Positions 1 to 64,000 of a stretch of DNA of 64,000 nt are shown one piece after another. Source of the stretch: Anaerocolumna chitinilytica (GTDB lineage Bacteria; Bacillota; Clostridia; Lachnospirales; Lachnospiraceae); contig NZ_AP023368.1 of NCBI RefSeq assembly GCF_014218355.1, forward strand, positions 4,217,501 through 4,281,500, written 5' to 3'. The notes under the pieces are model-generated. The model was given only the letters and a program-made list of their open reading frames with translations, ran no database searches and had not been told where the DNA came from. Every line of letters begins with the position of its first letter. Position 1 is the first letter of the stretch. The position numbers were made by a program, and so were the translations under genes.

Positions 1-14
1 ATATGAAGGGTATT

Positions 15-53
15 GTAAGATGAAGCTTTTATATTTTTAAGCTCTCATCTCAC
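15..53 (-). terminator. Hairpin downstream of the amino-acid ABC operon
   Basis: Arms at 15-28 and 39-53 pair over about 14 bp with one mismatch and one bulge, about 40 bases past the stop of the substrate-binding protein gene. No U-run follows on the minus strand, so it may be an RNA 3'-end stabiliser and not a true intrinsic terminator. Confidence 0.45.
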
Positions 54-91
54 ACTCCCCTCATATCATGGCTGATTTGCCAGCAATTCTG

Positions 92-1039
92 TTATTTTAC
101 ATTTGTGGTTTTGCCATCATCTACACTTACAAAATAATCTTCCGTTAGGCCATAATTCTTTAAAATAGTAAGCAAGGAGCCATCTTCCTTCATAGCATTT
201 AAGGCGGTGTTCACTTCCTTTAAGAAGTCTTCATCTTCAAAACGTACGGCTGCTCCAATCTGTCCGCTGGCCTCTGCTTCGTAAGGTGACAGAAGTTTAA
301 GCTTAAGTGAACTATCCGATGAAAGGGTGTAACCGGCTACAATACCATCTGTTACTACCGCATCTACCTTGCCCATATTAACGGCTGTCATGAGAGTTGC
401 CTGGTTATCGAAAGCATCCAGTTTACCGATTTTACCGTCATCCAGCCATTTTTGGGCAGTTTCATAGAAGGTCGTTCCCGGCTGTGCACCTATGTCTTTG
501 CCTTTCAGGTCTTCTTTACTGGCTATGGCAGAATCAGAGGGAATTACCACAGCCTCCCCTTCCTGATACCATTTATCCGTAAATGCCGCAACCTGGAGTC
601 TCTCATCTTTTACATACATGGCATCCACTACCATATCAATATTATTATTATTTAGCTCTACAAGAAGATTTGCAAAATCCACTACCTTCATTTTAATATC
701 CGGTATACCAAGTCTCTTACATATTTCCCGCAGAATCTCAATGTCAATTCCTTTTAGTTCTCCGGTACTTACATCCGTATAGCAAAAGGGAGCATCATTG
801 GAAGAACCAATGGTAATATATCCTGTTTCCTTTATTTTTTTTAGAAGCTTGGATTCTGCAGCTCCACCCGTATCGGCAGCCTTTGCTCCCTCCTCTGTTT
901 TAGCAGTGGGTGTAGCTTCTCCGGTGGCTGCCGTCTCTTTACTGTTATCATTCGACTTTGAACCGCAGCCGGTTAAGGCCAGTGCCATTACAAGAATCAG
1001 AATTCCCGCAATGCTTTTCCTTAGATTCATCTTTTTCAT
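92..1039 (-). CDS. Amino-acid ABC transporter substrate-binding lipoprotein
   Basis: A 315-residue extracellular solute receptor of the SBP_bac_3 family (polar amino acids). Residues 1-24 form a lipoprotein signal peptide with lipobox LTGC, so Cys25 should be lipidated and the protein tethered to the outer face of the membrane. A Thr/Ala/Lys-rich linker (about 30-65) precedes the bilobal domain, which shows the usual GSSNDAPFCY start, the DIEI stretch and the late MKEDGSL segment. The ribosome binding site GGAAGG sits just before the ATG. It is the last gene of a minus-strand set, ATPase-permease-receptor. The family takes up polar amino acids such as Glu, Gln, Cys, Arg or His; the sequence alone does not tell which. 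Confidence 0.93.
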   Translation of the reverse strand: MKKMNLRKSIAGILILVMALALTGCGSKSNDNSKETAATGEATPTAKTEEGAKAADTGGAAESKLLKKIKETGYITIGSSNDAPFCYTDVSTGELKGIDIEILREICKRLGIPDIKMKVVDFANLLVELNNNNIDMVVDAMYVKDERLQVAAFTDKWYQEGEAVVIPSDSAIASKEDLKGKDIGAQPGTTFYETAQKWLDDGKIGKLDAFDNQATLMTAVNMGKVDAVVTDGIVAGYTLSSDSSLKLKLLSPYEAEASGQIGAAVRFEDEDFLKEVNTALNAMKEDGSLLTILKNYGLTEDYFVSVDDGKTTNVK

Positions 1040-1163
1040 AAATTTCCTTCCTTCCTGCTATTAAGCATCATCCAGTTTGTTATCATGTAACTTAAACTTA
1101 TTCAAGCAATACCTGTATTTCCGTTAAACGAAAAACTTCTTTCGTAATATATAGTACTTTCAA

Positions 1164-1859
1164 TCAACGTACCTGTTTTAACTTTTGCTCCACAATTCTG
1201 CTTAATTGGGAAAGTGGTAAGCTTAAGGCCAGATAAACAAGGGCAAGTATCGTGTACGCTTCCACTGTTAAGAAAGTCTGGGAGGCATAGGTTTTCGTCC
1301 GAAGCAGCAATTCCTGAACAGTAATCATTGCAAGCAATGAGGTATCCTTAATTAACATAACCAGATAATTACCGAAGACTGGTACGGAATTCCTTAGTGC
1401 CGGTGGTATGATAAAGTGAAATAATACCTGATTTTCACTGAAACCCAATGCCAGACCTGCCTCTCTCTGACCGGAATCAATAGCCAGAATCGCTGATCGG
1501 ATAACTTCCGACATATAACAACCATAATTTATGGCAAACCCTATGATGCCGCAAGTCGTGGCTTCAAGCTGTATCTTGGTATCCATTCCAAATATGGCAA
1601 GAAAACCGTTTAATAATGTCGGTACTACATAATAGATATAGAAAAACTGCACTAATAAAGGTGTTCCTCTTACAATCTCAATGATGACAGCAAGAAGTCT
1701 TCCGAGGATTTTGCTCTTTGATAGTCTGCCGATTGCTACCAACAGTGCCACTATTAAGGCACAAGCAAATCCGGCAATGGTAATATATATTACTATTCCG
1801 ATACCACCCAGCAGATTAGGTCCAAGAGTATCAAATGCTTTTCTAAAATGTAATTCCAC
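1164..1859 (-). CDS. Amino-acid ABC transporter permease (HisM/GlnP type)
   Basis: A 231-residue integral membrane subunit of a polar amino-acid importer. It has about five hydrophobic segments and the cytoplasmic EAA loop (GQREAGLALGFSENQ, roughly residues 130-145) followed by IIPPALR, which docks onto the ATPase. The start is a GTG preceded by GGAGG at good spacing, 16 bases after the ATPase stop, so the two are co-transcribed. A 124-base gap separates it from the receptor gene. The length is usual for the family. The sequence gives no clue to the substrate. Confidence 0.92.
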   Translation of the reverse strand: MELHFRKAFDTLGPNLLGGIGIVIYITIAGFACALIVALLVAIGRLSKSKILGRLLAVIIEIVRGTPLLVQFFYIYYVVPTLLNGFLAIFGMDTKIQLEATTCGIIGFAINYGCYMSEVIRSAILAIDSGQREAGLALGFSENQVLFHFIIPPALRNSVPVFGNYLVMLIKDTSLLAMITVQELLLRTKTYASQTFLTVEAYTILALVYLALSLPLSQLSRIVEQKLKQVR

Positions 1860-1875
1860 TTTGCTTCACCTCCAA

Positions 1876-2604
1876 TTAGAGCACTCTTGCTAAAAATGAC
1901 TTGGTTCTCTCGTTTTTGGGCTGTGAAAAGATATCTGCCGGTGCCCCTTCTTCTATCACATATCCTCCATCCATGAAGATAACTCTATCCGCCACATCTT
2001 TTGCAAAACCCATTTCATGGGTTACCACAATCATTGTCATTCCTTCTTTTGCCAGTTTCTTCATAACCTCCAAGACATCTCCTACAAGCTCCGGATCCAG
2101 TGCTGAAGTAGGCTCATCAAACAATAACATCTCCGGGTCCATAGCAAGAGCCCTGGCGATTGCTACCCTTTGCTGCTGACCTCCTGAGAGAGCTAAAGGA
2201 TAAGTATTTGCTTTACTTTCCAGCCCAACCTTTTGAAGAAGCTCCTCCGCTTTCTCTCTAGCCTCTTTTGAAGGTATTTTGTTTAACTTAATTGGTGCAT
2301 ACATCACATTTTCCAGGGCTGTTTTCAAAGGAAAAAGGTTAAATCTTTGAAATACCATTCCCACATGCTTACGGTATCCGGTAACTCTCTTACCTAATTT
2401 GGTAATATCCTCTCCCATGTATAAAATTTCGCCTCCCGTAGGCTGTTCCAGCAGATTGACACATCTTAACAGTGTACTTTTCCCGGAGCCGGAAGGACCT
2501 ATTATTACAACCACTTCACCTTTCTTTACCGTGATGTTTACATCTCGTAAGACCTCCAAATCATCAAAACATTTGGAAAGTTTTTTTATTTCAAGCATTT
2601 CCAT
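1876..2604 (-). CDS. Amino-acid ABC transporter ATPase (GlnQ type)
   Basis: A 242-residue ATP-binding subunit that powers the importer encoded by the next two genes. It carries Walker [10 protein letters not shown] near residue 37, the Q-loop region VFQRFNLFP, the signature LSGGQQQR and Walker [11 protein letters not shown] with the switch His in VVTHEMGFA. The ATG at 2604 is chosen because GAAGGTG lies just upstream; an in-frame extension to 2664 would add 20 residues foreign to the family. It is the first gene of the operon. Confidence 0.93.
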
Positions 2605-2711
2605 GTTTTCACCTTCTTTCCTATTACTGTAAGCTAAGCTTTCACTTGTCACTCCCAAAATCAAGTGCCATGCAGTTAACTATTTATTGAAATTCATAGC
2701 AATAAACCTAA

Positions 2712-2752
2712 ACAAAAAAGGCAAGAGTGCTTAAAAGTTAAGCTCCCTTGCC
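2712..2752 (-). terminator. Intrinsic terminator after the cytidylate-kinase-like gene
   Basis: The stem GGCAAG/CTTGCC (2720-2725 with 2747-2752) contains an inner stem GCTTAA/TTAAGC. On the minus strand it is followed by TTTTTT. It lies about 70 bases past the stop at 2821 and insulates the ABC operon that follows. Confidence 0.8.
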
Positions 2753-2820
2753 CAGTTGTTTCTGTATTATTTTACCTATAGATTATAACTCTATTGCTCT
2801 TATGTAATAAGATAATCCTT

Positions 2821-3435
2821 TTACTTATTATTTAGCATCAGTCCGAATTTTTTTTCAATAATATCTGCTAATACTTCACAGGTACCTTCTACGCCTAATA
2901 GACTGGAATCTAGCATTACATGTTTATAATCCTTGTCAGACATCGAATAACCGCAGTAATGTCTATGGTAGGATTCCCTAGCCTTATCCACGGAGGATAT
3001 CATTTTCTTTGCTTCGTCCGGTTTCATATCTAGTCTTTCAACACAATTGGCCAACCTTGCTTCATAGGGTGCATATATAAATATATTGATAATATTTTTG
3101 TGATCTTTTAATATAAAGTCAGCACACCTTCCTACAATAATACAGGACTCCCTTTCTGCAAGATCTGCAATAATCTTCCTTTGCACGGCAAAGATTGAAT
3201 CCTGAATAGAAGTCGTTCCCATTCCCAGAGGATAGTTCATATTAAAAAAAGCTGACTTGGCACTCTCTTCTACATCACTGATGGTAGAAACGGGAAGATT
3301 CAGATTTTTTGCTGCTATCTCTACAATATCTCTGTCATAGTATTCAATTCCAAGTTTTTCACTTACCATTCTTGCAATCGGCCTGCCAAGACTTCCGAAT
3401 TGCCTTGCGATTGTTACAACAAATTTCTCACTCAC
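2821..3435 (-). CDS. Cytidylate kinase-like family protein
   Basis: A 204-residue cytosolic P-loop protein of the cytidylate-kinase-like family (PF13189 type). The N-terminus VVTIARQFGSLGRPIARMV is the family's nucleotide-binding start, with GSLGR in place of the more usual GSGGR, and is followed by the typical YYDRDIVEIAAK. Later stretches RCADFIL and the Cys/Arg-rich lid fit the fold. The GTG at 3435 has GAGGTG at six-base spacing; a GTG three codons upstream (3444) overlaps that site and is less likely. It is transcribed divergently from the PucR regulator, about 160 bases from start to start. The true substrate of this family is not settled; nucleoside monophosphate kinase activity is inferred. 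Confidence 0.85.
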   Translation of the reverse strand: MSEKFVVTIARQFGSLGRPIARMVSEKLGIEYYDRDIVEIAAKNLNLPVSTISDVEESAKSAFFNMNYPLGMGTTSIQDSIFAVQRKIIADLAERESCIIVGRCADFILKDHKNIINIFIYAPYEARLANCVERLDMKPDEAKKMISSVDKARESYHRHYCGYSMSDKDYKHVMLDSSLLGVEGTCEVLADIIEKKFGLMLNNK

Positions 3436-3537
3436 ACCAAACACCTCTTTCCAAATAAGTACTCTTTTGTTTGGTTTATTATATTCCAGCTAAGCCCGAG
3501 CTACAATATTCGTTTATTCTAATTTTTTACGTATTTA

Positions 3538-3567
3538 TTGTACTTTGGGTACAAAGTATGCTATACT
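3538..3567 (+). promoter_or_regulatory. Promoter of the PucR gene with palindromic operator candidate
   Basis: TTGTAC (3538-3543) and TATACT (3562-3567) lie 18 bases apart upstream of the PucR-family gene. Between them is an inverted repeat TACTTTG-GGTA-CAAAGTA (3541-3558), the position expected for a repressor or autoregulator site. Promoter boxes are seen in the sequence; the operator role is inferred. Confidence 0.55.
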
Positions 3568-3594
3568 AATCCATCATTAGAAGGGGGAAGGATT

Positions 3595-4713
3595 ATGGGT
3601 ACACAAGTTACTGATCTCTTTGACTGTGCAAAAGGAAAATACAGCCTGGTACTTCATGGAGGTGAAAATGGGCTGACCAACTCTGTTTCCTGGGTCTATC
3701 TAGCGGAAGACTTTCAAAATATGCCCTTTTTAAAGGGCGGGGAATTTATTATAACAACCGGACTCTTTACCCAAAGCGGCGTATCACTTTACGATTTTAT
3801 CTGCGCATTAATGACACATAATTGCAGCGGCATCCTGCTTAACATCGGAAAATACCTGGACCTGCAGGATATCACCTCAGATATTATTGAATTTTGTAAT
3901 ATCAATAAGTTTCCGCTCTTTACTATGCCCTGGAAGATACATTTGGTTGACATCATGCAGGATTACTGCCGTATCCTGCTCTATAATACCCAGAGTACCG
4001 ACCATTTAAATGCTGCTTTCCAGGGAGCTCTCTATCAATCTCCGGTACACGAAAATATTCTTTTAACTCTTAATCAATATGGTTTTTCTACAACAGCAGA
4101 TTATAGGATTATTGTCATTCAGAATCTCAAGAACACTACCCGAATCACTTTCTCTCTAAACCACTTGAAACTAAAGTACCACCTTTTTGAACATGAAAAT
4201 CTTCAGGTACTGGTATATATGTTATCCGATCTTCAAACGACGCTGGATGACATTATGGATATTCTTTTATTTTGCGACAGTATAAAGCTAGGTATCAGCA
4301 GTACAGCCCATTCCTTGTCAGATCTTTCCCTTTGCTATAAGCGAGCCCGCTTCTGTCTGGCGGCAGCGATATTTTGGAATACTACCTCTGCTAATTTTGA
4401 GGATTTAGGTTTCTTTCAGGTTCTGTTTAGCACCTCGGACCTTGGTCTTTTACAAGATATTTATAAGAAAAAACTTGGAGCCTTAGAAGAATTTGATACC
4501 CTTCACGATTCCGATTATATGAATACGCTTCGATATTTTCTGTTGTCGGACTGTAATTTAATTAATACTGCCGAGATAACACATACCCACAGAAATACAG
4601 TGATTTACCGAATCAAAAAGATTAAAGAGATTTTAAATACAGAACTTGATAATTCAAAGATTAAATTTGATTTATTGATGGCTTTTTATATCAAAGAATA
4701 CTTTTCTATATAA
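3595..4713 (+). CDS. PucR family transcriptional regulator
   Basis: A 372-residue DNA-binding regulator. The N-terminal 120 residues form a PucR ligand-sensing domain (VSWVYLAEDFQNMPFLKGGEFIITTG). The middle is a GGDEF-derived CdaR-like region, and the C-terminal 45 residues form the HTH_30 domain (NLINTAEITHTHRNTVIYRIKKIKEIL). The ATG at 3595 follows AAGGGGGAAGG; an ATG at 3538 in the same frame lies inside the promoter. PucR members control purine, amino-acid or glycolate catabolism, usually of adjacent genes, but the only divergent neighbour is the kinase-like gene, so the regulon is unclear. Confidence 0.88.
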   Translation: MGTQVTDLFDCAKGKYSLVLHGGENGLTNSVSWVYLAEDFQNMPFLKGGEFIITTGLFTQSGVSLYDFICALMTHNCSGILLNIGKYLDLQDITSDIIEFCNINKFPLFTMPWKIHLVDIMQDYCRILLYNTQSTDHLNAAFQGALYQSPVHENILLTLNQYGFSTTADYRIIVIQNLKNTTRITFSLNHLKLKYHLFEHENLQVLVYMLSDLQTTLDDIMDILLFCDSIKLGISSTAHSLSDLSLCYKRARFCLAAAIFWNTTSANFEDLGFFQVLFSTSDLGLLQDIYKKKLGALEEFDTLHDSDYMNTLRYFLLSDCNLINTAEITHTHRNTVIYRIKKIKEILNTELDNSKIKFDLLMAFYIKEYFSI

Positions 4714-4814
4714 TACAAGCTGTAATATCTCGAACAACTTATTCACTGATATGGCGAATTGTTATTGGAAATTCTTACAAACGCCAATACATAAAACACC
4801 TGCATATTCCCTCC

Positions 4815-4872
4815 ACAAAAGAAGCTCTGTCCCAATAAGCGTAATTCTCTCTTATTGGTGCAGAGCTTCTTG
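4815..4872 (-). terminator. Long hairpin terminator after the phospholipase C family gene
   Basis: Arms 4819-4839 and 4851-4871 match at 19 of 21 positions. On the minus strand the stem is followed by TTTT, so it most likely ends transcripts of the phospholipase C family gene after reading through the tandem repeat. It may also end the plus-strand PucR transcript. Confidence 0.7.
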
Positions 4873-5013
4873 ATGTTCTTAGTTGATGTTCTTAGTTGAT
4901 ATTCATATTTAATGTTTTTATTTAATGATTTTATTTAATGTTCTTATTTTATACTCTTATTTTATACTCTTATTTTATACTCTTATTTTATGCTCTTATT
5001 TTATATCCTATGC
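4871..5013. repeat. Tandem array of a 13-bp unit (about 11 copies)
   Basis: Eleven head-to-tail 13-bp units fill the gap between a terminator stem and the stop of the phospholipase C family gene. They run from TGATGTTCTTAGT (two identical copies at 4871-4896) through TAATGTTCTTATT variants to three perfect TTATACTCTTATT copies (4949-4987), then two decayed ones. The gradient of divergence from one end to the other is typical of slippage growth. The last unit overlaps the 3' end of the gene. Confidence 0.9.
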
Positions 5014-5604
5014 TGCATTTGCCTGCAGCATCATAGCGTTGCGGTAATTTCTTTCAAAAATCTGTAAGATACCATCTACCACCTTATGGCAGAGCTCGAC
5101 GATATAATCACAGTCAACTTTTATCTTCTTCGCTACTTTTAGATATTCCTCATGCATACTTTTAATAAATCTCAGTATCTCATCTACTGTATCAAAAAGA
5201 AAATTCTTTTCGCGGTTTTTTACTGCTTCTTCGCTTCTTACGTAACTTCTTAAAGCAGTTATCAGCTTCTTTTCATAAACACAATGTTCTTTGATATTGC
5301 CTTCGAAAATATTGTTGTGAGGATAGGTAAAATAATCAGCTAAATAATGTGTAACCACTCCAAGATGCCTAGTGAAATATCTGTCTATTCCCCTGTCAGA
5401 ATCATAGTTATCCGTTATTTTGAGTATTTCTTTTTTTAGAATATGAAAGGTCTCATCAATAGTATGTCTTTTTGTAATAAAGGATGGGGTACAGTCCGGC
5501 AGAATACTACCGATGTAAAATGCTTTTTTGTGTTGTATAAGCCCGTCGTTCTTCATACTGTCCAGTAAATAACCCGCTAAAGAAATATGCGATTTTTTTC
5601 TCAT
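5008..5604 (-). CDS. Zinc-dependent phospholipase C family protein
   Basis: A 198-residue protein with the Zn_dep_PLPC fold (PF00882 type). It shows an early His (KKSHISLAGYLL), the FYIGSILPDCTPSF stretch with the metal-ligand Asp, and HLGVVTHYLADYFTYPHN carrying further His/Asp ligands. No signal peptide is visible, so it is probably cytoplasmic, unlike the secreted clostridial alpha-toxins; such short members are common in Firmicutes and their substrate is unknown. AGGAG precedes the ATG. The gene is monocistronic and ends inside the 13-bp tandem array. Confidence 0.8.
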   Translation of the reverse strand: MRKKSHISLAGYLLDSMKNDGLIQHKKAFYIGSILPDCTPSFITKRHTIDETFHILKKEILKITDNYDSDRGIDRYFTRHLGVVTHYLADYFTYPHNNIFEGNIKEHCVYEKKLITALRSYVRSEEAVKNREKNFLFDTVDEILRFIKSMHEEYLKVAKKIKVDCDYIVELCHKVVDGILQIFERNYRNAMMLQANAA

Positions 5605-5836
5605 TTATGTCTCCTGTTTTGTAATTGACAAATAGCTGTAACACATGAGGGATTCATTATCCTGTCATCCTCCCTCTGCTGACATTAGTGATTGTACACC
5701 CGTATTCCCTTTAATACAATAGTTATCTTTCGTTTTAACAAATTCTTAACGCAATCCTAAAAAATAGTCCTATTTGATACATATTATTTTACATCTGATA
5801 GCTTTGGCTTTTTTATAAATTGTATTTTATACCATA

Positions 5837-6757
5837 TTACGGTAATATGTTACCAGCACTTAGATATATCTGATACCACTCTTCTCTGGTAAGTTTTATC
5901 TCCGTTGCTTTTATACAATCAAGCAGCCTTTCTGTATTCATAGTGCCTGTTACAGGCTGCATATTTGCCGGATGACGTAATATCCAAGCCATTGCTATGG
6001 TTGTATTGCTGACACCATACTTATTAGCAATTTCGTCAATCTTTGCATTTAATTCCGGGAATTTTTCATTTCCTAAGAATACACCCTCAAAGAAACCATA
6101 CTGGAAAGGTGACCAGGGTTGAATCGTGATAGAATTCAATCTGCAGAAATCCAGAACGCTGCCATCACGGTTCGTAGCTGCATCATCCAGCATATTAACA
6201 TGTAAGCCCTGAGAAATCATATTGGCATTGGTAATACTCAGCTGAAGCTGGTTTGCTATTATTGGTTGTTTTAATGTCTTTTGAAGAAGCTGTATCTGCA
6301 TAGGGTTTTGGTTGGAAACGCCGAAATTACGAACCTTGCCTTCTTTCTCTAACAGATCAAAAGCTTCTGCAATTTCCTCAGGCTCCATAAGTGCATCCGG
6401 ACGGTGCAGCAGCAATACGTCCAAATATTCGGTTTTTAATCTCTTGAGTATTGCATCCACAGATTCTAATATATGCTCTTTTGAAAAATCAAACATCCTG
6501 CCCGGAACTATGCCGCATTTGGACTGCAGTATCATTTTTTCTCTGACAGATGCATTCATTTGGATTGCATTTGAAAATATTTCTTCGCAGGTCCCTCCAC
6601 CATAGATATCAGCATGGTCGAAGAAATTTGCTCCATTTTCCATAGCTGTATGAATAAATTTCTCCACTTCATGCTGGTCTAATCCATTAATACGCATACA
6701 ACCGACAGCAATTACCGGCACCTGTAAATCTGACTTTCCTAACTGAATCGTTCTCAT
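5837..6757 (-). CDS. Aldo/keto reductase
   Basis: A 306-residue NADPH-dependent oxidoreductase of the YdhF-like aldo/keto reductase group. The catalytic tetrad can be picked out: Asp and Tyr in FFDHADIYGGG, Lys in MILQSKCG and His in LLLHRPD. The C-terminal cofactor loop appears as GTMNTERL. AGGAGGAAG precedes the ATG. The gene is alone on its strand and is driven by a MerR-type promoter about 100 bases upstream, which suggests induction by electrophiles, aldehydes or a similar stress. The physiological carbonyl substrate cannot be read from the sequence. Confidence 0.92.
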   Translation of the reverse strand: MRTIQLGKSDLQVPVIAVGCMRINGLDQHEVEKFIHTAMENGANFFDHADIYGGGTCEEIFSNAIQMNASVREKMILQSKCGIVPGRMFDFSKEHILESVDAILKRLKTEYLDVLLLHRPDALMEPEEIAEAFDLLEKEGKVRNFGVSNQNPMQIQLLQKTLKQPIIANQLQLSITNANMISQGLHVNMLDDAATNRDGSVLDFCRLNSITIQPWSPFQYGFFEGVFLGNEKFPELNAKIDEIANKYGVSNTTIAMAWILRHPANMQPVTGTMNTERLLDCIKATEIKLTREEWYQIYLSAGNILP

Positions 6758-6852
6758 TTCAATCTTCCTCCTTACATTTTATCGGGAACATTTTATCTTC
6801 TTATACTCTTTTGTAAGTTAACTCCAAACACTAGTAAGTTAAACATGTTTTT

Positions 6853-6883
6853 ATTATAATACCTAGAGTTAAATCGAGGTCAA
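6853..6883 (-). promoter_or_regulatory. MerR-type promoter (19-bp spacer, palindromic operator)
   Basis: On the minus strand TTGACC (6878-6883) and TATAAT (6853-6858) are 19 bases apart. The near-palindrome ACCTCGATTTAACTCTAGGT (6861-6880) fills the spacer. An over-long spacer containing a dyad is the hallmark of promoters untwisted by MerR-family activators. It drives the aldo/keto reductase. No MerR gene is in the window. Confidence 0.8.
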
Positions 6884-7014
6884 TAACAAATGTGTTATTA
6901 TTGACATTTCCTATATTTTCATGTAGAATTTATTATGCCTATACTTTTAGCAGCTATACAGTTTTAAAAGTAAAGGAGAATTTATTGCCCCACCACAGAA
7001 TAGGAGATGATTAT

Positions 7015-8364
7015 TTGGACTCGAGCGAAGTCACGTGTATGATATTAATAGGTATTTTAATGCTGCTATCCATCTTTTTTTCATCAGCTAGAACAGCTTT
7101 TACAACCGTTAATAAGCTGCGGATACGCAGTCTGGCAGAAGAGGAAAACAAAAGAGCCAAACTGGTGAATAATCTAATGGAAATCCCTGGACGGATGCAG
7201 ACTACCTTATTAATTGGCAATCTAATTCTGAATATAGCCATATCATCACTAACTACTTCTCTTGCCATTGATCATTTTAAGCCTTTCGGGATTATAATTA
7301 CGATTGTTTTACTTATCTTCTTCATGCTGGTATTTGCCAGGATGATTCCGAATACTCTGGCAGAGATTGATTCTGAAAAGTTCACACTAAAGTACGCAGG
7401 TGTTCTTCTTTTAATTATCAGAGTCATGGCACCCCTGACCTTCCTTATAACTAAGATTTCTTCCTTATTTCTTATACTATTTCATGCAAAGACAAATGAA
7501 AAAGCCTCAGTCATTACAGAGGATGAGTTGCGCTCTATCGTTGAGGTCAGCCATGAAGAAGGTGTAATTGAAATGGATGAGAAACAGATGATTACCAATG
7601 TCGTGGATTTTGGTGATTCCATGGCCAAGGATGTTATGGTTCCCCGTATAGATATGGTATTTGCAGAGATTTCTCTCTCCTATGATGAGATAGTTGAGTT
7701 ATTCTCAAAGGATAAATACTCAAGAATGCCTGTTTACAGCGACTCCAGGGATTATGTTCTTGGTATTGTCAATCTGAAAGATATCTTTTTCTATCAGGGC
7801 AGCGAAGAAGATTTTCATATAAAAGATGTTATGAGGGAGCCTTATTTTACTTATGAGTATAAAAAGACTACCGAACTATTAAAGGAAATGCGAAAGAATT
7901 ACGTATCCCTTGCAATTGTAATAGATGAATATGGTACAACAACAGGTCTTATAACCTTGGAAGATTTACTGGAAGAAATCGTCGGCGAAATCAGAGATGA
8001 ATACGATGCTGACGAAGAAGACAGCATCCGCAAGATATCCGATACGGAATACATTGCAGACGGAAATACCAAACTGGATGAAGTTAATGAAATCGTAGGT
8101 TTGGATTTGGAATCGGATGATTATGATTCCATTGCAGGCCATATGATATATCTTCTCGACCACCTGCCGGAGGTAGGCGAGAGTATAACAGACGGCAATG
8201 TGGTCTATACTGTGGATTCTGTTATGAAAAATCGTATTGATAAAGTACATATTGTACTTTTACCGGAGGATAATGATATTACCTCTGAGGATATATCCTT
8301 AAACACTGCAGATGCCGGTCCCGTTAGAGAAAAAATTACTGCTGAAAGTTATCCCATTGATTAA
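7015..8364 (+). CDS. CNNM/CorC-type hemolysin family membrane protein
   Basis: A 450-residue protein with an N-terminal DUF21 membrane domain (hydrophobic segments in about the first 170 residues), a pair of CBS domains (about 205-330, starting near AKDVMVPRIDMV) and a C-terminal CorC_HlyC domain. The family is linked to magnesium or cobalt efflux and transport; the old name hemolysin is historical. The start taken is TTG at 7015, because GGAG lies eight bases upstream and homologues begin near this Asp-Ser stretch; a TTG at 6985 behind AAAGGAG is the alternative. The Glu/Asp-rich segment EDDLLEEIVGEIRDEYD-like near 315-330 fits the family. Single gene, convergent with the Tad operon. Confidence 0.85.
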   Translation: MDSSEVTCMILIGILMLLSIFFSSARTAFTTVNKLRIRSLAEEENKRAKLVNNLMEIPGRMQTTLLIGNLILNIAISSLTTSLAIDHFKPFGIIITIVLLIFFMLVFARMIPNTLAEIDSEKFTLKYAGVLLLIIRVMAPLTFLITKISSLFLILFHAKTNEKASVITEDELRSIVEVSHEEGVIEMDEKQMITNVVDFGDSMAKDVMVPRIDMVFAEISLSYDEIVELFSKDKYSRMPVYSDSRDYVLGIVNLKDIFFYQGSEEDFHIKDVMREPYFTYEYKKTTELLKEMRKNYVSLAIVIDEYGTTTGLITLEDLLEEIVGEIRDEYDADEEDSIRKISDTEYIADGNTKLDEVNEIVGLDLESDDYDSIAGHMIYLLDHLPEVGESITDGNVVYTVDSVMKNRIDKVHIVLLPEDNDITSEDISLNTADAGPVREKITAESYPID

Positions 8365-8370
8365 AAATAT

Positions 8371-9330
8371 TTATTGTATACATTTAGAACAGGGGAATGC
8401 GTGATCTTTTGCGCATTCCTCTCTGCTATAATAGGGTTCACTTAAAACTTCATTGGTTAATACCGTACAGTTATTTTTATGGTAATATTTTTTACCGTCA
8501 TCTTCCGTTATAAAGTAGGTTCTAGATTTGCTGATCCTGGCTCCCCCATAAGCATAACGATTATAAGTATCAAGAGTACCTGTCTGGTAAGGATATCCCT
8601 GAAAGATCACAAATAGGCTTATATCGTCAATGGTTCTATCCCAGTCAGTCCTATCTATACTTGGCAGCCAGAACTTGTAGGTTATACCGAATTGTCCTGC
8701 AATATCATTATAAGAATTAATATAGATAGCCATGTTCTTCATTATCTCATTAATCACTGTGTTTCTACGTGTTTCATCAAATAAGTCATCCTCCTTAAGA
8801 AAAGGGCTGGCAATTGAATCTTTTAAATCTTTGTAATCCCCTTCTATAACTGTATTGCTTTGCTTATCGATAATCCTGATATAGTTATCAAGGGTGAAAC
8901 AGCAGATTACCTTTTCATCTTCATATACATAGGGAATTTTTTCGCTCCACCGTCTTCTTAGAATCTTTTCTCCATTCTTCTCAATGACTTCTGAATAGTT
9001 GATATAAAACCCGTCTCTATCCGTAATCAGGACAATTGGGACATATCTTCTTAATTGTTCTTCCAGCGCCGATTCACCGATTACCCCAAAGTTAGCATAA
9101 AGTGAAGTAAAGAACTGATTGACTGCTTTTTCCTTGTTGGTATGCAGAACACGGCTGCTATCCTCCTCCACCAGGAAGTAACAGCCGTCATCAACAGCAT
9201 TGTCTATAGACGTATTGTAGGCATTGGACTTTTCAGTGACTGCCTCAAGCCCATTTAGTCTGATATCAAGTATACAAAAAAGCAGTATCTCAAATATTAC
9301 AAATATGAAAGCAAAATCAGTCAGCTTCAT
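8371..9330 (-). CDS. Tad-locus accessory membrane protein with C-terminal Cys/His motif
   Basis: A 319-residue protein with one N-terminal membrane anchor (residues about 4-23) and the remainder predicted outside. The last gene of the Tad-like operon; its start overlaps the preceding stop by 14 bases. I do not recognise the central domain. The final 40 residues, KYYHKNNCTVL...ECAKDHAFPCSKC, have the YHxxxC...CxxC pattern seen at the ends of many clostridial proteins and resembling an Ada-type metal-binding module; zinc binding is a guess. The TadE/TadG-like topology suggests a minor pilin or pilus-assembly factor. Confidence 0.75.
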   Translation of the reverse strand: MKLTDFAFIFVIFEILLFCILDIRLNGLEAVTEKSNAYNTSIDNAVDDGCYFLVEEDSSRVLHTNKEKAVNQFFTSLYANFGVIGESALEEQLRRYVPIVLITDRDGFYINYSEVIEKNGEKILRRRWSEKIPYVYEDEKVICCFTLDNYIRIIDKQSNTVIEGDYKDLKDSIASPFLKEDDLFDETRRNTVINEIMKNMAIYINSYNDIAGQFGITYKFWLPSIDRTDWDRTIDDISLFVIFQGYPYQTGTLDTYNRYAYGGARISKSRTYFITEDDGKKYYHKNNCTVLTNEVLSEPYYSREECAKDHAFPCSKCIQ

Positions 9331-9829
9331 CCCGAATTAATCCTCCATAAGTAACCAGAATTGATATCTCTTCACTCTTTCTTTTAAGCAAGAGACTCAT
9401 CCTTTGCGCCAGTGTTCTATTGCGGTTCATAACTCTGACTGAAATATAATCACCTTGTGAAAATCTATACTCCCGCCCTTCATCAAAAGCTCGTAGTATC
9501 TCCTCTTCATAGGTATTATAATAATAACTGCTGATTGTATCTGATACCTTATCTGTAGCTTCATCATAGTCCGGTGCTATCATTTTATGGGCATGAGTAA
9601 TCCTGATACTATAAAGATTACCGGTTTTATCAATTCTATTGATATAATCATAATACATAGTCTGATTAAGCACCCCCTCTGCCCTGATACTATCAACAAG
9701 CTTAATTGTCTCCTCGGTTACATACAACTGACATATGGAATCCTGTTTCTGCGCAGTATACAGCAGTGGAGTAATAAATAATAACAGGACTCCGGCAAAT
9801 ATGGCTATCAATTTACTAAACGCATTCAT
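9317..9829 (-). CDS. Tad-locus single-pass membrane protein, function unknown
   Basis: A 170-residue protein: hydrophobic anchor at residues 7-25, then a soluble part with no recognised domain. GGAGG lies upstream of the ATG. It is sandwiched between other single-pass proteins of the same operon, overlaps the next gene, and has the size and topology of TadE/TadF minor pilins. The signature Glu of TadE prepilins next to the hydrophobic core is not evident, so this assignment is contextual only. Confidence 0.72.
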   Translation of the reverse strand: MNAFSKLIAIFAGVLLLFITPLLYTAQKQDSICQLYVTEETIKLVDSIRAEGVLNQTMYYDYINRIDKTGNLYSIRITHAHKMIAPDYDEATDKVSDTISSYYYNTYEEEILRAFDEGREYRFSQGDYISVRVMNRNRTLAQRMSLLLKRKSEEISILVTYGGLIRDEAD

Positions 9830-9846
9830 TTTAAGCCTCCTGCTAA

Positions 9847-10281
9847 TTATTTATCTATAAGTGTAAATATAATTTCTTTAATTGATGAATTTTGCTCCCT
9901 TGTCTCGGAGGTTTTTTCATCGGAATTAAAGTCCTCCAGTACATATTCCTTACGATAAATACCTTCCGGTAAAGTAGTGTAATCAAAGCTGTCTCTTTCA
10001 AACGAATCCGGTGTATAAAGCATTCCGTTAATATTAATATTTACCTCCATTGAACCGGTAAGTAAACCAATAATTTCTCCTCTGGTGGCAATCAGTATAG
10101 GCTCATCATCCGTATAATTATCGAATTCCTGCTCTTTAATAATGTTCTGCCTATACATTGAAATCTGCAGCAGGGATATACTTTGCCCAATATTATTAAA
10201 CGTAAGGAGTAAAAAGCTGACAGCCAGGCAAAAAAGTAAAGTGTATGCCATCAATTCCAATAATTTATTAACCTGTTCCAT
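9847..10281 (-). CDS. Tad-locus small single-pass membrane protein
   Basis: A 144-residue protein with a strongly hydrophobic segment at residues about 10-28 and an acidic soluble domain ending in a charged Glu/Lys-rich region. No family recognised. It starts three bases after the stop of the upstream gene, with only a weak AGAAG site, consistent with translational coupling. Position and topology suggest a minor pilin (TadE-like) of the cluster; not proved by motif. Confidence 0.72.
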   Translation of the reverse strand: MEQVNKLLELMAYTLLFCLAVSFLLLTFNNIGQSISLLQISMYRQNIIKEQEFDNYTDDEPILIATRGEIIGLLTGSMEVNININGMLYTPDSFERDSFDYTTLPEGIYRKEYVLEDFNSDEKTSETREQNSSIKEIIFTLIDK

Positions 10282-10283
10282 AA

Positions 10284-10733
10284 TTACTTCTGTGTAAAAG
10301 AGATTCCTATAATGGTTGAATTCGTATCTCTTAAAATAGCTCCCGTAAATTGCGCTTTCTGGTTAATATAATAATTACTGGTTATCGTCTGTGTATCCTT
10401 TACTGAGGCAGGGCTCACATCTCCGATTTTGGTATCTGTATCTGTTAAGGTTCTATTGTAATAAACAACAGACTTCTTCGTAGTTACCTTTACTGCAATG
10501 TCCTCATTCTTAAACTTATTGATAGCATTAATTACTTCGCTGCCTGTTACATCCAAACCATCGTACATAACCTTATCCGACTCTGCAAATTCCTTATTCA
10601 TTCGGCTGATCTGACCGGTCCCATTGGTTGCTGCGGCATTTGCTTCACGTCCGATATAAAATCCCAAACCAATTACAAGACAAGTAATTATGACACCGGC
10701 AGCCAGAATTAATCCTTTTAATGAATTTTCCAT
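10284..10733 (-). CDS. Tad-locus pilin-like protein
   Basis: A 149-residue protein with an N-terminal hydrophobic helix (residues 6-27, preceded by a Lys and a Gly) and a Thr/Ser/Asn-rich extracellular part. It directly follows the TadB/TadC-like platform gene, the usual place of the pilin in such loci, so it is the best candidate for the major structural subunit. It lacks the GQ-x-VEY motif of Flp pilins and no prepilin peptidase is in the window. GGGAG precedes the ATG. A 109-base gap before it may hold its own processing or promoter signal. Confidence 0.72.
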   Translation of the reverse strand: MENSLKGLILAAGVIITCLVIGLGFYIGREANAAATNGTGQISRMNKEFAESDKVMYDGLDVTGSEVINAINKFKNEDIAVKVTTKKSVVYYNRTLTDTDTKIGDVSPASVKDTQTITSNYYINQKAQFTGAILRDTNSTIIGISFTQK

Positions 10734-10842
10734 ACTTTTATCTCCCTTAATTGTTTAATGTGTGGTTGAATTTTAAATTTTTTAAAACTACTACTCAAAA
10801 TTCTAACCTTACTGATATACGTTTCCCTTTACAGCGCCTTTC

Positions 10843-12867
10843 TTACCCTCCTTTCATATTTATCTGCTCAATATAAACCTTGAACATACTAAGTCCTTCT
10901 AAAACAAAGGGAACTATAATATAGAGACCTACTGTTAAAGCGAATGGCACAAAAGCTATCATCTGTCCTAATATTGCTTTTTCCTGAATACTGATTTCAT
11001 TGTCCAGTGCTCTTTTTTCCAGATAATTCGTTCTCTCTTGCTCCACATCATCAAAAGCCTGCTCCAAGCCAATCTTATCACTGTTTTGCAGTTCTTCAAT
11101 CAGTTTGTAAAAAGGCTTAAAAGGTTCCTTGCTCTTTAGCGCTTCCAAAGCCTCCCACTCACCCAAAGGCAGGTTAATGCTGCAGGTTCTTAAGGAATCT
11201 CGAAAGACATAAGAGAATTCTTCCATCCATTCAAGAATCAGTGACGTGTCAGCTCTCTTTATATGCATAAGAATCAAGATGACTGACTGAAAAGAAAATA
11301 CCTCATCTTCCATCTCCCTCTGACGCACTTTCTTAAGCAAAAGCAGAGTTATATGGGGTATATGATAAAATCCCACAGCTGCCAGAATAGTAGCCAGAAA
11401 TTCATACCACTTAAAGTACTCTCCATTGATACTTTTAATTTTACGATAGATATCTTCTGCTGCAATATCCTGAAGATTCTTATTCTTTATAATTCCTTCA
11501 TCTGTCACTATTCCTTTGATTTCCTGATAGCTCATCTTAACTTTTAAATATTTTTTCGTATAAAAGACTACTGCCTCCGATAAATCCAGTGCTTCCTCAT
11601 CGGATAAAGCACTGGTACCATAGGGCAAAGCATTTGGTTTCAGGTCACTCTCTCTATTTTCCATATGGATAAAAAGAATCAGCATAACACAGCTTAAAAA
11701 GCCTGCTGCACCATAGAGGAGACTTTTTAATGTAAATTGCTTTATCGTCAGGGATTCACCATTAAGCCGAAGAAACTCCTCTCTTTTCTTTGCTTTCCCG
11801 TAATTCTTGCTTAAGAAATTTTCTAAAATATGATTTATTGCTCTTTTGCCGCATAGTGCCTGAAGGAAGATATTATTTACTGGATATACACTCCTCCCCT
11901 CACGCAGGGTCACAAGAAGCTGATAGGAGAAGAAGGTAAAAAGAAACAGAAAGAAGATAATAAGAATTCCAGGTGTTCTATTATAGAAATTATCAAGTTG
12001 AGGAAGACTGTTAACGGCCCATGCCTCTATTAATTTCAGAAAAATTATTGGAAGGACAGCAATAAGTGTTAACCCGGAAAATAAATGCCGTATTTTATCT
12101 CTTTTGATAATTTCTATATGTATTTCCTGCCTTAAATAGCGGATATTCGTAAGAAAGAGTGATTGCCCATCTACTTTTGTGTCACCAAAGTTCTGGATAA
12201 TAATAGAAAGATTTAAAAAAGATTTTAAGAATCTATCCGGTATATGCCGGTTATAATCCTCCCTTTTCTTCACTGCTTCCATATCGGTCAATATGTTATA
12301 AAAGCATTTAGCATGAAGTTTTATTGGGTTTTTACTAAGTTCCATAGCATCATAGATTGCTTCATCTATCATACCATGCATTTGATATATCTGTCTGATT
12401 TCTGAAAGGAACACATCAAATTGAAGTAATAACCTCCTTTTTTCTCGCTGTTCCTCAAAAAGTATTAAACTGCTGCTGCCTGTATACAGATAAAAAACTG
12501 CTAAAAGTACATAATACCAGCTTCTGTCAAAAGAAAATAAAACTGACAGGATTATTACATCGGCTATCAATATCTTTAAAGCAAGCCATACAACTCTTTT
12601 TTCTGCCTCAGCTTCTCCTCCCGGATATAGGATTTCATATCTTTTAGCCAAACTCTTTATAAATCTTCTGGTTAATAGAAACCAACTGAAAAAATCATAA
12701 ATACGGAATATGTAGTTAATCCCCGGATTCATACCTTCTGTTCTATAAATGCTAAAGCTCTCCCGAAAAATAATTCTTTTCTTTAAACAAAAGTATAACA
12801 CCGAAATTCCAACTGAAAAAAAGAATAAAAGTACTATAATTAAACGAATCATTGCCCTATTATCCAT
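10843..12867 (-). CDS. Fused TadB/TadC-like platform protein (T2SS F-type)
   Basis: A 674-residue polytopic inner-membrane platform of a Tad/type II secretion-like machine. It contains two F-type units in tandem: residues about 80-310 (cytoplasmic helix bundle LLLQFDVFLSEIRQIYQMHG, then two membrane spans) and about 480-665 (EVFSFQSVILILMHIKRADTSLILEWMEEFSY, then two spans), joined by further membrane segments near 325 and 380. In classical Tad systems these are two proteins, TadB and TadC. It overlaps the upstream ATPase gene by 8 bases. The platform should couple ATP hydrolysis by the TadA-like ATPase to subunit polymerisation. Confidence 0.85.
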   Translation of the reverse strand: MDNRAMIRLIIVLLFFFSVGISVLYFCLKKRIIFRESFSIYRTEGMNPGINYIFRIYDFFSWFLLTRRFIKSLAKRYEILYPGGEAEAEKRVVWLALKILIADVIILSVLFSFDRSWYYVLLAVFYLYTGSSSLILFEEQREKRRLLLQFDVFLSEIRQIYQMHGMIDEAIYDAMELSKNPIKLHAKCFYNILTDMEAVKKREDYNRHIPDRFLKSFLNLSIIIQNFGDTKVDGQSLFLTNIRYLRQEIHIEIIKRDKIRHLFSGLTLIAVLPIIFLKLIEAWAVNSLPQLDNFYNRTPGILIIFFLFLFTFFSYQLLVTLREGRSVYPVNNIFLQALCGKRAINHILENFLSKNYGKAKKREEFLRLNGESLTIKQFTLKSLLYGAAGFLSCVMLILFIHMENRESDLKPNALPYGTSALSDEEALDLSEAVVFYTKKYLKVKMSYQEIKGIVTDEGIIKNKNLQDIAAEDIYRKIKSINGEYFKWYEFLATILAAVGFYHIPHITLLLLKKVRQREMEDEVFSFQSVILILMHIKRADTSLILEWMEEFSYVFRDSLRTCSINLPLGEWEALEALKSKEPFKPFYKLIEELQNSDKIGLEQAFDDVEQERTNYLEKRALDNEISIQEKAILGQMIAFVPFALTVGLYIIVPFVLEGLSMFKVYIEQINMKGG

Positions 12868-14719
12868 AAGTCTTCCTATCCTCCCTGTTACAATAGACCA
12901 TAGTTTCGGAGAACTTTAAGAATTCTTCTTTTTCACTGTCCGGGAGATTCTCACAGATACGCTTCTTGTTTCTTTCGGATAAATGCCCGGGGAATACATA
13001 CTTTCCTTCTTGAAAGGTGAGAATGTCTTTGGTTTCAAAGGTTCGCGGGCTAGTTCTTCTATGATAATATTCTCTGGTAGCATCCACTAGTCCAGAAGGC
13101 AATTCTTTATTATCATAAGGTAATATTTCGGTAATTCTTGAGATATAGCGGTGTCCATTCTTATTCTCCATATGGATATCAATTCCGATAGAACCTGCCG
13201 CCTGATATTCTGCCAGACTTTCATTGTGAAAACCACCGGCTCGAAGCTGTGCTATTTTTAAATATGAAATGAAATCTTCTGTTGTTTCTGCATGATGAGA
13301 ACAAAGTGTCATTTTAGAGATTCCGGATATCTCAACAAGGTAATTGGCAGTTTCATGTGATGCCACCTCTCCCAGGATCAATACTGTGCCATCTGTTTTT
13401 TTCATGGTATTTAAGATCTCCTGACCACTCACAGCAGAACTTTCTCTTAAAGAAAGAATGTTTCTACCAGGATAGGCTTTATTGAGATTCAACTCATAGA
13501 CCTGTTCAAATACGCGGATAGGATAGATTTCTTCAATAAATTGAACTAAGAGCTTTAATAGAGTTGTCTTTCCGCTTCCCATCTCTCCGGTAATAACCAT
13601 AGATAAACACCCCTTTACCATCCAGCTTAACAGCTTGATGACCAGCTCACAATTTTCTTCTGTTATGATTCGCCCAATATCCATATTGGTAATTACATCA
13701 TGCTTTCTTACAAAAAATGCCCAGCCGGAAGCCACTGGAGGCCTGAATACCACTACTCTGGAGCCATCCTTCATATCATTAACCATAAACCCTTTTGTCT
13801 CACTTAATAGACCGGGGTGATTGTTGCGATATATGTTCTTGCATACCCGTATCAATTCTTTTTCATTGGGAAATGATAAAAATGCAAGGCATATAGTCTT
13901 ACCCTGATAAAAAATCCAGACATCCAATAAGCTGGTATCTGCATTCAATGTCTTTCTCCTTCGTTGGTCCGTACTTTTATAGAATCCTCTAAAACTTTCT
14001 TCTAAATTACCCCCTGAGCTTTCTGCAGATAGTTCAAATGAGGATATTCCGCCTGAAACTCCGTCAATCTTCATATCTCTGATTGCATCTATTACTCCAA
14101 AGCCTCTATACTGCTGATACACTCTTTGCGTAATTATCTTAATCTTATCATCATACTTTAGACGGATTCCTTCCTCAAAATATACTCTATTAATATCTTC
14201 TCCCGTGACAGAATAATAGCTGCCACTGTCAGTTTTTTTCAAGTTATCCAGCTTATGACTTTCAAAAAGCTTAATAAGCCCCTCTTTCCCATAATTGACC
14301 TTATAAATATAGAGAAGTATTTCGAATTTGTCTTGGGCATCTAAACGGGTTGAGTTTTCAAAAGGTATAATATTATCGATAGTTTCCTCATTTACTCCTT
14401 CCAATGATCGAATAATTTCTTCCATATAATCTTTGATATATTCCTTTGCTTTCTCGTCCCCGGCAGCACATTCTTTTAAGTTCTTTCTTATAAGTCTCCT
14501 GATATTTTCCCTTTTTTCTGTTTCCGTTTGATTTAAATTCAATTCTCTGAAATCTCTGCCAAGTATATCTTCGAATACGAAATCCACAGCATTAATAAAC
14601 CCTTCTATCGTAAGCTCATGATGAGGTGGCAGCACTTTCACTGCTTTTAGAAATCTCCTATATGCCAACATAATAAGAAGAGAGCATATCAAAATAATCA
14701 GCAGTAAATTAAGTACCAA
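12860..14719 (-). CDS. TadA/CpaF-like type II/IV secretion ATPase
   Basis: A 619-residue motor ATPase of the Tad/CpaF family. Residues 1-15 are hydrophobic, unusual for CpaF and suggesting a membrane anchor. The ATPase core has Walker A GEMGSGKTTLLK near residue 380, a Walker B-like LILGEVAS near 450 and the His box LCSHHAET near 475. The start is TTG behind GGAGG; it overlaps the preceding gene by 11 bases. It should power assembly of the pilus or pseudopilus encoded downstream. About 100 residues longer than standard CpaF because of N- and C-terminal extensions. Confidence 0.88.
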   Translation of the reverse strand: MVLNLLLIILICSLLIMLAYRRFLKAVKVLPPHHELTIEGFINAVDFVFEDILGRDFRELNLNQTETEKRENIRRLIRKNLKECAAGDEKAKEYIKDYMEEIIRSLEGVNEETIDNIIPFENSTRLDAQDKFEILLYIYKVNYGKEGLIKLFESHKLDNLKKTDSGSYYSVTGEDINRVYFEEGIRLKYDDKIKIITQRVYQQYRGFGVIDAIRDMKIDGVSGGISSFELSAESSGGNLEESFRGFYKSTDQRRRKTLNADTSLLDVWIFYQGKTICLAFLSFPNEKELIRVCKNIYRNNHPGLLSETKGFMVNDMKDGSRVVVFRPPVASGWAFFVRKHDVITNMDIGRIITEENCELVIKLLSWMVKGCLSMVITGEMGSGKTTLLKLLVQFIEEIYPIRVFEQVYELNLNKAYPGRNILSLRESSAVSGQEILNTMKKTDGTVLILGEVASHETANYLVEISGISKMTLCSHHAETTEDFISYLKIAQLRAGGFHNESLAEYQAAGSIGIDIHMENKNGHRYISRITEILPYDNKELPSGLVDATREYYHRRTSPRTFETKDILTFQEGKYVFPGHLSERNKKRICENLPDSEKEEFLKFSETMVYCNREDRKTYG

Positions 14720-15521
14720 ACCCTGTTCCTCCTTTATCCGCGGCCTTCGTAATTAACAGTTCAGTCACTTTTGATATCCTTTCAAAAAAGTCACTTTTGT
14801 CAGTTTTATTTCTTATGGTCAGATTTTTTAGAAACATTTCCTGGCATTTTCCTTCTGAAATAGCATCCATAAAAGCCGTATAATAAGGTATTGTATATAA
14901 CCTACCTTTTAACTCTTTGTATGTTTTTTCAAGGTTCCTAGGACATATGATAGAATCTCTATGATAACTTCCAATTAAAAAAATTGTCTTCTTTAATGGG
15001 AATTGATACTGTATAAGGCTATTCTCTATCATGTCCTTATTCTGGGAAAGCGTAACTATCAACAAATCAGCTTCTTCCCAGAGCATAGTAGAAACCGGAT
15101 TACATCTATGAGAAGCATCAGTGAAGATCATGTCATAATCTTTATTTAAATACTGGTATAAAGCCGGCAGATATGTTAATAGTTCCTCTTCAAGGGTTTT
15201 ACTGTAAACCTTTAGAGTACCGGGAAGCAGGTGAAGTCCTCCCTTTCCTAAATCCAGTGTATAGTCTTTCAGAGAGTTAGTGCCCTCCTTTATATTTCGT
15301 GTTCTTATCAATCTAAGAATTGCATCTAGACCAATATCCTGCAGCAGCTCTTTCTTAGGCATTCTACCAAGAAGACGTTCTTCCAAATCACTGCTGCCAT
15401 AATGGGTCTGTGTCAAAAGTACTTTCTTCTCATACTTATATGCTGCCAAAAGAGCAGTTGCCATAAGGGATGCAGTTGTGCCTGTCTTACCTGCTACCGG
15501 ACTCCAAAAAACAGCATGCAT
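14709..15521 (-). CDS. CpaE/TadZ-like P-loop protein with deviant Walker A
   Basis: A 270-residue member of the MinD/ParA (SIMIBI) superfamily, most like CpaE/TadZ, which positions Tad machines in the cell. The N-terminus HAVFWSPVAGKTGTTASL is the P-loop; as in many CpaE proteins the second Lys of Walker A is replaced (GKTGTT instead of GKT/S). DMIFTDASHR (about 135-145) occupies the Walker B position. GGAGG precedes the ATG. One of three related proteins in this operon and the least degenerate. Confidence 0.8.
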   Translation of the reverse strand: MHAVFWSPVAGKTGTTASLMATALLAAYKYEKKVLLTQTHYGSSDLEERLLGRMPKKELLQDIGLDAILRLIRTRNIKEGTNSLKDYTLDLGKGGLHLLPGTLKVYSKTLEEELLTYLPALYQYLNKDYDMIFTDASHRCNPVSTMLWEEADLLIVTLSQNKDMIENSLIQYQFPLKKTIFLIGSYHRDSIICPRNLEKTYKELKGRLYTIPYYTAFMDAISEGKCQEMFLKNLTIRNKTDKSDFFERISKVTELLITKAADKGGTGFGT

Positions 15522-15522
15522 C

Positions 15523-16176
15523 CTAATGCCTCCTTTTTAGTTCTTTTTCTGCCAGCTTTATTTCATTCTTTCCCAATTTAAAAACCTCCTGTAAGATATC
15601 CCATATGAAAAATTTCACACTTGGTGAGAGTTCTCGATAACTTAAGCTATTATTATATTGCAGTGCAGCCATAGCTTCTCTATCAGAATCATCCAAATAG
15701 AAATAATAGCTTTTCTTCTCATCCAATCCCTTTACCTGCAAAAGCTTATGTATATATTCTTCTTTCATGCCCTCCGGAATCTCTCTCAAAAGAAGATAAA
15801 CATTCTTAAATTGTATCCCAAGAGGCTCAATAACAGCTATGTTGTGCAAACCAGTATCCGTTACTAAGAACAGCGTATTACAGCCTTGTAAGCCCAAATG
15901 ATTAACATTATTCCCATAATCTGCAAGAACAAAGTCATATTCCTCCGACGGTACCAGATTGATATCTTGTAAAAAATTTATTCCTTTATAACAAATCTCG
16001 GTCCTATTTCTTACTTTCGCATCAGACAAAGGAACACAAAAAGTCAGGGCTTTCTGACAGGAATTATCTGAAAGTAATATTTTTCTCTTCGCAGCGGTAA
16101 GCATCGCAGCAAGGTATATAATTAAGTCATAACTGTCCGTCCCTGCAAACCCTATACAATTAGCTTTACTCGGCAT
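15523..16176 (-). CDS. Degenerate MinD/CpaE-like protein of the Tad locus
   Basis: A 217-residue soluble protein that keeps the MinD/CpaE layout (beta-strand CIGFAGTDSYDLIIYLAAML, then ILLSDNS, then a YDFVLADYGNN strand in the Walker B position) but has lost the P-loop glycines and lysine altogether. It probably does not bind ATP in the normal way. AGGAGG before the ATG at 16176 decides the start. It overlaps the SAF-domain gene by 11 bases and its stop abuts the next start. A scaffold or inactive partner of the neighbouring CpaE-like proteins is inferred from position. Confidence 0.7.
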   Translation of the reverse strand: MPSKANCIGFAGTDSYDLIIYLAAMLTAAKRKILLSDNSCQKALTFCVPLSDAKVRNRTEICYKGINFLQDINLVPSEEYDFVLADYGNNVNHLGLQGCNTLFLVTDTGLHNIAVIEPLGIQFKNVYLLLREIPEGMKEEYIHKLLQVKGLDEKKSYYFYLDDSDREAMAALQYNNSLSYRELSPSVKFFIWDILQEVFKLGKNEIKLAEKELKRRH

Positions 16177-17269
16177 ATTCAACCTCCTGGTCTTGTTCAT
16201 AGGAAGCTCTGTCCTGATTAAAATTATAACCTTCCTCTATTGTATCCTTTGAAATTCCAGCTGAAGCTTCATCATCCAGTGGTATAGTGTATTGTGTTGA
16301 TACCTCTGACGACTCTTGTCCCTTAGTTTCCTCCGATGTATCTGTTACCTTATCAGATACTTCTGTGCTCTTCTGTTTAGAAGCTCCTACTTTTCCGGTA
16401 ATATAATATAGAGGACTACTGTTAGAACTATCTATGATTCCACCGCTTTCTGCATAAGTATCTGATTGGCTGCTGCCATATTGACTATAATAATTTCTCA
16501 ATCTCTCTTCCAGACTTCGTCTATCCAATTCATTTAGATATTCTCTGGCTTTTACTATAACATTTGGATCTTTTTCTATCAGTTTTAATACATTTTCATT
16601 TGGAGAATAGGTTACTGAAGAAGGGGTTTGATAAGAAGCTGCTATGTATCTTGTAGTATATAGATAGGACCCGGAGTTTAAATAACAATCAACCAAAGCC
16701 GAAGAGATAAGGTGGATTTCTTCCGGTAACAGATTCATATATAAATAACCATTTTCCCAATCAATACGACTGATATAGCTCTTACTTAGTACAATATAGT
16801 CCTCACCGTCAGGGTATCGCAGCCTGATATCCGTATAATCTCCTTTCTTAATATTCTCACCTGCAATATTTAATGAAAATTCCAGTTCACGCTGGCCATC
16901 CTCTATTGTAGTATTCTGGGTCATGTTTTTTAGGACCTGGGTTCCTTTCGGTATATCCACTAATGCCTGTCCTCCGATATCTTCAGCCTTTATGAAACTG
17001 CTCTGTTTCTGTCCGGATAAAGTAGTTTTAAGCTTTACCATCTTCTTGGTGATAATCTCACCGGCCCTAATATCAGAAGAAGCTTCATAAACTGTGACAG
17101 TATAGCCGGCCATTTCCTGTGAAATAACTTTTATTTTTTCTTCATAGAAGTCTTTGATTTCGGAATATCCCAGGAAAATACTGACTGGTAAAAGAATGCA
17201 GAAACTTAAGGCTAGTACCCTTTTTACTATCTGCCTCTTTGGAAGCGGCCTTTTTAGCCTTTTACTCAT
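16166..17269 (-). CDS. SAF-domain protein (CpaB/RcpC-like)
   Basis: A 367-residue membrane-anchored protein. After a basic start there is one membrane span (about residues 18-36), then an extracytoplasmic SAF domain (VTVYEASSDIRAGEIITKKMVKL), the N-terminal module of CpaB/RcpC in Tad systems. A long Ser/Thr/Glu-rich C-terminal tail (about 265-367) looks disordered and could span the cell wall. The start at 17269 has AAAGGA at eight-base spacing; an upstream in-frame extension would run into the preceding gene. Confidence 0.8.
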   Translation of the reverse strand: MSKRLKRPLPKRQIVKRVLALSFCILLPVSIFLGYSEIKDFYEEKIKVISQEMAGYTVTVYEASSDIRAGEIITKKMVKLKTTLSGQKQSSFIKAEDIGGQALVDIPKGTQVLKNMTQNTTIEDGQRELEFSLNIAGENIKKGDYTDIRLRYPDGEDYIVLSKSYISRIDWENGYLYMNLLPEEIHLISSALVDCYLNSGSYLYTTRYIAASYQTPSSVTYSPNENVLKLIEKDPNVIVKAREYLNELDRRSLEERLRNYYSQYGSSQSDTYAESGGIIDSSNSSPLYYITGKVGASKQKSTEVSDKVTDTSEETKGQESSEVSTQYTIPLDDEASAGISKDTIEEGYNFNQDRASYEQDQEVEYAE

Positions 17270-17309
17270 TTTATTTGTCCTTTCTATCATATTGAAAACA
17301 GCTCTGATT

Positions 17310-18230
17310 TCAGTTTTTACATCCAAGGGACTTATCTTGTATTCGTTGCAAAACAGCAGATACATGCCTTATGCTGTTTATAAAGGGATAGTTTGGATGT
17401 TCACTCTTACATCTGTAATTACGCATCATAAACTCTACGACCCTTCCCTGCAAAATTGCCTGGCTATACTCCATATTATAGGGAATTGGGATTATCCTTG
17501 AGAGCTGAAAGGAATACTTACTGGAAATATTACTGATTTGTGAATTGTTATTTTTCGATAGGTTCAGAAGAATAATGCATTTTGATAAAAGAGAAGAATA
17601 ATTACGAAAAAACTGCTCTATCACATCCTGTTGCGGCATTAGGGTAACTACTACAATGTCGACTTCCTCCAGTATGATTTTAGAACTTAAATTATTTTCA
17701 TTTGAGGTATCAATAAAAGTATAAGGAGCAAAGTTCTCACTTGCCCATAAGATTTTCATAATGTTGTCGTTAAGGGTATAGTCAAATATGGATTGATTAA
17801 AATGATTTCCCGTGGGAAGATAATATAAAGAATTTATTAGAATTTCAACAGATGCTTCTTTCATAAGTTTCTCATTCTTCTTGTAGAAGAGTTTTTTCTC
17901 TTTTGGATGTAAATCATGCAGTGTCCACATTTCTTCCTGCATTTTTCCATTCTGTACTTCGCTGTAATAATATCTGCGTTTTTCCTGCTCCTTCCACATC
18001 TGATTAATTATGTGTTCGAGCCCTCTATATCGGTTAGTGCCTATGGTATTCTTGACCAACTTTTGATCCTGCCTGTGAATAAGCATATTTTCTAGCGGAT
18101 TTTTCTGATAGTGATTTTCTAATAGCATTGTTTTACAGGAGCTCTCAAAGGCCATAGCTATGCTGACACAGGCTAAGTTACTTGTAACGCCAATGCTGCC
18201 TCTGGCGCTGCTCCAAAATGCAATTTTCAT
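17310..18230 (-). CDS. CpaE-like protein with eroded P-loop, first gene of the Tad operon
   Basis: A 306-residue soluble protein aligned by eye with the other two CpaE-like proteins: IAFWSSARGSIGVTSNLACV stands where the P-loop should be, but both Walker A lysines are missing. VDIVVVTLMPQQDVIEQFF fits the strand and helix after Walker B. The ATG at 18230 is preceded by GGGGAGCC and a small hairpin belonging to the dispersed leader module described separately. It opens the ten-gene minus-strand operon. A localisation or regulatory role is inferred from CpaE/TadZ. Confidence 0.72.
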   Translation of the reverse strand: MKIAFWSSARGSIGVTSNLACVSIAMAFESSCKTMLLENHYQKNPLENMLIHRQDQKLVKNTIGTNRYRGLEHIINQMWKEQEKRRYYYSEVQNGKMQEEMWTLHDLHPKEKKLFYKKNEKLMKEASVEILINSLYYLPTGNHFNQSIFDYTLNDNIMKILWASENFAPYTFIDTSNENNLSSKIILEEVDIVVVTLMPQQDVIEQFFRNYSSLLSKCIILLNLSKNNNSQISNISSKYSFQLSRIIPIPYNMEYSQAILQGRVVEFMMRNYRCKSEHPNYPFINSIRHVSAVLQRIQDKSLGCKN

Positions 18231-18263
18231 ATTTGGCTCCCCTCTGTGTGCTTCCGTGCACAT
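18228..18263 (-). repeat. Diverged copy of the hairpin-RBS leader module
   Basis: Immediately upstream of the first Tad gene, the minus strand shows GTATGTGCACGGAAGCACAC followed by AGAGGGGAGCCAAATATG. This matches the module at pyrD and the HAD gene in layout: a GTGC/GCAC hairpin, then a purine-rich RBS with the same GGGAGCCAAAT spacing to ATG. The hairpin is kept while the loop and flanks differ. Confidence 0.6.
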
Positions 18264-18308
18264 ACACAATCTCCACTTTTTCTTGGAGTATATTCCTAAA
18301 TATGTCAA

Positions 18309-18630
18309 TATCTCCTTGTTATAGTATTAAAATCGTTATACCGGCATAATAATAACACCTCACTTGTTTAGAATACTTCGGGAAAAAAGGAATTAAAATT
18401 GAATTAAAAGATATAAAAGAAGAATATAAGATGTAATTATATTATATGAAAATAATGGAAATGTAAAGTGATTTTTTCAATTTCTTTAAAACAAAACTAA
18501 AATAACTCCACCTCAAGGTGCAAAACACCACAATCTCCGGAATTATGATAGTTAAAAAAGGTAAGACTTAATCAAACTTAAATAGACCTCTCATCTGCTA
18601 ACCATTTATGAGAGGTCTTTTTAAATTTGT
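18309..18630. other. AT-rich intergenic region upstream of the Tad operon
   Basis: About 320 bases without a gene. It contains a terminator hairpin at its right end (18584-18622) and a short GGTG/CACC hairpin near 18515-18535. It should carry the Tad operon promoter on the minus strand, but I could not single out a convincing -35/-10 pair. Confidence 0.5.
18584..18622. terminator. Intrinsic terminator hairpin
   Basis: A perfect 11-bp stem AGACCTCTCAT/ATGAGAGGTCT (18584-18594 with 18608-18618), with TTTTT on the plus side and a weaker U-rich tail on the minus side. It lies just past the stop of the small membrane protein gene and separates it from the Tad operon. Confidence 0.75.
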
Positions 18631-18783
18631 TTAGAATAATATTTCAGATTTTTTCCTTAGTAATCTGGCTCCGTTTACAATCACCAGAACGCCGCTGGCT
18701 ATACCGGTGACAATAAGCAGAATTCCAATAATAAGATTGCCTACCCCGACAGACTTCATGGTAGTATAGATTTTCTCACTCAT
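18631..18783 (-). CDS. Small single-pass membrane protein
   Basis: A 50-residue protein, MSEKIYTTMKSVGVG then a hydrophobic helix (about residues 16-38), then a basic tail RLLRKKSEILF. The ATG at 18783 has AGGAG at six-base spacing; a TTG at 18837 in the same frame has no site. It lies between pyrE and the Tad operon on the same strand and ends at a terminator. It has the size of a Flp pilin but lacks the pilin processing motif, so I leave it as hypothetical. Confidence 0.65.
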   Translation of the reverse strand: MSEKIYTTMKSVGVGNLIIGILLIVTGIASGVLVIVNGARLLRKKSEILF

Positions 18784-18881
18784 ATCCAACTCCTGTCTGC
18801 TGCCTGTTGCAGCACTTTCGTAAGTTTCCAAATTCAATACCTTACAGCCTGCAAGCCGACTGCTATAAAAACCTAATAGAT

Positions 18882-19556
18882 TCAGTGCGCTCCGTATTGC
18901 TTATAATAATTCTCTATTGCACTTTTCAGAGCATCATCTATTATGACATTTCCATTATAAGGCTTATTATACAAATGTTCAACTACTTCTTCCATCGTTA
19001 CGATAGAAGTTGTTTGAATGCCATAAACTTCTTCAATCTCCGCCAGTGCACTCTTTTCCCCCTGGCCTTTTTCCATACGGTCTACCGATACTACAAGCCC
19101 TAAAACAGTCACCTCTCCCTGGGCATTTAGTATGGGCATTGTTTCACCGATAGAGGTTCCTGCGGTGGTAACATCTTCAATGATTACGATTTTATCCTTA
19201 TCATATATAGGGCCGCCAAGAAGTATTCCCTTATCACCATGGTCCTTCACTTCTTTTCGGTTGGAACAGTAGCGTATATCCGTGTCATAGAATTCACTGA
19301 TTGCCATGGAGGTAGCAACACTTAAGGGAATCCCTTTATAAGCCGGCCCAAAGAGTACATCAAACTCCAGCCCAAAGGCAGATTTAATCGCTTTCGCATA
19401 ATACTCCCCAAGCTTTCTAAGCTGTGAACCGGTACGATAATAACCTGCATTGATAAAAAATGGTGTTTTACGTCCGCTCTTTGTTGTAAAATCTCCAAAT
19501 TTTAAAACTCCGCAATCCACCATAAATTCGATAAATTCCTGTTTGTACTTTTCCAT
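18882..19556 (-). CDS. pyrE: Orotate phosphoribosyltransferase
   Basis: A 224-residue enzyme that joins orotate to PRPP to give OMP, the fifth step of UMP synthesis. The PRPP-binding motif IVIIEDVTTAGTS is present at about 125-137 and the catalytic loop region with CSNRKEVKDHG precedes it. The ATG at 19556 has AAAGGGAG at six bases; the in-frame extension to 19604 overlaps pyrD and is not needed. It follows pyrD by 35 bases and closes the pyrK-pyrD-pyrE cluster. Confidence 0.95.
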   Translation of the reverse strand: MEKYKQEFIEFMVDCGVLKFGDFTTKSGRKTPFFINAGYYRTGSQLRKLGEYYAKAIKSAFGLEFDVLFGPAYKGIPLSVATSMAISEFYDTDIRYCSNRKEVKDHGDKGILLGGPIYDKDKIVIIEDVTTAGTSIGETMPILNAQGEVTVLGLVVSVDRMEKGQGEKSALAEIEEVYGIQTTSIVTMEEVVEHLYNKPYNGNVIIDDALKSAIENYYKQYGAH

Positions 19557-19591
19557 CTTTTTCTCCCTTTCCTGATAAGAATATTGCTCCG

Positions 19592-20497
19592 CTAGTTTAC
19601 ACAACCAATGATTTCATTGATATCATTTATACCTTCATTTACAAGAAATGTCTGTATTCCTTCAATTACTTCCGCAGTTGCCATAGGATTTCTAAAATTC
19701 GCAGTACCAACCGCAACAGCTGTTGCTCCTGCCATCAAAAATTCAATGGCATCCTCTCCGGTCATAATTCCGCCCATTCCAATAATAGGAATTCTAACAG
19801 ACCTAGCAGCCTGGTTCACCATACGTAAAGCAACTGGTTTGATAGCCGGTCCTGACAAACCTCCTGTTTCATTGGCTAAGACAAATTTTCTTTTATGAAT
19901 ATCAATCTTAGTTCCGGTAAGGGTGTTAATTAAAGACAATGCATCCGCACCACCTGCCTCAGCTGCTTTTGCCATCTCTCTGATATCCGTTACATTCGGG
20001 CTTAACTTCATAATCACAGGCTGTTTGGCATACTTTTTTACCTGTCTTGTAATCTCTTCAACCGAACAAGCATTTTGTCCGAAAGCAATTCCTCCTTCCT
20101 TTACATTAGGACAGGAGATATTGATTTCTAACATATCTACGTCACATTCACCAAGGCGCTCCACTACCTTAAGATAGTCCTCCGTGGTTTTTCCACAGAC
20201 ATTTACAATAACCTTGGTATCATATTTCTTTAAAAAGGGAAGATCTCTGTTTACAAAAACCTCTACTCCGGGGTTCTGAAGCCCTATGGCATTTAACATG
20301 CCGCTTGCAGTTTCTGCAATTCTCGGAACCGGATTGCCGGTCCAGGGGGTAAAGGATACTCCCTTGGTGGTCACTGCTCCTAGCCTGCCTATGTCCATAA
20401 AATCAGCAAATTCCATACCCGACCCGAAGGTACCGGAGGCTGTTGTAACAGGGTTATTCCATTCCACACCTGCTATGGTAACTTTTGTACTTATCAT
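19592..20497 (-). CDS. pyrD: Dihydroorotate dehydrogenase, catalytic subunit (type 1B)
   Basis: A 301-residue FMN enzyme oxidising dihydroorotate to orotate. It shows the family start with ASGTFGSG, the substrate motif INISCPNVKEGG with the class 1 catalytic Cys region near 130, the SLINTLTG segment and the FMN phosphate-binding IPIIGMGGI. Together with PyrK it forms the NAD-linked heterotetramer. The start codon lies within a 75-bp repeat shared with the HAD gene at 59.2 kb, which supplies the RBS GGGAGC. pyrK lies about 210 bases upstream. Confidence 0.96.
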   Translation of the reverse strand: MISTKVTIAGVEWNNPVTTASGTFGSGMEFADFMDIGRLGAVTTKGVSFTPWTGNPVPRIAETASGMLNAIGLQNPGVEVFVNRDLPFLKKYDTKVIVNVCGKTTEDYLKVVERLGECDVDMLEINISCPNVKEGGIAFGQNACSVEEITRQVKKYAKQPVIMKLSPNVTDIREMAKAAEAGGADALSLINTLTGTKIDIHKRKFVLANETGGLSGPAIKPVALRMVNQAARSVRIPIIGMGGIMTGEDAIEFLMAGATAVAVGTANFRNPMATAEVIEGIQTFLVNEGINDINEIIGCVN

Positions 20498-20569
20498 ATT
20501 TAGCTCCCATCTGCGTGCTTTAGCACGCGTACGAAATCAGGGGGAGTGAAAGATTTATCTTTCACTCTT
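20495..20569 (-). repeat. Dispersed leader repeat, copy at pyrD
   Basis: A 75-bp sequence that contains the pyrD start codon and is repeated at 59231-59304 with two base changes. On the minus strand it has an 11-bp perfect hairpin GAGTGAAAGAT/ATCTTTCACTC (20544-20554 with 20557-20567), a GCGTGC/GCACGC hairpin (20513-20528), then AGATGGGAGC as RBS and the ATG. The element therefore forms the whole translational leader of the gene. Confidence 0.85.
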
Positions 20570-20570
20570 A

Positions 20571-20598
20571 CCTCCATGTGATGCATTTTGGCACATAC
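20571..20598 (-). repeat. Second, diverged hairpin-RBS module in the pyrK-pyrD gap
   Basis: Directly upstream of the pyrD repeat, the minus strand reads GTATGTGCCAAAATGCATCA then CATGGAGG, which parallels the module GTACGCGTGC-TAAA-GCACGCAGATGGGAG. It looks like an older copy in tandem. Beyond it (20608-20638) is a separate hairpin AAGGTGGAAATT/AATTTCCACCTT and a third at 20653-20680. Confidence 0.5.
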
Positions 20599-20708
20599 TT
20601 AAATCAAAGGTGGAAATTGCTTTTGAATTTCCACCTTGAGCTGCCTAATCACGGTATTGGCTAAATATCGCTGCAATACCTCCGCTTTGAATCCTTAGAT
20701 AAGTATAA

Positions 20709-21476
20709 TTATAATTCAATTTCTTCCGCCAGAAACACAGGACCTTCTTTGCATATTCTTGTATTATTTACATGAGTATGGTGATCTGTATCTTTCGTCT
20801 TGCAGACACAGGCTAAACAGGCACCAATGCCGCAGGCCATACGTTCTTCCAAGGACAGCCAAGCAGTTATATTATGTTCCTTGGCATATGCTTTCACGCC
20901 TTTTAACATAGGTGTCGGACCACAGGCATATATTACATCTGCCTGCAGTTCATTCTGCTCTATGGCATTAATAACATTTCCTTTCACTCCACAGCTTCCG
21001 TCCTCTGTGGATAAGTATACCTGCCCGTATGGAATAAACTCTTTATCAAGAAATGTGAGATCACGGTAACCTAGTACAATACTTTTTTCACAGTCCAGTT
21101 CTTTCGCCAGTTCCAGCATGGGAGGAATTCCGATACCACCTCCGATAAGGATAGCTTTGACCTTACTGCCGCTAAGGGGAAATCCATTTCCAAGAGCTCC
21201 CATTACATCAATCCTATCCCCGGCTTTAAGCCCCGCGAACTCCTTCGTTCCCTTACCTGCCACACGGTAAACAAGCCGCAGGGCGGTTCTATCTTCACTT
21301 ATTTCGCAGATGCTAATAGGCCTTGGAAGTAATTTGTCTTCGCTGCCGCAATACAAGGATAAAAACTGCCCGGGCTTTGCCTCTTTCGCAATCTTTTCTG
21401 TCTCCAGCCACATACTAAAAATTCCAGGTGCTGCTTCTGCCTGGGATATTATAAGGGCTCTATCATAAACTGCCAT
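20709..21476 (-). CDS. pyrK: Dihydroorotate dehydrogenase electron-transfer subunit
   Basis: A 255-residue FAD and [2Fe-2S] protein that passes electrons from PyrD to NAD. The FAD-binding LLPRPISICEI, the NAD-binding GGGIGIPPMLELAKEL and the C-terminal cluster loop with four cysteines (ERMACGIGACLACVCK...RICKEGPVF) are all present. The ATG at 21476 is preceded by GGGAGAAG; the frame continues to 21542 but homologues start here. It is the first gene of the pyrK-pyrD-pyrE group; the companion pyrC-pyrF lie 15 kb away. Confidence 0.95.
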   Translation of the reverse strand: MAVYDRALIISQAEAAPGIFSMWLETEKIAKEAKPGQFLSLYCGSEDKLLPRPISICEISEDRTALRLVYRVAGKGTKEFAGLKAGDRIDVMGALGNGFPLSGSKVKAILIGGGIGIPPMLELAKELDCEKSIVLGYRDLTFLDKEFIPYGQVYLSTEDGSCGVKGNVINAIEQNELQADVIYACGPTPMLKGVKAYAKEHNITAWLSLEERMACGIGACLACVCKTKDTDHHTHVNNTRICKEGPVFLAEEIEL

Positions 21477-21598
21477 GGTCTTCTCCCATCTGTGCCATTT
21501 TTTAATCCCATACATTATAAACGAAAACAAAATCCAGTACAAGTACCATTTTCACTTTCTTTCTATTAAGGCTTCCGTTAACTTAGAATGAAACGAAA

Positions 21599-21910
21599 TC
21601 AAGAATTAATTTCCATTTTCCAATACCTGCTTCCATCCTTTGCCCTTAATAAAAGCTTTTCATCTATCAGACCTCTTCTTAACAGGAAGAAGTCACCAAA
21701 GGTATGCCATCTGTTAATAATCTCATTCACTTCTTTTTCGGAATAATCAGTTCTGCTTTCAAATTTGGTACTAATGTAATAAAGTACCGCCATTTTACGT
21801 TCTTTTTTGGCTGGCCAGCTCTTTATCCGCTGGTTTTCATCGATAAACTGAGCGATTGATTCAAACAGTTCTTTCTCATCCTTAAATCTTTCTATTAATA
21901 TATTATCCAT
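21599..21910 (-). CDS. DUF2087 domain protein
   Basis: A 103-residue protein consisting of little more than one DUF2087 domain: RIKSWPAKKERKMAVLYYISTKF, then TDYSEKEVNEIINRWHTFGDFFLLRRGLI. This domain forms a small winged-helix-like fold found at the end of transcription regulators. AAAGGAGAG before the ATG at 21910 decides the start. It follows a longer protein that carries a second DUF2087 copy, and precedes pyrK by about 120 bases. Function unknown; a regulatory partner of its neighbour is likely. Confidence 0.82.
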   Translation of the reverse strand: MDNILIERFKDEKELFESIAQFIDENQRIKSWPAKKERKMAVLYYISTKFESRTDYSEKEVNEIINRWHTFGDFFLLRRGLIDEKLLLRAKDGSRYWKMEINS

Positions 21911-22003
21911 TTTAAGCTCTCCTTTTTCTTTGTTCATTTATTAGGAAAATTGTATATTTCCTTTAACTTCAATCCATTACTGTTACACTTTCTCTTCTTT
22001 CCA

Positions 22004-22753
22004 TTACATTGTCAGCCAATATTCCTTACAATCCGTGGTTCTATCCATAAAGCCATATTCTATCAGGTATCTTCGCAGCGTAGGATAGTCAGAATAGATT
22101 GACTTAAGAATACTGTTAAGCTCCTTTTCCTCATAGTGCCTGCCTTTTACAAATGATTCTGCTATCTTCTTTAAAACTACAATTTTTTTCTTCTCTTTTG
22201 CCGGAAATCCCTTAAGCTTTAGCGGTTCCAGAGTGTAAAAAGCTGTATCCAGTATCTTTTTCTTCTCCTCCTCTGTAGTGATATATCTGTCATCCACCAT
22301 AGTGGCACCGGAATGAATGGGAATTAGATTATCCGCAAGTATCGTATTCTCCTCTGCCAATTCATAGGCTGCCAGTAACATCCTTGCCTGCTTTACCTTC
22401 TCTCTGAACATAAACTTCTGATGCCTGATAGTAGATGGAGTAACTTCAAGCTGTTTTGCAATTTCATTATCACTTAACCCTTTGCCCATAAGCAAAAGAA
22501 TCTGTTTCTGATTATCCGTTAAAGTCATATACTTGCTTTCTGACTTCAACAACGTTTCCAAAGGTGCTCCGTGAACCAAGTAGACATGCTGCATCGCTGC
22601 CTTTCTATATTCATAAAAATGTCCGTTTATGGGATAAATCTCTCCTTGCATAAACCTTTCTCCGCAATATCTGCAGATACATTCTCCTCCCTCCTTATCA
22701 GAGTACTCATATCCATTCTTTAACTCTTCCACGCTAAAATCATCCGCTTTCAT
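22004..22753 (-). CDS. LuxR-type HTH regulator with DUF2087 domain
   Basis: A 249-residue likely transcription regulator. The N-terminus has a C2H2-like CRYCGERF...H...H pattern (about residues 21-52) that may bind zinc. Next comes a LuxR/GerE-type helix-turn-helix (LTDNQKQILLLMGKGLSDNEIAKQLEVTPSTIR, cited in two halves: LTDNQKQILLLMGKGLS and DNEIAKQLEVTPSTIR), and the C-terminus is DUF2087 (FPAKEKKKIVVLKKIAESF). GAAGGAGA precedes the ATG. It is followed by the stand-alone DUF2087 gene, 93 bases away. Confidence 0.85.
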   Translation of the reverse strand: MKADDFSVEELKNGYEYSDKEGGECICRYCGERFMQGEIYPINGHFYEYRKAAMQHVYLVHGAPLETLLKSESKYMTLTDNQKQILLLMGKGLSDNEIAKQLEVTPSTIRHQKFMFREKVKQARMLLAAYELAEENTILADNLIPIHSGATMVDDRYITTEEEKKKILDTAFYTLEPLKLKGFPAKEKKKIVVLKKIAESFVKGRHYEEKELNSILKSIYSDYPTLRRYLIEYGFMDRTTDCKEYWLTM

Positions 22754-23306
22754 ATTTCCAAAATCTCCTTCTCACTTTAAATTGCTAACTAGCTATAAAT
22801 TCCTTTATTAGATTTTTCCATATTCATCTTGTAAGACGTATCTATAATCTTTCTTCATTCATCTCGAGGAAGTTCCTTTTCATGATATTGATTTATCGTC
22901 TATTTCAACGTAGCTCATGCATTACATATTGTATATCAGTTTATTATTTTAATAAACTTTATTATATATTAGTTTATATTATTTTACAACATTATTTAAT
23001 TTTATTATAAAAAGCATTCAATTATTTTAAGATAATCAAAAAAATAAAACTACCTCCTTTCAAAATACGCAAAATAATAATTGAGAACTTCAGATGACCA
23101 GAAGAGTTGGTTTGTGAGTTGGTTTCGAGAGGTCCTTAATGACACTTAAGTGTCAGAAAACGTTACTAGGAAAAGCAGTACCACTGTTTGAGCGCAAGAA
23201 CTTCCGGTGCCAAACTCACAAAACAACTCTTCTGGTCATCGTTCGCCTTTATTATTTTACATATTGCATTTCTATACATTTCCCATAGCATACAATGTAA
23301 TTTCAT
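22754..23306. other. AT-rich intergenic region holding a long inverted-repeat element
   Basis: About 550 bases without a gene. The left 300 bases are AT-rich with no clear signal beyond poly-A/T stretches. The right part carries the inverted-repeat element at 23093-23240 and then the cyclophilin promoter. Confidence 0.6.
23093..23240. repeat. Inverted-repeat element, MITE-like or structured RNA
   Basis: Two 28-base arms (23093-23120 and 23213-23240) match at 27 of 28 positions in inverted orientation, starting GATGACCAGAAGAG. The 92-base interior contains a perfect 16-bp palindrome TGACACTTAAGTGTCA (23140-23155) and GC-richer single-stranded-looking stretches such as GCAGTACCACTG and GAACTTCCGGTGCC. 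AT-rich AATAAT/ATTATT flanks extend the symmetry. It codes for no protein. Either a small non-autonomous mobile element or an RNA gene. Confidence 0.75.
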
Positions 23307-23335
23307 TAGACACTCAATTTAAACTATGCTATAAT
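23307..23335 (+). promoter_or_regulatory. Promoter of the cyclophilin-aminopeptidase pair
   Basis: TAGACA (23307-23312) and TATAAT (23330-23335) are separated by 17 bases, about 40 bases before the cyclophilin ATG. This is a near-consensus housekeeping sigma-A promoter. Confidence 0.75.
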
Positions 23336-23375
23336 TATCTTTTGTAAATATAAGATTACAGAAAGGGTATATAAA

Positions 23376-23900
23376 ATGGCAGAAAAAAATCCTATTGTAA
23401 CTATTGAAATGGAAAATGGCAGTCTTATAAAACTTGAACTCTATCCTGACCTAGCTCCTAATACAGTAAAGAATTTTATTTCTTTGGTGCAGAAAAACTT
23501 CTATGACGGAATTATCTTCCACAGAGTTATCCGTGGTTTTATGATTCAGGGCGGAGATCCGGAAGGTACCGGTATGGGAGGCCCAGGCTATTCCATCAAA
23601 GGAGAATTCTCATATAACCACTTTGAAAATAACTTAAAGCATACTGCCGGAGTCATCTCTATGGCAAGATCCCAAATGCCTAATTCAGCAGGTTCTCAGT
23701 TCTTTATCATGCATAAGGACAGTCCTCATCTTGATGGTTCCTATGCGGCTTTTGGTAAAGTAACAGAAGGAATGGATGTTGTTAATGCAATTGCAGATGA
23801 AAGAACAGACTATTCCGACAGACCGCTTACCCCTCAGGTTATGAAAAAAGTAACCGTTGAATTATTCGGAGAAGAATACGGCGAACCTGAAAAAATGTAA
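23376..23900 (+). CDS. ppiB: Peptidyl-prolyl cis-trans isomerase, cyclophilin type
   Basis: A 174-residue cytosolic cyclophilin that speeds proline isomerisation during protein folding. The active-site residues are visible: FHRVIRGFMIQGGDP (catalytic Arg near 47), the SMARSQMPNSAGSQFFI block and HLDGSYAAFGKV. No signal peptide. AAAGGG precedes the ATG. It is followed 21 bases later by an Xaa-Pro aminopeptidase, so one transcript encodes two proline-directed enzymes. Confidence 0.95.
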   Translation: MAEKNPIVTIEMENGSLIKLELYPDLAPNTVKNFISLVQKNFYDGIIFHRVIRGFMIQGGDPEGTGMGGPGYSIKGEFSYNHFENNLKHTAGVISMARSQMPNSAGSQFFIMHKDSPHLDGSYAAFGKVTEGMDVVNAIADERTDYSDRPLTPQVMKKVTVELFGEEYGEPEKM

Positions 23901-23921
23901 TATGATAACAGGAGGTATTCT

Positions 23922-25712
23922 ATGATAACAGAAAGATTACAGCATTTAAGAGCCTTAATGGCGAAGAATGGTATTCAGGCTTTTCTGCTGCCTACTTCGG
24001 ATTTTCATGAGTCCGAATATGTAGGAAATTACTTTAAATCCAGAAAATATATATCCGGTTTCACCGGTTCTGCAGGTAGTGTGGTTGTTACCCTGGACGA
24101 AGCAGGTCTTTGGACGGACGGTAGATATTTTATTCAGGCTGCCAGAGAATTAGCCGGTACCGGAATTACCCTTTACAAAATGGGTGAGGAAGGTGTTCCT
24201 ACCATAGAGGAATTCCTTTTTGATAAATTAAAGGAAGGTGAAGTTCTTGGCTTTGACGGCAGAGTTGTTAACGCAAAGTTAGGTCTTCGCTTAAGTGAGA
24301 AACTCTCTGAAAAGAAAATTACCATTCAGTATGATAAGGACCTGGTAGATGAAGTCTGGACAGACCGCCCGGCACTCCCTACTGCTCCCGCTTTTCTTTT
24401 GGAGGAGAAATACTCCGGTAAATCCACTGCTTTAAAACTTGAAGCAGTTCGAAGTGAAATGAATAAAAAAGGTGCCGCTTACCATATCATAACCTCACTG
24501 GATGATATCGCCTGGCTCTTTAATATCCGCGGAGGAGATATCGCTTATAATCCGGTTGTTCTCTCCTATGCGGTCATAACCGTGGATAAGGCTATCTTAT
24601 TCCTGGACGAAACAAAGCTTTCAGAAGAAATCAAATCAACACTTAAGAATTTCAGTGTAGAAATCAGAGGTTATTTTGAAATATATGAATTCGTCAAAAC
24701 ACTTCCCGAAAATGAAAAAATATTATTGGATACTGCCAAAGTCAATTACGCAATCTATAAAAACCTTGGCAGCAGTTCTTCTGTTATTGATGCCCCAAAT
24801 CCTACGGTTCTTCTTAAAGCTGTTAAGAATTCCGTCGAGCTTGAGAATCTCCGTAAATCTCATATCAAAGACGGTGTTGCAGTTACAAAATTCATCTACT
24901 GGCTTAAGAAAAACATTGGAAAGACTGAGATAACCGAAGTCAGTGCCAGTGACTATCTGGAAGATTGCAGAAAAGCCCAGGAAGGCTTTATAGACCTTAG
25001 TTTTAATACTATCAGTGCTTACAACGCCAATGCAGCTATGATGCACTACTCTGCCAGCGAAGAAAGCCATGCGGTATTAAAGCCCGAAGGACTTTTACTG
25101 GTAGACTCCGGCGGTCAGTATTTTGAAGGAACTACGGATATTACCAGAACGATTATTCTTGGCGAAATCAGTGATGAGATTAAGAAGCATTTCACCGCTG
25201 TACTTAGAAGTATGTTAAATCTTGCCGATGCCAGATTCCTTTATGGTTGTATCGGACAGAACCTGGATATTCTGGCCAGAGGCCCTATCTGGGATATGGA
25301 TTTGGATTACAAATGCGGTACAGGCCACGGAGTTGGCTATCTTCTGAATGTCCATGAAGCACCTAACGGTTTTCGCTGGAAAAAGGTTCCTGAAAGAGAT
25401 GACGGCTGTGTATTGGAAGAAGGTATGGTAACGACCGACGAACCAGGTGTATATATCGAAGGCAGCCATGGAATCCGTACGGAAAATGAATTAATCTGCC
25501 ACAAAGGTGCCAAGAACGAATATGGCCAGTTCATGTATTTTGAACACCTGACCTTTGCTCCCATCGACCTTGAAGCAGTAGATACTTCTTATATGACAAA
25601 GAAAGAAATCGACAGTCTGAATCGCTATCACAGTGAGGTATATGATAAGATTTCTCCTTATCTGAATGAAGAAGAAAAGGTTTGGTTAAAAGAAGTAACC
25701 AAAGCTATTTAA
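23922..25712 (+). CDS. Xaa-Pro aminopeptidase (M24B)
   Basis: A 596-residue metallopeptidase that removes an N-terminal residue preceding proline. It has two creatinase-like N-terminal domains (about 1-300; note GFTGSAGSVVV and LWTDGRYFIQA) and the pita-bread catalytic domain with the five metal ligands: Asp in LLVDSGGQYF, Asp in GTTDITRTI, His in GTGHGVGYLL, Glu in DEPGVYIE and Glu in IRTENEL. The length is that of the three-domain aminopeptidase P. AGGAGG precedes the ATG. Co-transcribed with cyclophilin and ended by a strong terminator. Confidence 0.95.
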   Translation: MITERLQHLRALMAKNGIQAFLLPTSDFHESEYVGNYFKSRKYISGFTGSAGSVVVTLDEAGLWTDGRYFIQAARELAGTGITLYKMGEEGVPTIEEFLFDKLKEGEVLGFDGRVVNAKLGLRLSEKLSEKKITIQYDKDLVDEVWTDRPALPTAPAFLLEEKYSGKSTALKLEAVRSEMNKKGAAYHIITSLDDIAWLFNIRGGDIAYNPVVLSYAVITVDKAILFLDETKLSEEIKSTLKNFSVEIRGYFEIYEFVKTLPENEKILLDTAKVNYAIYKNLGSSSSVIDAPNPTVLLKAVKNSVELENLRKSHIKDGVAVTKFIYWLKKNIGKTEITEVSASDYLEDCRKAQEGFIDLSFNTISAYNANAAMMHYSASEESHAVLKPEGLLLVDSGGQYFEGTTDITRTIILGEISDEIKKHFTAVLRSMLNLADARFLYGCIGQNLDILARGPIWDMDLDYKCGTGHGVGYLLNVHEAPNGFRWKKVPERDDGCVLEEGMVTTDEPGVYIEGSHGIRTENELICHKGAKNEYGQFMYFEHLTFAPIDLEAVDTSYMTKKEIDSLNRYHSEVYDKISPYLNEEEKVWLKEVTKAI

Positions 25713-25734
25713 GCCTTTATATAGTTTTTATATA

Positions 25735-25787
25735 AAAGAACAAGGAGCAATGTGGTTTATGGAAACCTGTTGCTCCTTGTTCTTTTC
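25735..25787 (+). terminator. Intrinsic terminator of the cyclophilin-aminopeptidase operon
   Basis: A 17-bp stem AAAAGAACAAGGAGCAA with its complement TTGCTCCTTGTTCTTTT, and a nested GGTTT/AAACC stem in the loop. The U-rich end of the 3' arm fits an intrinsic terminator about 25 bases after the stop. Confidence 0.85.
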
Positions 25788-25820
25788 TGCTTGGTTATAA
25801 ATTAAGGTGTCTTTGGAGCA

Positions 25821-26222
25821 TTACTCCATTGGTATATCCTCAACCTCTGGGAAATAAGGTGACAGGAATGGATCTGCCTGCTCAGTAACTCCTCCACGCT
25901 TAAGTACAAGTACTTTAAATTTGTTTTCAAAGATATCTAGAGCTTCATCATCATACAGATATACAATTCCATAAGATCCTTGAGCCACATCTGCAATGAA
26001 CTCCATAAAAAGAGTAACATGTGGTGCGGAATAATTGTGGTTGTGAAAGCCCGAAAAATGCAAAAAATACTCTCCGTTTGTCGGATATAGACTCATCAAT
26101 CCATTATTCCAATTATTGTTATTAATATAATGTTGAATTTTTTCAACAATTTCATCTATGTTATCATCTTCAACAAAATATGCTTGTCCTCTGATGTTAA
26201 TCCATCCATGATATTCTAACAT
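25821..26222 (-). CDS. Immunity protein Imm7 family
   Basis: A 133-residue acidic cytosolic protein with the Imm7 hallmarks: MLEYHGWINIRG at the N-terminus, the NGLMSLYPTNGEYFLHFSGFHNH centre and GSYGIVYLYDDE near residue 95. Imm7 proteins neutralise nuclease or other toxin domains of polymorphic toxin systems. GGAGG precedes the ATG. No cognate toxin, WXG100/LXG protein or secretion gene is next to it; upstream in the same direction are a putative metalloprotease and a signal-anchored protein. An orphan immunity gene is the best reading. Confidence 0.82.
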   Translation of the reverse strand: MLEYHGWINIRGQAYFVEDDNIDEIVEKIQHYINNNNWNNGLMSLYPTNGEYFLHFSGFHNHNYSAPHVTLFMEFIADVAQGSYGIVYLYDDEALDIFENKFKVLVLKRGGVTEQADPFLSPYFPEVEDIPME

Positions 26223-26259
26223 TGCAGACCTCCAACATTTAATTACTTCGACTCATTAC

Positions 26260-27096
26260 CTATCCGCATTTCTCAATCAGCTCTTTCAGATTATCTTCAA
26301 TATACCGATAGGTCTTTTCCAGGAACTCCTCAATTGTCTTGCTATCCTTATAACAATCCTGAATAAATTCCTGGGGAGGCCTATCTTGTATAAGTGAAGT
26401 ATAGAATTGTTCATATGCTCTTTGAGGATATGGCACTAATTCCTGAAGGCGCTTTGTATTTAGCGTAGGGTCTACTATCATTTCTTCTAAAAACCATAAG
26501 GGCTCCGGGTGCTCCGGCTCTTGCTCGGATTCAATCCTATGGATTGATTTCCACTTTTCAAACAATACAAAGTGATTAATTTCATGCATGGTTGCTTTAT
26601 AGATAATATCTTCTCTGGTCAGATAATGAATCCAAAATTCTTTTGTAATTACTTTTCTGGGAAAGGAACTATATAAACCAAGATAACAAGTTATGTCACC
26701 AAAATTATTATTTATTAAATTAAATTCTTGGAATAAAACCGGTAAAGCCGGTACCACTACCCTATTCAATTTATCCTGGATTTCACAAGTCTTCTCAGAC
26801 ATATGCAGATATTCGCTTTTGTATCGTTGTTCAAAGACTTCTTCCACCACACAATGAATATCCTCATCTTTCATCCCACTATCTATTCTGTCAGCTAATT
26901 CCGGAAAAGCTCGAAATATCCGCTCTTTAAAGGGGAGGCTTTTATTCTTCTCTTGATAATTTGAACAAAGCAGATTTGCAGTATAATTAACATTGAATTT
27001 AAGGTCTGAAATTTTTATATGAACAGCAGGTATCTGCTGCTCTGTCATTTGGTTATTTAATAGCTTTTCATCAAGTAATTGACTATTCAAGTTCAT
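26260..27096 (-). CDS. Putative zinc metallopeptidase-like protein (HExxH)
   Basis: A 278-residue protein with no signal peptide. The motif MHEINHFVLFEKW (about residue 172) is a HExxH zinc-peptidase signature, and an acidic LEEMIVDPT segment about 40 residues later could supply the third ligand. I do not recognise the rest. GGAGG before the ATG at 27096 decides the start (an ATG at 27111 has none). It lies 37 bases upstream of the Imm7 gene on the same strand and is probably in one operon with it. Enzymatic activity is inferred from one motif only. Confidence 0.7.
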   Translation of the reverse strand: MNLNSQLLDEKLLNNQMTEQQIPAVHIKISDLKFNVNYTANLLCSNYQEKNKSLPFKERIFRAFPELADRIDSGMKDEDIHCVVEEVFEQRYKSEYLHMSEKTCEIQDKLNRVVVPALPVLFQEFNLINNNFGDITCYLGLYSSFPRKVITKEFWIHYLTREDIIYKATMHEINHFVLFEKWKSIHRIESEQEPEHPEPLWFLEEMIVDPTLNTKRLQELVPYPQRAYEQFYTSLIQDRPPQEFIQDCYKDSKTIEEFLEKTYRYIEDNLKELIEKCG

Positions 27097-27120
27097 ATAC
27101 AACCTCCACACAAAGATTGA

Positions 27121-27723
27121 TTATTTCCAGGTCAAATCTGTATACACAGGATAATTATCTATACTAGCACCAAACCGTGAACTGAGAGCACCGTCTTCAA
27201 TATCCTCCCAAGTGGCTGTATTATCATTGACCAATACATATCGGGTATATTTTTGAAACAAAGCCGACGGGCTTCTTGGCTCCCCTTTGTATTTCATCAT
27301 ATATTTATATTCTTTTTCGTATAGAGTACCCTCTTCAAACCCTGCTATCACATACTTATTTCCATCAAATCTTAAATCCTTTATGTAGAGAACCGGATAT
27401 TCCGCCTTTATCGACTCATAATATTCCTTAGCGTAATGAGAAGGAGCATCCAAGGTATAATAAAAGGCCAGGCGAACAGTAGCCGGCTTTCCTTTTTGGG
27501 TTTTTGCTGTAAAACTATCCCATACGGACTGTCCATACGTAATATCCCCATTTTCATATACTACACAGTTATCTACTTTTGCATCTGCAAGACTGTAGTC
27601 ATTCTGTAACTGATCCAAAGGATAATATGCCTTGTTGTTATAACTGTTCGTATTCTGATATTTGACAGGACATATAAGTAGCAAGGCAATTAAAATCAGA
27701 ATAACGAATGCATATTTTTTCAT
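27121..27723 (-). CDS. Signal-anchored protein, function unknown
   Basis: A 200-residue protein: basic start, hydrophobic helix (residues 4-19, FVILILIALLLICP), then a soluble extracellular domain rich in Tyr. There is a Cys at the end of the helix but no clean lipobox, so it is either a signal anchor or an atypical lipoprotein. TAGGAG precedes the ATG. First gene of a likely three-gene set with the metallopeptidase-like and Imm7 genes. No domain recognised. Confidence 0.7.
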   Translation of the reverse strand: MKKYAFVILILIALLLICPVKYQNTNSYNNKAYYPLDQLQNDYSLADAKVDNCVVYENGDITYGQSVWDSFTAKTQKGKPATVRLAFYYTLDAPSHYAKEYYESIKAEYPVLYIKDLRFDGNKYVIAGFEEGTLYEKEYKYMMKYKGEPRSPSALFQKYTRYVLVNDNTATWEDIEDGALSSRFGASIDNYPVYTDLTWK

Positions 27724-27881
27724 TTTGTACTCCTATCTTCGTACTTTTGCGTGTATATAATTAAAGGGTTAGGTAAAATTTTTCACTTATAATTCTTCAA
27801 CTTAAATTGTATTCCCATATTTTTCTATTCCAATATTATCATATTGTCTATACAATATCAATGTTGAGAAAAGATTTCACA

Positions 27882-27910
27882 TTGACAAACTACTTTCTAT
27901 CTGCTATACT
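27882..27910 (+). promoter_or_regulatory. Promoter of the Met T-box transcript
   Basis: TTGACA (27882-27887) and TATACT (27905-27910) with a 17-base spacer, directly upstream of the T-box leader. This is a strong sigma-A promoter. Confidence 0.85.
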
Positions 27911-27916
27911 CAGATA

Positions 27917-28206
27917 AATTTATAGTAAAACGCTAGGAATGAGAGAGTATGTAGATAATTTCTTTACAGAGAGCCTTTGGGTGGTGGAAAAAGGCAGGAA
28001 ACATTTACAGAAGATGGCTCAGGAGCGGTGCGCCAAACCGTTTATAACGCTTAGGCCGCAACAGGTTTGCCTGTTATAGCAAAGGAGTATAATTATCCGG
28101 ACAGGATAACGTACTTATTAAGGTCTTCGCCGTGAGGCAAAGATAAATTGAAGTGGTAACGCGGGTAATACTCGTCTTCTGAATAAGAAGGCGGGTTTTT
28201 TTATTT
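27917..28206 (+). promoter_or_regulatory. T-box riboswitch, methionine-type specifier
   Basis: A tRNA-sensing leader of about 290 bases. Stem I shows the conserved AGAGAGC and GGGTGGTGGAAA elements (27968-27990). The specifier is ATG at 28014-28016, followed by GCTC which pairs with GAGC of AGAGAGC, the usual geometry. The T-box core is GTGGTAACGCGGG (28153-28165), and a competing terminator stem with TTTTTTT follows (28170-28203). Uncharged tRNA-Met should favour antitermination and switch on the two sulfur amino-acid enzymes downstream. Confidence 0.85.
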
Positions 28207-28335
28207 TATCCTTTAATTAAGATTACTATTTGTACCAAATCAACAAGAAGACTGTCTTTACAGACATAATTTTAGTCCGGCACTGCGGACACAGCCTTAA
28301 CGAACACAAGAGCAGTGCAGAAATGAGGTTATTCT

Positions 28336-29469
28336 ATGGATTTTACTACCCGATGTATTCACGGTGCAGCCAACAACACACACACTACCGGTGCCGTCAG
28401 TGTTCCCATCTACCAGTCTGCTACTTTTGCACATCCCGGGATCGGCCAAAGTTCCGGTTACGATTACTCAAGACTCCAAAATCCCACCAGGGAACATCTG
28501 GAAAAAATAATTGCTAATCTGGAGGAGGGTGTGGATGCCATCGCTTTTAGTACCGGTATGGCCGCCATAACTGCCCTGATGGAGCTCTTTTCTATTGGTG
28601 ATCATATCATAGCATCCGAAGACCTTTATGGCGGTACTGTCCGCCTCTTTGATAATATTAATAAAAAGAATGGACTTCTTTTTGATTACCTTGATACCTC
28701 TGATTTATCGAAGCTGCGTGGCTTAATCCGCAAGGAAACAAAGGCCATTTATATAGAAACTCCTACTAATCCCATGATGCAGGTAACCGATATCCAGGCA
28801 GTGGCTGCCCTTGCAAAAGAATATAATCTGCTGGTTATTGTGGATAACACCTTTCTTACCCCATACTTCCAGCGTCCCTTGACTCTTGGAGCAGACATTG
28901 TAATCCACAGTGGTACCAAGTATTTAAGCGGGCATAATGATACCCTGGCAGGCTTTTTAGTAACCGGAAGAACCGATTTATCTGAGAAGCTTCGCTATAT
29001 ATATAAAACCACAGGGGCTTGTCTTTCTCCCTTTGACAGCTGGCTGTTAATCAGAGGGATTAAAACCCTTGCCATCCGAATGGAACGCCAGGAAGAAAAT
29101 GCGAAGAAAGTGGCAGCCTTTTTAAATTCCCATGAAAAAGTGAAAAAGGTTTACTTTATAGGCCTAGAAACTCATCCTGGTTATGAGATTTCCAAAAAAC
29201 AGGCATCGGGCTTCGGTTCTATGATATCTATTGAGGTAGATACTGAGGCGACAGCCAAGCAGGTTCTGGAAAGAGTTAATCTTATACTTTTTGCAGAAAG
29301 TCTTGGTGGTACTGAAACCTTGATGACTTACCCCATGGTTCAGACCCATGCTGATGTTCCCATAGAGGACCGTCTTGCCAGGGGAATCAATGACCGTCTC
29401 CTGCGTATGTCCGTAGGCCTTGAAAATACAGAGGATTTAATTGAGGATTTAAAGCAGGCACTTTCTTAA
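28336..29469 (+). CDS. Trans-sulfuration PLP enzyme (cystathionine gamma-synthase/lyase family)
   Basis: A 377-residue cytosolic enzyme of the Cys/Met metabolism PLP family. It has the N-terminal TRCIHGA and PIYQSATFA, the PLP-stacking Tyr region YDYSRLQNPT, the EDLYGGT motif and the cofactor Lys in VIHSGTKYLSGHND (about residue 197). Members are hard to separate into cystathionine gamma-synthase, gamma-lyase, beta-lyase or O-acetylhomoserine sulfhydrylase. The Met T-box and the downstream PatB-type lyase favour a role in making methionine. Confidence 0.9.
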   Translation: MDFTTRCIHGAANNTHTTGAVSVPIYQSATFAHPGIGQSSGYDYSRLQNPTREHLEKIIANLEEGVDAIAFSTGMAAITALMELFSIGDHIIASEDLYGGTVRLFDNINKKNGLLFDYLDTSDLSKLRGLIRKETKAIYIETPTNPMMQVTDIQAVAALAKEYNLLVIVDNTFLTPYFQRPLTLGADIVIHSGTKYLSGHNDTLAGFLVTGRTDLSEKLRYIYKTTGACLSPFDSWLLIRGIKTLAIRMERQEENAKKVAAFLNSHEKVKKVYFIGLETHPGYEISKKQASGFGSMISIEVDTEATAKQVLERVNLILFAESLGGTETLMTYPMVQTHADVPIEDRLARGINDRLLRMSVGLENTEDLIEDLKQALS

Positions 29470-29659
29470 AAATAGGAGTATAATGATTAAGGAGAGGACA
29501 ATCTTCTCTTCGAATATCTGAAAACAAACCTGTAATAATAATATGCGAAATTGGACAGAAATTACAATTTAGAGGGATTACAATTTAAAGGAAATACAAC
29601 TCTAAGAATATCTCAAAAGTACATCCTCACTCAGGATAAAAGAAAAGGAGAATACTTCC

Positions 29660-30847
29660 ATGCCCTATGATTTTGACAAATTGACTGATAGAGTTAATAC
29701 CAATTCATTAAAATACGACTTTGCCCTGGAGCGCGGTAAGAAAGAGAATCTTATTTCCATGTGGGTTGCCGACATGGACTTTCCCACCCTGCCCGAAGTT
29801 AGAGAAGCTCTGATAAAATCTGCGGAACACGGTATCTTTGGTTACACAGAGGTGAAAGAAGATTATTTCAGAACACTTCATAAATGGTTTTCTTCCCATT
29901 ACCACTGGGATATTGAGCCGAACTGGCTTGTAAAAACACCCGGTGTGGTATTTGCTGTTGCTACGGCAGTGCGTGCTTTAACAAATGAAGGGGATGCGAT
30001 ACTGATACAGCGACCTGTTTATTATCCTTTTTCAGAAGCTGTATTGAATAACAACCGAAAGCTTATAAATAATCCTCTTATTTATGACAATGGAACGTAT
30101 AGCATAGACTTTGAAGATTTTGAACAAAAGATTATAGAGAATAAGGTTAAACTCTTTATCCTTTGTAACCCTCACAATCCCGTGGGTAGAGTCTATACAA
30201 GGGAGGAACTTATCCGTCTTGGTGATATTTGCTTAAAGCATAATGTACTGGTAGTATCGGATGAAATCCATGCAGATTTTATACATCCTGGCCATGAACA
30301 CTTGGTATTGGCGTCCCTGAAAGAGGACTATAAATCAATATCCGTAACCTGCACCGCCCCCAGTAAGACCTTTAACCTGGCTGGTTTACAGGTATCCAAT
30401 GTTCTGATTCCTAATCAAACATTAAAACACCGGTTTAAGGGTGAAATAACCAAATCCGGTTACAGCCAGCTAAATACTATGGGTCTCATTGCCTGCCAGG
30501 CAGCATACGAATATGGTGATGAATGGCTTACAGAACTAAAAGCTTATATATATGAGAATTTAAAGACTGCCAGGGAATTCATTGAGACAGAGCTTCCGGT
30601 GTTAACGGTTGTAAACACAGAGGGAACTTATCTTTTATGGGTGGATTTTAATGGTCTCGGGCTGGACACAGAGGAGCTTGAACAGTTTATTACTGATAAA
30701 GCCGGTTTATGGCTTGACGGTGGTACTATGTTTGGCCCTGAAGGAAAGGGATTTCAGCGTTTTAATGTAGCCTGCCAAAAAAGCACCTTACTAAAAGCAT
30801 TAAATCAGTTAAAGGATGCGGTTGATTCTTTAAATCAATCAGTATAA
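29660..30847 (+). CDS. PatB/MalY-type C-S lyase (cystathionine beta-lyase)
   Basis: A 395-residue fold-type I PLP aminotransferase-like enzyme. It has the MalY/PatB start with WVADMDF, the NPHNPVGRVYTREEL motif, VVSDEIHADF and the cofactor Lys in TAPSKTFNLAGLQ (about residue 235). The family splits cystathionine or cysteine to a thiol, pyruvate and ammonia, so cystathionine to homocysteine is the likely step after the preceding gene. AAAAGGAG precedes the ATG. A 190-base gap to the first enzyme contains three 15-base repeats of an ATTACAATTTA type, but both should be under the T-box. Confidence 0.88.
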   Translation: MPYDFDKLTDRVNTNSLKYDFALERGKKENLISMWVADMDFPTLPEVREALIKSAEHGIFGYTEVKEDYFRTLHKWFSSHYHWDIEPNWLVKTPGVVFAVATAVRALTNEGDAILIQRPVYYPFSEAVLNNNRKLINNPLIYDNGTYSIDFEDFEQKIIENKVKLFILCNPHNPVGRVYTREELIRLGDICLKHNVLVVSDEIHADFIHPGHEHLVLASLKEDYKSISVTCTAPSKTFNLAGLQVSNVLIPNQTLKHRFKGEITKSGYSQLNTMGLIACQAAYEYGDEWLTELKAYIYENLKTAREFIETELPVLTVVNTEGTYLLWVDFNGLGLDTEELEQFITDKAGLWLDGGTMFGPEGKGFQRFNVACQKSTLLKALNQLKDAVDSLNQSV

Positions 30848-30888
30848 CTTAATTTGTAAAGCTCATTTCATACTATAATAAATCACTC

Positions 30889-30930
30889 AAAGGGACCGCT
30901 TAAAGTAAAGTCTTAAAGCAGTCCCTTTCT
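30889..30930. terminator. Bidirectional terminator hairpin
   Basis: AAAGGGAC pairs with GTCCCTTT, extended by GCTT/AAGC with one mismatch. It lies between two convergent genes, the C-S lyase and the FtsX-type permease, and probably serves both. Confidence 0.65.
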
Positions 30931-30943
30931 TAAAGTAATAATA

Positions 30944-33412
30944 CTATTCACTAAACCTTATCCTATCAATTAATGATTCTTTCCTGACTGATTTTCCCAA
31001 AATCAGAGCTAACACAAATTGAATTAAGATCAATACAACTGATATGATTATTGCAGCGCTAGTTGGATAATGATAACGACTGATACTAAATATTCCATTG
31101 TACTTACTCCATAAAAAAATTGGATATCCTAATATACTACCTAATCCAATCGAAAGCAATAATGTTCCGATTGTATAAAATAACCCTTCCTGCTGTAACA
31201 TGATTAACAATTGTCGGTCTGTCATACCAAGTGCCTGCATCATACCAATCTCTTTTTTTCTAACATGAACATTGTGAATCATTGTATTTATAATATTCAT
31301 TACACAAATAGCTCCAAGAATGCAAAAAAACAAATAACATACACCACTTACCATAGTAATTGCCGATGCCCATTCATCATAACTTGCTTTCCAGGTTTGC
31401 AGTTCCAGAATATTTGAATTATCATCTATTAATTCCTTTAATGCTTGTTCTGTATCTCTATTGTACTTTTGTTTAGCAAAAATATGGTACACTTCATTAA
31501 TATTATAAGTGCTTAACTTCTTTGCTCCCTCATCTGCCATTAAAAGATAATTGTAATTTGTAAATCCTAGCGGATAATCCCCAATTGCTACTATTTTAAC
31601 TGCTTTTTTATGACTTCCGTCTGAATCATTCATTGTTAGGTCTATCATGTCACCGATACTTAAAGTCGGATACCAATGCAGAAGATTTTTATCCAGGATT
31701 ACTTTATCCCCCGATTTTAATTCCTCAAAAGTTACATTTCCCTCAATTATTCCTTTCTCCAATTCTTTTGCGTATTCTTCCGGTATACCACAGATTCCTT
31801 CTGTATTATCTTCAAATATTTCTGCAGAAACTTTTACAAAGCCAAAACCTGCTACCGCTGTTACTCCGTCTATTGCTTCTATTTTCTTTCTCAAGCTTTC
31901 ATTTAAGGGATTATTCTTAATAATATTATCCCACTCTCTTTCTGGGTGCTCTTTGTTCCCTGTTTCTGCATTAATCTGAATTTGATACTGCCCCAGTATG
32001 GAATTATTCGCACTTTCTATCGGATTAGCACAAGATAAAACAGTTGCTATCACCATCAGTAAGATACCTGTCATACCCATCGATAATATTGTTATCATAC
32101 TATTCTTTTTACTTCCAATCAGAAAAATATAGGATAATTTTAATACGGAAATATTTGAAAAGCTCTTTTTATTCCTTTGCTTTTTCTTTTTATGACGTTC
32201 TAAATCATCCGATTGATAACGAATAGCATCTGTTTCTGATAGTTTTGATACTATTTTCATCGGTTTAGCAAGAGATATACAAACCGTGAGCACGGCTATA
32301 ATTATTGTAAGAAGATATATCCACCAATGGTAAAGCGTTATTTGATTTTCGTCGAACAATTTTTTCATCGTTGCAGCCATCAGATTTTCATTCTTATAGA
32401 GAGATAGAAACGCCAGCAATGCCCTCTTTGAGATGATTGTTCCCATGATAAGTCCAATAGGTACTGCCACCAATGCAATCCCTAATCCCTCACCTAATAC
32501 AATTTGCTTCATTTGAAACCTTGTAGCTCCAATTGCCTTTAATTTACCAAATTCCTGAATTCTTTCAGTCATTCCTATGTAATAGATACTATATATTGTA
32601 ATAATTCCAGCAATAATGATAATGGCTAATATTCCAAGTATCCCTGATAATATAGACGGATCAATATAATTTGCCATCAGATAATCTTTATTAATCAGGA
32701 TATTTTTTTCTGGAATAGAGAATATCTTTGCAATACGATTAATATCCTTTTCCAGGTCGTCTGTTATTGATTTTTTTGTTCCGTTTACCTGAAATAGGAA
32801 ATAATATAAAATTTGATTTTCAGGTATTTCATTTTCCAAAAATTTTTTTGACACATAGGCAGTATATTTTTTTGCACTAGAATCACTTTCGGTAATTCCT
32901 GTAATTACAAACTCCTTTTCTTCCCTGAAATCAAGACTTCCATCTCGAAGTATTTGATAAGGTATAATTATCCTATCCCCTACTTTTTTATCTGCTTGCT
33001 CTAATTCTTCTAAAACACCTGAAGAAATCACAATTTCATTTTCCTTCTCTGGAAGTTTACCTTCTAGAAGCTTTAAGCGACTCAGTGAAAATCCTTTATT
33101 ATCCATATAAATTAATGCTATCTGAGAATTTTTGTTTACTATGTAACCTGCGTCACTGCGTAAACCAGAACTTGCAATATTATGGAATGAGGATAGCCGG
33201 TCAATTGTTTTAGCATCTACATCCCGAAATAATGCATGCCAGTTAGGATATACTTCATTAATAGCCGCATGCTGCCCATCTATCATATTTTTCCCAACAG
33301 AAGGCACCAGAAAAAGTAATATTGTCGTTAAAAATACTGCAATTCCTATTAATATATTTTTACTTTTATGATATCTGAGATTCTCTTTAACTATCCTTAC
33401 AATAATATTCAT
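30944..33412 (-). CDS. ABC transporter permease, FtsX/MacB type
   Basis: An 822-residue membrane protein with the double-FtsX layout: an N-terminal span (about 15-38), a large extracytoplasmic domain (about 40-250), three spans near 265-380, a mid span near 440, a second extracytoplasmic domain (about 460-680) and three closing spans. Its partner ATPase lies just upstream and the junction is TGATG, so the start taken is the ATG at 33412; a TTG one codon earlier is less likely. Such transporters mostly export or shed lipids, peptides or antimicrobial compounds. The upstream two-component system suggests induction by envelope stress. Confidence 0.9.
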   Translation of the reverse strand: MNIIVRIVKENLRYHKSKNILIGIAVFLTTILLFLVPSVGKNMIDGQHAAINEVYPNWHALFRDVDAKTIDRLSSFHNIASSGLRSDAGYIVNKNSQIALIYMDNKGFSLSRLKLLEGKLPEKENEIVISSGVLEELEQADKKVGDRIIIPYQILRDGSLDFREEKEFVITGITESDSSAKKYTAYVSKKFLENEIPENQILYYFLFQVNGTKKSITDDLEKDINRIAKIFSIPEKNILINKDYLMANYIDPSILSGILGILAIIIIAGIITIYSIYYIGMTERIQEFGKLKAIGATRFQMKQIVLGEGLGIALVAVPIGLIMGTIISKRALLAFLSLYKNENLMAATMKKLFDENQITLYHWWIYLLTIIIAVLTVCISLAKPMKIVSKLSETDAIRYQSDDLERHKKKKQRNKKSFSNISVLKLSYIFLIGSKKNSMITILSMGMTGILLMVIATVLSCANPIESANNSILGQYQIQINAETGNKEHPEREWDNIIKNNPLNESLRKKIEAIDGVTAVAGFGFVKVSAEIFEDNTEGICGIPEEYAKELEKGIIEGNVTFEELKSGDKVILDKNLLHWYPTLSIGDMIDLTMNDSDGSHKKAVKIVAIGDYPLGFTNYNYLLMADEGAKKLSTYNINEVYHIFAKQKYNRDTEQALKELIDDNSNILELQTWKASYDEWASAITMVSGVCYLFFCILGAICVMNIINTMIHNVHVRKKEIGMMQALGMTDRQLLIMLQQEGLFYTIGTLLLSIGLGSILGYPIFLWSKYNGIFSISRYHYPTSAAIIISVVLILIQFVLALILGKSVRKESLIDRIRFSE

Positions 33413-34083
33413 CAATAACTCACCACCTTGCCATCTTCAACAAAAATAACTATATCCGCCATTTGTGCAATGGTTTCATCATGAGTAATCATAACCAAAG
33501 TTTGCCCATAATCTTTTACACATTTTTTTAGTAAGCTCATGACTTCTAGCTCCGTCTGTGAATCCAGGTTCCCAGTAGGTTCGTCAGCAAGTATAATGGC
33601 AGGAGTTGAAGCAAGTGCTCTTGCTATAGCTGTTCTTTGCTTTTGGCCACCCGATAACGTGTTTGGTTTTGCATCTTTTTTATCTGATAAACCTATTTTA
33701 TCAAGTATATCCAGGATCTCTTTTTCATTCACCTTCTGACCATCCAAGCCTATTGGCAATATTATATTTTCCCACACGGTCAACGAAGGAATCAGATTGT
33801 ATTCCTGAAAAACAAAACCAACTTTTTTTCTGCGGAATTTAGCCAGATTATCGGCTTTCAATTCAAAGATATTCTGTCCTTCTAAAATAACCTTTCCTGA
33901 ATCAGGATAATCCAACCCACCCATGAGATGTAATAATGTAGATTTACCTGAACCGGAGCGGCCAACAATAGCAGTAAATTTACCTCGTTCTATTTCTAAA
34001 TTGGTGTGATCCACTGCTTTTACAACGACCTCTCCCGTTTGATAATATTTCACCAGATCCTCAACTTTTAAAATACTATTCAT
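33412..34083 (-). CDS. ABC transporter ATPase (MacB/LolD type)
   Basis: A 223-residue ATPase partner of the FtsX-type permease. It has Walker A GRSGSGKST (about 38-46), the FVFQEYNLIP Q-loop, signature LSGGQKQRTAIARAL and Walker B IILADEPTGNLDSQT, the last being typical for the MacB/LolD/FtsE group. GGGAGG precedes the ATG. It overlaps the permease by one base, so translation is coupled. A 93-base gap containing a terminator-like hairpin separates it from the histidine kinase gene. Confidence 0.94.
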   Translation of the reverse strand: MNSILKVEDLVKYYQTGEVVVKAVDHTNLEIERGKFTAIVGRSGSGKSTLLHLMGGLDYPDSGKVILEGQNIFELKADNLAKFRRKKVGFVFQEYNLIPSLTVWENIILPIGLDGQKVNEKEILDILDKIGLSDKKDAKPNTLSGGQKQRTAIARALASTPAIILADEPTGNLDSQTELEVMSLLKKCVKDYGQTLVMITHDETIAQMADIVIFVEDGKVVSY

Positions 34084-34141
34084 TTTATTATCCTCCCGCT
34101 TATCTATCCTTCCAACATATTTTAACAGGATAAAATTGCAA

Positions 34142-34177
34142 AACCCTTACAAACACTATTACAGTTTTGTAAGGGTT
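34142..34177 (-). terminator. Hairpin between histidine kinase and ABC genes
   Basis: A 12-bp stem AACCCTTACAAA/TTTGTAAGGGTT overlaps the stop codon of the kinase gene. On the minus strand it ends GGGTTTTGC, a weak U-run. It may terminate partly, setting a lower ABC level, or act as a processing site. Confidence 0.6.
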
Positions 34178-35348
34178 ATATTGGCAAGGTTATACGAAAG
34201 ACAGTACCGTTCTGCTGTTTTCTTTTGGCCGCAATCGTTCCGCCTTGTTCTTCTAATATTCGTCTTGCCAGGTAAAGACCAATACCAGCTCCTTCTTTCA
34301 CCAGACCTCTTGCTTTTTTACCGCGGTAAAAACGTTGAAAAATCTTATGTAATTCTTCGGCAGGTATCCCCATTCCTTCATCCTCAATCTCAACTAATAG
34401 GATATTGGGTAATTGGTTCACTCTGATTGATACGCAGGAACCTGCTTCTGAGTACTTAATAGCATTATCTAATACGTTTGATATCGCCTCTACTGTCCAT
34501 TTAGGATCATGGAAAACATTAACATCTCTTTCCATATCAAGCTGTATATTAATATTATTGTTATAAGCTTTCATAATCACCTGATTTACTGCCTCTGTTA
34601 ATGTCTTCCTTATACCTAATACCTCTGGTGTTATCTGAATCATGTGATATTCCAGCCTTGACAAATTTATCAATTCCTCTAATAAAATCTCCAATTTACG
34701 AATTTCTTGTTCTTCCTGATTTAAGAAATCCTGACGTTCCTCATATGTTAGTTCTGTCTCCTGAGCAAGTTCGTGGCTCATTCTAAGTGAGGAAAGCGGC
34801 GTTTTCAGTTGATGCGATATGTCTGTTATTAATGATTTTGTATTATTCTCTTCCCTGTTCATTTGCTCTTTTAATGATGCAAAATAGTATCCTAATTCCT
34901 TTAACGAATTTTCAACATTCAGCCACTCCTCCGTTTTATCACTGGCTCCTTCCGAAGTAGCCTTAAAGAATACCCTATGATAATTTCCTTTTATAAACTG
35001 CTTTAATTGTTCATTTAAAAGGATCAAGTTAGTTATAATCCCATGCTTCTCTATTTTGTTTTTCTTCCTTTGCAAATAGTAAGTGAGACTAAAAGACATT
35101 ACCAATATTATTAAGACGAGCAGCCAAACCTTAAAGAAATATGTATTTGATTCTTTTGAGTAAAAATTATAGCTTTCCTTTAATTCATCTTCTTGATCCG
35201 GATGCATTACGGATAATTCAACCATCTGTCTATGATAAATATGATTAAGATTTCTTGAAATAATACTTATTCCACCTGTCAGCACCACAGAGAGGATAAA
35301 CCACATTATAATGTATATTATCACCTTTTTATTACTTCGCATGTCCAT
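34176..35348 (-). CDS. Two-component sensor histidine kinase
   Basis: A 390-residue membrane kinase. Two spans (about 9-30 and 73-92) bracket a short extracellular loop of about 42 residues. After a linker lie the dimerisation and phosphoacceptor helix with His in LITDISHQLKTPLSSLRMS (about residue 177) and the ATPase domain with the N box (SNVLDNAIKYSEA), G1 (VEIEDEGMGIP) and G2 (GAGIGLYLARR) motifs. It overlaps the response-regulator gene by 28 bases. Order regulator-kinase-ATPase-permease suggests that the kinase controls the transporter. Confidence 0.93.
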   Translation of the reverse strand: MDMRSNKKVIIYIIMWFILSVVLTGGISIISRNLNHIYHRQMVELSVMHPDQEDELKESYNFYSKESNTYFFKVWLLVLIILVMSFSLTYYLQRKKNKIEKHGIITNLILLNEQLKQFIKGNYHRVFFKATSEGASDKTEEWLNVENSLKELGYYFASLKEQMNREENNTKSLITDISHQLKTPLSSLRMSHELAQETELTYEERQDFLNQEEQEIRKLEILLEELINLSRLEYHMIQITPEVLGIRKTLTEAVNQVIMKAYNNNINIQLDMERDVNVFHDPKWTVEAISNVLDNAIKYSEAGSCVSIRVNQLPNILLVEIEDEGMGIPAEELHKIFQRFYRGKKARGLVKEGAGIGLYLARRILEEQGGTIAAKRKQQNGTVFRITLPI

Positions 35349-35995
35349 ATATACCCTAAGCCTCTCACATTTGAAATGGAATCCGTATTCAATTTACTTT
35401 TTAATCTGCTGATATTTACTGTAACAGTGTTATCATCAACAAATAATCCATCCATTCCCCAGATTTTTTCAAGAATACTTTCTTTTGTCACTATCTGTCT
35501 TGCATTTTCAAGTAAATATACTAAAAGCTGTATCTCCTTCTTACTTAAAAGAATAAGATTATCAGATTTCTTTACCTGCATCTCTTTTAAATAAACTTTA
35601 ATCTCACCTGATATTAAGACTGTAAGCTCTTTTTCATTTAAACGGCGCATCAATGCATTTACCTTCGATACAAAGGCATTCACTGAAAATGGTTTTGTTA
35701 TATAATCATCGGCTCCGGAATCATACCCATTCACAATATCGATCTCTTGATTTAAAGCTGTTAGATAAAGAAGATAAGCATCACTTTTATCACGAATTGC
35801 TTTACCAAATGCAAGACCGCTTCCATCCGGCAGAGTAATATCGCAGATTACCATCTTAATATCGTTTTTTTCCCATAATTCCTCCGCTTCGGCCTGTGTA
35901 AATGCAGATATTACTTGATACCCTTCTCTTCTTAGTTTCAAAGAAATTCCTTTATTTAAGTTTTCATCATCTTCTAAAAGCATTATTGTATTCAT
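35321..35995 (-). CDS. OmpR/PhoB family response regulator
   Basis: A 224-residue regulator. The receiver domain (1-115) has the acidic pair in LLEDDENL, the phosphoacceptor Asp in MVICDITLPDGSG and the Lys in YITKPFSV. The C-terminal winged helix (about 125-222) includes LLSKKEIQLLVYLLEN and VDDNTVTVNISRLKSKL. The ATG at 35995 is preceded by AGAGGTGG; an upstream in-frame extension to 36055 is not family-like. First gene of the kinase and ABC cassette. Confidence 0.93.
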   Translation of the reverse strand: MNTIMLLEDDENLNKGISLKLRREGYQVISAFTQAEAEELWEKNDIKMVICDITLPDGSGLAFGKAIRDKSDAYLLYLTALNQEIDIVNGYDSGADDYITKPFSVNAFVSKVNALMRRLNEKELTVLISGEIKVYLKEMQVKKSDNLILLSKKEIQLLVYLLENARQIVTKESILEKIWGMDGLFVDDNTVTVNISRLKSKLNTDSISNVRGLGYIWTCEVIKR

Positions 35996-36161
35996 GGAAC
36001 CACCTCTATGGAGTTTAATCATTTGTTTCATTAAAAATGCTCTTCTTATAATCAAGAATAATTATGAAGCTGTAGATACCTGGTAATATTATACATCTAA
36101 CTATGTTTCAAATACAATCAAATTATAAGTGTGTATCATCCACTGTTTTCAGATATATGCA

Positions 36162-36192
36162 AAAAAAGAAGGAGGATAATCCTCCTTCTTTA
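36162..36192 (-). terminator. Intrinsic terminator after pyrF
   Basis: An AAGAAGGAGGA/TCCTCCTTCTT stem with a 2-3 base loop, followed on the minus strand by TTTTTTT. It lies about 18 bases past the pyrF stop and separates pyrC-pyrF from the two-component cassette. Confidence 0.9.
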
Positions 36193-36209
36193 GTCTCTTT
36201 ATCTAACTC

Positions 36210-37148
36210 TTATCTTACTACGCCGCTTTTTACAAGTGCTGACTGAATATCTTCCTTCATATCAATTACTGCCTGTCTGGATGCATCCGCATAGGCACTT
36301 TCTCCAAATTTCTCGTATCCCTTTGCTTTGTAAGCAGCTATGATACCTCTGGAAGAATTCACGATTGCTCCTAATCCATCCTTATTAAAATAATGAATTA
36401 AATCCTCTGCCTTACCACCCTGAGCCCCATAGCCGGGAACCAGAATATAGCTCTTTGGCATCAGCTTTCTTAAGACTTTACCCATCTCCGGATAAGTAGC
36501 ACCAACCACTGCTCCGATATAGCTGTAGTCCTCAGACATATGTTCACTGCCCCACTCTGCCACTTTCTCACCTACCAGCTCATATAGTGGTCTTCCTTCC
36601 ACAAGCTTGTCCTGGAATTCACCGCTGGAAGGGTTGGAGGTCTTAACTAATATAAAAAGTCCCTTCTTCTCTTCCTTACAGACCTCTATAAAAGGTTTGA
36701 TTCCATCAGAACCCAGATAAGGATTGACCGTGGCAAAATCTTCATCAAATCCGTAATAAGAATTATTCCCTATCTTAACTTTTCCAAGATGCCCTACAGC
36801 ATAGGCAGCTGAAGTAGAACCAATATCTCCTCTTTTGATATCACCGATTACTACCAAACCCTTTTCCTTACAGTAATCAACTGTCCTCTTGTAAGCAATC
36901 AGGCCTTCAATACCAAATTGCTCATACATGGCAATCTGAGGTTTTACGGCAGGAATGAGATCATAAGTAGCATCCACTATCCCTTTATTGAACTGCCATA
37001 TTGCTTCTGCCGCACCAGCTAAAGTCTCTCCCTTTTCTTCATAGGCTGCTTGCTTGATATATTCTGGAATATACTCCAGCATAGGGTCAAGGCCCACTAC
37101 TATAGGTGCATTCATTTTTTGAATCTTTCCAATTAATTGCTGAATCAT
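36210..37148 (-). CDS. pyrF: Orotidine 5'-phosphate decarboxylase
   Basis: A 312-residue enzyme converting OMP to UMP. It belongs to the longer group 2 type (about 270-310 residues). The catalytic block GDIKRGDIGSTSAAYA (about residue 98) contains the Lys-x-x-x-Asp catalytic array, and VVGATYPEMG and VPGYGAQGGKAEDL are the phosphate-binding loops. It overlaps pyrC by four bases (ATGA), so translation is coupled. Terminated by a strong hairpin. Confidence 0.95.
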   Translation of the reverse strand: MIQQLIGKIQKMNAPIVVGLDPMLEYIPEYIKQAAYEEKGETLAGAAEAIWQFNKGIVDATYDLIPAVKPQIAMYEQFGIEGLIAYKRTVDYCKEKGLVVIGDIKRGDIGSTSAAYAVGHLGKVKIGNNSYYGFDEDFATVNPYLGSDGIKPFIEVCKEEKKGLFILVKTSNPSSGEFQDKLVEGRPLYELVGEKVAEWGSEHMSEDYSYIGAVVGATYPEMGKVLRKLMPKSYILVPGYGAQGGKAEDLIHYFNKDGLGAIVNSSRGIIAAYKAKGYEKFGESAYADASRQAVIDMKEDIQSALVKSGVVR

Positions 37149-38431
37149 TGCTGCTCCTCCGCTTTATAAACGATCTGTCCGTCGACTAGTGTATACATTA
37201 TTCTGCCCTTTACTCTTCTATCATGAAAAGGAGTGTTCTTACCGAAAGATACGAACTTTTCTTTATCTATCCTATACCACTCACTGGTATCTGCAATTAC
37301 GATATCCGCTGTCCAACCTTCCTTTAAGCTGCCTCGGTTAAGTCCAAGTACATCTGCCGGATTGGTGCTTAGCTTACCTACAAGCTCTGAAAAGGAAAGA
37401 ACCCCGGTTTCCACAAGCTCCGTATAGGAAAGTGCAAATGCCGTCTCCAAACCTACAATACCAAAAGGTGCCTGCAGAAAGGATTTATCCTTTTCTTCTT
37501 TGCTATGAGGTGCATGGTCGGTTGCAATCACATCCAGGATACCATTTTTCAGACCTTCCTTTAAAGCTTCCACATCCGCCTTGCTTCGAAGTGGCGGGTT
37601 CATCTTATAATTACTATCATCACAGGGTATATCTTCATCGGTCAAGGTAAAGTGGTGGGGGCATACTTCTCCGGTTACGGGAAGTCCCTCTTCTTTTGCC
37701 CATTTGAGAAAAGCTACGCTGTCCTTCGTGGAACAATGGCATAGATGGAGTCTCACCCCGGTTTCCTTTGCCAATAGAATATCACGGATGGCTATGATAT
37801 CTTCTACTGCATTGGAGATTCCCGGAAGATTAAGTTCCCTGGCTTTGCTGCTCTCATTAATAACCCCATTCCCTACCAGATTCTTGTCCTCACAATGAGC
37901 AAAAACCGGGATTCCTGCTTCCTTCGCCTTTATCATACCTTCTCTGTAAAGAGATGTACTCATAACAGATTTACCGTCTTCACTGATAGCTGCTGCTCCT
38001 GCCATAGCCATCTCGGCAATCTCAGAAAGTTCCTCACCCATCTGCCCTTTTGTTACTGCTCCAATTGGAAGAATATTCACCAGAGCTTCTTCGCGTTCCT
38101 TCTTCTTAAGCCATTCAATCATCTCTTTGCTGTCTATTGCAGGTTTGGTATTAGGCATAGGGCATATGGTAGTAAAACCACCTCTGGCGGCAGCAGCGCA
38201 ACCACTCTTAATGGTTTCCTTATATTCAAAGCCTGGTTCCCTTAAATGTACATGTAAATCAATAAATCCAGGCATTACATAAAGTCCGCTTGCATCAATG
38301 ACTTTATCTGCAGTAACATTAAGTTCACTGCCCACTGTAATAATTATTCCGTCCTTTATATAGATTTCCCTTATCCCATCTATTCCTGTGGATGGGTCAA
38401 GCACATGCCCATTCTTTATTAATACTGTCAC
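37145..38431 (-). CDS. pyrC: Dihydroorotase
   Basis: A 428-residue class I zinc amidohydrolase that closes carbamoyl-aspartate to dihydroorotate. Metal ligands are visible in DLHVHLREPGFEYKETI (HxH near 60), FAHCEDKNL, HLCHCSTK and the catalytic Asp in ATDHAPHS. The start is GTG behind GGAGGAAGG. It leads the pyrC-pyrF pair. No aspartate carbamoyltransferase gene is in the window, and I saw no PyrR-type attenuator before it. Confidence 0.95.
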   Translation of the reverse strand: MTVLIKNGHVLDPSTGIDGIREIYIKDGIIITVGSELNVTADKVIDASGLYVMPGFIDLHVHLREPGFEYKETIKSGCAAAARGGFTTICPMPNTKPAIDSKEMIEWLKKKEREEALVNILPIGAVTKGQMGEELSEIAEMAMAGAAAISEDGKSVMSTSLYREGMIKAKEAGIPVFAHCEDKNLVGNGVINESSKARELNLPGISNAVEDIIAIRDILLAKETGVRLHLCHCSTKDSVAFLKWAKEEGLPVTGEVCPHHFTLTDEDIPCDDSNYKMNPPLRSKADVEALKEGLKNGILDVIATDHAPHSKEEKDKSFLQAPFGIVGLETAFALSYTELVETGVLSFSELVGKLSTNPADVLGLNRGSLKEGWTADIVIADTSEWYRIDKEKFVSFGKNTPFHDRRVKGRIMYTLVDGQIVYKAEEQQ

Positions 38432-38497
38432 GCCTTCCTCCTATCATTATCGCTTGTATTATTAATTGGTACCATTGATTTCAACCCTTATCAAACC

Positions 38498-38893
38498 TTA
38501 CAATTCAGCTTTTGCAATATCTTCAAGCATAGCTTTATTACTTACATATTTCTCAATTTCTTCTTTCTTTACCCACTTGTAATCATTTAATTCTTCCGAA
38601 AGCACCACCTCATCACTCAAGCTCAGCAGATGAAAACAGATTCCGATAGTACAGACATCACCAATCATAAAGGACCAGGTGTATAATATACGATTAATAT
38701 GAGCATTCAGACCGGTATTTTCATAAACAATACGCAGTACTCCTTTTTCAGGGCTTTCGCCGAATTCAAGTTTTCCATCAACAAATTCCCACTGGTAAGG
38801 GTCCATGATTCTGTCATCATACCATTTCTCAGCTAATAAATATTTATCTTCATATTGAACAATACCCTTTACAAGTATCCTGTATTTTTCCAT
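38498..38893 (-). CDS. Nudix-fold protein with degenerate Nudix box
   Basis: A 131-residue Nudix-like protein. The box region reads GKLEFGESPEKGVLRIVYEN, where the consensus needs RE-x-x-EE; here the second position is Ile and the last Glu is Asn, so two catalytic or metal-binding glutamates are absent. The rest of the fold (WEFVDGKLEFGE, YKWVKKEEIEKY) is intact. AAAGGAG before the ATG at 38893 decides the start. It lies upstream of pyrC on the same strand, 66 bases away. It may bind but not hydrolyse a nucleotide. Confidence 0.82.
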   Translation of the reverse strand: MEKYRILVKGIVQYEDKYLLAEKWYDDRIMDPYQWEFVDGKLEFGESPEKGVLRIVYENTGLNAHINRILYTWSFMIGDVCTIGICFHLLSLSDEVVLSEELNDYKWVKKEEIEKYVSNKAMLEDIAKAEL

Positions 38894-39088
38894 AATAACT
38901 CCTTTCATGAATATCAATTAAAACCTTTTTTAAGTTATATTCTTCCATTCAATCAATTCAATTATAACGTAAGCTTTCGCCAAATACAACCATTCCTTTC
39001 ATCCAAAAAAAGGATTGAATAATTCGTACTTTCCTGTAAAACCTATTCCTGTAACATTTATCATAATGCAAAATGGAAGGATGATTAT

Positions 39089-39289
39089 ATGGACAACTTC
39101 GGAAGCTTTAATAATATGTTCCCTCCTGCTCTGGCAATTTATCTGGCAAATGACAGGGTAGCAAGAGATGCTTTTTATGATCTGGATGATATGCGCAGAA
39201 GCGAACTTATGGAGTACTCCAGAGAATTTCAATCAAAAGAAGAACTGGAGAGATTCCTTTACCATCACGATGAAGATGATTTTCAATAG
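39089..39289 (+). CDS. Small acidic hypothetical protein
   Basis: A 66-residue soluble protein with an Asn/Pro-rich start (NFGSFNNMFPPALAIYL) and a very acidic end (HHDEDDFQ). GGAAGG lies eight bases before the ATG and codon use looks normal, so it is likely real. It is followed within 20 bases by a 17-bp perfect hairpin. No family recognised. Confidence 0.6.
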   Translation: MDNFGSFNNMFPPALAIYLANDRVARDAFYDLDDMRRSELMEYSREFQSKEELERFLYHHDEDDFQ

Positions 39290-39306
39290 TACAAAACGAA
39301 TAAAAG

Positions 39307-39382
39307 CCATGTAATAAGCTCCCCTTATGACAAACAGTTATATTATCGAAACTGCCTGGCACAAAGGGAGCTTATTACATGG
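39307..39382. terminator. Long perfect hairpin after the small acidic gene
   Basis: A 17-bp perfect stem (39307-39323 with 39366-39382, CCATGTAATAAGCTCCC and its complement) with a 42-base loop that contains an inner CAGTT/AACTG stem. No U-run follows on either strand. It could end both the plus-strand small gene and the minus-strand DUF3298 gene, or be a small mobile or RNA element. Confidence 0.6.
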
Positions 39383-39453
39383 TTCATATTTGTTGCTATG
39401 TTAGAATATATAGCTGCCTCAACATCCCACTCAGCTAGTTACCAATTGGTTGT

Positions 39454-40134
39454 TTAGCAGCTTATAGGAACCGGTCCTCCTTTTTTAAAAGGTATTAAAA
39501 ATGACTGAATTCCACTGGAATATGGAGCAATCTCATAGAGCTGAAAAAAGATAACGATTCCTTCCGGGACTACATAAAAGTTTTTTTCATTGAAATTTTC
39601 TTTTACCAGTTCGTTAACATCTTCAAAGTATAAATTACTGTTATCCTTCTCATTGCTTGCAATCTGGCTGTTAATGACATCTAAAATATAGGCTGTGTAA
39701 TCCTTCCTGCCGGGAAAATAGTCCGATAAGTCTATTCTTCTTCCGGTTTTCAGGTTCCAGGTGTCCGCACTTCTAACCGTCATTCCATGTGCCCCTCCCG
39801 TATATTCATACCTGTCAAAATACAGACTCAGCACACAGTTATCATTAAAGGTTATGGTATATACCGTAACAACATCATAAGTTCTTACCGGAAAGTTATT
39901 CGCTGTTGCATACTCATAATCATCAATTGCCATCTGATATAACTTTGTTATATGATATTTTTTATAAAGTGTGGCTTCTGCCTTATAGTACACACTGAGT
40001 TTTTTTGCAAATGCCCGAAACCGTTCTGACGAAAACTGCGGATACTTAATGTCATAAGTTAAAAGTATTTGTCCCTTGTACTCCATCTCACCTTTAAGCT
40101 CATATGCCCTTACATAAACACTATTAACGTTCAA
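39454..40134 (-). CDS. DUF3298/DUF4163 domain protein
   Basis: A 226-residue protein with the DUF4163 segment at the front (KGQILLTYDIKYPQF) and DUF3298 at the back (YTGGAHGMTVRSADTWNLKTG, then YFYVVPEG-like NFYVVPEGIVIFFQLYEIAPYSSG, cited in part). This pair is the sensor region of RsiV-type anti-sigma factors, which bind lysozyme, but here the transmembrane helix and the anti-sigma domain are missing, and no signal peptide is visible from the TTG start used. Either a stand-alone cytosolic member or a gene with an unrecognised start. The TTG has only a fair RBS (GTGAGG). Confidence 0.75.
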   Translation of the reverse strand: MNVNSVYVRAYELKGEMEYKGQILLTYDIKYPQFSSERFRAFAKKLSVYYKAEATLYKKYHITKLYQMAIDDYEYATANNFPVRTYDVVTVYTITFNDNCVLSLYFDRYEYTGGAHGMTVRSADTWNLKTGRRIDLSDYFPGRKDYTAYILDVINSQIASNEKDNSNLYFEDVNELVKENFNEKNFYVVPEGIVIFFQLYEIAPYSSGIQSFLIPFKKGGPVPISC

Positions 40135-40181
40135 GCTGCCTCACCATACAAATCTTTGTGTTAATATATGCGTTATAAAGC

Positions 40182-41027
40182 TTAATTGTTCAGGATATTC
40201 ATTAAAGCTTCATGAGCTGTGGCAAATGCCAGTTCATTATTAGACATTGCAAATCTGCCATCATCTTTTTCAAGCTGCTTAAAACCTGAAAAGTCGGCGA
40301 GATGAGGCTCCAGACTTAAGAACCCCTGATAGCCTGCCAGATCAAGTTCTTTTAGAATTGCCTTTATATTACCATCACCATCTCCGGCTTTTTTCACTTC
40401 ACCGGTTTCATTCACTGCGTCCTTGATATGTATGTAAGAAATATAACCTTTTAATAATTCAAAGGCTTTAAGAGTATCCTCCTTACATTGAACGAAGTTG
40501 GCAAAATCAAATACCGCTTTGAAGTTCTTATCATAAAGGCTTTCCATAATATCCTTGCAGCGAAGAGCTGTATCTCCATAGATACCTTTTTCATTTTCAT
40601 GAAGCAGGATAACTTCACTTCTCTTTCCTTCCTCCTTTAATTGTCCAAGGCGTTCGATTACTTCGTTCTTATAATTTGCCGCTATACTGTTTTCCGGAAT
40701 ATAAAAGCTAAATATCCTGATGTTAGGAGTTTGCAGGATATGTGCTGTTTCAGTTACTCTTTTAAAACATTCAACATGTTCCTTAAAATCGTCTGTTACT
40801 GATATCTTACCAATGGGTGAGCCGATAGCAGATACTTCTATCCCTTCACTATCCATATATGACTTTAACTCTTTTATTTCTGTCTGTGAAAAATCTGCTA
40901 CATTTTTTCCGCCTGCACTGCGAAATTCCAGATAGTTCATTCCAAGCTTTTTTAAAAGCCTTATCTGGATTTTAAGATCATCACTGATTTCATCCGCAAA
41001 CCCGGTTATCTTTGAAAATTGAAGCAT
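40182..41027 (-). CDS. Sugar phosphate isomerase/epimerase (TIM barrel)
   Basis: A 281-residue AP-endonuclease-2-type TIM barrel, the fold of xylose isomerase, hydroxypyruvate isomerase and myo-inosose dehydratase/isomerase. Metal-binding positions appear in ILLHENEKGIYG (Glu), AVFDFANFVQ (Asp), YIHIKDA (His) and LSLEPHL (Glu). It is the last of four catabolic genes on the minus strand downstream of two dehydrogenases. Exact substrate unknown. Confidence 0.88.
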   Translation of the reverse strand: MLQFSKITGFADEISDDLKIQIRLLKKLGMNYLEFRSAGGKNVADFSQTEIKELKSYMDSEGIEVSAIGSPIGKISVTDDFKEHVECFKRVTETAHILQTPNIRIFSFYIPENSIAANYKNEVIERLGQLKEEGKRSEVILLHENEKGIYGDTALRCKDIMESLYDKNFKAVFDFANFVQCKEDTLKAFELLKGYISYIHIKDAVNETGEVKKAGDGDGNIKAILKELDLAGYQGFLSLEPHLADFSGFKQLEKDDGRFAMSNNELAFATAHEALMNILNN

Positions 41028-41051
41028 ACTTAACTTAACCTTACCTTTCCC

Positions 41052-41079
41052 ATACCTGCAGGCATCCGGCTGCAGGTAT
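41052..41079 (-). terminator. Hairpin between dehydrogenase and isomerase genes
   Basis: A 10-bp perfect stem ATACCTGCAG/CTGCAGGTAT in the 56-base gap between two co-directional genes. No U-run follows, so it may be a processing or attenuation site. Confidence 0.5.
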
Positions 41080-41083
41080 ATAT

Positions 41084-42130
41084 TTAAATAATAATCTCTT
41101 TGCCTGATCTGGCAGCTTCATATACAGCTATCATTAAGTCAATTGTATCTTTCACCTGGGTAATTCCTATGGGGGTATTCCTTTTCTCCTTATAGGCCTC
41201 ATAGTAATCCGTAATGCAGTCCATATGCCCTGCTCCCCAGTAACCCTTGCCCATGGCTTCTTTCTTCTTCAATCCTTCAGTAGGAATATATACATTATCC
41301 AATTCACGGCCATCAAAGTCATAACATATAGTTCTCATCTCTTCGATTCTTACATTCATTTTTTCGCAATGCAGCTCTATGATCGGAGGCATATTAGTGC
41401 AATATGCAGTTGTGGCATAAAAGCAGCCAGTAACGTCATTTTCGTACCGGATATAAGCTTCCATCATATCCTCTACCTCAATTATGCCTTTCAGGTGATG
41501 ATTTGCCATTACCGCATCTGCTTTTAACGGCTTTCCAAGGAAAAGAGTAAGTAAATCCAAAGAGTGTACCGCCTGGTTAATTAACGCTCCGCCGCCCTCT
41601 GTTAAAAGGCTTCCTCTCCATCCGCTCTCTGTATAATATCCGCTGTCTCTGCTCCAGCTGACAATTGCTCTACCTCCAATAACCTTACCGGGTATTCCAT
41701 GCTTCATAAGTTCTAATGCCTTTAGCGTACCCGGATTATAACGGTTTTGAAAGCAAAACCCAAGTCTGCTGCCGCTCTTACCTGCTGCTTCCTTTAATCT
41801 GTCATATTCCTCTCGGTTCATAGCAGGTGGCTTCTCCATAAAAACATTGATACCCTTAGCCAGGGCAGCTTCTGCCATAGGTACATGAAGATAATGAGGT
41901 GTACAGATATGAAGGATCTGAATATCTTCCTTCTCTATCATTTCCTCAAAGGAGGTATATGCCTTCGCCTGGTACTCTCCAGCCAGTACCTCTGCCCTAT
42001 CCCTTATGATGTCACAGACACAGGCCAGGCTTACTCCAGAAAGCTTGCTAATACAGGCGCTGTGGACCTGAGCAATACTGCCGCAGCCTACGATGGCTGC
42101 TTTGATATTATTTTCCATCCTTGCTACCAT
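41084..42130 (-). CDS. Gfo/Idh/MocA family oxidoreductase
   Basis: A 348-residue NAD(P)-dependent sugar or cyclitol dehydrogenase. It has the Rossmann start AAIVGCGSIAQVHSACI, the EKPPAMN motif (catalytic Lys near residue 95) and the His pair in LINQAVHSLDLLTLF. The ATG at 42130 has AAAGGT at about five bases; ATG at 42118 is the alternative. It overlaps the upstream dehydrogenase gene, so the two are coupled. Probably acts with the neighbouring TIM-barrel isomerases. Confidence 0.9.
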   Translation of the reverse strand: MVARMENNIKAAIVGCGSIAQVHSACISKLSGVSLACVCDIIRDRAEVLAGEYQAKAYTSFEEMIEKEDIQILHICTPHYLHVPMAEAALAKGINVFMEKPPAMNREEYDRLKEAAGKSGSRLGFCFQNRYNPGTLKALELMKHGIPGKVIGGRAIVSWSRDSGYYTESGWRGSLLTEGGGALINQAVHSLDLLTLFLGKPLKADAVMANHHLKGIIEVEDMMEAYIRYENDVTGCFYATTAYCTNMPPIIELHCEKMNVRIEEMRTICYDFDGRELDNVYIPTEGLKKKEAMGKGYWGAGHMDCITDYYEAYKEKRNTPIGITQVKDTIDLMIAVYEAARSGKEIII

Positions 42131-43283
42131 AACTACCTTTCGTATCAAAGGTTGCTTCCTTTACATTATCCTTTTTAACAGAAGCATTTCTTCTCTTGTT
42201 CAGTTCCGTTAAAAATAAGTCTTCTTCTATCGGAAGGGTTACAGGCCTATTCAACCAGGAGGATAAATGCATGGCATTAGAGAGCATTAACCCTCTGATT
42301 CCTTCTCTTCCGTCAGCAACTAACGGTGATCCTGTAAGAATTCTGTTTGTAAAGGCCTTTAATACTCCGATATGCTGACTATTCTCTCCGATCAGCTCCA
42401 CTTCCCGATAAACTCCTTCCGGTTTTTTAAAACCTTCCGTAGCGGTAAAGCAGTATTCTCTTTCATTTTCCACAAGCTCGAAAAGTGTAAGCTCATCTTC
42501 TTCACATACCAGTTTTCCTTTTTCCAGCGTAATCTCAAAACGATTGGTTCCCGGTGCATCACCTGTAGTGGTAATAAAAACACCTGTCGCACCGTTTTCT
42601 AACGTAAAATATGCGGTCACATCATCCTCTACTTCTATATTGTGCCACTTACCGTTGTGGCAGAATGCCTGTACTTCCTTTGGCAGACCGCATATCCACT
42701 GGAGCAGGTCCAGATTATGGGGGCATTGGTTAAGAAGGACACCTCCGCCTTCCCCGTCCCAGGTAGCCCTCCAGTCTCCAGAATCATAGTAGGCCTGAGT
42801 ACGGTACCAGTCCGTAATAATCCAGTTAACCCGCTTAATTTCTCCAAGAGTTTTACCTTCCACCAACTCCTTCATCATTTTATAAACAGGGTTGGTTCTC
42901 TGGTTAAACATCATGGCAAATACTTTGTCCTGTTTGTCTGCCTCTTCATTCATTTCTCTTACCTGCTTGGTGTATACTCCTGCCGGCTTCTCGCATAAAG
43001 CATGGAGTCCATGATGAAAAGCACTTATTACAAGTTCCGGATGCTGGTAATGAGGGGTAGCCACCAAAACCGCATCACATAGTCCGGATTCTATCAGTTC
43101 TTTTCCCTCCAAAAAAACCGCAACCTTTTCGCCTAACTCTTTTTTAGCCCAATCTCTTCTGCTTTCTTTTCTGTCTGCCACAGCTGTCAGTATAAGTCCA
43201 GGGATCTCACCCTTACTTATATTTGCAGCATGAGCACTTCCCATATTTCCGATTCCGATAATTCCGATTCTAACCTCGTTCAT
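42108..43283 (-). CDS. Gfo/Idh/MocA family oxidoreductase
   Basis: A 391-residue NAD(P)-dependent dehydrogenase, paralogous in fold but not closely similar to its neighbour. It has the Rossmann start RIGIIGIGNMGSAHAANI, the CEKPAGVY motif with catalytic Lys near residue 96, and LLNQCPHNLDLLQWI. AAAGGG before the ATG at 43283 decides the start. It sits between a TIM-barrel isomerase gene and the second dehydrogenase. Inositol, glucoside or rare-sugar oxidation are options. Confidence 0.9.
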   Translation of the reverse strand: MNEVRIGIIGIGNMGSAHAANISKGEIPGLILTAVADRKESRRDWAKKELGEKVAVFLEGKELIESGLCDAVLVATPHYQHPELVISAFHHGLHALCEKPAGVYTKQVREMNEEADKQDKVFAMMFNQRTNPVYKMMKELVEGKTLGEIKRVNWIITDWYRTQAYYDSGDWRATWDGEGGGVLLNQCPHNLDLLQWICGLPKEVQAFCHNGKWHNIEVEDDVTAYFTLENGATGVFITTTGDAPGTNRFEITLEKGKLVCEEDELTLFELVENEREYCFTATEGFKKPEGVYREVELIGENSQHIGVLKAFTNRILTGSPLVADGREGIRGLMLSNAMHLSSWLNRPVTLPIEEDLFLTELNKRRNASVKKDNVKEATFDTKGSYGSKDGK

Positions 43284-43298
43284 AACTTCCCTTTCTAC

Positions 43299-43346
43299 CA
43301 TCATACTTTTGTTCCATCATATTTTTGTTCCATCATATTTATCTAC
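43299..43346. repeat. Short 16-bp tandem repeat
   Basis: Units at 43299-43314, 43315-43330 and 43331-43346 all start CATCATA; the first two differ at one base and the third is decayed. They fill the gap between the isomerase and dehydrogenase genes and just reach the isomerase stop codon. Confidence 0.7.
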
Positions 43347-44101
43347 CTGTAACCTAATTTCTTCAGATAGTCATAGCTTTGCTTCAGGCAGCTGAATGGA
43401 CTGCTTAAGCAGGTATCCTGTTCTACCAGCAGATACTCACAATTCGTTTCCTTAAGAGCCTCCAATATTCCAGGAAAATTCAGATTACCTTCTCCAACCG
43501 GAGCCATCACACCACCTCCTGAAACTACAGCCATATCTTTTAAATGTACGCAGGGAAGTCTGTCTTTTAGCTTCTGAATCCACCAGATGACATCTCCTCC
43601 GGCTGCCTGAACCCAGTATGTATCCAGAGTAATTCCCATTTCTTGCGGAGTAAAGAGCTCCAAAAGCCTCTCCAGTAAAGTTACTCCCTTCTCTTTTTCA
43701 AACTCAAAATTATGATTATGATACATAAAGAGTTTTCCGCTTGCAGTAATTTTCTTAATTGGTTCCTTAAAATCTTCATAAAAATAAGGAAGCCAATCAG
43801 TACCTCTGTACTTTTCCGGCATGGCACCAAGTCCGATATAAGGGCTGCCTAAGATATCATGCTCTTTTATCAGGTTCTCCGTATCGTAAAGAATCCGATT
43901 AACATCGCTGTGAGTAAGTACTGTTTTAATGTCATACCGGTCACAGATTTCTCGGAGTTTCTCTGGGGAGATTCCCTTTCCTACTCCAGATATTTGCACA
44001 TAACGATACCCGATATCTGCAATCTTTTTTATTGTCCTGTCAAAATCCTCTTCTGTCTGAATAAAATTCCTTACCGTATATAACTGTGCACCCAATTCCA
44101 T
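43343..44101 (-). CDS. Sugar phosphate isomerase/epimerase (TIM barrel)
   Basis: A 252-residue AP-endonuclease-2-type TIM barrel. Ligand-like positions are MYHNHNFEFE (His/Glu), GITLDTYWVQAAG (Asp), CVHLKDM (His) and LLVEQDT (Glu), as in xylose-isomerase-like or 3-keto-glucoside epimerase/hydratase proteins that work with Gfo/Idh/MocA dehydrogenases. First gene of the minus-strand catabolic set, divergent from the AraC regulator 175 bases away. Substrate not known. Confidence 0.88.
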   Translation of the reverse strand: MELGAQLYTVRNFIQTEEDFDRTIKKIADIGYRYVQISGVGKGISPEKLREICDRYDIKTVLTHSDVNRILYDTENLIKEHDILGSPYIGLGAMPEKYRGTDWLPYFYEDFKEPIKKITASGKLFMYHNHNFEFEKEKGVTLLERLLELFTPQEMGITLDTYWVQAAGGDVIWWIQKLKDRLPCVHLKDMAVVSGGGVMAPVGEGNLNFPGILEALKETNCEYLLVEQDTCLSSPFSCLKQSYDYLKKLGYR

Positions 44102-44276
44102 TCTATTTATGCCTCTTTCCCTTATAAAATCTAATATATTTCTATTATAATTCTACTTTGATTCTACTGTATTTTTCAAATGGATACCATTGCATATGAG
44201 GACAATTATATTGCAAATATAGCGGTTTTATTTTATAGTAAATAAAAGAACCTATCGATACCGGAAAGGAGTTTCT

Positions 44277-45122
44277 ATGGCAGCCCTGGCAGAAATCACA
44301 ACCGAACATATTATTTTTGGTTATAGTTATTCTAATGAAGCCAATAAGGATTATCAGCTTCATTGTCATAATTTTTATGAAATTTATTATTTTCTGGAAG
44401 GAGACATCGATTATCTGGTAGAAGGTAAGCATTATAAACCAGTTCCCCACAGTATGCTGCTTCTGGCTCCTAATGTCTTTCATGGTGTCCGTGTGAACAG
44501 TGATAAGACCTATCGCCGGATTGCTCTCCATTTTTATCCCGAGCTGCTGTCCGTTGAGCGCAGAGCCATGCTATTATCTATTTTCCCTTCCCTTACAAGA
44601 ACTGATGATAAGAAGATCTATTACGAAGATATAGCACAGGAGAAATTCTATCCTCATTTGGAAGCACTCTTAGACTGCTCAAACCTTCCGGTTTCCCTTC
44701 GAGATGCCCTGGTACCAATCAACCTGGAGGCACTCCTGTCCCGCATCATGGCATATGACAGCAGAAATGAAATCTCTGCCAGAAAAGAAGAAGGCTCTGA
44801 GACAATTAACCAGATAATCGCCTTTTTGAATGAACACTTTACATCCCAGCTTTCACTGGATTTCATTGCAGAGAAGTTCTGCCTTAGCAAACATCACCTG
44901 AACAAGGTATTTCGGAAAGCCACCGGAACTACTCTTTGGGATTATCTTACCTATAAGCGTATCAGTTACGCGAAGCAGCTGCTTATTGGAGGGCACAGTG
45001 CAGAAGAAGCCTCAAGAATAGCGGGATTTTTAGATTATACGGCATTTTACAGGGCATACCGTAAAATCACCGGAAATAGTCCCATCAAAGACCGTGGCAA
45101 CCTGCCCTCCTTAATTCAATAG
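44277..45122 (+). CDS. AraC family transcriptional regulator
   Basis: A 281-residue regulator. The N-terminal cupin (about 15-95) has the sugar-binding pattern LHCHNFYEIYYFLEG and the PHSMLLLAPNVFHGV strand. The C-terminal double helix-turn-helix (about 175-275) includes FIAEKFCLSKHHLNKVFRKA and AGFLDYTAFYRAYRKITG. AAAGGAG precedes the ATG. Divergent from the isomerase and dehydrogenase genes, which it very likely controls in response to their substrate. Confidence 0.93.
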   Translation: MAALAEITTEHIIFGYSYSNEANKDYQLHCHNFYEIYYFLEGDIDYLVEGKHYKPVPHSMLLLAPNVFHGVRVNSDKTYRRIALHFYPELLSVERRAMLLSIFPSLTRTDDKKIYYEDIAQEKFYPHLEALLDCSNLPVSLRDALVPINLEALLSRIMAYDSRNEISARKEEGSETINQIIAFLNEHFTSQLSLDFIAEKFCLSKHHLNKVFRKATGTTLWDYLTYKRISYAKQLLIGGHSAEEASRIAGFLDYTAFYRAYRKITGNSPIKDRGNLPSLIQ

Positions 45123-45199
45123 ACAGAATAAAAGTATCATTTAGATATATTCGGAATACCATAATGGTGAGTACCTCCGTTTATAAGGATTGGTTTGCC

Positions 45200-47011
45200 A
45201 TGGAGAATAAAAAAACGGTAAGTTTATGTATGATTGTGAAAGACGAAGCCTGGATCTTGGAGAAATGCCTTGCCAGTGTTACCGGTATTGTAGATGAAAT
45301 TCTAGTCGGAGATACCGGTTCTACGGACAACTCTAAGGAGATTGCCGCTAAGTTCGGAGCCTTCGTATTTGATGTTCCCTGGGAAGAGGACTTCTCAAAA
45401 GCCAGAAACCATATACTAAAGAAAGCCTCCTGCGACTGGATTTTGCTTCTTGATGCCGATGAAATCTTTAATTCAGAGGATACGGATACCTTCCTGCACC
45501 TGCTTACCAATGAAAATTATGACGGCTATCACTTTACGCTGCTTAATTATTATGATGATGAAAACACAAAAGAATATTCCGTACATTATGCCTTCCGGTT
45601 GTTACGAAATACAGGAGAATATCATTTTGAGGGCAGAATCCATGAGCAAATTCAAAAAGAGGGAGGAAGCTTAGACCCCTCAAGATTTACACTGGCTGAG
45701 GTTACGCTATTTCATTATGGCTATACCGTTAAAGCTATTGAAAATAAGCAAAAACATAAAAGAAACATGCCTCTTTTAAAAAAGCAGCTGGAAGATAACC
45801 CTGCTGACCCCTATTACTTATTCAATATAGCGAATGAATATATGGCAGAAGGAGATATCACAGAGGCGTTGGACTATTACCTGAAATCTTATGAAAAAAA
45901 GGTTACTACCCAGGCGTATTTTCCTCATATCTTCTATCGTATTATCCTTTGCTATATGTCATTAAAAGATTCTAAAAAGGCCCTTGCCTTTGCCCTGGAA
46001 GGGTTAAGTTATTACCCCGAATGCACCGATTTTGAATATCTAAGAGGCAGTATCTATCAGAATAACCACAAGCATTTGTTAGCAATTGCTTCTTTTAAGC
46101 GCTGCCTGGCCATGGGGGAGGCCCCCACCAGATTCCGCTTCACCGGCGGCTGCGGAACATATAAGGCTTATCAGACCTTAGGGGATATTTACACTTTGGA
46201 AGAGATGTATGAAGAAGCTGTGGAAGCCTATGTCAATTCACTGCATTATAAGGAATGCCCGGGTTGTACTATCTCTTTAGGTAAAGCACTATGTAAACTT
46301 TGTTCAGACAGTTATACCCTTTTTGACCAATTAATTACTTACCTGCCCTATGCTGATTATGGAGAAAAGCTTCTTCATGCTATTCATATACTGATAGAAG
46401 AAAGGTATTACAAAAGAGCCAACGTAATTTTAGAAAAGACCAACCTATCCGAGAACTGGAAAGGAGACTATCTGCTTTTAAGCGGAAAATTATCTTTTTA
46501 TCAGCACGATTATAAGAAGGCATATCATGCATTACTGGAACTGATGACAGAAAAAAACTCCTTATCGGCCTTAACCTGCTATAAGGAGGAAATCTCTGCT
46601 TTCTTTTTTCTGACCTTAATCCAATATAACAGCTTATACTCTAATAACCAATCTTACGATAGCTACTATCATTATTTAGAGGGCTTGTCCATGGATAAGC
46701 GAAACACCTGCAAACTCATAGCAGGAAGATTAGCACCGGAACTATTCCAGATTGGAAATACTGATGTTCTTGACTATAACTTCTTCTTTTTAGTATTTGA
46801 GATATTGCTAAAATCGGAAGGAAAGGCCGCTGTCAGCAGACTTACAGCCGTGGTGCCAAAACTCTTCATCCTGGACGCTTACACAAAGCTTGGCGAAATT
46901 TATGCCAAATGCGGCTATTGTGAGGAGGCCACGGCTTCCATTCTGCAATCCATAAAAGAATATAGTTATATCGATAAGGAGAGTGCCTGGTACTTGGGAG
47001 CCTGCCTGTGA
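45200..47011 (+). CDS. Family 2 glycosyltransferase with TPR repeats
   Basis: A 603-residue cytosolic protein. The first 230 residues are a GT-A glycosyltransferase: LCMIVKDEAWILEKCL, GDTGSTDNS and the metal-binding DAD motif in ILLLDADEIF. The remainder is helical with TPR-like repeats (for example NPADPYYLFNIANEYMAEGD). Such GT2-TPR proteins glycosylate peptides or surface components. The start at 45200 follows AAGGA; an ATG at 45164 has no ribosome binding site. Same strand as the AraC gene, 77 bases later. Confidence 0.88.
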   Translation: MENKKTVSLCMIVKDEAWILEKCLASVTGIVDEILVGDTGSTDNSKEIAAKFGAFVFDVPWEEDFSKARNHILKKASCDWILLLDADEIFNSEDTDTFLHLLTNENYDGYHFTLLNYYDDENTKEYSVHYAFRLLRNTGEYHFEGRIHEQIQKEGGSLDPSRFTLAEVTLFHYGYTVKAIENKQKHKRNMPLLKKQLEDNPADPYYLFNIANEYMAEGDITEALDYYLKSYEKKVTTQAYFPHIFYRIILCYMSLKDSKKALAFALEGLSYYPECTDFEYLRGSIYQNNHKHLLAIASFKRCLAMGEAPTRFRFTGGCGTYKAYQTLGDIYTLEEMYEEAVEAYVNSLHYKECPGCTISLGKALCKLCSDSYTLFDQLITYLPYADYGEKLLHAIHILIEERYYKRANVILEKTNLSENWKGDYLLLSGKLSFYQHDYKKAYHALLELMTEKNSLSALTCYKEEISAFFFLTLIQYNSLYSNNQSYDSYYHYLEGLSMDKRNTCKLIAGRLAPELFQIGNTDVLDYNFFFLVFEILLKSEGKAAVSRLTAVVPKLFILDAYTKLGEIYAKCGYCEEATASILQSIKEYSYIDKESAWYLGACL

Positions 47012-47088
47012 GCGCTCCTGCAGTTATACACCGAGTTTTGGTCTGGTGAGTTGAATCTACTGTAACTTACTTCTCTATAATATCCAAT

Positions 47089-47433
47089 CTAAGTAAAGCT
47101 GCGAAAATATATAATATTCCGATCCGGGTCATAAAAGCTCATATTACAAGCACCCCATGGACGCATCTGAGGCTTCTCAATAATTTCAGCTCCCAGTTCC
47201 AATAACTTTTGATACTCTTTCTCCATATCCTCAACAGTAAATGCAAGGCATATATTCTGGTTATTATTATTTTTAGCACTTCCGTCATTATAAATGGTAA
47301 GCATTGTTTCTTCTGCTATTAATGTCTGATGAACTTTATCGTTACTGCCATTTTCAATATCCAATAGTGCTTTATAAAAGTCCGCCAATCGAATAACATC
47401 ATTTGTTAATAATCCAACTTCACCAACACGCAT
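47089..47433 (-). CDS. VOC (glyoxalase/bleomycin resistance) family protein
   Basis: A 114-residue single-domain VOC protein with two beta-alpha-beta-beta-beta units: VGEVGLLTNDVIRLADFYKALL at the front and MSFYDPDRNIIYFRSF at the back. Such proteins may be isomerases, dioxygenases or binding proteins for toxic compounds; the metal ligands are incomplete here. AAAGGGAG precedes the ATG. First of a run of small enzyme genes of resistance-like families. Confidence 0.85.
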   Translation of the reverse strand: MRVGEVGLLTNDVIRLADFYKALLDIENGSNDKVHQTLIAEETMLTIYNDGSAKNNNNQNICLAFTVEDMEKEYQKLLELGAEIIEKPQMRPWGACNMSFYDPDRNIIYFRSFT

Positions 47434-47474
47434 AGTATTTCTTCTCCCTTTCCATCATCTGCAGTATTACTATT

Positions 47475-48047
47475 CTATAAGTCCAAGTACCATAAAAGCA
47501 TGGCCTCATCCGAATTCTTGTACCCATTCTCATTGATTACACAGAGTTTCGCTCCCTGCTTTTGATAAAAATTACATGCCGGCAGATTCGTATTCTGGCA
47601 TTCAATTTTCATCCTTTTAAATCCATTATTTTTAGACCATGCAGAAGCCATGTCAAATAGCCGCTTTCCGATGCCATGCTGTTTATATCCACGCTCAACT
47701 CTTAAATCCCACAAAACAGTAATATCATCTCTGCCTTCTAACATCATAACGCCTTCTGTTTTGGAGGCAACCGCCGCACCTCCAATTGCTTTTTCACCAT
47801 CAAAAGCAATAAAAAAAGCCCAGTTGCTGACATCGAACCTCTTTGTCCAATCTACAGCACTATCATCTTCCGCAAAATCAATCACATAAGGAGGTACTTT
47901 CTTTCTATAAAAATGATAAGAAACTCCTTCCATCCCATTTCCTGTCTTATGTATCTCATAGATCTCTTCTACATCGACTGCCATTGAGACAGAATCATAA
48001 ATTGACAGTGCCTCCTGCCCTACTTGCTTATAAATAATATCTTTCAT
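47475..48047 (-). CDS. GNAT family N-acetyltransferase
   Basis: A 190-residue acetyltransferase. The acetyl-CoA site appears as WDLRVERGYKQHGIGKRLFDMA (motif A, about residues 112-133), followed by RMKIECQNTNLPACNFYQKQGAK. GGAGG precedes the ATG. The layout resembles streptothricin acetyltransferase-like GNATs. It is upstream of the VOC gene on the same strand, 41 bases apart. Substrate not determined. Confidence 0.88.
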   Translation of the reverse strand: MKDIIYKQVGQEALSIYDSVSMAVDVEEIYEIHKTGNGMEGVSYHFYRKKVPPYVIDFAEDDSAVDWTKRFDVSNWAFFIAFDGEKAIGGAAVASKTEGVMMLEGRDDITVLWDLRVERGYKQHGIGKRLFDMASAWSKNNGFKRMKIECQNTNLPACNFYQKQGAKLCVINENGYKNSDEAMLLWYLDL

Positions 48048-48163
48048 TTAACCTCCATGTGTATCGCAGGCTTGCATTGAAGACTTCCCAAAACAGGAAG
48101 TGGAAATCATCTCTTAATTTTCACACTAACCTTGGTAGTTACCCAAATCATACTGTAGTACTC

Positions 48164-49267
48164 TTATATCGAAAAAGGAGATTGCCTTAGCTCTCCGGTT
48201 TTGTAATCATATTTCCAGCCATCATAACGATAATCTTCAGGGATGCGTAAATAACATCCAATGTTCTTGTACTTACTGCGTTTTACTATGCCGGACACAT
48301 TCTTGTTATCGACATTACCTTCTGCAACAAGCAGACTGTCTTCCTCTGCTGAGAGAACAATACCAATGTGGTCATGCCAGGGAGTAAGCGGCGGTTTATT
48401 CTCTTCAGGAATGATATTATCGTATATTACAATATCACCTCTCTCAGGTTTAAATCCATTCTCTTCTTTGAAACAAAAACCGCATTTCTCACCCCATTCA
48501 TACCACGCCCTAACACCGGCAAACCGTGTTATATAAAGAGGTTCCTGTCTGATTGGCAGCTTAAGACCGGCTAATATGGCACAATGGTAAACAAATGCTG
48601 CACACCAGCCATTCTTTAGTTCATCAAATGCTGTCTGCTCCGGATAATATCTGATAATCTTCTTATAATCACTATCTGTTCTTATACCCTCAATCTTCCT
48701 ATCTGCCAGTTCTTCTGCTATATCAGCCATTTGAGCACGGTTATAGCGGATACTCTTAGCTATCCTTTCTTCCGCGGTAATTTTATTAGCTGGAATCTCA
48801 CTTATGGGTAATCCCAATTCTGCCTGTACTTTAAGGAGTCTTTCACAGATACAGTTTTCCTTTTCTTTATCTGAGAGCCAATGCTGCAACAAGTCGGAAT
48901 CCTTTAGCACTTCATCATATTCATCATGAAGATGTTCTTTATCGGAATGGTGAAATACCGCAGATTTTATAAGCTTCTGCTCCTCTTCCGTAAATATATC
49001 CCTTAGCTCATTCTTAAAAGCCACCCGTATCATTTCAGCTCCATTTATAGCATGAAACGGTGTATAACCCGTCTTAAAGGAATAGATATCATGAAGCAAA
49101 CCGCACACATAAGCGGTATCAGAATCTATTCCGCGTTTAACGGCAAGTAATGAAGCACACTGTGCCACACCATAGGCATGTTGAAAAGAGTAAAACCGTT
49201 CTTCCTTGGAATCAATCTGTAATAAAACAGCTTCCAAATAATCTTGTACTGCATCCTTTTTTGTCAT
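48164..49267 (-). CDS. HD-domain / CHAP-domain fusion protein
   Basis: A 367-residue protein with two unrelated hydrolase domains. Residues about 1-160 form an HD phosphohydrolase (His in FQHAYGV, HD in LLHDIYS, HH in AVFHHSD, Asp in LKDSDLL). Residues about 210-350 look like a CHAP or NlpC/P60-like papain-fold amidase: Cys in NGWCAAFVYH, His in WHDHIGIVL and AEGN. There is no signal peptide, odd for a cell-wall amidase, so the second domain may act on an intracellular substrate. GGGGAG precedes the ATG. Confidence 0.82.
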   Translation of the reverse strand: MTKKDAVQDYLEAVLLQIDSKEERFYSFQHAYGVAQCASLLAVKRGIDSDTAYVCGLLHDIYSFKTGYTPFHAINGAEMIRVAFKNELRDIFTEEEQKLIKSAVFHHSDKEHLHDEYDEVLKDSDLLQHWLSDKEKENCICERLLKVQAELGLPISEIPANKITAEERIAKSIRYNRAQMADIAEELADRKIEGIRTDSDYKKIIRYYPEQTAFDELKNGWCAAFVYHCAILAGLKLPIRQEPLYITRFAGVRAWYEWGEKCGFCFKEENGFKPERGDIVIYDNIIPEENKPPLTPWHDHIGIVLSAEEDSLLVAEGNVDNKNVSGIVKRSKYKNIGCYLRIPEDYRYDGWKYDYKTGELRQSPFSI

Positions 49268-49598
49268 GCTTGTCTCCCCTGGTAATATATTTTATTCCAT
49301 AAAACATCCTTCCTGTTTTTTCTGCTGGTGTGCTTCTGCAATTTATAAGTATATGTACATCAGTGGTACCTGTTATAAACTTTGATTCTCATATCTTTTC
49401 TAAAATTATACGTTTCCTAATATCGGAAGTCAACCAATGTATTATCATAATTTGGAAGTTTTAAAGAATATCTATTCCCGTATTACCCAAAAAGGGCTGT
49501 CGCAAAATGAAGCCCTGCGGAATATGGTAATTCCATATCCGCAGAGATACCTTTGTCGGCAGCCCCAAAATTGTTGTATCGGACTAAATACTTCCTAT
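49268..49598. other. Intergenic region with a MITE-like hairpin
   Basis: About 330 bases without a gene I trust. The left half is AT-rich; the right half has a nested hairpin at 49494-49565. Confidence 0.5.
49494..49565. repeat. Nested hairpin, possible MITE or terminator
   Basis: Outer arms GGGCTGTCG (49494-49502) and CGGCAGCCC (49557-49565) enclose an inner stem CTGCGGAATATGG/CCATATCCGCAG (49515-49527 with 49533-49544). The sequence starting GGGCTGTCGCAAAATG resembles the ends of some Firmicutes insertion sequences, from memory. It is about 30 bases past the stop of the CPBP gene and could also end its transcript. Confidence 0.5.
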
Positions 49599-50303
49599 CT
49601 AAACAAACAGGTTGTTTCCCAGGTCCATAAACCCATGAAAGATTGTATTAGTAAGAATATTATTGTATTTTCGATGTAAAAAGTTAAACAGAATATGCCA
49701 GAAAAATAATAGAATTAACCAAACTACGTTACCACCTATAAATGCCAATGCATTGCTGCCTGCAAGTGCCATTTGAAATGGAATATGCATAAAGCTAAAC
49801 ATAATTCCAACTACAATAACAGCAACACTGTCCTTTTTAATCAATCCATAAATACGTGTCTGGATATATCCTCTGAATGCAATTTCCTCAGCAAAGGCAA
49901 TAATGACAAAATAATAAAAGATGCCATACAATACTTTGTTTACCTGATTAAAGTGACATCCTGACATTACTGCAGGTATAACATTATTAAAAAGGACCAT
50001 ACAGATTCCTAAAATACTTCCTAGAATCACTGCTTGCTTTGCTTTACGTAAAGATATAGCCAAGGAATTTATTTTTTGCTTTCTTAATAAAACAAAAATT
50101 ACACATAAAACCGCTAATCCAATATTACAGGCAATGCCCAAATAAAGGTGATTTGCTAAATATATTTTGCCCATACAATAATAGACAATTAAAAAAATCA
50201 AATAATAAAGCAATGCCAAAATACCATCTGCCTTTGTATAACTTGCGGTATTTTCTTTGTATTCTATATCTGTGCGAAATATATTTTTCACTTTTTCTCT
50301 CAT
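49599..50303 (-). CDS. CPBP family intramembrane metalloprotease
   Basis: A 234-residue membrane protein with about seven or eight hydrophobic segments and the Abi/CAAX-protease motifs: EEIAFRGYI (motif 1, about residue 147), FSFMHIPFQ (motif 2, His near 174) and a C-terminal WHILFNFLHRKY. In bacteria such proteins process peptides or give bacteriocin self-immunity. AAAAGGAA precedes the ATG. It follows an XRE regulator on the same strand by 26 bases, so that regulator probably controls it. Confidence 0.87.
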   Translation of the reverse strand: MREKVKNIFRTDIEYKENTASYTKADGILALLYYLIFLIVYYCMGKIYLANHLYLGIACNIGLAVLCVIFVLLRKQKINSLAISLRKAKQAVILGSILGICMVLFNNVIPAVMSGCHFNQVNKVLYGIFYYFVIIAFAEEIAFRGYIQTRIYGLIKKDSVAVIVVGIMFSFMHIPFQMALAGSNALAFIGGNVVWLILLFFWHILFNFLHRKYNNILTNTIFHGFMDLGNNLFV

Positions 50304-50329
50304 ATTGTAATTCCTTTTCCTAAAGATAA

Positions 50330-51127
50330 TTAGAAACCTTTCCCTAAATCTGAGTATATCCTAACCAACCACTCCCAGGTTCCAGGATATTCTTTTAAAA
50401 TAGCAGTTTTTATGTCTGCTCCCGTTACGTGATTTCTTAATAAAAGCTCCACTGCTCCATGGGCGGCTGTTTTTCCTATGGCAATATTCCCATTTGCTAC
50501 ATCACCAAGTGCAATTCGTGTAGCAGTCGCACTTGCACCTATGGCATAAACTCCCCTTGCCATAGCACCAATTGACAGATACCCCATGGATACTGCACCT
50601 AGGGCTATCAATCCTAAGGATATGCTGCCCGCTGCAGCTAACCCTGCCGCAAATACCGCCAAGGAAAGAATTCCAAGAGCCAGAATCCCAATGCTGACTA
50701 CTCCTAAAGATAAACAGCCGATTGAGATAATTCCGACAGAGATTACCCCAATACTAATAACACCTTTTGCCTTATAACATCCACGCCCAACATTGATATG
50801 AACAAGCGGCAAATTTCCTATCATTTTATTACTCTTATATTCATAATGATGGGGGTCTCTTGCGCTGATAATGGTATCCATCTTAGCGTTTAATTCCTCA
50901 TAAAATGTATTCTCGGAAGAAGTATATTCTCTTCCCACCAGTTCATCCAGGCTGATATGGAATAAATCACCTAATTGCACTAACTTATCCATTTCAGGAG
51001 TTGTTTGATTTAATTCCCACTTCGAAACTGTCTGTCTGGAAACACCGATTTGGTTCCCTAATTCTTCCTGTGACAGACCTTTCCCTTTTCGTAAATACAT
51101 CAGTCTGTTTCCAAATTGCTCTTCCAT
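50330..51127 (-). CDS. XRE family regulator with Gly/Ser/Ile repeat C-terminus
   Basis: A 265-residue protein. Residues 1-65 form an XRE helix-turn-helix (KGLSQEELGNQIGVSRQTVSKWE). After a linker comes an unusual region (about 105-215) with a short repeat of the type I-S-x-G (VISIGVISVGIISIGCLSLG), strongly hydrophobic and regular, which could form membrane hairpins or a solenoid. AAAAGGAGG before the ATG at 51127 decides the start. It is followed by the CPBP protease gene. It probably represses its own promoter, which is flanked by a perfect inverted repeat. Confidence 0.85.
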   Translation of the reverse strand: MEEQFGNRLMYLRKGKGLSQEELGNQIGVSRQTVSKWELNQTTPEMDKLVQLGDLFHISLDELVGREYTSSENTFYEELNAKMDTIISARDPHHYEYKSNKMIGNLPLVHINVGRGCYKAKGVISIGVISVGIISIGCLSLGVVSIGILALGILSLAVFAAGLAAAGSISLGLIALGAVSMGYLSIGAMARGVYAIGASATATRIALGDVANGNIAIGKTAAHGAVELLLRNHVTGADIKTAILKEYPGTWEWLVRIYSDLGKGF

Positions 51128-51234
51128 AATTGTTCCTCCTTTTTCCACCCCAGTGTATATTCTGTAAGCTAAAATGTCTACCAATCCCAGCTTGAAATCT
51201 GTCAACCAAACTTAACATTGCAGTATTTATCATA

Positions 51235-51289
51235 GTTTCAGCGATTATAATATTTCTATATTTTAGGTCACAAAATTATCTGCTGAAAC
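51235..51289 (-). promoter_or_regulatory. Promoter of the XRE-CPBP pair flanked by inverted operator half-sites
   Basis: On the minus strand TTGTGA (51268-51273) and TATAAT (51244-51249) lie 18 bases apart. They are bracketed by perfect 8-base inverted repeats GTTTCAGC (51235-51242) and GCTGAAAC (51282-51289), a layout suited to looping or cooperative binding by a dimeric repressor such as the XRE protein encoded downstream. Confidence 0.65.
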
Positions 51290-51420
51290 AAAGTTCATTA
51301 TTACTTCAGTATTTATTTTAACAAATCTTATCCATTATAACATTTTTTTATCAAGATGAAAGCATAATTCAATTGTGCATTTAACTTCAAATACCACATA
51401 GCCAGCCAACCATGAGCTTC

Positions 51421-51461
51421 AAAAAAAATAGCACTTACAGATACTTAATCTGTAAATGCTA
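51421..51461 (-). terminator. Intrinsic terminator of the HTH-phosphotransferase gene
   Basis: A stem TAGCA-TTACAGAT with its complement (51429-51461), followed on the minus strand by TTTTTTTT. It lies 66 bases past the stop at 51527. The rest of the gap up to 51234 is AT-rich without other signals that I can name. Confidence 0.85.
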
Positions 51462-51526
51462 CTGATTTACTCCTTCCTAAATCTTTATATCAGCAAGAAT
51501 ACCTGCTGCTTTAAGCTCATGTAAGA

Positions 51527-52876
51527 TTACTCTTCCATTACAAGAGTTTCAAAAGCCTTTATTGCATTGTCTCTCATCTTATAATCAAAGATCCCATTGT
51601 TTATCAGCCTAATTGTAAAAAACATATTCTCTGCAACAGAAATCTTATAATCACTCATAAATGACTCGTAAGAATAATCTCGTATAGTTTCACAGAGACA
51701 TTGATAGTAATAGTCCAGAAGAGGTTTTACTTTCTCTTTATCAGGTTCGATATGAAGGGCCAGCAGCATGGCCAAATCCTCAGTGCACAATCCCATTCTT
51801 ACCGCTTGAAGACCGATAAATCTGACTGTCCTATCATGGGTTTTTGACAGTAAGGTTTGACCCGGATGAAAGTCACCATGAATGATGGTTATATTCTTAC
51901 CAGCCTTAACTCTTTCCTCTATCAGTTTCGGATATTCCTCCCTCAGAAGTTGAATTGCAGCCTGAAAATAATCCTGTTTCTTCCTATCTAGCTTATCTTC
52001 AAAACCCATCCAAACTTTAGGCAGGGTGCCTTCTTCTGCTTTTTTTCTGTACTTTTTATAATCCTTTTCCAAACAGCTTATATGGGCGAGAATATTCTCC
52101 TTGGATTCTAATCTCCAATCACAGCCAATTTTATCAAAGGTCTCTGAGTTTTCCCAGAAAGCCGAATGAAAATCAGCTAACGCCGATAATATGGCTTTAT
52201 AATTCTGCCTGATTATCTCACCATTAGCATTACTTTCATCAAACTCATAACCTTGTATATAATCTTCTGCTAAATCCTCCAACAGGACAATTTTCCTTTC
52301 CATATCAATATAATAAATAAGTGGAATTGCCATGGTATGTTCTTTAAGGAAATTTATATTGTACAATTCAGTATCACTACTTCCATAGATTTTTTCTAAT
52401 AAGTTCAAGTCCTTTTGTGAGGAAGATATCCGTACCCTGGAAATAAGAGTACCCTCTTTTTTCACCGGCTTACCTTTAGTAATTGTACAATACCCAATAT
52501 TGGGATATGCCTTATATACAGCATTCAGGATTATATTATCATCCAGACCCAGGTTGCTTTTATCATTTGATTTCAACTCTATTTTTTGCATTACGCACTT
52601 TGCAATATATTCTGCCTGCTGTTCCAAAAGCCTCGGCTTTTCCGCTTCTATTTTCTCATCGAATGAATAAGCCGGCATGATTATTTCGTCAATGGTGCAT
52701 TGGAATATTTGTGCTAATATGGGTAATAAGGTTGTTTCCGGTAAAGTGTGACCGTTTTCCCATTTACTGATAGCTTGTGAGGAAATATGAAGCATTTCTG
52801 CTAGCTTTTCCTGGGATAACCCTATACTTTTACGCAGGGCAGTAATTTTAATTCCTACTTTCTTTGTATCAAGCAT
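51527..52876 (-). CDS. XRE HTH fused to phosphotransferase-like (pseudo)kinase
   Basis: A 449-residue fusion. Residues 5-62 are an XRE helix-turn-helix (LSQEKLAEMLHISSQAISKWE). From about 110 to 440 the protein has the aminoglycoside/choline kinase fold: IIHGDFHPGQTLL is the catalytic loop and CTEDLAMLL the trailing motif. Two key residues are altered: the loop Asn is Gln (HPGQ), and the metal-binding Asp of the usual IDW/E motif is Gly (RFIGLQAVRMG). A ligand-sensing pseudokinase that controls DNA binding is plausible. AAGGAGAG precedes the ATG. Confidence 0.85.
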   Translation of the reverse strand: MLDTKKVGIKITALRKSIGLSQEKLAEMLHISSQAISKWENGHTLPETTLLPILAQIFQCTIDEIIMPAYSFDEKIEAEKPRLLEQQAEYIAKCVMQKIELKSNDKSNLGLDDNIILNAVYKAYPNIGYCTITKGKPVKKEGTLISRVRISSSQKDLNLLEKIYGSSDTELYNINFLKEHTMAIPLIYYIDMERKIVLLEDLAEDYIQGYEFDESNANGEIIRQNYKAILSALADFHSAFWENSETFDKIGCDWRLESKENILAHISCLEKDYKKYRKKAEEGTLPKVWMGFEDKLDRKKQDYFQAAIQLLREEYPKLIEERVKAGKNITIIHGDFHPGQTLLSKTHDRTVRFIGLQAVRMGLCTEDLAMLLALHIEPDKEKVKPLLDYYYQCLCETIRDYSYESFMSDYKISVAENMFFTIRLINNGIFDYKMRDNAIKAFETLVMEE

Positions 52877-52995
52877 AAACTCTCCTTAGATTTCTATATT
52901 CAACGTTGATAATATCATTATACTTACTATCCTATGAGAAACCATATAAAAAACAGGAAGAGTATACAACTATAAGTTAACCCCTGACCATGAAA

Positions 52996-53892
52996 TCAAT
53001 TAGAAATTTCTATCCATTTTTCCAACCATAAATACTGTTCATTAAGAAAGTTCTCATCCACACAAGCTAACCCCTGACATTCAATAATGGTAGCTTGAAT
53101 GTCGAAGTGGCGAAGAGCTATAAAATCAAAAACAGCCTTTTCTTCTTCCTTGTATAACTTAAAATATTCCTCATACCCTTTCAAAAACTCCCTTAGATTC
53201 TTTTGTGTTTGAATATAACCATTTCTAAAATTATCAGCAGATAAGTCGAAATAATCTGTAGCATCACAAAATGTTGCAATATCATATACTGGGCTGGCAA
53301 TGGCACAAGCATCAAAATCAAAAAACACAATTTCATTTCTTTTTTGAATCATATTTCCGGTATGCAAATCTCCATGGATAAATCCCTGCGGTAAATCCTT
53401 TATATGTGCCCATAAGTAATTACCTAATTCCAAAAATTTATTGATACCATGATATTCTTTCTTTTTCATAATATCCAGATATCGATTTAGAAAGAAATCA
53501 TAACCATGAACAGCTATCTCACCAGCATAGGGTTCCATTGATTTTCTCATCCACCCACATTGTTTGCCAATATGAATCAAACTGCTCTCTTTCTCCGGAC
53601 ATTCACCTTCTATATACTCATACAGTACTACAATCTGGCTATTATACACAAAATATCTGTTTCCGCTTAATGTCAATGCAATATAGGGAACGGGAAAATT
53701 ATTATCTTTCAGATAAGTCATAACTTTTATGGACTGCAATGCCTGCCTGGTATATTCTTCCCGAAAAATCTTAGCTATGTATCGTTTGTTTCCATTTGTC
53801 ACTTCATAAACTTGTCCGATCCAATCCCGTATCATATTCAGTTGATTAAAACCATTTCCATAGTGTAATCTAAGCTGTTCAAATAAGTCCAC
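52996..53892 (-). CDS. Phosphotransferase (APH/HomK type)
   Basis: A 298-residue kinase-fold enzyme. The ATP-binding region has YEVTNGNKRYIAKIFRE, the catalytic loop is FIHGDLHTGNMI (Asp and Asn present, about 167-178) and the metal-binding Asp is in VFFDFDACAI. So, unlike its neighbour, it is expected to be active. Members phosphorylate aminoglycosides, homoserine, choline or similar small molecules. The start is GTG behind AGAAGG. About 120 bases upstream of the HTH-pseudokinase gene in transcript order. Confidence 0.88.
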   Translation of the reverse strand: MDLFEQLRLHYGNGFNQLNMIRDWIGQVYEVTNGNKRYIAKIFREEYTRQALQSIKVMTYLKDNNFPVPYIALTLSGNRYFVYNSQIVVLYEYIEGECPEKESSLIHIGKQCGWMRKSMEPYAGEIAVHGYDFFLNRYLDIMKKKEYHGINKFLELGNYLWAHIKDLPQGFIHGDLHTGNMIQKRNEIVFFDFDACAIASPVYDIATFCDATDYFDLSADNFRNGYIQTQKNLREFLKGYEEYFKLYKEEEKAVFDFIALRHFDIQATIIECQGLACVDENFLNEQYLWLEKWIEISN

Positions 53893-53982
53893 TTATTATC
53901 AGCCTTCTTTCTTATTTATTTAAAGAATACAGGAAAGTCATCTCTTACAAGCTTTCCTGTATTTTATGCGGGACTATTTAAC

Positions 53983-54519
53983 TTATTTTGAAGGGCTAAA
54001 ATCTAACGTATAAATATGATGTAAATATTGCTGACCTCTAAATTGGCAGAGTTCTGTTTCGCCGTTAAAAGTAAACCCAAACCTTTCGACTAGTCTGATT
54101 GATTTTGGGTTACCGACATATATATGTGCACGTACTTGACTTACCTTCATGTCATGCTTGGCAAAATCGAGAATTGGCTTTAGTGTTTCACTCATAAGTC
54201 CCTGTCCCCAATACTTTTCCTGAAGATCATACCCAATATCAACACAACTTTTATTTTTATCCCAAATATGAAAACCGCAGGTACCAATCTTTTCGCTGTT
54301 ATCTTTTAGCGTTAATATCCAACGATGCTGTATTCGAGGTTCCGGTTGTATATAAAAATCAATTATTTCATCCGCTTCGTCTATACTGCTTAATGGTTCT
54401 GCATCGAATAGGTATCTATTTACTGTATCGTTTGAAAAATGGTCTAGAATGAAATTTCTATCTTCATAAGAGATATTTTTCAATAATAATCTCTCCGTTT
54501 CAATCTCATGAAAAAACAT
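53983..54519 (-). CDS. GNAT acetyltransferase (RimJ/RimL type)
   Basis: A 178-residue acetyltransferase of the type that modifies ribosomal protein N-termini or antibiotics. ETERLLLKNISYEDRNFILDHF is the family start, and the acetyl-CoA loop is DLQEKYWGQGLMSETLKPIL (about residues 92-111). The NPKSIRLVERFGF stretch follows. AAAGGAGAG before the ATG at 54519 decides the start; the frame remains open to 54564. Single gene. Confidence 0.9.
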   Translation of the reverse strand: MFFHEIETERLLLKNISYEDRNFILDHFSNDTVNRYLFDAEPLSSIDEADEIIDFYIQPEPRIQHRWILTLKDNSEKIGTCGFHIWDKNKSCVDIGYDLQEKYWGQGLMSETLKPILDFAKHDMKVSQVRAHIYVGNPKSIRLVERFGFTFNGETELCQFRGQQYLHHIYTLDFSPSK

Positions 54520-54816
54520 AATATACTCTCCTTTTTGAAGGATTACTGGTATAAAACCCTCCATCTAATGTTGTTTATTATCATTGCCATATCCTCCTTT
54601 CCTCAAAATATTTATTATACGCCAATTTGCGTTATAACCAGAATTAGATAGCTAACAGGCACTTTAATAAAAATCAGGTACCATTTATCTTCCATACAAA
54701 ATAACATTTTATTCAAATTATTACAACATCTTCTCATAATGGATGCTTATAACTTTAAGTTCTTTTAAGTAGAACGGTAGTGGCTGACTCTCCATGTTCT
54801 GTATAATTAAATATAT

Positions 54817-55338
54817 TTACAAAGTAATATCAACTTCATATTTATCTTCAATCAAGATGTAATCACACATTGCCTCTTTACACTTTTCCAAATTATACTT
54901 ATTCTCACTAAGAAGCATTTCTCTTGTACAATATTTTGCATCATCAATATCTCTGCTTTCAATGTCACATGCATGACTTAAAATATCCTCATAATGCTCA
55001 TAAATATATTTCTCACTGAAAATCAAACAAGTATATTTTATATGCTTTAAATATTCATCACTAAAATCATTATAATAATCAAATGGAATATAGCATCCTT
55101 CTATCGTTAAATTTTGATGATTTTCAATACAGGTTTTGACGATTTCTCTGGTTATTGGCCAAACTGCTTTCATTATATCCTCTATATCGTCTTCCGGTGT
55201 TATTGTACTGAAACCACTTCGGATTAAACCCATTTTTAAATGGTCTTGTGATAGATACGTGAATCCATATTTATTTAATAGCTTTTGAGCAAGTACCGTT
55301 TTCCCGGTATGTGAACTTCCGGCGATTAAAATAATCAC
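54817..55338 (-). CDS. P-loop kinase-like protein
   Basis: A 173-residue nucleotide-binding protein. The Walker A motif AGSSHTGKT lies at residues 5-13 and a YLSQDHLKMGLIRSG stretch at 27-41 resembles 2-phosphoglycerate kinase, shikimate kinase or zeta-toxin-like small-molecule kinases. The GTG at 55338 is chosen because GGAGG lies eight bases before it; an ATG at 55353 contains that same site and has none of its own. Isolated gene; substrate unknown. Confidence 0.8.
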   Translation of the reverse strand: MIILIAGSSHTGKTVLAQKLLNKYGFTYLSQDHLKMGLIRSGFSTITPEDDIEDIMKAVWPITREIVKTCIENHQNLTIEGCYIPFDYYNDFSDEYLKHIKYTCLIFSEKYIYEHYEDILSHACDIESRDIDDAKYCTREMLLSENKYNLEKCKEAMCDYILIEDKYEVDITL

Positions 55339-55418
55339 ACTAATTTCCTCCATTAATCGTAATTAATATATCCTTGATATCTCGTGGATAACCCGGATAC
55401 AATGATATTGCCACACAT

Positions 55419-56033
55419 TTATTCAATTTCATCTAAAAAAGTCATAGTGACTGCTTGAACTAAGTCCATTCCATCAAACTTTGAAGGAGAAAAGAAATCT
55501 TCCGTACTATAGGTTCTCATGGTGTTACCACTGTCATAAGCCATAATAGCCACCGGTATCTCTTTGTTTATTTCTATCTTTTTATAATCTACAAGAAAAA
55601 CATGAGAAGATACTGCAATATTATTATCGGTATACAACGGCTCAGTCTTATAAGAAGCTACACCTGTTGTATTAACATTGAGATCAATCACATAATTATC
55701 TTTCAAGATCATTGCAAATGTGCCTTCCAATCTATCTGTTGATTTATCAGCTTCCCCTATCGACACCTGTCCTTCTCTGATAACGTTCCAACTATCTTTA
55801 TCCTTTAAATAAACTATAATTTTAAGACTTTTTGCACTCTTTGGTGCTTTAAAAGAGATTAAATCTGTACTTTTTTCAATTCCCAAGGTCTGAAGAAGAT
55901 ATGTATCACTTTTTTTTAGCTCATAAGGAGCCACACCTTCCTTATTGAGTATTTTGGGTAAATCTGCTTTATTAGAACAAGCAGATAATAATATCATAAT
56001 AATTAATAAAAAACCGAAATAATACCTTTTCAT
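55419..56033 (-). CDS. Lipoprotein, function unknown
   Basis: A 204-residue protein with a clear lipoprotein signal (YYFGFLLIIMILLSAC, Cys19). The mature part is soluble, rich in beta-strand-like stretches, and carries no domain I recognise. RBS GAGGGG. It follows the radical-SAM-like gene by 145 bases on the same strand. Confidence 0.75.
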   Translation of the reverse strand: MKRYYFGFLLIIMILLSACSNKADLPKILNKEGVAPYELKKSDTYLLQTLGIEKSTDLISFKAPKSAKSLKIIVYLKDKDSWNVIREGQVSIGEADKSTDRLEGTFAMILKDNYVIDLNVNTTGVASYKTEPLYTDNNIAVSSHVFLVDYKKIEINKEIPVAIMAYDSGNTMRTYSTEDFFSPSKFDGMDLVQAVTMTFLDEIE

Positions 56034-56178
56034 CCTTTAACCCCTCATATTTAAATCTTATTTACAAGACCATTTGTTAAGGCATATGTAACAATAGGTC
56101 TAAAATAAAAAATAATGTATCTCAATTATATAGTTCCAAATATAGGAAGTCAAACAGTTAATCAAAAATATTCAAGCA

Positions 56179-57201
56179 TTATCTCCACATAACACTTGTA
56201 TGTAAATCAGAAAATACTAGAGATTTATTTAGTTGTGGATTATCTTCGAACCAACTATCTATCCACATCCATAACAAGCTTCTAAAATCAATTAATATAT
56301 TATCTTTACTTCCGTATTTATAAGCCAAATCTGATATGCTTGGTAATGAGTGCTGTAGTTCTTTGTCCATTTTATGAAACATTTCAATTATTTCATCACA
56401 TGTCATTCGTAAGTAACTATCAATGTTACTCGGAGTTGCTACCAAGAGCATCATTCTTGATGTAAGATTTGGCAACTGTCCCTTCTTAATTAAGGAAATC
56501 CACTCTGCTTGTAGTTTATTTCTTTTCGCGTTATAAAGATTTTTTTGCAACAGAAATCCTGGTAATTTCTCACTATCCTCTTGTGTTAAAAATTCATTTT
56601 TTATTTTTTTAGCATTTCCGCGATAGTCTAAGAGAGTAAAGGAGATAGTGCCACCCAAATTATTTAATATAGAATAAAGCTCTTCTAACATTTCTAAATT
56701 ACTATGTAAAATGAAAACTGTGTTATGGTAATTAACCTTTTGCTTACTTAACTCAGTTGCTAATTCAATTAAATATTGGTAATAACCTTTGCATTGAACA
56801 AATGAATCATGAAACACTTCATTCCCAAACCATGAAAGATTTGCATTTGTTACTTTACACTCATTTTTCAAGTATGAAACCCATTCTGATAACTTTCTAC
56901 CAGAGCGAATTGGAGTTCCGTTTAGATTTTGGTATCCAGCGTAAGCGGATATTTTTCTATCTACTTCCATTGCGTGAGGAAGTTCAGGGTAATCAGAGCA
57001 GTTATATACACATAGTGAAGTATTAATGCCAGTAGCAGCTCTAATTCCTTCAAATTTTAAAGCTAATTGTTCAAGTTTATCATAAGGAATTTGCTGTATT
57101 CTATCGTCTCCTGAACATAATAGGCAATGCTTGCATTTACATTTGCAATATGATACTAAACCATTAATAGTTAATGAGACATCTTGTAGGTTCAACTCCA
57201 T
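56179..57201 (-). CDS. Radical-SAM-like protein with Cys-rich N-terminus
   Basis: A 340-residue protein. The N-terminus holds YCKCKCKHCLLC: Cys19, Cys23 and Cys26 have the C-x3-C-x2-C spacing that binds the radical-SAM [4Fe-4S] cluster, with two more cysteines (21 and 29) interleaved. TINGLVSY before it and the alternating strand and helix pattern (NTVFILHSNLEML, TISFTLLDYRG) fit the barrel. No substrate domain is recognised. GGGAGG precedes the ATG. It lies 83 bases after a SAM methyltransferase gene on the same strand and is probably under the same attenuator-like leader. Confidence 0.72.
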   Translation of the reverse strand: MELNLQDVSLTINGLVSYCKCKCKHCLLCSGDDRIQQIPYDKLEQLALKFEGIRAATGINTSLCVYNCSDYPELPHAMEVDRKISAYAGYQNLNGTPIRSGRKLSEWVSYLKNECKVTNANLSWFGNEVFHDSFVQCKGYYQYLIELATELSKQKVNYHNTVFILHSNLEMLEELYSILNNLGGTISFTLLDYRGNAKKIKNEFLTQEDSEKLPGFLLQKNLYNAKRNKLQAEWISLIKKGQLPNLTSRMMLLVATPSNIDSYLRMTCDEIIEMFHKMDKELQHSLPSISDLAYKYGSKDNILIDFRSLLWMWIDSWFEDNPQLNKSLVFSDLHTSVMWR

Positions 57202-57284
57202 TACTAGGTCCTCCCAAAAATAAATCTAATTTATCAAACAAATTATAGTGAATTAAATTAAAATAGCCTTAATTAAAGTATTAC

Positions 57285-58079
57285 TTATTTTCTTCCTGCT
57301 ATAATAACATGATTACTTGCTCCTAACACTGATTTTTCGCGACATATATTATAATGATAATTGCACCAAATATCAAATTCAGCAGTATTAAAGGAGTCTA
57401 CTTTCTCTCGTAGCAACGGAGATATCCCATCCTGTGCAAAATGTTCAATTACTTGTAACCCATTTCTTTTGTACAACTCTTCCATTTCATCCAAGCTAGA
57501 ATAATAAGTATCAGTCCAAAAACATTTCTCGTCATCATGTTTCAGAACCCCGGTATTGATTAATTGATCTGCTAATTCTATGTCCAAATATTGTATATCA
57601 CTCAAGGCCACATATTGAAAAACGTAATATTTAGGAATATATGAAGTCACTAAAATTCCACCCTTTTTAAGAACCCTTAGCGACTCAGAAAAACATTTAT
57701 GCCTTTGAGTTTCAGTAATTAAGTGATAAAATGGTCCCATATTAAGAACAATGTCAAATGATTCATCTTCAAAAATATTCATATTTATTGCATCTAAAAC
57801 TGAAGTATTCATGTTGTATTTTTTATCTTTTAATTTATCATTAATGAATTCAATATGTCTAGGTGTAATATCTGTAGCCGTGACATCATACCCCTTATCA
57901 GCTAGATAAAATGCATATGCTCCTGTTCCGGCAGCACAATCTAAAACTTTCATATTATCATCAAATAATTCATTAAATATCCTAATTGTAGTAATGAACT
58001 CAATTTTTCTAGCATTATTGGTAGTTAGTCTATCTTCTTCTCTGGAACTTTCATAGCTTTCAACAATAAAATTTCTCAA
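57285..58079 (-). CDS. Class I SAM-dependent methyltransferase
   Basis: A 264-residue cytosolic methyltransferase. Motif I is KVLDCAAGTGAYAFYLADKG (about residues 42-61), motif II ends in the acidic DIT that binds the ribose, and FDIVLNMGPFYHL is motif IV. Target unknown: small molecule, tRNA, rRNA or protein are all possible. The start is a TTG with AAAGGAGG at eight bases. It is preceded by a 200-base leader with a terminator, so expression is probably switched at the level of transcription elongation. Followed by the radical-SAM-like gene. Confidence 0.88.
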   Translation of the reverse strand: MRNFIVESYESSREEDRLTTNNARKIEFITTIRIFNELFDDNMKVLDCAAGTGAYAFYLADKGYDVTATDITPRHIEFINDKLKDKKYNMNTSVLDAINMNIFEDESFDIVLNMGPFYHLITETQRHKCFSESLRVLKKGGILVTSYIPKYYVFQYVALSDIQYLDIELADQLINTGVLKHDDEKCFWTDTYYSSLDEMEELYKRNGLQVIEHFAQDGISPLLREKVDSFNTAEFDIWCNYHYNICREKSVLGASNHVIIAGRK

Positions 58080-58122
58080 ATCGAAAACCTCCTTTAATAC
58101 AATAAAATTAATTTATATTACT

Positions 58123-58164
58123 AAAAAAAGCTCCCTCCTTTACTTAAACTTCAAGGACGAGAGC
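58123..58164 (-). terminator. Attenuator terminator in the methyltransferase leader
   Basis: A GCTC-rich stem (58153-58164 with 58130-58141, one bulge) followed on the minus strand by TTTTTTT, located between the promoter and the coding sequence. It should end transcription unless an alternative structure forms. Confidence 0.75.
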
Positions 58165-58235
58165 GTAAGCTTCGAGTTACCGCCTTAGTTTATCTGTAAT
58201 TTACATAACAGATCTTAAACAAGTACGTAATAAGA

Positions 58236-58262
58236 TCAATACTCTAACGCTGTAAACGGCAT
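58236..58262 (-). CDS. Eight-codon upstream ORF in the methyltransferase leader
   Basis: ATG CCG TTT ACA GCG TTA GAG TAT TGA encodes MPFTALEY. It begins about 22 bases after the predicted transcription start and just before a GATCTTA/TAAGATC hairpin (58231-58237 with 58211-58217). No strong ribosome binding site precedes it, which weakens the call. If translated, it is placed as a leader peptide for ribosome-mediated attenuation. Inference from position only. Confidence 0.35.
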   Translation of the reverse strand: MPFTALEY

Positions 58263-58290
58263 GCCAAGCGTAGCCTATACTTTTTTTCGA

Positions 58291-58319
58291 ATTATAAGCT
58301 TAATACCAATTATTGTCAA
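58291..58319 (-). promoter_or_regulatory. Consensus promoter of the methyltransferase leader
   Basis: TTGACA (58314-58319) and TATAAT (58291-58296) on the minus strand, with a 17-base spacer: a perfect match to the sigma-A consensus. Transcription should start near 58284 and give a leader of about 200 bases. Confidence 0.9.
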
Positions 58320-58424
58320 GAATTAAATATTATATTTATTGTTATTAAACTATAAAAAAAAACTAAGCCATATTGTATGGTACACATATTCATTCAGTAA
58401 TAATTTATAAAATATAGAAATCTT

Positions 58425-58456
58425 AAAAAAGCGCTTTTCCAGTCAGGAGAAGCGCT
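58425..58456 (-). terminator. Intrinsic terminator of the HAD phosphatase gene
   Basis: An 11-bp stem AGCGCTTTTCC/GGAGAAGCGCT (one wobble) with a 5-base loop, followed on the minus strand by TTTTTT, 13 bases past the stop at 58469. Confidence 0.9.
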
Positions 58457-58468
58457 CATATAACACCT

Positions 58469-59233
58469 TTATATGTATTCACCGATAAGTCCAGCGATGC
58501 TGTCAAAGGATTTTCTTGCCTTTGAAATAACTTCAGGTTTTCCAGAATTAACACAGAATCCATTGAATTCCAGAATCATGTCCAGATCATTGAAATTATC
58601 TCCAATAACCAACACCTTCTCTTTCGGTACTTGCTTTAAATGCATGTATCGAAGCAATCCAGTAGCTTTATTAACCCCTACCGGAACTATATCAATACAA
58701 ACACCGTTTTGAAAGGCGGTTACATTCTCAGAAAACAGTTCGTTGATTTGCTGCGTACATTTATTTGCCTGCTCTTCATTCTCATACTGAGTGCTAAGCT
58801 GCGTAAAATATGTAATCTTATATAAATCCTCCATTGAAATACGAGTGAATTCAGGTCCTGGCTTACATTTCATATTTTCACTAATCCAATAGCCGGCTTC
58901 TCTATCAACCTCTATTCGACCGATTGCCGCATGAAAACCTCCTGACTCCAAAATGAGTGAAACTAATGAAGGAAGCACCTTACCATCTACAGTCTTCTGC
59001 TCAATGGGAGCAGCCTCATTTTCATAAATCAAACCACCATTATTGCATAGAAGATAATCATAATCTATCTGATAGCGTTCTAGTTCCGTTTTAATACCGC
59101 AGTAGCCACGTCCCGTGTTGACTCCAAAAAGATTACCAGCCTTTCGCCATGCTGCAATAGCAGCCTTGTCCTTGTCCGATACAGTACCATTCTGTGTTAA
59201 GGTACCGTCAAAATCGCTTGATAAAATATACAT
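58469..59233 (-). CDS. HAD superfamily hydrolase (Cof type)
   Basis: A 254-residue phosphatase of the Cof/YbiV group. Motif 1 is LSSDFDGTLTQNG (nucleophile Asp near residue 7), motif 2 is GVNTGRGY, motif 3 the Lys near GVNKATGLL, and motif 4 VLVIGDNFNDLDMI. The cap lies between. Such enzymes dephosphorylate sugar phosphates, FMN or PLP. The start codon is the end of a dispersed 75-bp leader repeat shared with pyrD. Terminated by a strong hairpin. Confidence 0.92.
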   Translation of the reverse strand: MYILSSDFDGTLTQNGTVSDKDKAAIAAWRKAGNLFGVNTGRGYCGIKTELERYQIDYDYLLCNNGGLIYENEAAPIEQKTVDGKVLPSLVSLILESGGFHAAIGRIEVDREAGYWISENMKCKPGPEFTRISMEDLYKITYFTQLSTQYENEEQANKCTQQINELFSENVTAFQNGVCIDIVPVGVNKATGLLRYMHLKQVPKEKVLVIGDNFNDLDMILEFNGFCVNSGKPEVISKARKSFDSIAGLIGEYI

Positions 59234-59304
59234 ATTTGGCTCCCATCTGCGTGCTTTAGCACGCGTACAAAATCAGGGGGAGTGAAAGATTTATCTTTCA
59301 CTCT
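59231..59304 (-). repeat. Dispersed leader repeat, copy at the HAD phosphatase gene
   Basis: A near-identical copy of 20495-20569 (two base changes) that includes the ATG of the gene, the RBS GGGAGCC, the GCGTGC/GCACGC hairpin and the 11-bp hairpin (stem arms 59280-59290 and 59293-59303). It joins an unrelated gene to the same leader. Confidence 0.85.
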
Positions 59305-59356
59305 TTCACCTCGGTGTTATTCTATCATATCTTTTTTGAAAAAGATAGCTTCGTAT

Positions 59357-61150
59357 TTATTTCATTATGAGTATCTGATTAATCCCATTGATTAGTAAAT
59401 AAGTATATTTTCCATGAAACATCAACTGTTCGCATTCAAAAGGTATATGCTTATCCAATGTACCTTGTTTCATATCAATATCTATGTTGCTCTTGACTGG
59501 ATTGGCATTTGAGGCTCCGCCATCGTTGAAGGCGATTTTATTATATTGTCCCAACATACTATTGCCAAGTTCAATATACTTGCCAAGATCAAAGCTCATC
59601 CATGCCATGTCTCCTGTTATATACATCCTTTGATCCCAAGGGTTATAGGTAATTGATTGTGATGGAATATATTTGTTGTCACCATCTCCTATCAGATCCT
59701 GTATTAATACCGGAACTTGTGTAATTACCAGAATTTCACCTTCTACTTTCAATTGATAGAATGCATATCCATACCATCCACCCGCACCTCTGTTTTTAGA
59801 GTAAGGAATCATGGAATATCCAGTGGCAGCATCTATCATGGTAAAATTTTTAAAAAATTTACCTATCATTTCGTTACCTTTAACTATATTTTTTCCACTG
59901 CTATCTTTATATGTTCCTGCCGCCACTTTTGTAAGCTTAAGCTTTTCACCTGATATTGACAGTTCTTGAAGTGTCTGCAATCCCGTTGGTATATCCGCAC
60001 AAAGTACATAAGCCTTATCTCCTATGGTGGCAAGCGTCGCACCGTGCATTGTAGGAATAATCCCTGATATGGCTACTAATTTCGCTTTGAGAGCTCTTTT
60101 CAATTCGGAAGTACTTACCCTTGTTTTTGAATCCTGCAGGGTACGAGTATATTGCTCTTTGAAACAAATAACGAAGGAACCCGTATTATAATTATTTGTA
60201 TCATTGTCATATATGATATAGATATTACCAGCATCGTCAACTTGCACACCTTGCTGAGATTTGAAATTATATTGTATTCCATTATACTCCAATGTCTCTT
60301 CAGCATAGGGTGAACCGATATATGATTCGAACTTACCGCCTTCTAATTTCCCGTTGATTAGACCCTTTGCAGTAATTTTATTGGACAATAACTTGGGTTC
60401 CGGTAATTTAGTATAAGAAGTATTTGGGATACCGATGTTGGATGGTAATCCCTTATTCAACGTAAACAAATTACCATATGGATAGTTCTCGGTACTGCGA
60501 GCAGTCAATTTCTTTGTAAGTGTGGTATCCTGCTTCGGTACAGATGTTACTTGCACATAGGGAAGAGTAGGAGTCATGATTACTTTTTCGTAGTCGTGCA
60601 CATCCTTCTTATTATGAAAAGTGTATTCTGACTTCGGCTGATTCTTCGTGGAGGGTATAATCCCACCTTTTTGTGCTATCTTAACCTCGATTCCCTCAAC
60701 AGGGTAACCATATCCATAGGTTCCGGCTTTTTGACCATTCTTTGCCCAAGCCATCCATCCAAAACCACTTGATTTTACATGATAAAATACATCAAACTTG
60801 TCTGCCAAATCCCCAGTCACCATTATACTAATTGCTTCCACCTGTTTCTTTTTGACAGTGCTCCCAGCAACTGCATTATCCTTAACATATGTACTCCAAC
60901 TTGATTCTAAGTTGACTTGATATAAAATTGACCCGGTCATATTCTTAGGTAAGTTGTTAATCTTCAGTTTGACTGCTTCAACACTATTCCCGCTAACTCC
61001 CGAAAAAGCACCGTTAGAAACAATTCTTTGCCATCCCTTATCTTTTACATAGGTCTGGTAACTTACGCTTGGACTAAGCGCACCCAGGGCATCAACAGGT
61101 ATTATCGATGCAATTATAAAAACAAAAAGAAATATCACCAATCGTTTCAT
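59357..61150 (-). CDS. Secreted ChW-repeat protein
   Basis: A 597-residue exported protein. A signal peptide (about 1-22, LVIFLFVFIIASIIPVDALG) is followed by three clostridial hydrophobic W (ChW) repeats at about 28-75, 78-125 and 128-165, each with a W-x-x-Y/W ... G ... VEA-I pattern (YVKDKGWQRIVSNG, SSWSTYVKDNAVAG, GFGWMAWAKNGQ). The remaining 400 residues may form a beta-propeller-like domain with no catalytic motif seen. ChW proteins are surface or extracellular in solventogenic and gut clostridia. GGAGAAGG precedes the ATG. Confidence 0.88.
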   Translation of the reverse strand: MKRLVIFLFVFIIASIIPVDALGALSPSVSYQTYVKDKGWQRIVSNGAFSGVSGNSVEAVKLKINNLPKNMTGSILYQVNLESSWSTYVKDNAVAGSTVKKKQVEAISIMVTGDLADKFDVFYHVKSSGFGWMAWAKNGQKAGTYGYGYPVEGIEVKIAQKGGIIPSTKNQPKSEYTFHNKKDVHDYEKVIMTPTLPYVQVTSVPKQDTTLTKKLTARSTENYPYGNLFTLNKGLPSNIGIPNTSYTKLPEPKLLSNKITAKGLINGKLEGGKFESYIGSPYAEETLEYNGIQYNFKSQQGVQVDDAGNIYIIYDNDTNNYNTGSFVICFKEQYTRTLQDSKTRVSTSELKRALKAKLVAISGIIPTMHGATLATIGDKAYVLCADIPTGLQTLQELSISGEKLKLTKVAAGTYKDSSGKNIVKGNEMIGKFFKNFTMIDAATGYSMIPYSKNRGAGGWYGYAFYQLKVEGEILVITQVPVLIQDLIGDGDNKYIPSQSITYNPWDQRMYITGDMAWMSFDLGKYIELGNSMLGQYNKIAFNDGGASNANPVKSNIDIDMKQGTLDKHIPFECEQLMFHGKYTYLLINGINQILIMK

Positions 61151-61322
61151 GTACCTTCTCCTCTTTTATCCTAAAAATGTATCTGAATTGCCTCTTATAG
61201 CGAATTAATCTAATCTCATATAATTAACTTAATTATAGCATATAGAAAGTCCATCACAACTGGAAAAGTGTAACAACTGCACCAAGAAAGAAAAGGGGTA
61301 CTTATCTGCACACATACTTAAA

Positions 61323-61931
61323 TTATTCTTCAATTTTCGCTGTTATAGAATAGTGAGTAATTTCTTTTTGATAACAAAACACTGGTATTAGAAGCAAAAT
61401 TCCAATTACGCCGAACACAATCACTTCTTTTGTTAAATTTCTGCCATTTATATACTGCCAAATAGATAATCCAAAGAATAAAATGACAGGTGTTAACCAT
61501 GAATTTCTTATTTGCTTATAATAAACAGCTATATCCGCATTCGTAGTATGCAGTTGAAAGGGGTGCCCATCATTTTTCTTTTCAACAATGAAAAGTTCTT
61601 TATTATAATTACCCGGATTGGTTGAAATTTGTCCTGTACTATGTCCATAAGGTCTCCAACGTACTTTACCGATGGAATAGTTTAGATTAACATTTTTATA
61701 AAATACGGTATAACCCATATCCTCAAGAAAAGAACGGTATTCTTTTTCATTTTTATAGGATTTATGAGCGACAAATTCAATACAGTACTGATATTGGTCT
61801 GGTTGACATTCAATAAATTCATAGGATAATTTTCCTGTTTTATTCAAGCGATATCCATTATGAGCCATCTTATTTAACCATTTTACTTGTGTACCTAACA
61901 TTCCTCCAAATAAATGATAGCATTTTTTCAC
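61323..61931 (-). CDS. DUF2812 membrane protein
   Basis: A 202-residue protein: a cytoplasmic DUF2812 domain (KWLNKMAHNGYRL, then YQYCIEFV and GYTVFYKNVN) followed by two membrane spans near the end (about 145-165 and 172-190). The GTG at 61931 overlaps the PadR stop (TAGTG) and has GGAGG at nine bases; a GTG at 61940 overlaps the site itself. DUF2812 genes are regularly paired with PadR regulators, as here. Role unknown, perhaps PadR-controlled stress sensing. Confidence 0.85.
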   Translation of the reverse strand: MKKCYHLFGGMLGTQVKWLNKMAHNGYRLNKTGKLSYEFIECQPDQYQYCIEFVAHKSYKNEKEYRSFLEDMGYTVFYKNVNLNYSIGKVRWRPYGHSTGQISTNPGNYNKELFIVEKKNDGHPFQLHTTNADIAVYYKQIRNSWLTPVILFFGLSIWQYINGRNLTKEVIVFGVIGILLLIPVFCYQKEITHYSITAKIEE

Positions 61932-62254
61932 TATTTGCACCCTCCTATAATTCTTGAAGCTGTTTCAATTAATTTATTTAGCCTTTTTAATTCAGCCTCA
62001 GCAACTTCTTTTCCGGTTTCTGAAATTATATATTCTTTCTTTCGCTCACTTCCCTCATTGACAGGGTATATCCATCCCTTTTCATACAAATTATTAATTG
62101 CGCCATATAGTGAACCGGCTCCTAAAATAAGGCGACCTTGGGTTTCGTTTTCTACAAATTGCATTATGCCATAACCATGTTTAGGCTCATACAATGATAG
62201 TAATATAAAAAACGTAACTTCTGTAAGAGCGCCTCCCTTTACATTATCCTTCAT
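61931..62254 (-). CDS. PadR family transcriptional regulator
   Basis: A 107-residue winged-helix repressor. ALTEVTFFILLSLYEPKHGYGIMQFV is the PadR start, and GRLILGAGSLYGAINNLYEKGWI contains the recognition helix. The C-terminal dimerisation helix is short. AAAGGAG before the ATG at 62254 decides the start. It is co-transcribed with the DUF2812 gene and its promoter carries an inverted repeat, so it is probably autoregulated. Confidence 0.92.
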   Translation of the reverse strand: MKDNVKGGALTEVTFFILLSLYEPKHGYGIMQFVENETQGRLILGAGSLYGAINNLYEKGWIYPVNEGSERKKEYIISETGKEVAEAELKRLNKLIETASRIIGGCK

Positions 62255-62268
62255 AAAATTCTCCTTTA

Positions 62269-62314
62269 TTACGTTTACTGTAATATTTATATCACTAACC
62301 GTAATAAAAATCAA
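62269..62314 (-). promoter_or_regulatory. PadR promoter with inverted-repeat operator
   Basis: On the minus strand TTGATT (62309-62314) and TATAAA (62286-62291) are 17 bases apart. An inverted repeat TTACGTTTACTG / CACTAACCGTAA (62269-62280 and 62293-62304, 10 of 12 positions) straddles the -10 box, a typical site for PadR autorepression. Confidence 0.7.
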
Positions 62315-62433
62315 GAAAATTATATTTGAAAGTTACGTTTAAAGGCCATTGTATCCAAAGAGCCTTAATCAGCCAGTTATATGCAGGAGTATGCCTTTCA
62401 AGGATTACATATCCTGCACACACAATTTTAAGC

Positions 62434-62472
62434 AAAAAAAGTCGCTAATCCATGATCTATAAGGACTAGCGA
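62434..62472 (-). terminator. Intrinsic terminator of the secreted-protein gene
   Basis: A TCGCTAGTCC/GGATTAGCGA stem (one mismatch), followed on the minus strand by TTTTTTT, 29 bases past the stop at 62501. A second hairpin TGCAGGA/TCCTGCA lies further on (62382-62419). Confidence 0.85.
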
Positions 62473-62500
62473 AAATTTTTATTTTTGTCATAACTCTTAT

Positions 62501-63628
62501 TTAGTTCCGCGTATATACAGCCAAATTAGTAGGCCATTCTTCATCTTCACCTGCAATTGAAAGTAAATAAAAACAATCCTTACTAATTACCCGGAAATCA
62601 ACAATCGTATAGTATTTCGAAAGGTACTGACTTTGATTAGCTGACATCAAAAGTGAAAAGGTACTGTTCTCCTTTGAGGTATCGACACTATATATGCCTT
62701 CTCTGTTACAAACATAAATTGTATCCCCAACAGTATCGTAACTGAATTTATTATAAGCAGAATCAATGTTCAGCTCTCCTTTAGGCAAGTTCTGACTCCA
62801 AAGTATCTTTTTACCGTCCAAGGAGTATTTTATCAGTTGATATTTCTTGGAATCTGAGTCTGTTGTATTACTACTTGTATTTGCAGAATCGGAAGATTTT
62901 ACACTGTATAAATAGTTCCCAATAAATGATATATAACTCATTTTACTTAATTTCTGTGTACTGAGCCTCTTTTTTGTCTTCCAGTTGTATAACTGAACCG
63001 AAGTTTGTGAGCCGTAATTTTCGCTCACGAGTAAAGCTACAGTAGACCCGGTTATATGAATATCTCGGATACTAATACTACTATCTGAAATGTAATATTT
63101 TAACACATCGTCTAAAACAAAATCCTTCAAAACCGTCCCCTTTTTATTAAGTACCGTAAGCATAGGGACATCAGACTTTCCATCGTAGGTTCCCATATAA
63201 GCAACAAATAGATTGCTGTTTTTGTCCTGCTTGGTAGCCCAGATATTATCCCCACTAGAAATACGTTTGGAAAACTTACTGTTCAGTCTAATTGCCTGAT
63301 AAGATAATTTCCCATCATCCGACCACATCATTTTATACAAACCAACCCAATAAGAGTCAGAAGCAGAGACTTTGTAATAGGTATCCCATTCATAGGCATA
63401 AATCATACCACTGCTATTTTTGTTCAGCTCCCAAGGACCATTTTCGCATAAGTCCCCTTTATGTTTAAATGGTATTTCTTTTTCTTTATAATTTGGGGAT
63501 ACAAGTGTATTGGAACTTGAGGTGTTCTCCTCAGCGCTAAAGGCAATGGCTGGGTGGCTATTTATACTTTGTAAGGTCAGAAGTATGATTAAAATACAAA
63601 CAAATAATTTTTGCTTATGTTTTCTCAT
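62501..63628 (-). CDS. Secreted protein, possible beta-propeller
   Basis: A 375-residue exported protein with a signal peptide (about residues 1-30, LFVCILIILLTLQSINSHPA). The mature part has repeated short strands with Tyr/Trp and Asp, such as NSSGMIYAYEWDTYYKV and NSNLFVAYMGTYDG, that suggest a beta-propeller (DUF5050-like) but no catalytic site. The N-terminal signal style and length resemble the ChW protein two genes away, without ChW repeats. GGAGG precedes the ATG. Function unknown. Confidence 0.78.
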   Translation of the reverse strand: MRKHKQKLFVCILIILLTLQSINSHPAIAFSAEENTSSSNTLVSPNYKEKEIPFKHKGDLCENGPWELNKNSSGMIYAYEWDTYYKVSASDSYWVGLYKMMWSDDGKLSYQAIRLNSKFSKRISSGDNIWATKQDKNSNLFVAYMGTYDGKSDVPMLTVLNKKGTVLKDFVLDDVLKYYISDSSISIRDIHITGSTVALLVSENYGSQTSVQLYNWKTKKRLSTQKLSKMSYISFIGNYLYSVKSSDSANTSSNTTDSDSKKYQLIKYSLDGKKILWSQNLPKGELNIDSAYNKFSYDTVGDTIYVCNREGIYSVDTSKENSTFSLLMSANQSQYLSKYYTIVDFRVISKDCFYLLSIAGEDEEWPTNLAVYTRN

Positions 63629-63777
63629 TCACTTATCCTCCAACATAGAATTAGGCTCTGTCACAAGTTAAAGTTTTAATTCATTTGAAGCAGAGTTAAT
63701 TATGTTCTGCTTATTTTAAATATTTATTTCAATTTCCAAAAATGTGAATCAATTCATCTCTGCATATTAGTTTTAGT

Positions 63778-64000
63778 CTACATCATATCCTCTAAAATCT
63801 GTAATGAACATTCTTTTGCTGATGATGCAAAAGTATCGACTGTTAAATCATAACCTTCTTTTGGAAACAAATATTCATAAGATGCTTCGGCAGAACCCAA
63901 ACATCTATTTCTTCGTTCTTCTTCTCTTCTCTTTAATTCTAACAATGGGCACGTTACATGTACCAAATAAATATCGTATAATTTTAGACTCTCTATTAAA
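63778..64000 (-). CDS. Chloramphenicol phosphotransferase-like protein, 5' part off the window
   Basis: The last 74 codons of a gene whose start lies beyond the window end. The frame is open to base 64000. LYDIYLVHVTCPLLELKRRE, then NRCLGSAEASYEY and GYDLTVDTFASSAKECSLQILE, matches the C-terminal half of the CPT family (PF07931 type), where VDT and the Arg-rich lid are conserved. The P-loop part is not visible. In Streptomyces the family phosphorylates chloramphenicol; other members act on other small molecules. Confidence 0.78.
   Translation of the reverse strand, partial: LIESLKLYDIYLVHVTCPLLELKRREEERRNRCLGSAEASYEYLFPKEGYDLTVDTFASSAKECSLQILEDMM

Follow-up and report, generated by a model that had tools for sequence, protein, structure and literature searches.

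The leader of the methyltransferase gene, which runs on the minus strand from about 58284 to 58123 of the window (the whole stretch of DNA analysed, 64,000 nucleotides), is very probably a decapitated T-box riboswitch: its sensor is deleted, which would make it blind to tRNA, and its terminator would constitutively dampen the gene. By descent, what is left corresponds to the 3' portion of a T-box: promoter and body can each be aligned with the T-boxes that precede the orthologous gene in L032/L081. The original prediction had described an attenuator-type leader, and this layout is indeed found: a perfect promoter, whose -10 box would place the 5' end of the leader near 58284, is followed by a terminator/antiterminator region and then by the gene, the terminator hairpin and its seven T lying shortly ahead of the ribosome-binding site AAAGGAGG. 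The mechanism read into this layout is not supported, and the leader is probably not an antibiotic-induced attenuator.

Relation to T-box riboswitches

A search of 61 related genomes with the leader DNA gave 26 matches in 13 genomes, and in the better ones the conserved part spans almost exactly the predicted transcript start to the T-run. Fifteen matches (the window and 14 homologues) were carried on and the other 11, mostly short or partial, were left out. All 14 homologues match the whole Rfam T-box (RF00230) at 81-117 bits and the methyltransferase locus L004 does so at 119 bits; eight of the 15 lie above the gathering score of 93. The window leader scores 27.2 bits, below that gathering score, with an E value of 3.7e-4 in a search of 551 bases. 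An Ocean-V match in the leader was rejected as chance (16.7 bits against a gathering score of 75).

Homologues of the leader lie ahead of metA-like, GNAT and lysS-like genes; where the next gene was read, only L032 among the followed homologues precedes a methyltransferase. The metA, lysS and GNAT T-boxes of relatives (L033, L056, L037 and others) are 70-77% identical to the window leader from stem II to the terminator, but they differ from it in having stem I, an AUG or AAA specifier and other targets. At L037, L052 and L038, in relatives of the window's genus, methionine-type T-boxes lie ahead of a short GNAT acetyltransferase-like gene (Pfam: L037). The window itself holds an intact T-box at 27926-28182 on the plus strand (112.1 bits, AUG at the specifier place), which precedes a cystathionine gamma-lyase/synthase-type gene (28336-29469) and an aminotransferase-like gene and which, by its sequence, is an ordinary methionine T-box. 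At L129 (205-590), a T-box homologue matches as two pieces about 50 nt apart.

How widespread is T-box control of this methyltransferase? A motif search found a T-box at most 450 nt upstream in 18 of 80 methyltransferase loci, with the nearest orthologue among them, and none in the other 62 within the upstream stretch covered, which was at least 300 nt at 72 loci and under 300 nt at eight. As most loci show no motif, the gene is not generally under T-box control, and it is the nearer orthologues that support a T-box ancestry. Eighteen of the 80 methyltransferase loci were scanned with Rfam, along with 18 other loci. In the former, a T-box was found in eight (105-118 bits) and none in ten, L082 and L084 included; in the latter, the threshold used yielded no match for L003, L005 or the window's own L031. 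At L123, the T-box sits more than 500 nt ahead of the methyltransferase.

In L084, neither motif search nor Rfam scan found a T-box upstream of the methyltransferase. L082 (80% identity) retains nothing but the terminator hairpin (-18.3 kcal/mol), which lies behind an unrelated 154-codon open frame whose last 112 residues have no Pfam match; this appears to be another truncation, independent of the one in the window. Should the T-box be ancestral to the group, the methyltransferase gene would have left T-box control more than once.

The specifier, taken as the three bases ahead of N-[UA]C-U[UC]GGAGC, was read in 25 aligned stems as AUG (8), CCA (8), CCG (6) and AAA (3), the register being fixed by the paralogues that precede metA (AUG) and lysS (AAA). 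The AUG T-boxes precede metA-like or GNAT genes and the AAA T-boxes lysS-like genes (L033, L056 and L037 checked), and those with CCA or CCG are the ones at methyltransferase loci. The CCA/CCG specifier reads as proline on the sequence, in agreement with the specifier rule as the TBDB description gives it (PMC7778990); a threonine reading (ACC, frame -1) may be the alternative. The window genome encodes a tRNA-Pro(UGG) that is followed by an A, the base that pairs with the U of UGGU; its gene was located with a loose sequence pattern, a stricter one giving no match. The proline-type T-box (CCA/CCG) stands upstream of the class I methyltransferase at 18 of the 80 loci by motif (L081-L137), mainly in Lachnospiraceae. 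A family of proline-type T-boxes is thereby indicated on an uncharacterised Lachnospiraceae methyltransferase, and because the gene carries this family, its enzyme may take part in proline or tRNA-Pro physiology. In the passages drawn on from four T-box papers (PMC7583486, PMC2494555, PMC7778990, PMC6197855), such a methyltransferase is not named as a target.

Deletion of stem I and changes in the remaining leader

Among the records listed, which may omit some very near the window, Anaerocolumna sedimenticola is the nearest named relative with an orthologue (85% protein identity). Public collections also contain proteins that are 91-93% identical. Leader and gene align with it at 85% from GTATAGGCT onward, and a promoter block of 38 nt aligns separately with the promoter of the intact A. 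sedimenticola T-box (79%, E 7e-4 in a pairwise search). Between the two aligned blocks lie 122 nt in A. sedimenticola and 1 nt in the window (pairwise alignment with L032), and the roughly 122 missing nucleotides comprise stem I together with the 5' half of stem II (Table 1). As shown by these alignments, a deletion joined the ancestral promoter directly to the T-box remainder in the window's lineage. The A. sedimenticola T-box promoter is TTGACA-17-TATAAT as well, so that the perfect promoter of the window is ancestral, and L083 is arranged alike. The deletion is known from a single genome and may be a strain-specific event.

Table 1. Features of the methyltransferase leader and gene in window coordinates.
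Feature	Position	Strand	Basis or remark
Promoter TTGACA-17-TATAAT	TTGACA 58319-58314, TATAAT 58296-58291	-	consensus 12/12
Deletion junction, about 122 nt lost relative to the orthologue	58280..58281	-	pairwise alignment with L032
Stem II 3' half, partner gone	58268..58280	-	alignment A2 and orthologous upstream sequences
Stem IIA/B pseudoknot, 1 of 4 IIA pairs broken, 3 of 3 IIB pairs kept	58247..58267	-	double changes in IIA and IIB family-wide
MPFTALEY upstream ORF, judged a chance ORF	58236..58262	-	start codon by C to T in pseudoknot loop
GAGUA/UACUU hairpin between IIA/B and stem III, family-conserved	58221..58244	-	one-sided variation, no double change
Stem III, 7 of 8 pairs kept	58193..58212	-	8 of 8 pairs with double changes in family
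T-box antiterminator	58153..58186	-	bulge CGGUAAC 58182-58176; private changes at A2-alignment columns 105 and 112
Intrinsic terminator	stem 58164-58130, T-run 58129-58123	-	fold -17.0 kcal/mol
Ribosome-binding site AAAGGAGG	58095-58088	-	sequence
Class I SAM-dependent methyltransferase, 264 aa	57285..58079	-	Pfam Methyltransf_25, E 7.4e-19

Is a T-box body of this family ever found without stem I? A covariance model for the T-box body that included the window sequence (R1) has matches in 161 of 250 family genomes at E 1e-5, and we surveyed 90 of the matches listed (30 loci and 60 regions, a non-random sample in which some second matches in a genome were skipped) with a stem I model (R2) built without the window. 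R2 places stem I upstream of 78 of the 90 discriminators; nine of these placements are weak (E 0.11-0.92), and all nine discriminators concerned match the whole Rfam T-box at 73-98 bits. Of the 12 discriminators that R2 left without a stem I, eleven give Rfam T-box matches of about 250-335 nt (55-86 bits), so that their stem I is assigned through the whole-model match. Stem I was thus found in 89 of the 90 discriminators examined, the only exception being the window's own (L165), for which no stem I match lies in place within the 1500 nt searched upstream. For 12 of the 14 leader homologues, an aligned stem I sequence was obtained.

The remainder of the leader was compared in an alignment of 26 leaders (A2), from which the near-duplicates L089, L098, L113, L128 and L034 as well as L104 and L039 were left out. 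The pairs of IIA, IIB, the hairpin, stem III and the antiterminator are formed to 99.3% across these leaders, and 13 of 31 pairs are altered on both sides; none of 500 shuffles attains any of five covariation measures, although these controls flatter the structure, which was itself drawn from the same, related sequences. Three of the 31 pairs are broken in the window, and of its 25 relatives 22 have none broken and three have one. As 28 pairs can still form, the ruin is incomplete; indeed, the IIB pseudoknot, the GAGUA hairpin, helix A1 and the inner terminator pairs are all fully paired in the window.

With a class I transcriptional T-box (RF00230) the window leader shares the promoter, the IIA/B pseudoknot, stem III, an antiterminator with a 7-nt bulge and a competing terminator, but it has neither stem I nor specifier codon, and CGGU stands in place of UGGU at the 5' edge of the bulge, which reads UGGUA[AU]C in the other 25 rows of A2. 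Helix A1 is intact, whereas the first A2 pair is broken to U-U by a U that replaces the first A in the window alone. The antiterminator has a folding energy of -3.8 kcal/mol, compared with -6.3 to -7.1 kcal/mol in the five relatives tested, and before the terminator is made a different fold now has the lowest energy. Stem III is present but weakened in the fold, as it competes with the private GATCTTA/TAAGATC hairpin (pair probabilities of 0.18-0.59 against 0.96-0.99 in L081). The folding energy of the whole leader is ordinary (z = -1.42).

Both this inverted repeat and AAGGCGGTAACTCG, which had been pointed out in the leader, are present on inspection of the sequence; AAGGCGGTAACTCG is mutated T-box sequence. 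We rejected the repeat as an operator or selected hairpin: it occurs at one place in the genome when spacers of 8-18 are allowed, and a 7-bp repeat is a chance outcome in 8.6% of the simulations of drift and in 12% of the shuffles.

Relative to the sister lineage, the window leader has collected 19 private changes against 2 (p 2e-4, outgroup L083). Other outgroups give 17 against 2 (L086), 16 against 4 (L088) and, with the more distant L105, 14 against 6 (p 0.12); columns 138-150 and those past 161 are omitted from these counts. The methyltransferase gene shows 51 private changes in the window and 48 in the sister, and leader and gene counts differ by Fisher's test (p 0.001).

The terminator hairpin has 11 bp with one bulged G, followed by seven T. 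Its inner five pairs form in 26 of 26 leaders, and its arms are identical to those of the orthologue, with no window-private change in 23 columns, a conservation that is marginal (P 0.02-0.06, depending on the outgroup). It is absent from a scan for consensus terminators, which accepts loops of 3-8 and so probably passed over its 12-nt loop.

Predicted effect on the gene

We propose that the leader descends from a complete transcriptional T-box that controlled the methyltransferase gene through a proline specifier (CCA/CCG). As the comparison shows, a deletion of about 122 nt took stem I and half of stem II and placed the old promoter before the remainder; the remainder lost function-critical bases (the U of UGGN, the first A2 pair, pairs in IIA and III), with the terminator arms staying intact. 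We infer that without a specifier no tRNA-Pro would be recruited and the antiterminator would go unstabilised, so that termination would become the default state; the strong old promoter would then yield a low, constant level of read-through methyltransferase mRNA.

We consider it unlikely that the discriminator and terminator, without stem I, are instead kept by selection as a re-purposed attenuator that answers to a signal other than the cognate tRNA, candidates for this signal being a different RNA, a protein, the speed of transcription or the acceptor ends of tRNAs in general. The elements that remain fully paired (inner terminator pairs, IIB pseudoknot, GAGUA hairpin, helix A1) would fit such a role, as would a methyltransferase gene that is not decaying and a separately truncated L082 leader that kept its terminator as well. 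However, one UGGN base and a bulge-flanking pair have changed in the window, the pairing of stem III is weakened, and the leader changes faster than that of the sister lineage; moreover, single-molecule work indicates that the anticodon contact must come before the NCCA contact, and in the part of that paper on mismatched anticodons no binding of such a tRNA is reported (PMC6197855).

It is distinctly improbable, by our reading of the sequence, that here a natural T-box minus its obligate stem I is kept as a stand-alone, specifier-free attenuator that would regulate the methyltransferase without codon reading. The account of T-box architecture in PMC7583486, in the sections concerned, describes stem I as obligate, UGGN as invariably at the bulge edge, and a specifier as kept in all known T-box varieties, including class II translational T-boxes with a reduced (intermediate or ultrashort) stem I. 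The window leader differs from these reduced forms in having no specifier and in carrying an intrinsic terminator. In the T-box and riboswitch-loss literature of open-licence PMC, none of the titles and abstract openings listed names a natural T-box that lacks stem I. Damaged T-boxes do have precedents, since the TBDB paper mentions 48 sequences without canonical UGGN and the handling of class I matches with truncated stem I (PMC7778990), and boxes upstream of some MFS transporters are said to appear degenerated (PMC2494555); unlike the window, the degenerate T-boxes of these surveys are, in the passages on them, described with no stem I deletion.

Less credible still is that nothing is regulated and the leader is plain decaying sequence, in which the terminator survives only by too little time elapsed. 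The single genome, the marginal P for terminator conservation and the accelerated change would all be compatible with this, but the terminator is predicted to be stable (-17.0 kcal/mol, seven U), and for this reason transcripts should still end there, selected or not.

If the leader is a decapitated T-box, it offers a sequence-level picture of riboswitch death, in which the sensor is deleted and a tRNA-contact base and nearby pairs are altered, and promoter and terminator persist. Together with its intact A. sedimenticola orthologue, it would form a natural before-and-after pair for the in vivo contribution of stem I.

The upstream reading frame and the methyltransferase

Ribosome-stalling attenuators of erm and ABC-F genes combine a strong promoter, a short ORF and a terminator. 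The original prediction had read the leader in this sense, with a resistance methyltransferase induced when a drug stalls translation of MPFTALEY and so prevents the terminator from forming. We regard this as the least probable of the readings: promoter, short ORF and terminator do stand in the expected order, and the ATG...TGA frame exists on the minus strand (58262-58236), but its start codon lies within the loop of the conserved T-box pseudoknot and is private to the window (1 of 26 aligned leaders, the other 25 reading ACG, GCG or GTG), just 3 of 26 leaders have ACGCT at the terminator base, no Erm-type family is among those listed for the target, and the nearest orthologue and 17 other loci bear the T-box motif instead.

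The start codon corresponds to a change from ACGC to AUGC relative to L081, in which pairing with GCGU is still possible. Attenuation by an upstream peptide was rejected on this lack of conservation, and induction by a ribosome-targeting drug is not supported either, as the ORF start is found in the window alone and the orthologue carries a T-box. The proposed antiterminator contact between AGCGT and ACGCT stands as far as complementarity goes; it was rejected, as ACGCT is not kept at the terminator base and the CGU of AGCGU is engaged in the IIA/B pseudoknot, where it pairs with the IIA loop, with covariation.

A resistance-type target (Erm, ABC-F) was likewise not found. The methyltransferase matches general SAM methyltransferase families, with no Erm-type family among the Pfam and NCBIfam matches listed (25 of 34 for NCBIfam); an rRNA-type FtsJ model (PF01728) is listed below the cut-off. 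Its closest homologues are 55-85% identical, and its relatives in the PDB are distant and mixed. The gene starts with TTG in the window and with ATG in L081, L083 and L086. The protein also matches PADLOC mad2 (E 5.5e-18) over residues 40-151 only, the SAM-binding core, which likely reflects a shared fold only. In L088 and L089, three tRNA genes (about 870-1110) lie immediately upstream of the methyltransferase T-box.
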